Assembly (NCBI GenBank): GCA_024696155.1 | Contig: JAILHD010000122.1 | Location: forward strand, 1 to 32,127 | DNA length: 32,127 bases | Direction: 5' to 3' | DNA from: Treponema sp. | Lineage (GTDB): Bacteria > Spirochaetota > Spirochaetia > Treponematales > Treponemataceae | Shown here: positions 1-32,127 of the stretch, one piece after another | Numbering within the stretch: the first letter of the stretch is position 1 | How the letters are laid out: each line of letters opens with the position of its first letter | The notes under the pieces: model-generated | Seen by the model: the letters and a program-made list of their open reading frames with translations, nothing else | What the model was told of the DNA's origin: nothing | The model's database searches: none | Translations under genes and position numbers: made by a program

Positions 1-524
1 TTTATAATAGAAGAGTTTGGAATACGAACCATCTGATTGTCGTAAGTATGAATGCGAACCGAAAGCAGACTGATTGCATCAACAACACCGGTTACGTCAT
101 TTATGATGATTGTATCGCCAAGCTTAAGTGATTTTTCTGAAACAATAAAAATTCCGCTGATAAGGTTACTGACCGAAGTCTGTGCCGCAAAACCAATGGC
201 AACTCCGGCTATTCCCGCAGCACCCCAGATTGCAGAAAGCTTAATTCCAAACAAGCCGAGCACGTAAACAACAACAGCAAAGTAATAAATGTAGCGCGCA
301 ACTCTGATTAAAATCTCTTTGCGCTCCTCCGGCAGTTTTTCTATATTTACACGGCGAATTCCCTTGCGCACCAGACGGTATATAATATAGTAGATTAAAA
401 TTACCAGAAGCATTCCAATTCCCATAAAAATATGGTGAATCGTAAAAAAGTTTTTTATAGCCTCTATAAAATCTTCCTTGTGGTCCAAAAAATCCTGCTT
501 AATTATAGAAAGTTCTTTTTCCAT
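1..524 (-). CDS. MscS-family mechanosensitive channel (C-terminus cut off by window edge)
   Basis: Reading the minus strand from the ATG at 524 gives an open frame of 174 codons that runs off the window. The protein has a short charged N-terminus, a hydrophobic segment around residues 33-51, a second around 76-97, and then the Gly/Ala-rich pore helix typical of MscS TM3 (GAAGIAGVAIGFAAQ, about residues 103-117), followed by the start of the beta domain (LGDTIIIND, RIPNSSII). Known family role: a small-conductance channel that opens under membrane tension to release solutes during hypo-osmotic shock. A good ribosome site, AGAGGA, lies 5-6 bases before the ATG. The gene is downstream of nth on the same strand but separated from it by a palindromic repeat. 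The truncation is due to the window edge. The family call is firm; the subfamily is not resolved. Confidence 0.93.
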   Translation of the reverse strand, partial: MEKELSIIKQDFLDHKEDFIEAIKNFFTIHHIFMGIGMLLVILIYYIIYRLVRKGIRRVNIEKLPEERKEILIRVARYIYYFAVVVYVLGLFGIKLSAIWGAAGIAGVAIGFAAQTSVSNLISGIFIVSEKSLKLGDTIIINDVTGVVDAISLLSVRIHTYDNQMVRIPNSSII

Positions 525-540
525 TTTAATCCTCTTTTTG

Positions 541-625
541 GCGTTCCCGCTTCGCGGTCGGCGCTTCCGGGCTCCACTACGTTCGGTGCTTCGCACACGC
601 GCTGCGTCCCTCCAGTGCCTAACGC
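541..625. repeat. GC-rich REP-like palindromic element between nth and mscS
   Basis: An 85-base island much richer in G and C than its surroundings fills the gap between nth and the mscS-like gene. It is built from short hairpins with three-base loops: CCGC-TTC-GCGG at 547-557 and GTGC-TTC-GCAC at 586-596, with several related CG-rich half palindromes between them. No reading frame explains it. The composition and chained-hairpin architecture suggest a dispersed intergenic repeat. Only one copy of this type is visible here, and it does not align over its length with the repeats inside mnmE. Confidence 0.6.
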
Positions 626-627
626 AT

Positions 628-1263
628 CTACAATTGATTATGCTTACAGTATAACGAAACCACGCATTCTTTGCACTTAGGATTTCGCGCCGTACACACG
701 TAGCGGCCGTGCAGCAAAATCCAGTGATGGGCGTGCTGCATAAACTCTGCGGGGATTCGTTCCAAAAGGCTCTTTTCTACCTGTTCGGGCGTTGAACCTT
801 CTGCAAGTCCCATTTTTGGCGCAACCCGCAGCAGATGCGTATCCACAGGCATAGTCGGCTGGTGGAACACTACATTCAAAACCACATTTGCAGTTTTTCG
901 GCCTACCCCAGGCAGCGTCATTAATTTTTCGCGGTCACAAGGAACTTCACCATCAAAATCTTCCAGCAGTTTTTGGCTAAGTCCAATCACGTGTTTTGCC
1001 TTGTTTTTATAAAGCCCGATTGATTTTATATACGGAATAAGCCCCTCTTCGCCAAGTTCCAGCATTTTTTGCGGCGTGTCAGCAAATTCAAAAAGCGGAC
1101 GAGTTGCAATATTTACACTTTTGTCTGTAGCCTGCGCACTAAGTACAACCGCCACCAGCAGTGTAAACGCATTTTTGTATTCCAGTTCCGACGCAGGATT
1201 AGGATTCTGCGCCTGCCAGATTTGCATAATTTTTGTAATTTCTGCCGAAGAAAGTAGCTCCAT
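628..1263 (-). CDS. nth: Endonuclease III (DNA glycosylase/AP lyase)
   Basis: A 211-residue protein of the normal length for Nth, the base-excision-repair glycosylase that removes oxidised pyrimidines and nicks at the abasic site. The helix-hairpin-helix motif LPGVGRKTA (residues 117-125) carries the catalytic lysine K123. The catalytic aspartate is D141 in the PVDTH motif. The C-terminal iron-sulphur cluster has the exact family spacing C-x6-C-x2-C-x5-C (C190, C197, C200, C206). The minus-strand ATG at 1263 has no clear Shine-Dalgarno. A TATGAT-like -10 sequence lies about 11 bases upstream, so a nearly leaderless transcript is possible. Upstream on the other strand is a divergent gene; downstream is the repeat and the channel gene. 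The sequence looks intact and active. Confidence 0.97.
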   Translation of the reverse strand: MELLSSAEITKIMQIWQAQNPNPASELEYKNAFTLLVAVVLSAQATDKSVNIATRPLFEFADTPQKMLELGEEGLIPYIKSIGLYKNKAKHVIGLSQKLLEDFDGEVPCDREKLMTLPGVGRKTANVVLNVVFHQPTMPVDTHLLRVAPKMGLAEGSTPEQVEKSLLERIPAEFMQHAHHWILLHGRYVCTARNPKCKECVVSLYCKHNQL

Positions 1264-1361
1264 AAGTCAAATTTATCATAAAATTTGTGTATGTTCTAGA
1301 AAATAAAAATTTAGGGATTGTCCAAACGGGCAGCCATTTTTTTTATACATAGACAATAAAT

Positions 1362-1390
1362 TTGTGAAAATCAAATTCATATAATATACT
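1362..1390 (+). promoter_or_regulatory. Predicted sigma70-type promoter for the DUF2156/transporter/SpoIIE group
   Basis: TTGTGA (1362-1367), a 17-base spacer and TATACT (1385-1390) resemble -35 and -10 boxes. The expected start of transcription, near 1397, leaves only a few bases before the ATG at 1403, and no Shine-Dalgarno is visible. The first gene may therefore be translated from an almost leaderless message. Prediction only. Confidence 0.5.
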
Positions 1391-1402
1391 GTTATATACT
1401 TA

Positions 1403-2332
1403 ATGTTAGAGTTTAAACCGCTGCTTCTTGAAGCAAAAACGTTACTAGATCCTTTTTTCTGTAACTTTGGGGAAGGTTCGTGCCAGCATTCCTTTGCGGC
1501 TGCTTTTTGCCTTAAGGAAAAATACGGAAACCGCTACTGCATACAAGACGGTTTTCTGTTCCTTTTGCGCGAAAAACGATGCACAAAAACTGAGCAGGTT
1601 TATCTTTTTCCATTAGGTGATATGACTGATATTTCTACCACCCGCCATGCCATAGATACGTTATTTGAAGATGCCCACCAGCACGGCAAAAAACTGATTT
1701 TTGAAACAGTCACCGAACGCGCAAAAGATTTTTTAGAAAAGCACTATCCAGAGCAATTTAATATAGAAGAAAAACGCAACAATGCAGAGTACATTTTTAG
1801 CCGCGAAAAGCTTGCTGAACTGCCAGGCAAGGAATATGAAGGCAGGCGATGGGAAGTTCACAGATTCCAAAAGGAATACGAAGGACGATATTCAATAGAA
1901 GAACTTAAACCTGCCCATTTTGAAGAAGTAAAAATCTTTTCCAGAAGGTGGTACGACAACTTTTATACAGAAGAAACTAACGCGCAGCTGCGTGCAGAAG
2001 AAAATGCCTTAAAACTTGCGCTAAAACATTTTTACGAACTTGATTTACACGGGCTTGTAATTTTAATAGACGGTAAAATTGCCGCCTTTGAATATGGAAC
2101 GCCTTTGAATCAAAACACTTATGATGGATTTGTAGAAAAAGCAGACCGTTCCTATAAATACATTTACAAAATGCTGAATAATTCGGTGGCAAAACGCTGC
2201 CCAAACACAATTGAATGGCTTAACTGGGAAGAGGATTTAGGTCATGAAGGACTTCGCAAAATGAAGCTATCCTACAGACCCGAATATTTAATAAAAAAAT
2301 ACCTTATAAAGGAAAAAGGACTAAAAAATTGA
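1403..2332 (+). CDS. DUF2156 / phosphatidylglycerol lysyltransferase C-terminal-like protein
   Basis: A 309-residue soluble protein with no signal peptide or membrane segment. It resembles the GNAT-like double domain of the LPG synthase C-terminal (DUF2156) family. The C-terminal signature is visible at about residues 273-290 (NWEEDLGHEGLRKMKLSY), with a preceding conserved block around FEYGTPLNQNTYDGFVEKAD. In MprF enzymes this domain moves lysine or alanine from aminoacyl-tRNA to phosphatidylglycerol, but stand-alone DUF2156 proteins lack the flippase and their substrate is mostly unknown. The stop overlaps the TTG start of the next gene by four bases (TTGA), which implies translational coupling. 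Family call is confident; exact reaction is not. Confidence 0.8.
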   Translation: MLEFKPLLLEAKTLLDPFFCNFGEGSCQHSFAAAFCLKEKYGNRYCIQDGFLFLLREKRCTKTEQVYLFPLGDMTDISTTRHAIDTLFEDAHQHGKKLIFETVTERAKDFLEKHYPEQFNIEEKRNNAEYIFSREKLAELPGKEYEGRRWEVHRFQKEYEGRYSIEELKPAHFEEVKIFSRRWYDNFYTEETNAQLRAEENALKLALKHFYELDLHGLVILIDGKIAAFEYGTPLNQNTYDGFVEKADRSYKYIYKMLNNSVAKRCPNTIEWLNWEEDLGHEGLRKMKLSYRPEYLIKKYLIKEKGLKN

Positions 2333-4197
2333 ATAAATTTGAAGCTGTAATTTCCTTATGTATAATCACCTTTTTTGCCTCTATACAATATGCTTTTCTT
2401 GGGGGCGTACCGTCTTCTGTTTCTCAATTCGGATATTTAACGCTTACCAATGGAACGGGCTTTATAATTGTACTCTTATTCTTTTTTGGTGAACTCTTCC
2501 GTCTGGACAAAAAACAAATTCTTCAGGCTTTTATTCTTTCGCTGGAACAGGTTGCCTTTAATGTATTTTTAATTCTTGGCGCGGGAAAAACCGGAGCAAC
2601 CGTAACTTCTTGCGTACTTTCGGCCTACTTTGTATTTATTCCACCGCTCGCACTGCTACTCTTCCACGAAAAACCGGATTTTAAAACCTTCCCAGGAATT
2701 GCAATTGTTCTTATGGGACTTTTCTTTATGATGAACTGCGAAGCTTCTTCTCTTTTGAGCGAAGGAGTTTTGTATCTTTTACTTGCAGATGTAGTAATTG
2801 CTCTTACAATTCTTACGATTTCGCGTTTTTCTGCAAATTCAAACCCTTCAATTATTGCAATGGGACAGCTGTTCTTTTCTTTTATAATTTCTGCCGCCTG
2901 CTGGATTTTTGAAGTTCTCTTTTTTGGAAAATCCTTTACGCTTTCTGTTGAACCCTCCTTCTGGATTTGCGTATTGTACGTCAGTCTTTTTATCCGCGGT
3001 TTATACAGCATTGTTCAGCTTTATGCCATGCGCTACGTTTCGCCGCTTTCTACATCATTAATTTTTTCTACAGAAATTATTATGACAATGCTTATGTCGC
3101 CGGTGCTGGCATTTCTTTTTGGAACAGAAAAAGAAATCATAACACCAATGAGGGCACTTGGCGCCAGCGTGATGGTTGTAGGAGTTCTGCTTGCAGACAG
3201 TTCTGTGTATACGGCAATTATTCAGGGCATTAAGAAACTAAAAGAACCCCCTGTAGAAAAACGTTCAGCAGCAGAAAAGCTCTATGCCTTCTGGTCTGAC
3301 TTAAAAAAATGGTGGTCTATAATACTTTCTATCGCAATTGTGTATGCCTGCCTGGACTACATGGTTCAAAAGATGGACTTTCTGGACTACGAAAGCATTG
3401 TGGGACTTAAAAACTTTTTACCTATAGCTGCCGGTCTTTTATGGGGTGTTTGGGGCGCAAGCGGAACATGTTTGGGCTGTATTATTACGGCACTTGTTCT
3501 TAAAACGCCGGGAGACCTTATCCTTTGTGAATGTTTGTGCAATCTTTTAACAGGAGTTGGACTCTGGTTAATATGGCACAACACCGTTCCGACTCATTAT
3601 GTGGGCTTTAACAAAAAACGGCACTTCCTTGTATTTATCTTTTCGCTGGTAATTATTTCTTTTACGGGAGCCTGCCTTTCTTCGCTTATTTCTCCGCAAA
3701 TAAACGTGATTCCAGTATTTGTTTCTTATACAAGCATGGGACTTTTTGTAGCCCTTCCTCTGATTATACTTTTTGGAAGCCTTCTTCATGTGCAGACGGC
3801 AATTCCTTCTAAATTTCAACTTATGCCGGATTTACTTTGCAAAATAACTTCAGATTCCCAGACGCTTGCCGCATGTAACGAACAACTGGAAGAAGCCGCA
3901 ATGGCAAAGAGCATTGGCATTAAGCGCATTTTTGAAGTTCAAAGCTGTATAGAAGAGATTTGCATCCGCATTCATGACGCCTTACCAGAAGCAGAAATAA
4001 ACATCAGCATAGTTTTTGGAAGTGCAATTTCACTACGAATTATGTACAAAGGCAATCCTTATAACCCCTTCCACATGAAGGCCACTGACGATGCCTTTTC
4101 TATGACAGGATTAAAAATACTTCGCCACAGAGCCTTAAGGGCATCTGTTTTTACGAGCAAAAAACAACAGCTAACCCGAATTCATATTGTAATATAA
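2329..4197 (+). CDS. DMT/EamA-like transporter fused to an ECF-S-like membrane domain and a degenerate HATPase (RsbW-like) domain
   Basis: A 622-residue protein in three parts. Residues 1 to about 290 form ten hydrophobic segments arranged like an EamA/DMT permease. Residues about 330-500 add further membrane helices with a Gly-rich stretch (LPIAAGLLWGVWGASG) reminiscent of ECF substrate-binding components. Residues about 515-622 are soluble and resemble a GHKL ATPase of the anti-sigma/RsbW type: IEEICIRI (near 541) matches the N-box helix, YKGNPYNPF (near 572) the G1 region and SMTGLKIL (near 591) the G2 region. The N-box Asn and G1 Asp are missing, so ATP binding is doubtful. The TTG start is supported by AAAAAGGA eight bases upstream and by the four-base overlap with the preceding gene. 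The phosphatase gene follows 28 bases later. Inference: a transporter-like sensor that controls a partner-switch pathway. Confidence 0.75.
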   Translation: MNKFEAVISLCIITFFASIQYAFLGGVPSSVSQFGYLTLTNGTGFIIVLLFFFGELFRLDKKQILQAFILSLEQVAFNVFLILGAGKTGATVTSCVLSAYFVFIPPLALLLFHEKPDFKTFPGIAIVLMGLFFMMNCEASSLLSEGVLYLLLADVVIALTILTISRFSANSNPSIIAMGQLFFSFIISAACWIFEVLFFGKSFTLSVEPSFWICVLYVSLFIRGLYSIVQLYAMRYVSPLSTSLIFSTEIIMTMLMSPVLAFLFGTEKEIITPMRALGASVMVVGVLLADSSVYTAIIQGIKKLKEPPVEKRSAAEKLYAFWSDLKKWWSIILSIAIVYACLDYMVQKMDFLDYESIVGLKNFLPIAAGLLWGVWGASGTCLGCIITALVLKTPGDLILCECLCNLLTGVGLWLIWHNTVPTHYVGFNKKRHFLVFIFSLVIISFTGACLSSLISPQINVIPVFVSYTSMGLFVALPLIILFGSLLHVQTAIPSKFQLMPDLLCKITSDSQTLAACNEQLEEAAMAKSIGIKRIFEVQSCIEEICIRIHDALPEAEINISIVFGSAISLRIMYKGNPYNPFHMKATDDAFSMTGLKILRHRALRASVFTSKKQQLTRIHIVI

Positions 4198-4225
4198 GCT
4201 TTTTCAGATTTAAGGAGGCTAGAAA

Positions 4226-6253
4226 ATGGATATTACAGAGAAAAAACGAAAAACCATCCGTCACAAGGTAAACTCGATTGTTCTTACGATTACTATGGCA
4301 TCTCTTTTTTTGACCAGTGTGATTGGTGTTTTGAGCATGATTCAAATTCAAAAAAGTAGTAAAAAAGCTCTTCTAAAGCAGACTGTTCAGAACCTTCACT
4401 CTTATTCTGACGGAAAAGCCCACCTTGCAGATTCAGAGCTGGAAAAATTCCTGAACTGTACAAATCAGTTTTCTGATTTCATTCACGATTTGTACATTAA
4501 GCCCGCAGATTACAAAGAAAAAGAAGTTCTTCCACCTAATGCAAAAAACGGCGGCAAATGGGTTTTACAAAGAACTTTTGCCACAGAAAAAAACAGACTT
4601 GCCGATGTAAGAAAAGAACTTGTTCTGCTTGGAAATGTTGAACAGATTTTTAAGCCCGTTATTAACACTTATCAGGACAAGATTTTAAGTATTTATATTG
4701 CCACAGAAAGCGGCTTTATGATTTCTTATGATCCTAATTCTGATAATGATAAGTCAAACAACGGAATCTCAGAAGTTTATTACGATTATTTTAATTCGCC
4801 ATGGTACGTACTTGCAAAAAATAACGGAAAAACCTCTTTTACAGATGTATATTCTGACTCTTTTGCTCACGGACTTATGATAAGCTGTGCCTCGCCCTTC
4901 TATGATTCAAACAAAAAATTTGCTGGCGTTGTCTGCATGGACGTTCTTATTTCTGATTTGTACAATGCCACAGTTGATGTTTCTGACATTGAAGGCGCTT
5001 ACGCGTTCTTAATTGATACAAAAGGAAACGCAATCTCTCCTGATCCTGTAATTGCCTCTGTTTTTAATGATGAAAATCTTGATGATGCTGTTCGCGATAA
5101 TATGCTTCATAAAGGAAATGACGTAAAACTTACCTCTCATAACATTTATTACGCATATTCACCTTTAACGACTACAGACTGGGAATTCTGCATCTGCGTT
5201 CCTCAAAAGACCGTTCTTGAACCTGTAACCGCCATGAGCCATCAGATTAGAATTGCAATTATTGTATTTGCCATCATCATGCTTTCTATTATTGCAGTTG
5301 TAACCGGAATTGTTTATGACTTTGCCCTTACCCTTACCCGACCAATCGAAAAACTTGTAGAAGATGTAGAAATTATCAGTCAGGGTAACTTTGAACGCCG
5401 CGCAAGAGCCTTTGAAAATGATGAAATTGGAGACCTTGCAACCTGCGTAAATGCTATGTCTGTTTCGCTCCAGAAGTATATTGCTGATTTAACTGCAGTC
5501 ACTGCAGAAAAGGAACGCATTGGAGCCGAACTGAACGTTGCTACAAAAATTCAGGCAGATATGCTTCCGCAGATTTACCCTGCCTTCCCGGAACACGAAG
5601 AATTCGACCTGTTTGCAACTATGGATCCTGCAAAAGAAGTTGGCGGCGATTTATACGATTATCTTCTTTTGGATGATGACCATCTTATGATTGTTGTTGG
5701 TGATGTTTCTGGTAAAGGAGTTCCAGCAGCCCTCTTTATGGTAATTGCCAAAACTTTGCTGGAAACCCACAGTATTCAGCGTCTTTCTCCTTCTGAAATT
5801 TTCCAGAGAACAAACAACGAACTTTGCAAAGGAAATGAAACAGGTCTTTTTGTAACCTGCTGGCTTGGAATTATTACACTTAGCACAGGTGAAATGCGCT
5901 TTGTAAACGCAGGACACCCTTATCCAGTGCTTTACCATTCAGGTGAATTTAAATTTGTAGAAACAAAGCCTAATTTTGTACTTGGCGGAATGGAAGGACT
6001 TCCTTACACAGAGCATACTATAACTCTGGAAAAAGGCGACCGTCTGCTTGTTTACACAGACGGTGTTACAGAAGCTACAGATGCCAACGAAAAACTCTTT
6101 GGCGATGACCGCCTTATAAATGCTATGAAAGGCACAGAAACAATGACGGCCCCGGAAACACTAAAATCTTTGCGCAAATCAATCGACGCCTTTGTTGGAG
6201 ACGCCGAACAGTTCGACGACATAACCATGCTGCAATTAATTTTGAAAAACTAA
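4226..6253 (+). CDS. Membrane sensor phosphatase: Cache-like - HAMP - SpoIIE/PP2C
   Basis: A 675-residue RsbU/SpoIIE-type serine/threonine phosphatase. A first membrane helix (about 16-40) is followed by a large extracytoplasmic region of dCache type (to about 338), a second helix (about 342-366), a HAMP domain beginning LTRPIEKL, a short coiled linker and the phosphatase domain (about 430-675). The metal-binding aspartates are present in VGGDLYD (near 473), GDVSGKG, YTDGVTEA and QFDDITML (near 661), so catalysis is expected. Family role: dephosphorylating an anti-sigma-factor antagonist (STAS protein) in response to a ligand. A strong TAAGGAGG site precedes the ATG. The preceding gene ends in an RsbW-like domain, which supports a shared signalling job. 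No STAS protein is encoded in this window. Confidence 0.93.
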   Translation: MDITEKKRKTIRHKVNSIVLTITMASLFLTSVIGVLSMIQIQKSSKKALLKQTVQNLHSYSDGKAHLADSELEKFLNCTNQFSDFIHDLYIKPADYKEKEVLPPNAKNGGKWVLQRTFATEKNRLADVRKELVLLGNVEQIFKPVINTYQDKILSIYIATESGFMISYDPNSDNDKSNNGISEVYYDYFNSPWYVLAKNNGKTSFTDVYSDSFAHGLMISCASPFYDSNKKFAGVVCMDVLISDLYNATVDVSDIEGAYAFLIDTKGNAISPDPVIASVFNDENLDDAVRDNMLHKGNDVKLTSHNIYYAYSPLTTTDWEFCICVPQKTVLEPVTAMSHQIRIAIIVFAIIMLSIIAVVTGIVYDFALTLTRPIEKLVEDVEIISQGNFERRARAFENDEIGDLATCVNAMSVSLQKYIADLTAVTAEKERIGAELNVATKIQADMLPQIYPAFPEHEEFDLFATMDPAKEVGGDLYDYLLLDDDHLMIVVGDVSGKGVPAALFMVIAKTLLETHSIQRLSPSEIFQRTNNELCKGNETGLFVTCWLGIITLSTGEMRFVNAGHPYPVLYHSGEFKFVETKPNFVLGGMEGLPYTEHTITLEKGDRLLVYTDGVTEATDANEKLFGDDRLINAMKGTETMTAPETLKSLRKSIDAFVGDAEQFDDITMLQLILKN

Positions 6254-6256
6254 AAA

Positions 6257-6375
6257 AAGAGGTTCGGATTTCAAAACCGCACGCTAGCGTGCTACACGCT
6301 GTTGTGACTTGTAATTATATACTTTGACCGCTTTCGCGGTCACACAACAGAGTGTTTTTGAAATCCGAACCTCTT
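6257..6375. terminator. Large nested inverted repeat between convergent genes; terminator for metK
   Basis: The outer arms 6257-6276 and 6356-6375 are a perfect 20-base inverted repeat. Inside lie a perfect 14-base palindrome at 6279-6292, a second stem (6294-6306 with 6343-6355, one mismatch) and a third hairpin GACCGC-TTTC-GCGGTC (6326-6341). Read on the minus strand, the outer stem is followed by seven T residues (6258-6252), as in an intrinsic terminator for metK. On the plus strand the T tract is poor. The structure is far larger than a simple terminator needs. Confidence 0.75.
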
Positions 6376-6395
6376 ATTCGTAAATTTCTAACTAA

Positions 6396-7598
6396 TTATG
6401 CCTTTACAGCTTTCTTCAAAGCCTCAATCTTGTCGGTCTTTTCCCAAGGGAAGCCTTCGCGGCCAAAGTGACCGTAACTTGCGGTCTTTCTGTAGATTGG
6501 CTGTTTAAGGTTCAAAGTTTTGATGATTCCGGCTGGAGTACAGTCAAAAACTTCTTTTACGGCAGCTTCAATCTTTTCGCACGGAACTTTTTCTGTACCG
6601 AAAGTCTGTACCATGATAGAAACAGGGAACGGTACACCAATTGCGTAAGCAAGTTCAACTTCAGCGCGGTCTGCAAGGTCTGCGGCTACAATGTTTTTTG
6701 CAATGTAACGTGCCATGTATGCGGCAGAGCGGTCAACTTTAGAAGGGTCTTTACCGCTGAAGGCACCGCCACCGTGACGTCCCATACCACCGTAAGTGTC
6801 TACGATGATTTTACGACCTGTAAGTCCAGAGTCACCATCAGGGCCACCAATGACGAACTTACCTGTAGGGTTGATAAAGTATTTTACCTTGTCGTCCAAA
6901 AGTCCTGTTGGTTCAAGAACAGGCTTAATTACCTCTTCAATCAATGTCTTTTTGATTGTGTCGTAATCAACATCAGGATTATGCTGATGAGAAAGTACAA
7001 CAGTATCAATGCGGACAGGTTTGTTTCCATCGTATTCAATTGTTACCTGAGATTTTGCATCCGGGCGAAGCCATGCAATTTTACCGCTGTGGCGAAGTTC
7101 GTGTGCCCTAAGCAAAATCTGATGTGAATAATACACTGGAGCAGGCATTAAAGCAGGAGTTTCGTTGCAGGCAAAACCAAACATCATTCCCTGGTCACCG
7201 GCTCCCTGCTGGCCTTCGTATTCATCAAGACCTTTTCCTACAACACCCTGGTTGATATCAGCAGACTGAGCGTGCAAACGGTTCATAAAAAGACAGTTTG
7301 CTCCATCCAGACCAACATCAGCAGAATTGTAACCAATGTCCAAAGCTACTCCGCGGGCAATTTTTTCTACATTGCGGTTGAATTCCTTCAAATCAACATC
7401 TCTAGAAAATCCAATTTCGCCACCTACCAGCAAAAAGTCTGTAGAAGAAAATGTTTCGCAGGCAACGTGAGCTTCTGGATCCAAAGAAAGACAATAATCC
7501 AAAACAGCATCAGAAACCTGATCGCAAAGTTTATCCGGGTGACCTTCGCCAACTGATTCAGAAGTAAATAAATAGTGATTGTTAGATAAGACAGACAT
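6396..7598 (-). CDS. metK: S-adenosylmethionine synthetase
   Basis: A 400-residue enzyme that makes S-adenosylmethionine from ATP and methionine. Family motifs are intact: [11 protein letters not shown] near residue 17, [10 protein letters not shown] near residue 132, and the phosphate-binding [16 protein letters not shown]. The chosen ATG at 7598 (protein starting MSVLSNN) is preceded by AGGAGA at a six-base gap. An in-frame ATG 21 bases further upstream (7619) would put the ribosome site inside the coding region and is unlikely. Upstream lies a SAM-II-like riboswitch whose 3' strand includes this ribosome site, which implies feedback repression of translation by the product SAM. The gene is monocistronic and ends in the large inverted repeat. 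Confidence 0.98.
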
Positions 7599-7604
7599 AT
7601 TAAG

Positions 7605-7676
7605 TCTCCTATTTAGCAAGATTTTCAGTCCTCATACGAGTCTGTTTCCGCCCTGCAATTTGGATAAATCGGCGGA
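7605..7676 (-). promoter_or_regulatory. SAM-II-class (SAM-alpha) riboswitch upstream of metK
   Basis: On the minus strand a stem TCCGCC (7676-7671) / GGCGGA (7652-7647) encloses the loop GATTTATCCAAATTGC (7670-7655). This loop aligns without gaps to the loop of the known SAM-II aptamer, GAUUUAACCGUAUUGC, with 12 of 16 bases identical. The downstream strand GCTAAATAGGAGA (7617-7605) matches SAM-II GCUAAAAAGGG and can form the same pseudoknot, including the paired GC/GC, the U-U step and the C-G pair to the ribosome site. Between them, where SAM-II has loop L3, sits an extra small hairpin (7626-7644). The metK ATG follows six bases later, so ligand binding would hide the Shine-Dalgarno. The comparison sequence is recalled, not searched. 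Confidence 0.82.
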
Positions 7677-7707
7677 TAGAAGTGTTCATACACTGTTGTA
7701 TACAGAT

Positions 7708-7736
7708 ATAGTAATGTTTTTATCTATTTTAATCAA
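7708..7736 (-). promoter_or_regulatory. Predicted metK promoter
   Basis: On the minus strand TTGATT (7736-7731), a 17-base spacer and TACTAT (7713-7708) resemble sigma70 boxes. Transcription would start near 7700, about 25 bases before the riboswitch stem, which fits the aptamer being the first structured part of the message. Confidence 0.5.
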
Positions 7737-7852
7737 ACAAATTCGAAAAATAAATATGTACAAATCAAAAAGTAAATGTTAAAATAATTTATCACTATAA
7801 GGATGATACCCAATTTTTCAACATTTTTGGTGTAAGAAGTGGAGATTGAAAA

Positions 7853-8173
7853 ATGCCTTTGAAAAAAACATTTTCTAAAGATGGTAAGAAGTGCAATGTA
7901 ACTTTTTCTGTTTCCCCAGAAGCAGCTACAAACGTCTCTAAAATAAATTTAGTTGGCGATTTTAACAGCTGGAGTAGTACCGACACACCACTAAAAAAGG
8001 CAAAAGACGGTTCATTCAGTGTAAAAGTTGAACTTGATACAAACCGCGAGTATCAGTTCCGCTATTTACTTGATGGAACCAGATGGGAAAACGACTGGAA
8101 GGCAGACAAATACATTCCAGCCCCTTATTCAAATGCAGACAACTCTGTTGTCGTTACTAAAAAGGATTTTTAG
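7853..8173 (+). CDS. Stand-alone CBM48 (glycogen-binding E-set) protein
   Basis: A 106-residue cytoplasmic protein that consists entirely of one early-set/CBM48 domain, the module found at the N-terminus of branching and debranching enzymes and in AMPK beta subunits. Recognisable parts are INLVGDFNSWS (about residues 31-41), the Leu/Lys strand after it, and YQFRYLLDGTRWENDW (about 62-77), whose aromatic residues would contact alpha-glucan. There is no catalytic domain, signal peptide or membrane segment. GGAG lies nine bases before the ATG. A terminator follows immediately, so the gene is monocistronic. A role in binding glycogen or guiding another enzyme to it is inference from the fold. Confidence 0.88.
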   Translation: MPLKKTFSKDGKKCNVTFSVSPEAATNVSKINLVGDFNSWSSTDTPLKKAKDGSFSVKVELDTNREYQFRYLLDGTRWENDWKADKYIPAPYSNADNSVVVTKKDF

Positions 8174-8203
8174 GCCATTCGGCATGAGAGTAAACAATAA
8201 AGG

Positions 8204-8237
8204 AAGCGCCTTGGTAAAACCGGGGCGTTTTTTATTT
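8204..8237 (+). terminator. Intrinsic terminator after the CBM48 gene
   Basis: AAGCGCC (8204-8210) pairs with GGCGTTT (8224-8230, one G-T pair), and the 3' side runs into a T-rich tract through 8237. It lies 30 bases after the CBM48 stop codon and separates that gene from the envelope-protein group. Confidence 0.75.
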
Positions 8238-8274
8238 TTATTAAGAATTTTTATAAAATAACGAAAATATAGAT

Positions 8275-9393
8275 ATGCAGAACACTACTTATAATCATGT
8301 ATCAGAAAATTTTGGAAAACGCGTTTTATTTTTACTGCTCCTGCTTTTTAGCGTATGCTCACTAAAATTGTGCGCAGAAGACATTACGCCAGCTCAGGCT
8401 CAGGTTGCACGAGAAAAGTTTGTAGCAGAATCTAAAAAATATGTAGGATGCCCTTATGTTTTGGGAGCCGTTGGCCCAGACAGCTTTGACTGTTCAGGCT
8501 TGATTTATTACGTTGCCAGAGAATCAGTTGGTATACAGCTTCCACGAACTGCAAAGGCCATCTACAGTTACTGCCGCATTGTCCCAGACAAAAGCCGCGA
8601 AGTTGGAGATTTAGTATTCTTTAAAACAAACAGCACCGGAAACATTAGTCATGTGGGAATATACATTGGCAACGGCCAGTTTATTTCTGCAATCAGCGAT
8701 GGAGAAAACACCGGCGTAATTATTTCTTCTCTGAACCAGACTTACTGGAAGTCAAAATACGTTGGTACCGGACAGTTCCTTAAATCTGGAACTGGCAGCG
8801 AAGAAAAAGTAGAAGAAGCAATTGCTCAGGATGCAAAAGAAAAAGAAAAGCATCCGCGTCAGGTACATGCTTCGCGCAGCGGAACAGATTTTACACGCAA
8901 TGTAATTTTTGATGCAACTTCAAACATCGGATGGTCTTTGATTGCGCCAAACTCGTTCATGTTCAGATTTCGTGCTGTAGACCTTCAGGTAAATGCACGT
9001 TATAAAAAATGGTTCCTGGAACCAGGAATTAGCTTAGGCACCCGAATCAACTTTAGCCAGGACGTATTCCAGATTCCAATTTTGTTCACAGCCACAATGA
9101 GCGAATACGTTCGAGTTTACGCAGGTCCTGTAATTTCGTTCAGCAATGCGCATCTTGTTACAACAGACGAAACAATTAAGGCTTCTGTATTCCCAGGAAC
9201 AATCGGAGTAACTTTTTCTACCCCAAGTTTTTCTATAAAAGAAGCAAAAGTTCAGTTTGTTCAGGACGTAAGCTATTCGGTATTCAATCAGACCGATAAC
9301 GCAGCCTTAAACTTTCTGGATTCTGTTTCGGCAGGTCTTATTATGTTCACAGGTGTGCGCGTAAGTCTGCCATTAAGCACATTTGTACGCTAG
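8275..9393 (+). CDS. Exported NlpC/P60-type hydrolase with C-terminal barrel-like domain
   Basis: A 372-residue protein with an N-terminal signal (hydrophobic core about 17-30, cleavage probably near LCAED). Residues about 45-165 form an NlpC/P60 domain, the family of gamma-D-glutamyl-diamino-acid peptidoglycan endopeptidases. The catalytic Cys is C73 in DSFDCSGL and the His is H126 in ISHVGIYIG. The usual third polar residue (His in FIHA-like motifs) is Ser138 here (FISA), so activity needs testing. Residues about 205-372 are a run of alternating strands like a small outer-membrane beta-barrel. No good Shine-Dalgarno precedes the ATG; a TATAAA box at 8252-8257 could be a promoter. A lipoprotein and a peptidase-barrel gene follow closely and probably belong to one operon. 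Confidence 0.88.
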   Translation: MQNTTYNHVSENFGKRVLFLLLLLFSVCSLKLCAEDITPAQAQVAREKFVAESKKYVGCPYVLGAVGPDSFDCSGLIYYVARESVGIQLPRTAKAIYSYCRIVPDKSREVGDLVFFKTNSTGNISHVGIYIGNGQFISAISDGENTGVIISSLNQTYWKSKYVGTGQFLKSGTGSEEKVEEAIAQDAKEKEKHPRQVHASRSGTDFTRNVIFDATSNIGWSLIAPNSFMFRFRAVDLQVNARYKKWFLEPGISLGTRINFSQDVFQIPILFTATMSEYVRVYAGPVISFSNAHLVTTDETIKASVFPGTIGVTFSTPSFSIKEAKVQFVQDVSYSVFNQTDNAALNFLDSVSAGLIMFTGVRVSLPLSTFVR

Positions 9394-9401
9394 GAATGCC
9401 A

Positions 9402-10040
9402 ATGAAAAAACAAACACTTCCTTTTCTGATTTTGTTTGCTCTCTGTTCAATGTTTTTTTCTTGCAAAGACACGCTTTCTTTTACGCTCACAGGCGACAAT
9501 CAGATAGCGTTTGAAGCAGACTGTGACTTTGGAAACGGAAGTGCCATTCAACAAATGCTCGCCGGAGTTGGCACAGATTTTAATGATTTAAATCTTGATA
9601 ATTTGAAGGCGGGCCTTGAATCAGACGGCTTTAAGAACGTAGAAATTTATCCTAAAAATAAAAACCTGAACGGCGGAATTATTGTAAAAGGAATTCTCCC
9701 ACCCGACAGTCCCATCATCACTGCCAGCGGCGATTCGCTAACGTTCAGATTAAGTCCTTTGAACTTCCGCGACTTTTACCACGGAGGCGGCGAAAATCTT
9801 GCCACCATTCTAGACCTGTTTTTGATTCCAGTCCTTGCAGATGACGAAGAGTCCTTGCAGATGGACGAAAAAGCCTATTTAGATCTGATTGCCTCTTTTT
9901 ACGGGCAGCCTTTTGCAGACGAAATCAGCCAGAGCACATTAAAAATCCTTCTTAAAAACAAAAAGCAAAATACAGCACAAAAAACAATCAGCTTTGCAAA
10001 TCTCTTTACAATTAAGTCAACAATCGAAATCACACTATAA
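9402..10040 (+). CDS. Lipoprotein of unknown function
   Basis: A 212-residue protein starting MKKQTLP with a spirochete-type lipobox FFSC (acylated Cys at residue 21). The mature part is acidic with no membrane helix, no recognised domain and a Lys-rich region near residues 180-190. The ATG at 9402 is preferred because AGGA lies six bases before it, while the in-frame ATG at 9396 would directly abut the ribosome site. It begins eight bases after the NlpC/P60 gene and ends 21 bases before the peptidase gene, so it is probably co-transcribed with both. A duplicated short stretch (GCAGATG-type, 9836-9862) encodes two similar acidic turns. Function not recognised. Confidence 0.85.
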   Translation: MKKQTLPFLILFALCSMFFSCKDTLSFTLTGDNQIAFEADCDFGNGSAIQQMLAGVGTDFNDLNLDNLKAGLESDGFKNVEIYPKNKNLNGGIIVKGILPPDSPIITASGDSLTFRLSPLNFRDFYHGGGENLATILDLFLIPVLADDEESLQMDEKAYLDLIASFYGQPFADEISQSTLKILLKNKKQNTAQKTISFANLFTIKSTIEITL

Positions 10041-10061
10041 AAAACACAGGAGTGCGATTCT

Positions 10062-13037
10062 ATGAAAAAACTTCTGACTTTTATTCTGGCAGCAATCTGT
10101 ACAATAAATCTTTTTGCTTATGATGGCGCTGTAAGTGGTCACAAAAAACTGATGGTTCATCAGACCGAATTGTTTGACGTTATTTATGCAAAAGAAAATG
10201 AAGCTACAGCCCGAATTCTGATTGCAAATGCCGACCGCATTTATAAAGAAGTTTCGGCACAATACGGAATTACTCCGCAATGCAGAATGCCGCTTGTAAT
10301 CACACAAAAAGTTGAAGCTTTTAATGCTTACTGGACTTCTTCTCCATATAATCACATTGTTGTGTTTGATACTGGTGTTATGGAAAGCATGCAGGTTAGT
10401 GAAGACGCATTGCTTTCTACTTTCTGGCACGAAATTACGCATTCCGTAACCTACAATATGAAGAATGACTTTTGGACAGCTTTTGATAAAGTTTTTGGTG
10501 ATCCGATTTACCCTGGAAGCGTTACAATCAGCCGGGGAATGGCAGAAGGCGCAGCCGTTGCAAGCGAAAGTCTTAATGGCGAAGGCCGCCTGAATGATGA
10601 ATTTTCGCGTCAAATGGTAAAGCAGGCAAAAATTGAAGGAAAGTTCCCGTACTTTAGCGATGTTCAGGGCGCTGGAGACAAATACCCTACTGCAAGTTTT
10701 TACAATTTTAATGGCGAGTTTTATCAGTGGGTACAAAAAAAATACGGCCTGGAAAAATTTGCAAACTTCTGGTACAGGCTTATAAACCTGCAGTCAATTT
10801 CTGTAAGCGGTGCCTTTAAAAAAGCGTTCGGGCAATCGCTGCGTTCTGCCTGGAAGGAATTTGAAAAAGATTTTACAGTTCCTGTTGCAGCCGAGGCAAA
10901 AAATCCAGTAACAGAAGGAACTTCCAAAGACTTTTTTGAGCCGGATTCCCAAAAATTTTCTAAAAAAAATAATGCTGGTGCAATCTATTCAAATCTTAAA
11001 AAATGCGATGAAGGTCTTATTTTTACAGACGAAAAAACGAACTCCCTTTATTTTGTAGAAAATGCAAAACTCACTGAGCCAAAAAACAAAGCTAAAAAGC
11101 TGTTTACACTTAACTCACTTGGCGGTACAGATATTTCAAGTGACGGAAGATTTATTTCTACCCTGTATTACAGCGCTCTTGCAACAACTCAAAAATCAAA
11201 GCTGAAAATTTACGACAGAAAATCAGGACTTTTTACCAATTTTACAGAGTTTACAAATATTCACGGGGCAACAATCATAAAGGCTGAAGACGGATATCAT
11301 CTTGTTTTACAGCATTACGATTCTCCAACTTATCACATTCTTACTTATAAAATTAATCTTTCTGATAACGGCAAAAAAATCACTTCGTTTACTAAAAATG
11401 CTGATGTAACCTTACCTTACGGAACAATGGTCCAGTGTTTTTCTAACAGCGCTCATAATGACGGCTTTACGGCAATTGTAAAAAGCGGATTAAAATATTT
11501 AATCTGCAATTACTCATTAAACGCAGAAGAAATCTTCCAGTCGGCTCTGCCAGAAGAATTAACTTCTGCCCGCTATCTTTCTTACAACAAAGAAAGCGCC
11601 CTTTACTATTTTAGCTGTACTCTAAAAGATTCCATGCCGCGAATTGCAGTTTACAGCCCGGAATACAAAATTTATTCTGTAAGCCAGAAGGATTATTCAG
11701 GCGGTATTTATTTTCCTGTTTACAAGGGCAAAAAACTCTACTACATCGGAAACTTTTACCGCCAGAACAGGATTTTAACTCTTACAAGCAAAACAGAGCC
11801 AAAATTTGATACAGAAGAAAATCCTGCAGAAAATCAATTTGCAAAAGTAGAATGTGCTGCTTACGAAGGCGAACTTTTAGAAAAACCGTATAACCGCTTT
11901 AATTTTTTTAGGGGCATTTTTGTTCCATACAGTTTGTGTACCTCAACTTCTTACAACTACGCAAACAAATCATCTTATCCTCTGCCGATTGGAGCAACTT
12001 ACATCACTTCTAATCCGTGGACATCAGCTCTTCTTACAATGAGCGCGGGCTACGGAATGAGCACTAACTCTGCGGCTATTCAGGCAACTTACCAGAGCGG
12101 AACTTTTACAAATCTTTTTAAATATCATCTGGAAGGCAGCTGCGAATTTGATGGCGATGGCTGGAAGCAGGCAGACGGACAGGTAACCTTAAATTCTACA
12201 ATTCCGTTTGGACGCATTTCTTATCTGGTTCTTTCTGATTCACTTTTGCTGCATTACGGACGTTCAAATCTTAACTTAAAAGCAGCAGAAGAAAAGTCTA
12301 AAACAAAGTTTATTGGCTATGCAAAATCAGAAGACAGCAAAAAATATTTTTATGGGGCAAATGGCGTAAGCGCGGGATACACAAATATTCATCAGGCTGG
12401 AGACGGAAAATTTTCAACCGGCGGATTTTCGCTTTCTACCACGTTTATAACGCGCTACAACGCAAATAATCCAAGAGATTTAGATAAATATGAATTCTGC
12501 AGCGATTTGGGCTTTACAGGGGGCATTGCAATTCCTCGTCTTTTACCGCTGCACGATTCTCTTAATCTTACTTACAATTTTCCAACTAAAATAAAGCTGC
12601 ACATCCTTACAGAAGATGGAAAAAGCATATACAGCTTTCAGGAAAACTGGAAGCCATCTGACTTTCCAGAGTTTAACGGCGCAAACGTAGATGTGGAAAC
12701 AATTCTTTTTGGAGTTGATATTCAAAAAGGAGCCGGAATCCTATTCTTTAATGACTTTTGCACGACCTTCCATTATAAAGTGGGCTTTAGCTATTCAGAA
12801 TTTGATGACGATGATAACTGGCGTATAAATCAGCTTGGCGACTACCTTAAAAAACTTGGCGATGACGTTCCCGTTGAACAATACTTTGGCATAAAAATCA
12901 CGGCAGGCATTACACCAAACTACGGGCTTGCCGCCAACAGCCAGTATAAAACCGACTGCTACTTTGAAGCAGGCATTGCCACCCGCAAAAACTCATCCCA
13001 CAGCTATGCAGCTCTAGGGGTTAGTATGAGGTTGTAG
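10062..13037 (+). CDS. Exported zinc metallopeptidase (MA-type) with propeller-like and outer-membrane barrel regions
   Basis: A 991-residue protein with a signal peptide (cleavage near NLFA-YDG). Residues about 25-280 are a gluzincin-like peptidase domain: the zinc-binding HEITH is at 123-127, and the third ligand is probably E162 in GMAEGAAVAS. Residues about 300-600 contain repeated strand units (ISSDGRFISTLYY, VYSPEYKIYSV) like a beta-propeller of the TolB/Tricorn type. Residues about 640-991 are amphipathic strands ending ALGVSMRL, as in an outer-membrane barrel. AGGAG lies a few bases before the ATG. It follows the lipoprotein gene by 21 bases. A role in processing surface or periplasmic protein or peptidoglycan partners is plausible but unproved; substrate is unknown. 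Confidence 0.85.
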   Translation: MKKLLTFILAAICTINLFAYDGAVSGHKKLMVHQTELFDVIYAKENEATARILIANADRIYKEVSAQYGITPQCRMPLVITQKVEAFNAYWTSSPYNHIVVFDTGVMESMQVSEDALLSTFWHEITHSVTYNMKNDFWTAFDKVFGDPIYPGSVTISRGMAEGAAVASESLNGEGRLNDEFSRQMVKQAKIEGKFPYFSDVQGAGDKYPTASFYNFNGEFYQWVQKKYGLEKFANFWYRLINLQSISVSGAFKKAFGQSLRSAWKEFEKDFTVPVAAEAKNPVTEGTSKDFFEPDSQKFSKKNNAGAIYSNLKKCDEGLIFTDEKTNSLYFVENAKLTEPKNKAKKLFTLNSLGGTDISSDGRFISTLYYSALATTQKSKLKIYDRKSGLFTNFTEFTNIHGATIIKAEDGYHLVLQHYDSPTYHILTYKINLSDNGKKITSFTKNADVTLPYGTMVQCFSNSAHNDGFTAIVKSGLKYLICNYSLNAEEIFQSALPEELTSARYLSYNKESALYYFSCTLKDSMPRIAVYSPEYKIYSVSQKDYSGGIYFPVYKGKKLYYIGNFYRQNRILTLTSKTEPKFDTEENPAENQFAKVECAAYEGELLEKPYNRFNFFRGIFVPYSLCTSTSYNYANKSSYPLPIGATYITSNPWTSALLTMSAGYGMSTNSAAIQATYQSGTFTNLFKYHLEGSCEFDGDGWKQADGQVTLNSTIPFGRISYLVLSDSLLLHYGRSNLNLKAAEEKSKTKFIGYAKSEDSKKYFYGANGVSAGYTNIHQAGDGKFSTGGFSLSTTFITRYNANNPRDLDKYEFCSDLGFTGGIAIPRLLPLHDSLNLTYNFPTKIKLHILTEDGKSIYSFQENWKPSDFPEFNGANVDVETILFGVDIQKGAGILFFNDFCTTFHYKVGFSYSEFDDDDNWRINQLGDYLKKLGDDVPVEQYFGIKITAGITPNYGLAANSQYKTDCYFEAGIATRKNSSHSYAALGVSMRL

Positions 13038-13138
13038 TTTTTTGATAGGTTCTTGAACGAGCTTAAAAATTGAAAATTCAGATTGAGTCTGAAACTTTTA
13101 CAAAGAAATACGGTTATATAAATAAACAGGAGCTTTTT

Positions 13139-13672
13139 ATGAAAAAACTAATTCTTTCACTTTTGATTGGATGCAGTTTAATGGCAGGACTTTCTGCAAA
13201 AACAGCATTTGTATACTTTACCATAAGCGGCAACACAGAAAGAATGGCAAAAGACGGTGCTGCTGAAATGAATGCAGATATTTTTAAAATTGAACCATTG
13301 CAAGCATACACAGCCGAAGATTTAAACTGGCGTAACAAAAAAGCGCGTGCCACAGTTGAATTTCATGATTCTAAAGCGCGTCCAGAAATCGCAGACAAAA
13401 TCGATATTTCTGATTATGATACTGTAATTGTGTGCTATCCAATCTGGTTTGGAACTGCACCAAAAATCATGTTCTCTTTTGTAGAAAATCAGAATTGGAA
13501 TGAAAAAAATCTGATTACCCTTTGTACAAGCCACAAAAGCGGAATTGGTCAAAGTGGAAAAGACCTTGCAAAGCATGCTAAAGGCGCATCCTACAAAGGC
13601 GGAGCAGACCTTGCCAAAGCTACTGGCAAAGACATCAAAAATTATATAGAAAGAATATTATCAGGAAACTAA
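13139..13672 (+). CDS. Exported flavodoxin-like protein
   Basis: The ATG at 13139 (AGGAG six bases upstream) gives 177 residues. An upstream in-frame ATG at 13070 would add a hydrophilic stretch before the signal peptide and lacks a ribosome site. The N-terminus MKKLILSLLIGCSLMAGLSA is a signal sequence; Cys12 could alternatively be a lipoprotein site. Directly after it comes a flavodoxin fold with the FMN phosphate loop TISGNTERMA, a central strand VIVCYPIWFGTAPKIM (Trp/Tyr stacking region) and a C-terminal helix. Flavodoxins normally act in the cytosol, so an exported one suggests periplasmic electron transfer or flavin-dependent reduction. The gene after it starts four bases downstream. 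Confidence 0.88.
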   Translation: MKKLILSLLIGCSLMAGLSAKTAFVYFTISGNTERMAKDGAAEMNADIFKIEPLQAYTAEDLNWRNKKARATVEFHDSKARPEIADKIDISDYDTVIVCYPIWFGTAPKIMFSFVENQNWNEKNLITLCTSHKSGIGQSGKDLAKHAKGASYKGGADLAKATGKDIKNYIERILSGN

Positions 13673-13675
13673 AAA

Positions 13676-13921
13676 ATGAGTGTAGAAACAACAAACAAAT
13701 ACTTGCGCGCAAACGATGCTTACAATGAACTTTTTGATGCCATGGAAGCATTAAATGTAGATGCAGAACTTCAAATGCCTCTTAACGCCGCGTTAGTCAC
13801 TTTGAGTAATATTCTTGATTACTGGAAAGAACACAATGATGTGCACACAAAGCCAAGAGTTAGCGAATCTGACACTAACTCTAAGCCAAAAAGTAACGGC
13901 GGATTCTCTCTGGTAGAATAA
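13676..13921 (+). CDS. Small helical protein of unknown function
   Basis: An 81-residue protein, not recognised. Residues 1-55 are predicted helical with alternating acidic and hydrophobic positions (YNELFDAMEALNVDAELQ); the last 25 residues are polar and probably disordered. No signal or membrane segment. The ATG lies three bases after the flavodoxin stop with AGGAAA upstream, so it is probably co-transcribed with it. It ends six bases from the convergent lipoprotein gene. Tight spacing and an ordinary ribosome site support it as a real gene. Confidence 0.7.
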   Translation: MSVETTNKYLRANDAYNELFDAMEALNVDAELQMPLNAALVTLSNILDYWKEHNDVHTKPRVSESDTNSKPKSNGGFSLVE

Positions 13922-13927
13922 GTGGTT

Positions 13928-14350
13928 TTATTCTTTCTGGATGTATACCCATCTTTTCATTGATTCAGAAGTTTCTGAAGAAAAATAGAGTAAAGTATTG
14001 CCATTTGATACAAGAAAAGCTATTTGTGCATCAATATATGATGTTGATTCTGGAGCTAATTCTAAAAGATATTGCTGAATATCATCTTTTGTAGCATCAG
14101 AGAGTTTTACACCGTTATAAGAAATAAATGGAGTCATTTCAAACAAATAATCTCTAAGAATTTTTATGTTTCTGAAATTATATTTATTATTATATGACTT
14201 TTTCATAGCCTCAGATATGTCATAAACGCTATTTTCTACTTCGCCTGTCTCAACTTTATAAGTTGCATCTTCGTCAGGGGCAACTTTACAAGCACTTGCA
14301 GCTAAACAAACAGCAAAGAGAACTAAAATTTTTATGAGTTTTTTATACAA
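13928..14350 (-). CDS. Small lipoprotein of unknown function
   Basis: A 140-residue protein with a lipoprotein signal MYKKLIKILVLFAVCLAASAC (Cys21). The mature part has alternating short helices and strands and no recognised domain. It starts with TTG at 14350, preceded by GAGGAG eight to nine bases upstream; no ATG in frame would keep the signal peptide. It has its own promoter (14402-14430). It lies downstream of the sirtuin gene on the same strand and converges with the small helical gene, only six bases apart. Function not recognised. Confidence 0.85.
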   Translation of the reverse strand: MYKKLIKILVLFAVCLAASACKVAPDEDATYKVETGEVENSVYDISEAMKKSYNNKYNFRNIKILRDYLFEMTPFISYNGVKLSDATKDDIQQYLLELAPESTSYIDAQIAFLVSNGNTLLYFSSETSESMKRWVYIQKE

Positions 14351-14401
14351 TTTAAAATCTCCTCATACTTATAGAATTAATCATTCTGGAACCTAATTTC
14401 A

Positions 14402-14430
14402 ACTATATTATGGTAAATTGTACAAGTCAA
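14402..14430 (-). promoter_or_regulatory. Predicted sigma70-type promoter for the small lipoprotein gene
   Basis: On the minus strand TTGACT (14430-14425), a 17-base spacer and TATAGT (14407-14402) are close to the bacterial consensus. Transcription would start near 14395, giving an untranslated leader of about 45 bases with the GAGGAG ribosome site. Confidence 0.62.
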
Positions 14431-14438
14431 ACAGACCA

Positions 14439-15200
14439 TTAATTCACTTTAATCTGTTCCAGCACTTCGCCAATTTTTCCTCGAACAACCAGTGTTGCGC
14501 GGCTGTCCTGCATGGTGGCAGTTTTATTGATAAGGATGAGGTTTTCACCGTGGAAGTAGTCTATAAGACCGGCTGCAGGATAAACGGTAAGGGAAGTGCC
14601 TCCAATAATCAAAGTGTCGGCATTTTTAATAGCCATAATGGAATTGTTGATGGTGTCACTATCCAATCCTTCTTCGTACAAAACAACATCAGGCTTAATA
14701 AGACCGCCGCATTTTTTACAGTGCGGAAGTTTATCCGGCGAGTTTACACTTTCTTCTATGATAGTTTCGTCATAAAATTCGTGGCATCGTTCGCAGTAAT
14801 TTCGCAAAACGCTTCCATGCAGCTCGTAAACAGTTTTGCTGCCTGCAAGCTGATGGAGTCCGTCAATATTCTGGGTTACAACAGCCTTAAGTTTTCCGGC
14901 TTTTTCAAGTTCTGCAAGTTTGTAATGAGCGGCATTTGGCTGAACGCCTTTTATCAAAAGTTTTTCGCGGTAAAAACGGTAAAATTCTCTGGTGTTTTCG
15001 TAAAAAAAGGTACGGCTGATAATCTGCTCTGGCGGATAAGCCCATTTTAAATTATAAAGGCCATCTACACTGCGAAAATCCGGAATACCAGATTCAGTAG
15101 AAACTCCCGCACCCCCAAAAAACACAATGTTTTTGCTTTTATCAATTACCTCTTGTAAACTAGATATATTGTTAAAAAGTCTGTTTTTTTTGCTTATCAT
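14439..15200 (-). CDS. NAD-dependent protein deacylase (sirtuin, SIR2/CobB family)
   Basis: A 253-residue sirtuin that removes acyl groups from lysines using NAD+. NAD-binding motifs are intact: GAGVSTESGIPDFR (residues 30-43) and TQNIDGLH (109-116). The catalytic His is H128 in ELHGS. A structural zinc site is formed by C136, C139, C161 and C164 (CERC, CKKC). The C-terminal NAD contacts GGTSLTVYPAAG and LILINK are also present. AAGGA lies about eight bases before the ATG. The gene is divergent from the giant Ig-like gene. Full length and apparently active; bacterial class U/III-like assignment was not attempted. Confidence 0.95.
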   Translation of the reverse strand: MISKKNRLFNNISSLQEVIDKSKNIVFFGGAGVSTESGIPDFRSVDGLYNLKWAYPPEQIISRTFFYENTREFYRFYREKLLIKGVQPNAAHYKLAELEKAGKLKAVVTQNIDGLHQLAGSKTVYELHGSVLRNYCERCHEFYDETIIEESVNSPDKLPHCKKCGGLIKPDVVLYEEGLDSDTINNSIMAIKNADTLIIGGTSLTVYPAAGLIDYFHGENLILINKTATMQDSRATLVVRGKIGEVLEQIKVN

Positions 15201-15323
15201 ACGTTTTTCCTTTTCTTATGCGGATTGTTTTACAACTCGCTGCACTTCTTTGTACTTATAAATTAGTTCAATTCCGCCGATAAGTAAATAACTCTCTTTA
15301 TTTATTTTTTATAGGGGTTGTAA

Positions 15324-18300
15324 ATGATTAAATATTTGAAGAAGAACTTATTACTAATTTCGATGTGTCTGGGCGTCGCGCCTGGCTTTGCACAGTTCTC
15401 CGCACCAAAAGTTGAAAACATTACTGCATCAAATGTAAACAGCTGGCAGGATTCTTTTGATCTGGAAAAGCGAAAGAACGGAAAGTACAATATTATGATT
15501 ACCGCCAAAGACTTGGGCGGAAACACAGTTATTGAAGGTCCTCATAATATCTGGCTGGATCCTAAATCAGATCTGCCAATCTGTACAATCACAAACCCCT
15601 ATGAAAACATGCGCGTTGTAGGCAACCTGAATATCGTAGGTACCTGTATTGATGACGACGGCGTTTCAAAAGTAAAACTTATCCTTGATGAAGGCACAGA
15701 AGAAGAGCAGCATATTGACGCAAAAGGTAAAGAGTTCTGGTCTTATTATCTTGATACAACCCAACTTTCAGAAGGTGACCATACAATCAAAGTAATTGGT
15801 TACGATATTAACAGTATTCCTGTAGAAGGTGAACCAACTATTGTTCACTGGAAACTTGACCGTAAACTTCCTGTAACAAGTCTGTATGACAAATCTATGG
15901 GTATGCTTGTTTCTGGCAAAGTAGGATTCAAAGGCCTTGTAACAGACGGAAACGGCATTAAAAAAATTGAATATTCTACAGATGGCGGCGAGCATTTTAC
16001 CCTCTTAAATCTTAAAAAATTGAATAAAAGAGGCTCTGAATGTGAGTTTGCCTTTGATGTTGATACAAAAAAATTCAACGATGGTCCAGAAGTAATCTGG
16101 TTCCGCGCAACTGATGAAACAACAAGTGTTGGACTTTATTCATTCCTGTATTTTATTGATAACACTAAACCTGATGTAAAAGTTATTAGTCCTGAAGACG
16201 GAGTTGTAAAAAACGGAAAATTCTCTATTGCAGGTTACGCAAAAGATAAAATTGGTGTAACAGATCTTAGCTGGACATTTGGTTCAGAAAGCGGTGTATT
16301 CGAGTTGATTCCTGGTAACCCCTACTGGAAACTTGATGTAAACACAATCGGCATGAAGGAAAAATCTGTTAAATTTACAATTCATGCAACTGACCGCGCA
16401 GGAAACGTAACAGACATTGTAAAAAATATTCCTTTGAATCAGGAAGATGATAAACCTGTTGTTCAGATTAAAAATCCTGCACCAGACCAATTATTTGGCG
16501 GACGCGACAGTTTTGTAGTTCGTGGTATTGCAAAAGATGATGATGCAGTTACTTCTGTAAAAGTTATACTTGATGGAAAAACAGAAGAAGCATTCATTCA
16601 GGAAACACGCGGCACATTCAGTTTTACACCGGAGCTTCCAGAAGGCCTTAAAACAGGTAAGCATTTTGTAACAGTAACTGCAACTGACGAAAACGGCATT
16701 GAAGGAAATCCTGTAACAGTAAACTTCTATTCTGCTGGTATGGAAGCAGAATTCTCTGATGCAAAAGTTACCAGCGGCAAAAATATTTTAGACTTTGTAA
16801 ACGGCATTGAAATCCATCCGGAAAGCGGTTCTGTTTTTGAAGTAACTGCTAATTCTTCTGTAGGCATTAAATCAGTTCACACAGAACTCAGATGGGGAAG
16901 AGATGGCGTCGATTCTAAAGACGAAGAATTTACAAAGGCTCCTCTTACTCAGAAAATCACTGTACCAATCAGTCCTGACTTTCCTAAGGGCGTTGTTCAG
17001 ATTAGCATTCAGACAACCGATACAGCAGACCGCGTTTCTGAATTCCGTGGTGTGATATATGTAACAAACACTTCTACCGTAAAAGCAAGCGAGCCAGTCA
17101 TTGTTCTTAGCGACAGCCGCATTGCAGAAGACGGAACAATAATTAATAATCCAGACTACCCTGCAAGTGCCTACTTTATTGGCGCAAATGCCGCAAAAGT
17201 TGAACTTGTGCCTTCTACCCCATTTGCAAAAGCCGAGCTGGTAGGCAATCAGATTCGCCTTGTGGCAGGAACTGCAGTTGGAAGTTCAGAAGACGTAAAA
17301 ATCCGCGTTACAACAGATAAAGGTAAAACTTTTGAATCTGGTGCCATTCGATTTAAGTCAGACACAGCAGTGCCAGAAATCACACTGGAAAATGACACAG
17401 AGCATCTTATTAAAGCAGGGGCTGTTACAGAAGTTGTAGAAACTGCAGCAGAAGGCGCAGAAGCTGCCGAAGGTGAAGAAAGCGCAGTAACAACCAGCAC
17501 AGTTGTAAAATACGAACCAATCACTGTAAAAGGTAAGATTACCTGCGAAACAGGCGTTGGAAAGGCCTTCTACAAGGTGCTTTCTGCCAACACCGAGCTT
17601 AAAGGCGGCATAATCTCTGCTGTTCACAATGAACTAAAAGAAGAAGAAGTTGCCATCACCGTAGCAAAGAACGGAGATTTCTCTTTTGTAATTAATCCTC
17701 TGGATTTTGCTGATGGTGTTCACGTTATAGAAATTATTGCAGAAAGCGCCGGCGGAAACAAAAGCGCAAATGCAATTGCAATAGAAAAGATTCCGGCAAT
17801 TGAGCCTGTAAATGGCAAAATGCCTACTCCAAAAGCTCCATCAGTTTCATGGCTGGATGATTTTGACGTTTACGCAGTAGGCGTTTATCAGGGTGCTTTT
17901 GCAGAAGAAAGCAGCACATTTAAGATTTTCCACCGCTCAGAAATGAACGAAGGCAACAATGCACTTACAATGGATGTGCTTGCAGATGGCGGAAAAGCCC
18001 CTGTTGCAGGAAAATACACAGCATTAAAGGCTCCAAGCCTGGACGTAAACATTGCTTATGTAAACGACCAGCCATATCTTAGCGGTATCCCAGTTGTAGT
18101 TCCTTACAATACAAAAGATGCCGGAAAGATTCAGCTTTATATTAATTCTAGCGTTGCAGTTGGTGGCGTAAGCTACGAAATTACAGGTGACGAAACTTTT
18201 GGTGGAGACATCAAGCAGACAGGTTCTGCAAAACTTATTAAACCAACACCAGAAGCTCCGGAACTCTGGATTGCAGAAATTTCTCTTGGAAACCTTCCAA

Positions 18301-21300
18301 ACCGCGTTACAAACTTTACAGCAAGTGTAAAAGCTGGTGCACTTTCTAAAACTGTAAAAGGCACTGTAACAGTAATCCGCGATGTTCCAGAAGACAGAAT
18401 TGACGACACAGAAAAGGTTTTTGCTTTTGCTGCCGCAGACACAGCCTTTGACGAACCAAACGGAAACTACATCCTTACAGGCGGTTCAAAATTCTACTTC
18501 TATGCAAACCTTATGGCACCACTCCGTGTAGAACTTGTTTCTAAAACAGAAGGCCTTAAGATTGATACTGACGGAAACCTTGTAACTCTTACTGCAGAAA
18601 AAGACGGATATTACACAGGTGTTTACGTTCGCATTCACGACCAGTTTGGAGATGCCTACGAATCACACAGATTTAATTTTTACGCAGACACAGCAGCTCC
18701 TGTTGTAAACCTTGTTGAACCAGTATTTGCTCAGTGGCTTGGAAACACAGTAAAAATCAGCGGTACAGCCGCAGATCCTAGCGGAATCCTAAAAGCAGAA
18801 TACTCACTTGATGGCGGCGAAAACTGGGCAGACTTCTCTATTCCTGTCAGCAAGAATCCAGGTGCAACATTCAGCGCAAATGCAAATCTTAAAGAAGTTC
18901 CAGACGGACTTGTTTGCGTAGATATCCGCGCAACAGATTATGCTGGTAAAACAAGTTATGTTCATACATCATGCTTTAAGGATGTTACACCTCCGGTTGC
19001 AGACGTTATTGTTCCTACACCAGATGATATTGTAAACGGCGAAACTTTAATCGTATTTGACATTACAGATAACGGTCACTTAAACAAGGCAGAATATGTA
19101 ACGCCTCCAGTAAAGGGTAAAACTCCGGTAAAAACAGAGCTTGAACTTGCCCCACTTTCTGGAATCCTTGTTGGTACAGAAGAACGCCCTATTGATGATG
19201 CAATGTCTTTCATCTTTACAGATGATGCAGGAAACACTTCTACAACAGATCTTTGGGCATTTATGATTGACCAGGAATCTGACCTTCCGATTACAGAAAT
19301 TCACGTACCAGAAGAAATGCAGGTTATTACCCGTGACTTTACAATTTCTGGAGTTGTTTACGATGATGATGGCGACACAACAATGTTCTACAAAATCGAC
19401 AACAATCCTTTCACCCAGCTTCCAGAACCTGGAACAAGTTTTGCACTCGATATTCCTTTGTCTTCTATGACAGATAACGAACATACTGTTACCGTTTATG
19501 CAGTAGATATTAATGGCGTAAAAGGCCCTGAAACTACACGTACATTCAGAATCTCTCTGGAAGAGCCAAAAGGTGCCGTAGAACTTCCTACAATCGACAC
19601 TCATAACCGCGAACGCATTACAATCAGCGGATGGGCAAGCGATAAAAACGGAATTGAAAAAGTAGAAGTTTCTCTGGACAGTGGTAACAGCTACAACGAT
19701 GCAATCGGCACAGAACAGTGGCATTACGACGTAGACACACGTGCAATCAACGGTGGAACTCAGGTAGTATTCCTTAAGATTACAGATAAATACGGAATCC
19801 AGGGACTTTATTCAAGTATCATCAACATTGATAATGCAGCCCCTGAAATCAGCCTTGAACTTCCTCTTGATGACTCTGTAACAACCGGAAATCTGTTCTT
19901 CTCTGGATTTACTTATGATAATGTAGGCATTACAGAACTTTACGCAACAATCCGTAATCTTGAACAGCCTTCAAAAGCTGTTGTACGTAAACTTAAAATT
20001 GACCGCGTAGTTGGCGAAACTCTTGATATTTCTGATTTATCAAACGGCTTCTACAACGTAGAACTCACAGGAAAAGATAAAGCAGGAAACACAACAAACG
20101 TAAGCCGAAACATCCGTCTGGACAAGAACAAGCAGCCTGCAACAGTAGATATTCTCTACCCTCTTAACGGCGAACACAAAAACGGTTTGTTCACAATCTA
20201 CGGACAGTCAGAAGGTGAATACAAAATTGATCATTTGAATCTCTATCTGGATAATCAGAAGATTTCAGAAACTGAACTTTCTATCTGCGGCTTCTTTAAG
20301 TTTGAAATGTCACCTGAAAATATTGCAGAAGGTATTCACACTTACAAAGTTGGAACAGTTCTGGAAGGCGGAAAAGAAATTATGTCCCGCGAACAGACAA
20401 TCACATACAGCCCAGTTGGACCATGGATTACAATTGATAACTTTACTTATGGTGACTTTGCTGTAAACCGTCCGTTCATCTATGGACGCGCTGGTTATTC
20501 TATCAGCGAAGAAGAACTTCTTCTTTCACGCACAAAAGAAATTACTCCAGAGCAAAAGGCAGAAACTTTAGCTAAGAAAGTTGCAAAAGTAGAAATCAGC
20601 CTTGATAACGGAAAGACCTTTACACAGATTTCTAAACGCCAGGGCTGGGAATACCGAATTGAAAACGAAGATTTGCCGGAAGGTTACCACTTCTTCCTTA
20701 TCCGCGCCACAATGGCAAACGGAGAAGTTGCAGTAACCCGTACAATCATTCAGGTTGATAACACAAAACCTACAATCCGCCTGATTAGCCCAGAACGCGG
20801 TGGACGTTACAACCAGGTTCTTGATGTTTCTGGACTTTCTAATGATAACGTAAAACTTTCTGATGTAACTCTTACCTTGCGTAAAGGTGATAAGGCTGCC
20901 TACGAAGTTCCAGGCTTTATTCAGGGACTTTATGTAGACTTCCACTTCTGGGGTGCAACACTCTTTGAAATGGGTGCAGGTCTTACCTTCTTTGACGACA
21001 ACGTAAAACTTCAGTTTGAATGGGGACAGTTCACACAGGAACAGCGCGACTCAGTTTCTGACCTGTTTGGACTTGAACTTACAGGAACACGCTATGGTGG
21101 AAACGTATTCGGACTTAAGATTCTTGCAAACATCGTTTCTATTCCAGCCAGCTACTTCTTTGGACGCGACTTTGAATGGCTCTACTCTAGTGTAGCAATT
21201 GGTGCACAATTCAGCTGGTTTGACCTTACACAGAGTGGAAAAACACAAACTTTGTCAGCTTTAATTGGACAGATTGAACTTCCGAAGGTAAAATTAAAGA

Positions 21301-21437
21301 ACGTAAAGATGTTCAGTTCATTTGCATTGTACTTTGAAGGTTCGCTTTGGTTTATTCCTACTGACGTTTCAAGTTCAGTTGAGATTGACAGTCTTGTACC
21401 TCAATTCTCTATCGGTTTAAGAACCAATATCTTCTAA
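15324..21437 (+). CDS. Giant exported Ig-like repeat protein with C-terminal barrel-like domain
   Basis: A 2037-residue protein with a signal peptide (cleavage near APGFA-QFS). Nearly all of it is tandem Ig-like/E-set repeats of roughly 90-100 residues, each opening with a D-x-x-x-P linker: DNTKPDVKVISPEDG near 278, DDKPVVQIKNPAP near 375, DTAAPVVNLVEP near 1122, DNAAPEISLELP near 1502 and DNTKPTIRLISPERG near 1811. Common internal motifs are YSLDGGENW and ATDRAGNVT. A low-complexity Ala/Glu insert (TAAEGAEAAEGEES) lies near 707-722. From about 1860 to the end, amphipathic strands finish SIGLRTNIF, a typical barrel ending in Phe. AGGGG precedes the ATG. The next gene begins seven bases after the stop. 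Likely a surface or periplasm-spanning structural or adhesive protein; the ligand is unknown. Confidence 0.88.
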   Translation: MIKYLKKNLLLISMCLGVAPGFAQFSAPKVENITASNVNSWQDSFDLEKRKNGKYNIMITAKDLGGNTVIEGPHNIWLDPKSDLPICTITNPYENMRVVGNLNIVGTCIDDDGVSKVKLILDEGTEEEQHIDAKGKEFWSYYLDTTQLSEGDHTIKVIGYDINSIPVEGEPTIVHWKLDRKLPVTSLYDKSMGMLVSGKVGFKGLVTDGNGIKKIEYSTDGGEHFTLLNLKKLNKRGSECEFAFDVDTKKFNDGPEVIWFRATDETTSVGLYSFLYFIDNTKPDVKVISPEDGVVKNGKFSIAGYAKDKIGVTDLSWTFGSESGVFELIPGNPYWKLDVNTIGMKEKSVKFTIHATDRAGNVTDIVKNIPLNQEDDKPVVQIKNPAPDQLFGGRDSFVVRGIAKDDDAVTSVKVILDGKTEEAFIQETRGTFSFTPELPEGLKTGKHFVTVTATDENGIEGNPVTVNFYSAGMEAEFSDAKVTSGKNILDFVNGIEIHPESGSVFEVTANSSVGIKSVHTELRWGRDGVDSKDEEFTKAPLTQKITVPISPDFPKGVVQISIQTTDTADRVSEFRGVIYVTNTSTVKASEPVIVLSDSRIAEDGTIINNPDYPASAYFIGANAAKVELVPSTPFAKAELVGNQIRLVAGTAVGSSEDVKIRVTTDKGKTFESGAIRFKSDTAVPEITLENDTEHLIKAGAVTEVVETAAEGAEAAEGEESAVTTSTVVKYEPITVKGKITCETGVGKAFYKVLSANTELKGGIISAVHNELKEEEVAITVAKNGDFSFVINPLDFADGVHVIEIIAESAGGNKSANAIAIEKIPAIEPVNGKMPTPKAPSVSWLDDFDVYAVGVYQGAFAEESSTFKIFHRSEMNEGNNALTMDVLADGGKAPVAGKYTALKAPSLDVNIAYVNDQPYLSGIPVVVPYNTKDAGKIQLYINSSVAVGGVSYEITGDETFGGDIKQTGSAKLIKPTPEAPELWIAEISLGNLPNRVTNFTASVKAGALSKTVKGTVTVIRDVPEDRIDDTEKVFAFAAADTAFDEPNGNYILTGGSKFYFYANLMAPLRVELVSKTEGLKIDTDGNLVTLTAEKDGYYTGVYVRIHDQFGDAYESHRFNFYADTAAPVVNLVEPVFAQWLGNTVKISGTAADPSGILKAEYSLDGGENWADFSIPVSKNPGATFSANANLKEVPDGLVCVDIRATDYAGKTSYVHTSCFKDVTPPVADVIVPTPDDIVNGETLIVFDITDNGHLNKAEYVTPPVKGKTPVKTELELAPLSGILVGTEERPIDDAMSFIFTDDAGNTSTTDLWAFMIDQESDLPITEIHVPEEMQVITRDFTISGVVYDDDGDTTMFYKIDNNPFTQLPEPGTSFALDIPLSSMTDNEHTVTVYAVDINGVKGPETTRTFRISLEEPKGAVELPTIDTHNRERITISGWASDKNGIEKVEVSLDSGNSYNDAIGTEQWHYDVDTRAINGGTQVVFLKITDKYGIQGLYSSIINIDNAAPEISLELPLDDSVTTGNLFFSGFTYDNVGITELYATIRNLEQPSKAVVRKLKIDRVVGETLDISDLSNGFYNVELTGKDKAGNTTNVSRNIRLDKNKQPATVDILYPLNGEHKNGLFTIYGQSEGEYKIDHLNLYLDNQKISETELSICGFFKFEMSPENIAEGIHTYKVGTVLEGGKEIMSREQTITYSPVGPWITIDNFTYGDFAVNRPFIYGRAGYSISEEELLLSRTKEITPEQKAETLAKKVAKVEISLDNGKTFTQISKRQGWEYRIENEDLPEGYHFFLIRATMANGEVAVTRTIIQVDNTKPTIRLISPERGGRYNQVLDVSGLSNDNVKLSDVTLTLRKGDKAAYEVPGFIQGLYVDFHFWGATLFEMGAGLTFFDDNVKLQFEWGQFTQEQRDSVSDLFGLELTGTRYGGNVFGLKILANIVSIPASYFFGRDFEWLYSSVAIGAQFSWFDLTQSGKTQTLSALIGQIELPKVKLKNVKMFSSFALYFEGSLWFIPTDVSSSVEIDSLVPQFSIGLRTNIF

Positions 21438-21444
21438 GGAGCGT

Positions 21445-22599
21445 GTGAAAAATATGGTTTTGAAGAATATGAAAATTACTAACCGTAAATTTAAAATACT
21501 GATTATCTCGGCCGCACTTCTTGCAACTGCAGGAGCTGGTGCTTTTGCAGTAGAAGAATACGTAAGCGCAATTTATAAGCAGATTGATACAATCTTTTCT
21601 AAAAAATCTGACACAGAACTGAACACGCTTTTAAGGCAGAATCAGAACGACCGATTCTACTATTTAATAGAAAATTACACAGAAAAGAAGATTCGTCGTC
21701 TGATTGTTGCAAATGATTACGACTTTGCTTTAACCGCGACAGAAATCGTTATTGAAAATAATATGGATAACGATCGCGCGGTAGAAATGTACTCGTCTAT
21801 TCAGGATGCATACGACGACCAGAAAAGATACGAAGAGCAGCTTGAAATTGCACGCCAGAAAGAACTTGAGCGCATAGAAAAGGAAAAGGAATCTAAACGT
21901 GCCATCGTAGACAAGCAGTATATTTCTTCTAAGACTGCCAGCGGTGGTGCGGTATACGTTTCTGGAAAAGAAACCGAATCCAGAGATTCCGGCTGGTACG
22001 GAAGCATAGGCCTTGCAGATGTTTCTGCCGTCACAGATCAAAAGGCAGACGTAAATGCCTTCAACTACGGTATAGCACTTGCCTACACCTACGAACATAT
22101 TGCAGGCCCTTGCACCGTGGGAGCAGACCTTGCCATTGATTTACGATTCCTTGACTTAGGAAGCGGAGATTCAAGACTTCCGCTTTTAGTAGACTTCGAT
22201 ATCCTTCCAAAAATTGCAGTAACCAATTCTTTCAAATACTTCCTTATCAGAGCAGGATTTACAGCCGTTAAGACTGGAAAACCAAAAGATTCAGAAAAAG
22301 TAAAACCACTTGTAGGCGACTTCTACACCCCAACTTTGGGAATTCAGCTGGAACGCTTCCCTATTGGACCTGTGGCATTCACTATGAATCTTGATTACTA
22401 TCCAGGTCATCTTTTCTATGATGACATAACAGCTGCTTTTGGAGCAGGAGCAAATCTTTCTGTACCGTTTGCAAAAATTGATCAGGTTAAACTTTCGTTT
22501 AATCTTGGTGTAAAAGATAGAATATTTATGAAGGATGACGGCCTGGAAAACCGTGCTAATATTATTCTTGCAATTGGAGCTGAAAATGTTGGAAAATAA
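21445..22599 (+). CDS. Exported helical-plus-barrel protein of unknown function
   Basis: A 384-residue protein with a basic N-terminus and signal peptide (ILIISAALLATAGAGAFA). Residues about 40-150 are strongly helical and charged, ending in a coiled coil (YEEQLEIARQKELERIEKEK). Residues about 165-384 are alternating strands with aromatic girdles typical of a beta-barrel. The start is uncertain: GTG at 21445 is three bases from AAGGAG, while ATG at 21454 is twelve away. It follows the giant gene by seven bases and overlaps the next gene by 14 bases, so all three are translationally linked. A partner role with the Ig-like protein is inferred from context only. Confidence 0.82.
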   Translation: MKNMVLKNMKITNRKFKILIISAALLATAGAGAFAVEEYVSAIYKQIDTIFSKKSDTELNTLLRQNQNDRFYYLIENYTEKKIRRLIVANDYDFALTATEIVIENNMDNDRAVEMYSSIQDAYDDQKRYEEQLEIARQKELERIEKEKESKRAIVDKQYISSKTASGGAVYVSGKETESRDSGWYGSIGLADVSAVTDQKADVNAFNYGIALAYTYEHIAGPCTVGADLAIDLRFLDLGSGDSRLPLLVDFDILPKIAVTNSFKYFLIRAGFTAVKTGKPKDSEKVKPLVGDFYTPTLGIQLERFPIGPVAFTMNLDYYPGHLFYDDITAAFGAGANLSVPFAKIDQVKLSFNLGVKDRIFMKDDGLENRANIILAIGAENVGK

Positions 22600-24013
22600 G
22601 CTTAAAAAAATCATTCTTTCTCTAAGTTTCGTGGCTTTTGTTTTTACTGCTTTTGCAGCAACAACAGATTTATCGATGCGTTTTCTGGACAAGGCTGAAC
22701 TTGCATACGAGCAGGAGAATATAGAAGAGGCTTACAAATATGTAAACCAGGCTCTTGCGGTTGCAAAGGACGAAAGCGCACAGGCAAACATTCTTTATTT
22801 TGCCCGAACAGTTTATGCAGAAAAACTTACAAGACTCCTCCAGAATTATGATGAACTTGCCTTCATTGAAGTTCAGACAAATCTGGAACGCTATGCAGCA
22901 ATTGAAAATGCAAAAATCAAAAAACTTGTTCGCCAGATTCAGTCTTCTATAGAATCAAAAGAAAAAGAGGAAAGCCTTGCACGTCAGCAGGAGCAGTTCA
23001 ATAAAATTATTGAAACGCAAAAAGAAGCAACAGACGCAAGTACAAAGGCAATCCGTGAACAGATTGAAGCAAACAACAAAAATCAGGCAGAGTTCAAAGA
23101 TTCTTTTGAAAAAGGCTTTTCAAGACTTGGCGAAGCTTTTTCTGAAAACGCAGAAGAAACTAAGCGTTCTACAAAAGTTCTTACACTTTCCATCATCGGA
23201 ATTGCGCTTTTAATTCTGATTATTGTAGGACTAATTGTTATTGTAGTTCGCAAAGGTTTCCAGGCACAGAAAGTTCAGCAGGAACAGTATGTACAGGCCT
23301 TCAAAATGCTTGCAGCAAATCAGAGCCAGACAAACCGAATTATGATTGGCGGTGTAACAGACCTTTACGGCACAAATGCTACAATGAAGATTGCAGGTTC
23401 TTCTACATGGGCACCGGCACAAGGATTACCAGATGTTGAGTTTACAGAAGAAGACCAGGAAGAGCTTAAACAGCTTGCAATTAAGTGCGAAGAAATTGGT
23501 GCAAAAATTGATGCCGCTACCGGACGCAAGAATAACTCTAAGAACGTAAGCGAACTTGTTTACAAGCTTTCTATGGCACTTGGTCTGCCACAGGGCATGA
23601 GCATGCTCTACTTCTGCGCTTCAATGATTTACGATGCAGGCTTCTTAGGAATTGACCCGGAGCTTCTTTCTGCAACAAATCTTACAGATGAGCAGAAACA
23701 GGCTTTGAATGAGCACGTAAAACTTGCAGAAAAACACCTTGAATTTGTTCCAAAGAAATTCTGGGAAGTTTTTGAAGACGCTGCCGTAAAACATCACGAA
23801 AACATTGACGGTTCTGGTTATCCAAACGGACTTAAGGGCGACGAAATTCCACAGATTGCACGCCTAATTCGTGTAGCAGAAACTTTTGTTTCACTTTCAA
23901 GCAAGCGAAACTACCGCGAAACAATGGATAAAGAGACTGCAATTGCAAAACTCCGTGAACAGCCACAGTTATACGATCAGACAGTAGTTGAAGTTCTTGA
24001 TCAGATTGTTTAG
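22586..24013 (+). CDS. Signal-peptide and membrane-anchored degenerate HD-GYP-domain protein
   Basis: The ATG at 22586, with GGAG five bases upstream, gives 475 residues. An N-terminal signal (LSLSFVAFVFTAFA) is followed by a helical, TPR-like region, a long coiled coil (about 125-190), one membrane helix (about 198-221) and a cytosolic C-terminal HD-GYP domain (about 320-470). The GYP part is conserved: HHENIDGSGYP (403-413), LKGDEIPQIARL. The HD signature is changed to YD (residues 349-350, MIYDAGFLG), and the later vaDxfDA motif reads VAETFVSLSS. HD-GYP enzymes degrade cyclic-di-GMP; loss of the His suggests a receptor or scaffold, not an enzyme. Its position after the giant Ig-like and barrel genes suggests signal transfer across the membrane. 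Confidence 0.87.
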   Translation: MLENKLKKIILSLSFVAFVFTAFAATTDLSMRFLDKAELAYEQENIEEAYKYVNQALAVAKDESAQANILYFARTVYAEKLTRLLQNYDELAFIEVQTNLERYAAIENAKIKKLVRQIQSSIESKEKEESLARQQEQFNKIIETQKEATDASTKAIREQIEANNKNQAEFKDSFEKGFSRLGEAFSENAEETKRSTKVLTLSIIGIALLILIIVGLIVIVVRKGFQAQKVQQEQYVQAFKMLAANQSQTNRIMIGGVTDLYGTNATMKIAGSSTWAPAQGLPDVEFTEEDQEELKQLAIKCEEIGAKIDAATGRKNNSKNVSELVYKLSMALGLPQGMSMLYFCASMIYDAGFLGIDPELLSATNLTDEQKQALNEHVKLAEKHLEFVPKKFWEVFEDAAVKHHENIDGSGYPNGLKGDEIPQIARLIRVAETFVSLSSKRNYRETMDKETAIAKLREQPQLYDQTVVEVLDQIV

Positions 24014-24034
24014 TTCAAACAAATAAAATATAAA
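24006..24034 (+). promoter_or_regulatory. Predicted promoter for the DUF4015 gene
   Basis: TTGTTT (24006-24011), 17 bases, then TATAAA (24029-24034). The -35 overlaps the end of the HD-GYP gene. Transcription would start near 24041, only about 18 bases before the ATG. Confidence 0.5.
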
Positions 24035-24049
24035 CTTACTTCAAAAAAT

Positions 24050-24099
24050 GCCGATACAATGAGTATGACTATACTACTTTTTGTACTCGGCTTTTTTTT
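24050..24099 (+). terminator. Terminator-like hairpin with T8 tract overlapping the DUF4015 start
   Basis: GCCGATACA (24050-24058) pairs with TGTACTCGGC (24082-24091; one internal mismatch/bulge), and an inner stem AGTAT/ATACT (24062-24066, 24071-24075) is nested inside. Eight T residues (24092-24099) follow directly. The shape is that of an intrinsic terminator for the upstream operon, yet the ATG at 24059 lies inside its loop side and the T8 is coding. Confidence 0.65.
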
Positions 24100-26437
24100 A
24101 TTTACACCGGTATATGCACAAAACTTTACTTCAACAAAAAAAGAAGTTAAACCTCTATATCAGCTCCCAGAACGCGTAAGTCCTCTTACAGAAAAGGACT
24201 CTACAACTTCTCAATTTTTAGTAGGCTCTGACAGCGGACTTTTTAAAATCACTGTAAATAACAGTGCAGTTCCTCTTTGGACAGAAGGCCGTGTAGATCA
24301 GATTGTTCAGATAAATGTTCCAAACAGTAAAAAAATAATGGAACACGGCTGGATAATGCGAACCTCCAGGGGAATTATATTCACTTCCGATCTTGAACAC
24401 TTTGAAGAGCGTAATGAAGGTCTTTCGTTCCTTACAATCAAAAAGTATGTAGACAAACAGACAAGTCTTGAAAAACAAATTCAGGAACTTAAAGACATCT
24501 GCGTAAATCCTGTAAACAATAGTCAGATGGTTACCGCCACAAAAGACAATGTTTTTTATTCCACAGATGCAGGACATACCTGGAAAAACATCGGTTCAAT
24601 GAGCAGAAGCACACCTGGCGTAAAAGCTGTAGCAATTGCAACTCTTGATGGCGAAACCGTAATCTTTATGAGCCATCCGATTTTTGGCTTAAGTTACACT
24701 TTTCCAGACAGAAAAAATTCAAACTGGAACGACGTAAGCGCCGGCTTTGAAATTATGCCTTCGCTCAGTTCGCCAGATGAAATTTCTGACATTCTGCCAG
24801 TTGTACGCACCCGCGCAGACGGCTCTGTATTTACAGAAATCTATATTTCCCAGACATATCTTCCGCGCCTTTACCGCTTTAACTGGGAAACAAGACGTGG
24901 AGAATTAATTTATAAGGGAGAAAGCCCGGCTGCAACAGTTGACGGACTTACTTCTATAGACAACGTAATTTTGTATACAACTCTGGAAGGCTTTGGTTCG
25001 GTAGACATCGATTCTTTTACTTCGCCAGGAGTTCCAGCGCGCTTTGACGAATGGAACAAAGCCTTTTCTAAAGTACCAGGAATGATTAACTCTGCATGGA
25101 TTCCAACAGGACGCAGCGGATTTGCAAAAGGCCTTCTCCTCAATGAGCTATGGCTTCTCTACCCTGGCACCGTAAACTCCCCATATGCAGAAGTTGCAAA
25201 CGGACGCAAATGCATTTATGCCTCGGCTTATCAGTGCCGCAATCAGGCAGGAATTGACAAATACATCAAAGCAGTAAAAGACCGCAACATGAACGGACTT
25301 GTTATCGACATGAAAGACGACTACGGTCTTTTGCGTTACGATTCCCGTAATTCTGCAGTTCTGGAAAAAGCAAAAACTTCCATGTACTTTATTGAGCTGG
25401 ACAATTTTATCAGTCAGTTTAAAAAAGAAAATATCTATCTTGTTGCCCGCATTGTAACATTTAAGGACCGCAGTCTTTCTAACTATGCAGGCGGAAAATA
25501 TGCCGTTTGGGATTACAAACTCAAAAAACCTTGGGTTGGAACAAAAGGCATGGAAGAACTTGTAGACGAAGAAGGAAACCCTACAGGTGAGCAGCAGATG
25601 GGCTATTACGACGAAAACTGGGTAGACCCATATTCAGAAGAAGTTTGGGAATACAATATAGAAGTTGCAAAAGAGCTCATTGAGCGCGGCTTTGATGAAA
25701 TTCAGTTTGACTACATCCGATTCCCAACAGACGGACAGAACCTTGCAAACGCCACCTACCGCTGGAAGAGCCCCGGAATGGACAAAGAAAGTGCCCTCAT
25801 CAGTTTTCTGTCTTATGCACGTGAAAACATTAAGGCCCCAATCGGCATCGACATTTACGGTGCAAACGGCTGGTATCGTTCCGGCACACGCACAGGCCAG
25901 GACGCAGAAATGCTTGCAGAATACGTAGACGTTATCGGACCAATGTTCTACCCAAGCCACTTTGAACAGAGCTTTATGAACTATCCGCCGGCAGAAGACC
26001 GCACTTACCGCATTTATTATTACGGCTCATACCGAAACACAATTTTGTGCCGCAACCGTGCAATCATCCGTCCGTGGATTCAGAGTTTCTACCTTGGTGT
26101 AAGCTACGACCGCCTTTACTACAATTCGGACTATATTAAACGCGAATTCTACGGTACCCGAGACTCAATCAACCGCGGCTACATGTGCTGGAATAACGGC
26201 GGCGACTACACAACAACTCCGGCCGACGTGGGTACCGAGCCCTACGTTGGAAAAACTCCAGAGGCAGCCAAAAACGTGCGAAAGCCGGCTTTAGGCCTTA
26301 CAGAAAAGCCAAAAGACAACGACACAGGCCTTTCTATTCTGGACACAATTTTACCGCAGTCACTGGAAGATGATATAAAAGGGGGTTATTTTCCATTCCT
26401 TATGACCCCGGCTCTTCCCTTAGTACCGCTAAACTAA
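24059..26437 (+). CDS. Exported DUF4015-type putative glycoside hydrolase with N-terminal propeller-like region
   Basis: A 792-residue protein with a signal peptide (LLFVLGFFLFTPVYA). Residues about 35-370 resemble a BNR/sialidase-type propeller, with an Asp-box-like STDAGHTW near 168-175. Residues about 381-735 match the DUF4015 TIM-barrel family: IYASAYQC, VIDMKDDYG, the likely acid/base region DEIQFDYIRFP near 546-556, GIDIYGANGWY and VDVIGPMFYPSHF. The family is predicted to cleave polysaccharide but its substrate is generally unassigned. No Shine-Dalgarno precedes the ATG at 24059 (alternative ATG 24065); the start region lies inside a terminator-like hairpin. mnmE begins 13 bases after the stop. 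Function in cell-wall or extracellular glycan turnover is inference. Confidence 0.88.
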   Translation: MSMTILLFVLGFFLFTPVYAQNFTSTKKEVKPLYQLPERVSPLTEKDSTTSQFLVGSDSGLFKITVNNSAVPLWTEGRVDQIVQINVPNSKKIMEHGWIMRTSRGIIFTSDLEHFEERNEGLSFLTIKKYVDKQTSLEKQIQELKDICVNPVNNSQMVTATKDNVFYSTDAGHTWKNIGSMSRSTPGVKAVAIATLDGETVIFMSHPIFGLSYTFPDRKNSNWNDVSAGFEIMPSLSSPDEISDILPVVRTRADGSVFTEIYISQTYLPRLYRFNWETRRGELIYKGESPAATVDGLTSIDNVILYTTLEGFGSVDIDSFTSPGVPARFDEWNKAFSKVPGMINSAWIPTGRSGFAKGLLLNELWLLYPGTVNSPYAEVANGRKCIYASAYQCRNQAGIDKYIKAVKDRNMNGLVIDMKDDYGLLRYDSRNSAVLEKAKTSMYFIELDNFISQFKKENIYLVARIVTFKDRSLSNYAGGKYAVWDYKLKKPWVGTKGMEELVDEEGNPTGEQQMGYYDENWVDPYSEEVWEYNIEVAKELIERGFDEIQFDYIRFPTDGQNLANATYRWKSPGMDKESALISFLSYARENIKAPIGIDIYGANGWYRSGTRTGQDAEMLAEYVDVIGPMFYPSHFEQSFMNYPPAEDRTYRIYYYGSYRNTILCRNRAIIRPWIQSFYLGVSYDRLYYNSDYIKREFYGTRDSINRGYMCWNNGGDYTTTPADVGTEPYVGKTPEAAKNVRKPALGLTEKPKDNDTGLSILDTILPQSLEDDIKGGYFPFLMTPALPLVPLN

Positions 26438-26450
26438 GTAGAATGTGCCT

Positions 26451-28058
26451 ATGACTATCGGCTCATACACACCAGAAGAACCAATTTCCTCAATCGCAAC
26501 TGCCCTGGCTCCCGCAGCCCTGGGCATAATCCGCGTAAGTGGCAAAAACTGCATTCAGCTTGTAAGTAAAGTTTTTTCACGCCCAAAGGCACTTTTAGAC
26601 GCCCCAGGAAATACGCTTGTGTACGGGTGGATATTTGATAACTGTAACGAATATAAAATGTCAGCTCCGCGCAGCGGAGGTGATAAAGCGGGTTCAGATA
26701 AGTTGACAATTGAAGACACCATTACGACCCGCGAAGGGGAAAGCACCCCCCTGGCTCCAGCCGGCGAGCCGTCTTACACCACCCTCCCTGCGGGGACACC
26801 CCGCAACGCCCCAAAACGCATCGACGAAGTAATGCTTGCCGTTTACCGTACACCAAAATCCTTTACCGGAGAAGACATGGTAGAAATCTTCTGCCACGGA
26901 GGACCAGCCGTTGTTACAGCAATTCAGACTCTCATGCTAAAAAGCGGCTTCCGCCAGGCACTGCGCGGTGAATACACCTTCCGCGCCTACATCAACGGAA
27001 AAACCGACCTTACCAAGGCAGAAGCCGTAAAAGAAATTATAGACAGCCACACAGACGCTGGCCGCAGTCACGCCGTTGGCCGGCTTTCAGGCTCACTTTT
27101 TGAAGAAATCGACAGCATCAAAAAATTGATAATAGATACCCTTGCTTCTATAGAAGTAGAAATCGAATACCCGGAAGATGAGGAAACAATTGCAGATACC
27201 TTTGACCGCAAGGACATCGAGCTTGCCCGCGACCGCCTTCAGACTCTTGCAGACAGCTGGAAGGGCGAAAAGCTTTATCAGGACGGAGCACGCGTTGTTC
27301 TTGCCGGCCGCACAAATGCCGGTAAATCTTCGCTTTTTAATGCCATTTTAAAGGAAGAGCGGGCAATTGTAAGTGACATTGAAGGAACAACCCGCGACTG
27401 GCTTGAAAGCTGGGCAAGCATCAACGGAATTCCAGTCCGTTTATTCGACACAGCAGGTCTCCGCGAAACTGACGACGTAATCGAAGCTCAGGGTGTAGAA
27501 CTCAGCCGAAACCTTGCCAGCGACGCCGACGTAGTTTTGTATTTAATTGACAGCACGACTAAACCGACCCCGGAAGACCAGGAATTCATTAAAAACTGTA
27601 AGGAACCATTGATTGTGGTTTGGACGAAGTCTGATAAGAACCAGGTCGGGGGCGTTGCGGGGGTATCCCCCGCAGAGAGGGTAGCGGAAAACGACGCGAC
27701 AGCGGCGGTTGAAGCTAGGGAGAGCCTTCTCCCTCCTTCGGTACTTCAAATCCAGATTTCCTCAAAAACCGGCACCGGCATACCACTGCTTTTTGCCCAG
27801 ATTGCAAAAATCCTGACTTCGGGACTAACAACCGACCGCGAACAGGCAGGACTTGGTTCGGCACGCCAGCGTGACTCTGTTGCAGAAGCCCTGGAAAATG
27901 TAAAGCACGCACTCATTAGTGCAGACGATAACTATACTCTGGATGCTGTTGTTCAAGATCTGGAAGAAGCTCTGGACTGCCTTGGCGAAGTAACCGGCGA
28001 CGTAACTCCGGACGACGTTTTGGGCAGTATTTTTGCTAATTTCTGCGTTGGAAAGTAG
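26451..28058 (+). CDS. mnmE: tRNA modification GTPase MnmE carrying two in-frame repeat insertions
   Basis: With MnmG, MnmE modifies the wobble uridine of certain tRNAs. The 535-residue product is about 80 longer than usual. Family parts are intact: N-terminal folate-binding start (IATALAPAALGIIRVSG), SFTGEDMVEIFCHGG, P-loop GRTNAGKSS (286-294), GTTRDWLE, DTAGLRE, TKSD (G4), SSKTGTG (G5) and the terminal FCVGK with its essential Cys. The extra length lies in two blocks: about 66-121 (Pro/Gly/Thr-rich) in the N-terminal domain and about 399-432 (Ala/Glu-rich) between G4 and G5. Both are encoded by GC-rich palindromic elements. ATG 26451 is preferred to GTG 26445, though neither has a good ribosome site. 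Catalytic motifs suggest the enzyme still works. Confidence 0.95.
   Translation: MTIGSYTPEEPISSIATALAPAALGIIRVSGKNCIQLVSKVFSRPKALLDAPGNTLVYGWIFDNCNEYKMSAPRSGGDKAGSDKLTIEDTITTREGESTPLAPAGEPSYTTLPAGTPRNAPKRIDEVMLAVYRTPKSFTGEDMVEIFCHGGPAVVTAIQTLMLKSGFRQALRGEYTFRAYINGKTDLTKAEAVKEIIDSHTDAGRSHAVGRLSGSLFEEIDSIKKLIIDTLASIEVEIEYPEDEETIADTFDRKDIELARDRLQTLADSWKGEKLYQDGARVVLAGRTNAGKSSLFNAILKEERAIVSDIEGTTRDWLESWASINGIPVRLFDTAGLRETDDVIEAQGVELSRNLASDADVVLYLIDSTTKPTPEDQEFIKNCKEPLIVVWTKSDKNQVGGVAGVSPAERVAENDATAAVEARESLLPPSVLQIQISSKTGTGIPLLFAQIAKILTSGLTTDREQAGLGSARQRDSVAEALENVKHALISADDNYTLDAVVQDLEEALDCLGEVTGDVTPDDVLGSIFANFCVGK
26661..26683. repeat. Short GC-rich palindrome at the start of the first mnmE insertion
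   Basis: CTCCGC (26665-26670), loop GCA, GCGGAG (26674-26679), extended on both sides by TCA/TGA with one mismatch. It lies inside the first extra block of mnmE and encodes SAPRSGGD. It may be a remnant of a second type of element or the outer end of a compound insertion. Confidence 0.5.
26728..26814 (-). repeat. Palindromic repeat copy 1, inside mnmE (reverse orientation)
   Basis: Read on the minus strand it begins GGGGCGTTGCGGGGTGTCCC and contains a perfect TGCGGGG/CCCCGCA hairpin (26789-26795 with 26799-26805), then GGAGGGT, a GC-rich middle, GGAGCC and a G-run/TTTCCCC hairpin ending CTTCGCGGG. It aligns along its length with copy 2 at 27648-27740. It is in frame and without stops in mnmE, coding a Thr/Pro-rich block (TTREGESTPLAPAGEPS...). 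Confidence 0.85.
27648..27740 (+). repeat. Palindromic repeat copy 2, inside mnmE (direct orientation)
   Basis: Begins GGGGGCGTTGCGGGGGTATC; hairpin TGCGGGGG/CCCCCGCA (27656-27663 with 27667-27674), GAGAGGGT, a GC-rich middle, GAAGCTAGGGAGA and a second hairpin AGGGAGA/TCTCCCT (27717-27734), ending CCTTCGG. It shares the order and most bases of copy 1, in the opposite orientation. It is read in frame as GGVAGVSPAERVAENDATAA and lies between GTPase motifs G4 and G5. Confidence 0.85.
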
Positions 28059-28080
28059 TCATCTTAATCAGGAGGCCACC

Positions 28081-29949
28081 ATGAAGCCTTATTACTTAAA
28101 AACCTCGCGACTGGAGCTTGTTCCAATGACAAGTGAATTTTTGCAGACAGCATATGCTTATGCATCAGATCCTTTAATCACCAAAATGATGACTTTTTTG
28201 CCTAGCGATTCGCTTGAAGATACACAGAAATTTATTGATGAATCCGAAGAGCAGTGGCACAACGAAGAACAAACAGACTTTCAGTATGCAATTTTGTATC
28301 AAAAGCAACATATTGGCGGTATTTCCTTTACTATTTTAGATGGTCAGAAGGCCGAACTGGGCTGGATTATTAAAAAGACCTACCAGGGTAACGGTTATGC
28401 TGCAGAAGCGGCCCAGGCTCTTATTGAATGGGGAAGCAAAAACCTTAAACTCAAAAAATTCATTGCTCACTGCGACACAGCAAATATTGCCTCTTACAGA
28501 ACTATGGAAAACCTTGGCATGAAAAGGATTTCTGTAAGCGGCGGACGTTTTAATAAGGCAAATCCTGGCGAAGAACGCAAGGAATATTTGTACGAGATGG
28601 AAGTTTCAAAGGCTCCAAAGGGCTCTCTTCCAATGCACAAGCTCTGCCTGCCTCTGGTTTTGGAACAGTTTTTCCGCATTCTGGTTGGTTCTGCCGACAC
28701 TGTAATGCTCAGTGCCTACTCTGGTGCTGCGGTTGCGGGCGTTGGCCTTATGACTCAGTACGTTTTCTTTTTGATGCTGCTTTTCAGCGTGATTACAACG
28801 GGAACTACAATCGTTCTGGCTCAGTACATCGGGGCAAAAAAGTCGCGGACAGATCTGAATCATGTTGCAAATGCCTCCACCGTTATGATTATGTCCCTGG
28901 GCGTGCTCCTTACTATTCTTGTAATTACAGGTACAAAGCCCCTTTTAAGCTTTTATACCCTGGAAGACGAAGTCCGTAAGGCCGCCTTTGAGTATTTTGT
29001 GATTTTTGGCGGAATCGGTGCCATTTTTAATGCTGGCAGCCTTTTACAGTCGGCAATTCTGCGTGCTTACGGTTATACAAAGCAGGCACTTTATGTTACC
29101 TTTGTCGCAAACGTCATCAACGTTGTGGGTAATGCCCTTTCTCTTTACGGTTTCTTCGGTTTCCCGATTCTTGGGGTAAAGGGTGTTGCGGGTGCTTCCC
29201 TTGTTTCTATGATTGTTTCCTGCATTCTTTTGGAAATTATCATCCGCAGCAAAAAAGATGTTGCCTTCAACCTCAAAACTGTGCGCTCAACTCCGCGCTC
29301 TTTCTACAAACTCATTCTTTCAATCGGTGTGCCTACTGCCAGCGAAAGCCTTTCCTACAATATCTCGCAGATTGTCATCATGGCTATGATTTCGACACTG
29401 GGAACTTACGCAATGTCTGCTCAGGTTTACACCCGAACAATCTGTCAGTACGTTTACATCGTTGCAATCGGAATGGGGGCTGCCTGCCAGATTAAGGCCG
29501 GTTACTTTGTTGGCGCCCAGCAGAGTCAGATTGCCTACAAAAAAATGTTCGGCTACTCCCTTGTTGCAACTGCGGTTTCCCTTTCGATGATTTCTCTAGT
29601 CAACATTTTTGACGCGCCGATAATTTCGATTTTTACAAAGAATCCCGAGGTTTTCAAGCTTGTAAACACACTGCTGCGTTTTTCTATCCTTGTTGAATTC
29701 GGACGCTCTCTCAACCTCATCTGGATTGGCGGCCTTAAGGGTGCCGGCGACATCCGCTTCCCGGTTTTGTACGGAATGTTCTCAAACTGGTGTATCATGG
29801 TTTTCCTCAGCTGGCTTTTGGGTCTCAAACTGGGCTGGGGCGTTGCAGGCTGCTGGCTTGGAATAGGCCTGGACGAAACTACCCGCGGAATCGTAATGGT
29901 ATTCCGCTGGCTCAGCAAAAGGTGGATGACTAAATCTCTGGTAAAATAG
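28081..29949 (+). CDS. GNAT acetyltransferase - MATE efflux transporter fusion
   Basis: A 622-residue protein. Residues 1 to about 175 are a RimJ-type GNAT domain: LELVPMT start, IGGISFTI, GWIIKKTYQGNGYAAEAA (acetyl-CoA loop near 101-108) and NIASYRTMENLGM. From about 180 a MATE-family transporter begins (LPMHKLCLPLVLEQFFRILVG) and continues through about twelve membrane helices to the end, with GLKGAGDIRFPVLYG and other MATE-like loops. No stop, frameshift or start site separates the parts. The ATG has AGGAGG upstream and is chosen over an in-frame start at 28033 that lies inside mnmE. Family roles: acyl transfer to amines; export of drugs or cations by Na+/H+ exchange. Modify-and-export of one compound is an attractive but untested inference. 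Confidence 0.9.
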   Translation: MKPYYLKTSRLELVPMTSEFLQTAYAYASDPLITKMMTFLPSDSLEDTQKFIDESEEQWHNEEQTDFQYAILYQKQHIGGISFTILDGQKAELGWIIKKTYQGNGYAAEAAQALIEWGSKNLKLKKFIAHCDTANIASYRTMENLGMKRISVSGGRFNKANPGEERKEYLYEMEVSKAPKGSLPMHKLCLPLVLEQFFRILVGSADTVMLSAYSGAAVAGVGLMTQYVFFLMLLFSVITTGTTIVLAQYIGAKKSRTDLNHVANASTVMIMSLGVLLTILVITGTKPLLSFYTLEDEVRKAAFEYFVIFGGIGAIFNAGSLLQSAILRAYGYTKQALYVTFVANVINVVGNALSLYGFFGFPILGVKGVAGASLVSMIVSCILLEIIIRSKKDVAFNLKTVRSTPRSFYKLILSIGVPTASESLSYNISQIVIMAMISTLGTYAMSAQVYTRTICQYVYIVAIGMGAACQIKAGYFVGAQQSQIAYKKMFGYSLVATAVSLSMISLVNIFDAPIISIFTKNPEVFKLVNTLLRFSILVEFGRSLNLIWIGGLKGAGDIRFPVLYGMFSNWCIMVFLSWLLGLKLGWGVAGCWLGIGLDETTRGIVMVFRWLSKRWMTKSLVK

Positions 29950-29972
29950 TTTTTTTTATAGCCGAAAAGTGC

Positions 29973-29978
29973 TATAAT
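29973..29978 (+). promoter_or_regulatory. Candidate -10 box for the acyltransferase gene
   Basis: A consensus TATAAT lies 28 bases before the ATG at 30007, with the AAGAGG ribosome site in between. The matching -35 region is only a T-run (29950-29957), so the promoter call is moderate. Confidence 0.45.
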
Positions 29979-30006
29979 TTGGTTAACATTTTATAAGAGG
30001 ATAATA

Positions 30007-30909
30007 ATGGGTCAGACCTTAAAAGAACAGTACGGCAATATTTTTGCCGAAATTATGAAACTTTCTAAAGCGGCTGCAAAAATTGACGAGACCAAAGTTT
30101 ACGAAGAAGCCAATCTGGACACCAGAAAATACATGTACAAACTTCTGGATGACAATTTTAAACCAGGTTCAGGTTTAGGAAACATCGAAAATTTTAAAGC
30201 TTTTTATGACGCAGTAACAAAAGAAGGTAAATCTGGACTTATCCTTATGGAACATTATACAAATCTTGATTTACCTGCAATTCTTTATCTTTTAGACAAA
30301 CAGGGTGAGCCTTGGGCAAAAGACTTGTCTTCACGCATTGTTGCCGTAGCCGGAATGAAGCTCAACGAAGCAAGTCCTGCTGTACGTGCATTTACAGAAG
30401 GCTTTACACGCGTTGTAATTTACCCTACCCGCAGCCTTACTGCACTTGAAGACAAAAAAATTTCAGAAGAAGAAATTGCTGCCGAAGAACAGCGTGCCCG
30501 CAAAATTAACTTTGCAGCTATGCGCGCAATGGACGGTTGTAAAAAACGCGGTCAGGTAATACTTGTATTCCCAAGCGGAACACGTTACCGCCCTGGAAAA
30601 CCAGAAACAAAACGCGGCCTTCGCGAAATCGACAGTTACCTTCGTCTTTTTGACTGCATGATTCTTGTTTCTATCAACGGAAACTCTCTTAGAATTAATC
30701 CTGCAAGTCCTGATGACATGCTTTCAGACATTGTTGAAAAGGATGTAGTAACACTTACAGCAAGCCCTGTAATCAACTGTAAGGAATTCCGCAACGAAGT
30801 TCTTGCAAAGATTCCAGCAGATGAACCAGATCCAAAGCAGAAGACAATTGATCATGTAATGGAAGTTCTGGAAGATATTCACAATCAGGTTGAAGCTACC
30901 CGCCAGTAG
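30007..30909 (+). CDS. PlsC-like glycerophospholipid acyltransferase
   Basis: A 300-residue protein with the two hallmark motifs of glycerol-phosphate and lysophosphatidate acyltransferases: H-x4-D as EHYTNLD (H83, D88) and FPSGTR (188-193, usually FPEGTR). The flanking segments (LILM, VILVF) fit the fold, and no strong membrane helix is seen, so it may be peripheral. Family role: transfer of an acyl group to sn-1 or sn-2 of glycerol phosphate in membrane lipid synthesis; which position is undecided. The Ser in place of Glu in FPxGTR is a small departure. AAGAGG is six bases before the ATG. The PurO-like gene follows 51 bases later. Confidence 0.85.
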   Translation: MGQTLKEQYGNIFAEIMKLSKAAAKIDETKVYEEANLDTRKYMYKLLDDNFKPGSGLGNIENFKAFYDAVTKEGKSGLILMEHYTNLDLPAILYLLDKQGEPWAKDLSSRIVAVAGMKLNEASPAVRAFTEGFTRVVIYPTRSLTALEDKKISEEEIAAEEQRARKINFAAMRAMDGCKKRGQVILVFPSGTRYRPGKPETKRGLREIDSYLRLFDCMILVSINGNSLRINPASPDDMLSDIVEKDVVTLTASPVINCKEFRNEVLAKIPADEPDPKQKTIDHVMEVLEDIHNQVEATRQ

Positions 30910-30960
30910 ACAATAGCGCAAGAACTTGTAAAATAGTCTGAAAAAGATTTTGGAGTTTTT

Positions 30961-31698
30961 ATGAAAGCTGTTGATTTGTACAAAGAAGCAGGAAGCGTTA
31001 GCTATCCTGGTCGTGGAATTGTTGCCGGACTCAGTGCAGACGGTAAATACGCCGTAAGCGCTTACTGGACAATGGGACGCAGTGCCGGAAGCCGCAACCG
31101 TATTTTTGTTGTAGAAGACGAAAACGGAAGCGAAGTTGTACGCACAAAGGCATTTGATCCAAGTTTAATTGCCGGTGACCCTTCACTGATTATTTACGCT
31201 GCTGTACGTCAGCTGGGAAGTAAGACAATCGTTACAAACGGTGACCAGACAGATACAATTTTTGACGGAATGAAGAAAGGACTTTCTTTTGAACAGTCAC
31301 TTTTGAGCCGCAAATATGAGCACGACGCTCCAAACTATACTCCGCGTATTTCAAGCCTTCTTGATACAGACGGCGGCAAACTCCGCTATGCACTTTCTAT
31401 TCTTAAAAGTGATGACGGAAATCCAGACTGTACATTGCGTCAGACTTTTGATTATGATAATCCATCTGCTGGAGAAGGACGTTACATCCACACATATCAG
31501 GGTGACGGCAATCCTCTTCCAAGTTTTAGCGGCGAGCCTGTAAAAGTTACAATCGATGCAAACGGCGGAGACATCAACGCTTTTGCAGATAAACTTTGGG
31601 CAGCCCTGAATGAAGACAATAAAGTTTCTCTTTTTGTACGCTTCATCGAAATTGCTACTGGTAAATATGAGGAGAAAATCATAAACAAAAACAAATAA
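30961..31698 (+). CDS. PurO-type (archaeal-type) IMP cyclohydrolase family protein
   Basis: A 245-residue cytosolic protein resembling the IMP_cyclohyd (PurO) family, which closes FAICAR to IMP, the last step of purine synthesis, and is unrelated to the C-terminal PurH enzyme. Recognisable parts are YPGRGIVAGLSADGKYAVSAY, WTMGRSAGSRNRIF (residues 37-50), GDPSLIIYAAVR, TNGDQTDTI and the NYTPRISSLLD block. GGAG lies five bases before the ATG. It lies between the acyltransferase and a serine-hydrolase lipoprotein, with no other purine gene in view. In bacteria such proteins may have other nucleotide substrates, so the reaction is a family-level call. Confidence 0.78.
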   Translation: MKAVDLYKEAGSVSYPGRGIVAGLSADGKYAVSAYWTMGRSAGSRNRIFVVEDENGSEVVRTKAFDPSLIAGDPSLIIYAAVRQLGSKTIVTNGDQTDTIFDGMKKGLSFEQSLLSRKYEHDAPNYTPRISSLLDTDGGKLRYALSILKSDDGNPDCTLRQTFDYDNPSAGEGRYIHTYQGDGNPLPSFSGEPVKVTIDANGGDINAFADKLWAALNEDNKVSLFVRFIEIATGKYEEKIINKNK

Positions 31699-31704
31699 GG
31701 TAGA

Positions 31705-32127
31705 ATGAAGCAATCTGGAAAATTATTTCTGATACTTTCAGTTTTACAAACTTTGATTTTGACATCCTGCGTTTCCAAAAACGAACGCTTTGCAAAAACC
31801 GCAGATGATTATCTTATCAAAAGCGGTTTTTGCGGTTCTGTAATTGTTGCTAAAAAAGGAAAAATTATTTTTTCTGGCGGCTACGGTTCTTCTGATGCAA
31901 AAAATCCTCAGGCCCTGCCAAATGATGTAAACACTGTTTACGAAACAGGCTCCCTTTCCAAACAGCTGCTTGCTGCAGCAATCCTTAAACTTGTAGAAAA
32001 ACACAAACTCAACCTGGATGATAATATCTATCAGTTCTTTCCAGATTTTAAGCACGGCAAAAAAATAACCATCAGAATGCTTTTAAACATGCGCTCTGGC
32101 CTTACAGACCACATAAACTGCGCCCAC
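31705..32127 (+). CDS. Lipoprotein serine hydrolase, beta-lactamase/class C PBP-like (C-terminus beyond window)
   Basis: 141 codons are open to the window end. The signal MKQSGKLFLILSVLQTLILTSC ends in a lipobox with Cys22, so the protein is probably membrane-anchored. The mature part begins the beta-lactamase-fold family shared by class C enzymes, esterases and D-Ala-D-Ala peptidases: VIVAKKGKIIFSGGYG, the nucleophile motif SLSK (Ser-x-x-Lys) in YETGSLSKQLLAAAIL, then LNLDDNIYQFFPDF and IRMLLNMRSGL. The later YxN and KTG-type motifs lie outside the window. AAGG lies four bases before the ATG, and the gene starts six bases after the PurO-like stop. It should not be read as an antibiotic-resistance gene on this evidence. 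Confidence 0.88.
   Translation, partial: MKQSGKLFLILSVLQTLILTSCVSKNERFAKTADDYLIKSGFCGSVIVAKKGKIIFSGGYGSSDAKNPQALPNDVNTVYETGSLSKQLLAAAILKLVEKHKLNLDDNIYQFFPDFKHGKKITIRMLLNMRSGLTDHINCAH

Follow-up and report, generated by a model that had tools for sequence, protein, structure and literature searches.

Two oppositely oriented, in-frame copies of a dispersed palindromic repeat in the mnmE gene of a Treponema species

The window analyzed here is a stretch of 32,127 nucleotides from Treponema sp. (genome G000), in which mnmE contains two copies of a GC-rich, hairpin-forming element. GC content is 65% in the element copies, against 42% in their surroundings. The start codon of mnmE is more likely the ATG at 26451 than the first codon of the open frame. 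The features of the locus are as follows:

26445..28058, forward strand: mnmE (tRNA modification GTPase), 537 codons, with Pfam domains TrmE_N, MnmE_helical, and MMR_HSR1 and an NCBIfam match to TIGR00450 (1.4e-103)
26653..26728, forward strand: extra in-frame sequence of loop A outside the element, with the palindrome CTCCGC (26665-26670) / GCGGAG (26674-26679)
26729..26815, reverse strand: element copy A, reversed relative to mnmE; codons about 95-124, in a loop of the N-terminal TrmE domain
26735..26752, reverse strand: hairpin 3 of copy A, AGGGGGGTGCTTTCCCCT (sequence and model alignment)
26789..26806, reverse strand: hairpin 1 of copy A, TTGCGGGG-TG-TCCCCGCA (pattern match)
27646..27740, forward strand: element copy B (codons about 401-432), in the GTPase domain after its G4 (TKSD) and before its G5 (SSK) motif
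27655..27674, forward strand: hairpin 1 of copy B, TTGCGGGG-GTAT-CCCCCGCA (pattern match)
27717..27734, forward strand: hairpin 3 of copy B, AGGGAGAGCCTTCTCCCT (sequence and model alignment)

Copy B has the sequence GGGGGCGTTGCGGGGGTATCCCCCGCAGAGAGGGTAGCGGAAAAC...GTTGAAGCTAGGGAGAGCCTTCTCCCTCC, and copy A is the same element in the opposite reading direction. An earlier note on this DNA had proposed exactly this arrangement of two in-frame copies, neither containing a stop codon, and our analysis confirms it: both copies lie in frame and stop-free within mnmE. The same note took the repeat copies to be the whole cause of the oversize protein, which is true in part. Compared with the 459-residue MnmE of the relative G024, in which neither block is present, MnmE of the window has 78 additional residues; the elements contribute about 29 and 32 residues, and about 27 residues of loop A derive from the other sequence (26653-26728). 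Among the loci that we retrieved, this other sequence occurs only in mnmE of G000 and G004, and the pairing of its small palindrome is preserved in G004 through two-sided changes (CTTCGC/GCGAAG). It also resembles segments in PolA and MiaB of G004 and in MiaB of G024 (L255, L284, and L285), an apparent further family of in-frame repeats with a small hairpin and a peptide of the type VAxxVTxTDxxGxxTT, which is found beside the element or in its place.

On solved MnmE, block A would map to the position between residues 86 and 88 of structure 1xzp, and block B would separate the G4 motif from the G5 motif; both are variable loops relative to solved MnmE. An AlphaFold model of moderate quality (mean pLDDT of 67, 28 sequences), used only for loop placement, has pLDDT values below 50 in two stretches: residues 69-120, flanked by strands 57-65 and 124-134, and residues 401-422, flanked by strands 389-394 and 434-437. 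The predicted structure, a check proposed in the note, is thus compatible with both inserts lying in disordered surface loops.

The element is about 80 to 100 bp long (about 85 to 95 bp in mnmE) and consists of three short, separate hairpins. Its order is a G-run, GCG, hairpin 1 (TTGCGGGG-loop-CCCCGCA), the linker GARRGGGTAGC, a middle hairpin, hairpin 3 (AGGGGGAGaCTTCCCCCT), and CCT. At least three subtypes of hairpin 1 exist (GCGTTGCGGGG..CCCCGCA, GCGTTGCGGGCGGCG..GAGCCCGCA, and GGTTTTAGGGGG..CCCCCTAGGCGA). What had been described as a GC-rich middle is better described as a middle hairpin, of which sequence and length vary among copies while pairing is kept; nor is the CTTCG end typical of the element, as other copies end in CCCTCCT plus variable sequence. 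The TGCGGGG-loop-CCCCGCA hairpin itself is well founded: the pattern TTGCGGGG-N2..12-CCCCGCA has 10 matches in the 2.40-Mb genome of the window, and its reversed control has none. With copy B alone as query, BLAST found 17 further matching stretches in the same genome (best E value, 4e-13). Because of these pattern matches against a zero control and these BLAST matches, the repeat in mnmE is not a chance occurrence. A covariance model built from 16 copies detects about 29 copies in the genome (E below 3e-4); since both mnmE copies went into the model, its E values for copies A and B are circular.

When 94 copies, drawn from several genomes, are aligned, 91.1% of cells in the three helices are paired compared with 78.9% after shuffling, double changes in the helices number 172 compared with 43, and structures slid by 1 to 3 columns score far worse. 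The 94-copy alignment was fitted to the model and is therefore biased toward the model structure; an alignment of 16 copies made with MAFFT only gives the same pairing picture. A search of Rfam with mnmE and six copy-bearing loci returned no relevant family. Within some element copies of the genome (L005 [C53:1003], L008 [C106], L022, and L024), other palindromes are nested, e.g., AAAAAAAGTCCAGTGGACTCTTTTTT.

From the open frames and Pfam domains around each copy, at least 9 of the 29 copies lie within eight identified genes, all nine in frame. Two of these copies are in loops A and B of MnmE. One separates the two exonuclease domains of PolA, one is in MiaB, one is close to the C terminus of MurI, and two directly precede the C-terminal domain of ABC-F ATPases; the others are in a radical-SAM/SPASM protein and in a DUF554 protein. 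The genome-wide count proposed in the note, with copies on both strands and their frames mapped, thus leaves about 20 copies that are mostly intergenic, several of which begin or end a few bases from a stop codon. The intragenic share is far below the coding fraction (binomial p of about 1e-11 to 1e-14 for 85 to 90% coding); therefore, genes are avoided or insertions in them are lost.

The note had further suggested that an element open on both strands may be adapted to life within genes. The placement of about 20 of the 29 copies outside genes does not support this, and neither do the stop-free frames, which number 3.37 of 6 per copy compared with 3.01 after composition-preserving shuffling; the openness of both strands is therefore largely a matter of the GC-rich composition. 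One observation does favor adaptation. All forward intragenic copies are in frame in the reading (ER/EG)VA (4 of 4 in the genome of the window and 8 of 8 with relatives, counted by eye), and all reverse copies are in frame in the reading (S)ATPSAG..RNAP (5 of 5 and 9 of 9, likewise by eye). Weighted by openness, the probability of such use of one frame per strand is about 0.005 for the genome and 6e-6 for all 17 cases, under an assumption of independence that the cases do not fully satisfy. In other lineages, copies located within long frames are mostly read in these two frames as well. However, the peptides encoded in these frames are small, polar, and rich in Ala, Ser, Pro, and Glu, and for this reason selection on the host protein suffices to explain the pattern equally well.

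According to the note, a mobile repeat would be contradicted if the blocks were conserved protein sequence in MnmE of distant treponemes or if the repeat had no other copies. MnmE is present in all 59 related genomes, its inserted blocks are not conserved as protein sequence, and, as described above, many other copies exist. Copy A is missing from G024 and most of the genus. G024 lacks both blocks, whereas in its sister G004 both sites are filled; the mnmE core is 94% identical between G004 and G024, and that of G000 is about 88% identical to both. Site A of G004 holds the orthologous insert, and site B holds a different subtype (GVLGAEPLGEGVASNEVRAWGRLSPSS). Other subtypes or orientations of the element occupy site B in G003, G010, and G014, and in G002 an element starts at site B and continues into a run of N. 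The lengths of loops A and B vary across treponemes. In G008, G015, G019, and G034 (L100, L091, L098, and L096), the two MnmE loops carry other in-frame palindromes, such as GTCCCTGAGCCTGTCGAAGGG (VPEPVEG/LRQAQEP), CGTCATTGCGA..GAAGCAATC, GTCATGCTGAACTTGGTTCAGCATCT, and GTCATCCTCGGACTTGATCCGGGGATC. Because other species have other subtypes and orientations or unrelated palindromes at these positions, the two loops are common landing places. PolA and MiaB show similar behavior. MiaB has a short loop in most genomes, but a reverse copy is present in that of G000 and an independent, forward copy in that of G002; PolA contains the element in G000, G024, and G019.

Empty and filled sites were also compared by synteny over 200 kb of G004 and G024. 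One clean empty site, the only one read at base level, was found: the copy at G004 C4:143680, placed at a stop codon, is missing in G024, and the 2- to 3-base TA(A) duplication seen there is indistinguishable from the stop-codon context. One G004 copy has a G024 counterpart interrupted by another palindrome, and another copy has shrunk in G024 to its first bases. In one orthologous pair the 3' two thirds are identical while the hairpin 1 subtype and the left flank differ, a pattern expected from recombination within the element. At another orthologous intergenic site, the subtype differs between G000 and G004/G024. At one intergenic site, G024 has the element and G004 an unrelated repeat of about 165 bp. 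A second interspersed repeat of about 150 to 170 bp with an internal palindrome exists (L036, 2603-2783; L039, 2666-2831; L040, 2246-2396; G004 C4, 169003-169173), and at one site it occupies the position held by the element in G024.

Within the genus, 32 of 36 genomes have matches, with up to 55 copies, whereas G007, G017, G027, and G033 are free of copies; distant genera have few or none. A 31-base core pattern is found in at least 120 contig stretches of the GTDB representative set, across phyla. Its matches include the Treponema isolates T. bryantii, T. ruminis, JC4, and C6A8 and, beyond Treponema, Fibrobacter, Prevotellaceae, Chitinispirillia, Nitrospirae, Oscillospiraceae, sphingomonads, Caulobacter, and Geomonas. 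The element is also present in alphaproteobacteria and in an acidobacterium, isolates and plasmids included. A termite-gut Prevotellaceae metagenome-assembled genome (MAG) and two termite Spirochaetaceae have from at least 145 to at least 150 model matches, and two more genomes have 133 and 131; for Prevotellaceae Ct408_bin72 the count is at least 150. A Nitrospirae MAG has 73 model matches, T. bryantii B25 has 67, the complete genome of T. ruminis has 56, and F. succinogenes has 31, but Geomonas, Qipengyuania, Caulobacter, and a Sphingomonas MAG have a single match each. In Magnetospira, Tardibacter, Sphingomonas, Sphingobium, and T. saccharophilum, plasmids carry near full-length matches, and a Granulicella plasmid has a partial one. 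Single MAG contigs with the element may be misbinned; contamination as the source of the cross-phylum pattern is argued against by the isolate and plasmid records that carry the element. Judging from its neighbor's sequence, the Geomonas copy looks to be near a conjugation-type coupling gene. No match was found among INPHARED phages, and only 3 matching stretches were found among 2.9 million contigs of IMG/VR; hence, phages are not an evident vehicle. Intragenic insertions occur in Fibrobacter as well, e.g., in glutamate synthase, carA, and an RlmL-like gene. Five Fibrobacter MAGs (L131, L156, L199, L225, and L230) share an in-frame copy within one RlmL-like methyltransferase gene, an insertion that is apparently old and common to the five genomes.

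Many copies, orthologous presence and absence, both orientations, in-frame genic copies, co-variation of the hairpins, and occurrence in several phyla were all observed directly. We therefore regard it as very probable that the blocks of MnmE are copies of a non-autonomous, dispersed, hairpin-forming, selfish insertion repeat. This estimate leaves the route of movement aside, for which we would give any single proposal a limited chance at best.

Four other explanations were considered. (i) The element could be of the REP type and be moved by a RAYT, a Y1 transposase related to IS200/IS605, with GTAG and an imperfect hairpin (the linker and hairpin 2) as the REP core. GGGTAG is indeed located 5' of the middle hairpin in nearly all copies, target-site duplication is not above chance, as for HUH enzymes, and two termite-gut Spirochaetaceae with at least 145 copies contain many Y1-related genes, some of these genes within about 200 bp of an element. 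However, Y1_Tnp matches are absent from G000, from the copy-rich G004, G015, G019, G020, and G024, and from Prevotellaceae Ct408_bin72, T. bryantii B25, and F. succinogenes; no element lies beside 12 Y1 loci of the order, and one strong match lies near 12 others. With the enzyme missing in many copy-rich genomes and the elements not beside most Y1 genes, a resident RAYT mobilizer is disfavored, and we consider this explanation unlikely. Termite-gut Spirochaetaceae MAGs (L166, L212, L218, L236, and L237) contain a multicopy gene family that is weakly related to Y1_Tnp (E value, 0.006) and in which no HUH motif is evident; at three loci, the gene start and an oppositely oriented element are no more than about 200 bp apart. 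The Y1-related genes of the two termite spirochetes are only a lead.

(ii) Slightly less probable still is a functional structured RNA or DNA site (for mRNA stability, transcription end, or protein binding) that is under selection, with the genic copies as by-products. Strong hairpin co-variation, the many intergenic copies that abut stop codons, and the near-identical form across phyla would suit such a site, and the strong conservation of pairing could also reflect a selected function in intergenic copies. It fits poorly with the two orientations within genes, the orthologous sites that are empty or hold unrelated repeats in sister species, the same-genus genomes without a match, and the absence of an Rfam match. 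(iii) The ribosome could skip the elements, or they could be excised from the mRNA, in the manner of the GC-rich byp elements of yeast mitochondria. GC-rich hairpins within conserved genes recall the latter, but all genic cases here are in frame, stop-free, and in one frame per strand, a constraint that bypass would lift, which makes this explanation very improbable. (iv) Native, lineage-specific expansions of MnmE loops, GC-rich by coincidence, would agree with the differing lengths of loops A and B across treponemes but are refuted by the presence of the same nucleotide sequence at dozens of unrelated sites, both intergenic and in other phyla.

For the selfish insertion repeat, the following course may be envisaged. 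Copies would reach genomes as DNA, via plasmids or uptake, and would insert at new sites by a function provided in trans or by host recombination on the single strands of hairpins; resident copies would then swap subtypes through recombination. Genic insertions would persist only if the frame is kept, no stop is introduced, and the site is a disordered surface loop, and because of this, a few tolerant loops (two in MnmE and one each in PolA and MiaB) would acquire repeats many times over. Most likely, the inserts of MnmE are translated and tolerated, without a function. Neither the RAYT search of copy-rich genomes nor the gene families beside copies revealed a mobilizing gene; the families recurring beside copies elsewhere are mainly ABC transporters, the shared Fibrobacter locus, and the Y1-related gene. 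Direct repeats at the element ends are no better than in shuffled pairings, giving no target-site duplication above chance. For 27 of 86 copies, the nearest copy belongs to their own genome (16 expected), and because copies cluster only weakly by genome, nothing points to a recent burst within a genome. Tentatively, one palindromic family may circulate between phyla and enter core genes in frame without a dedicated transposase, by plasmids or uptake and host recombination at hairpins, and, together with unrelated palindromes, refill the same few loops.

To our knowledge, palindromic repeats that lie in frame within housekeeping genes have mainly been regarded as peculiar to Rickettsia. The parallel to Rickettsia palindromic elements (RPEs) drawn in the note is borne out: ours, too, is a small, dispersed palindromic element, found in both orientations, between genes and in frame within unrelated conserved genes. 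RPEs were described as intragenic inserts in 19 reading frames, and one host enzyme (Gmk) was shown to be active (reviewed in PMC2229807); RPE families of R. conorii are also described (PMC10969869). RPEs are about 105 to 146 bp long, form long stem-loops with terminal inverted repeats, and are reported from Rickettsia, whereas copies of the Treponema element are about 82 to 112 bp long, have three short hairpins, and are common to several phyla. Within the scope of NCBIfam (four insert peptides) and Rfam (mnmE and the six copy-bearing loci), no family match was found. By hairpin layout and host range as described, the element appears to work like RPEs and to be a different, far wider-spread family. 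It shares with REPs and REPINs a short GC-rich imperfect hairpin after GTAG and many, mostly intergenic copies, and differs from them as a three-hairpin unit that is often within genes. Bacterial MITEs (ERIC, Correia/NEMIS, and RUP), some with open frames fused to genes (PMC2229807), are likewise small, non-autonomous repeats; in contrast, the Treponema element has no clear terminal inverted repeat (its ends are GGGGCG and CCCTCC) and no target-site duplication above chance, and no autonomous relative came to notice. A palindromic amphipathic repeat coding sequence with horizontal spread among microbes (PMC2996958) is described as an intragenic tandem repeat, whereas the Treponema element has one insertion per site, in housekeeping genes and intergenic regions.

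The open-licence literature contains no earlier description of the element that we could find, although one may exist elsewhere, and no paper in it contains the repeat sequences or the VPEPVEG peptide; a 2024 MITE review mentions neither Treponema nor Fibrobacter. Described here is an in-frame repeat of gut (rumen) spirochetes with near-identical copies in several other phyla. In close species, orthologous sites may be filled, empty, or filled in another way, which makes its movement and a possible usefulness to proteins testable. For annotators and structure modelers, the finding is a warning that loops of MnmE, PolA, MiaB, and ABC-F proteins can derive from repeats. Elsewhere in the window, a large imperfect inverted repeat (6254-6378; 38-bp arms, 79% complementary, AAAAAGAGGTTCGGATTTC / GAAATCCGAACCTCTTATT) lies between adjacent genes and is probably a terminator or another repeat.
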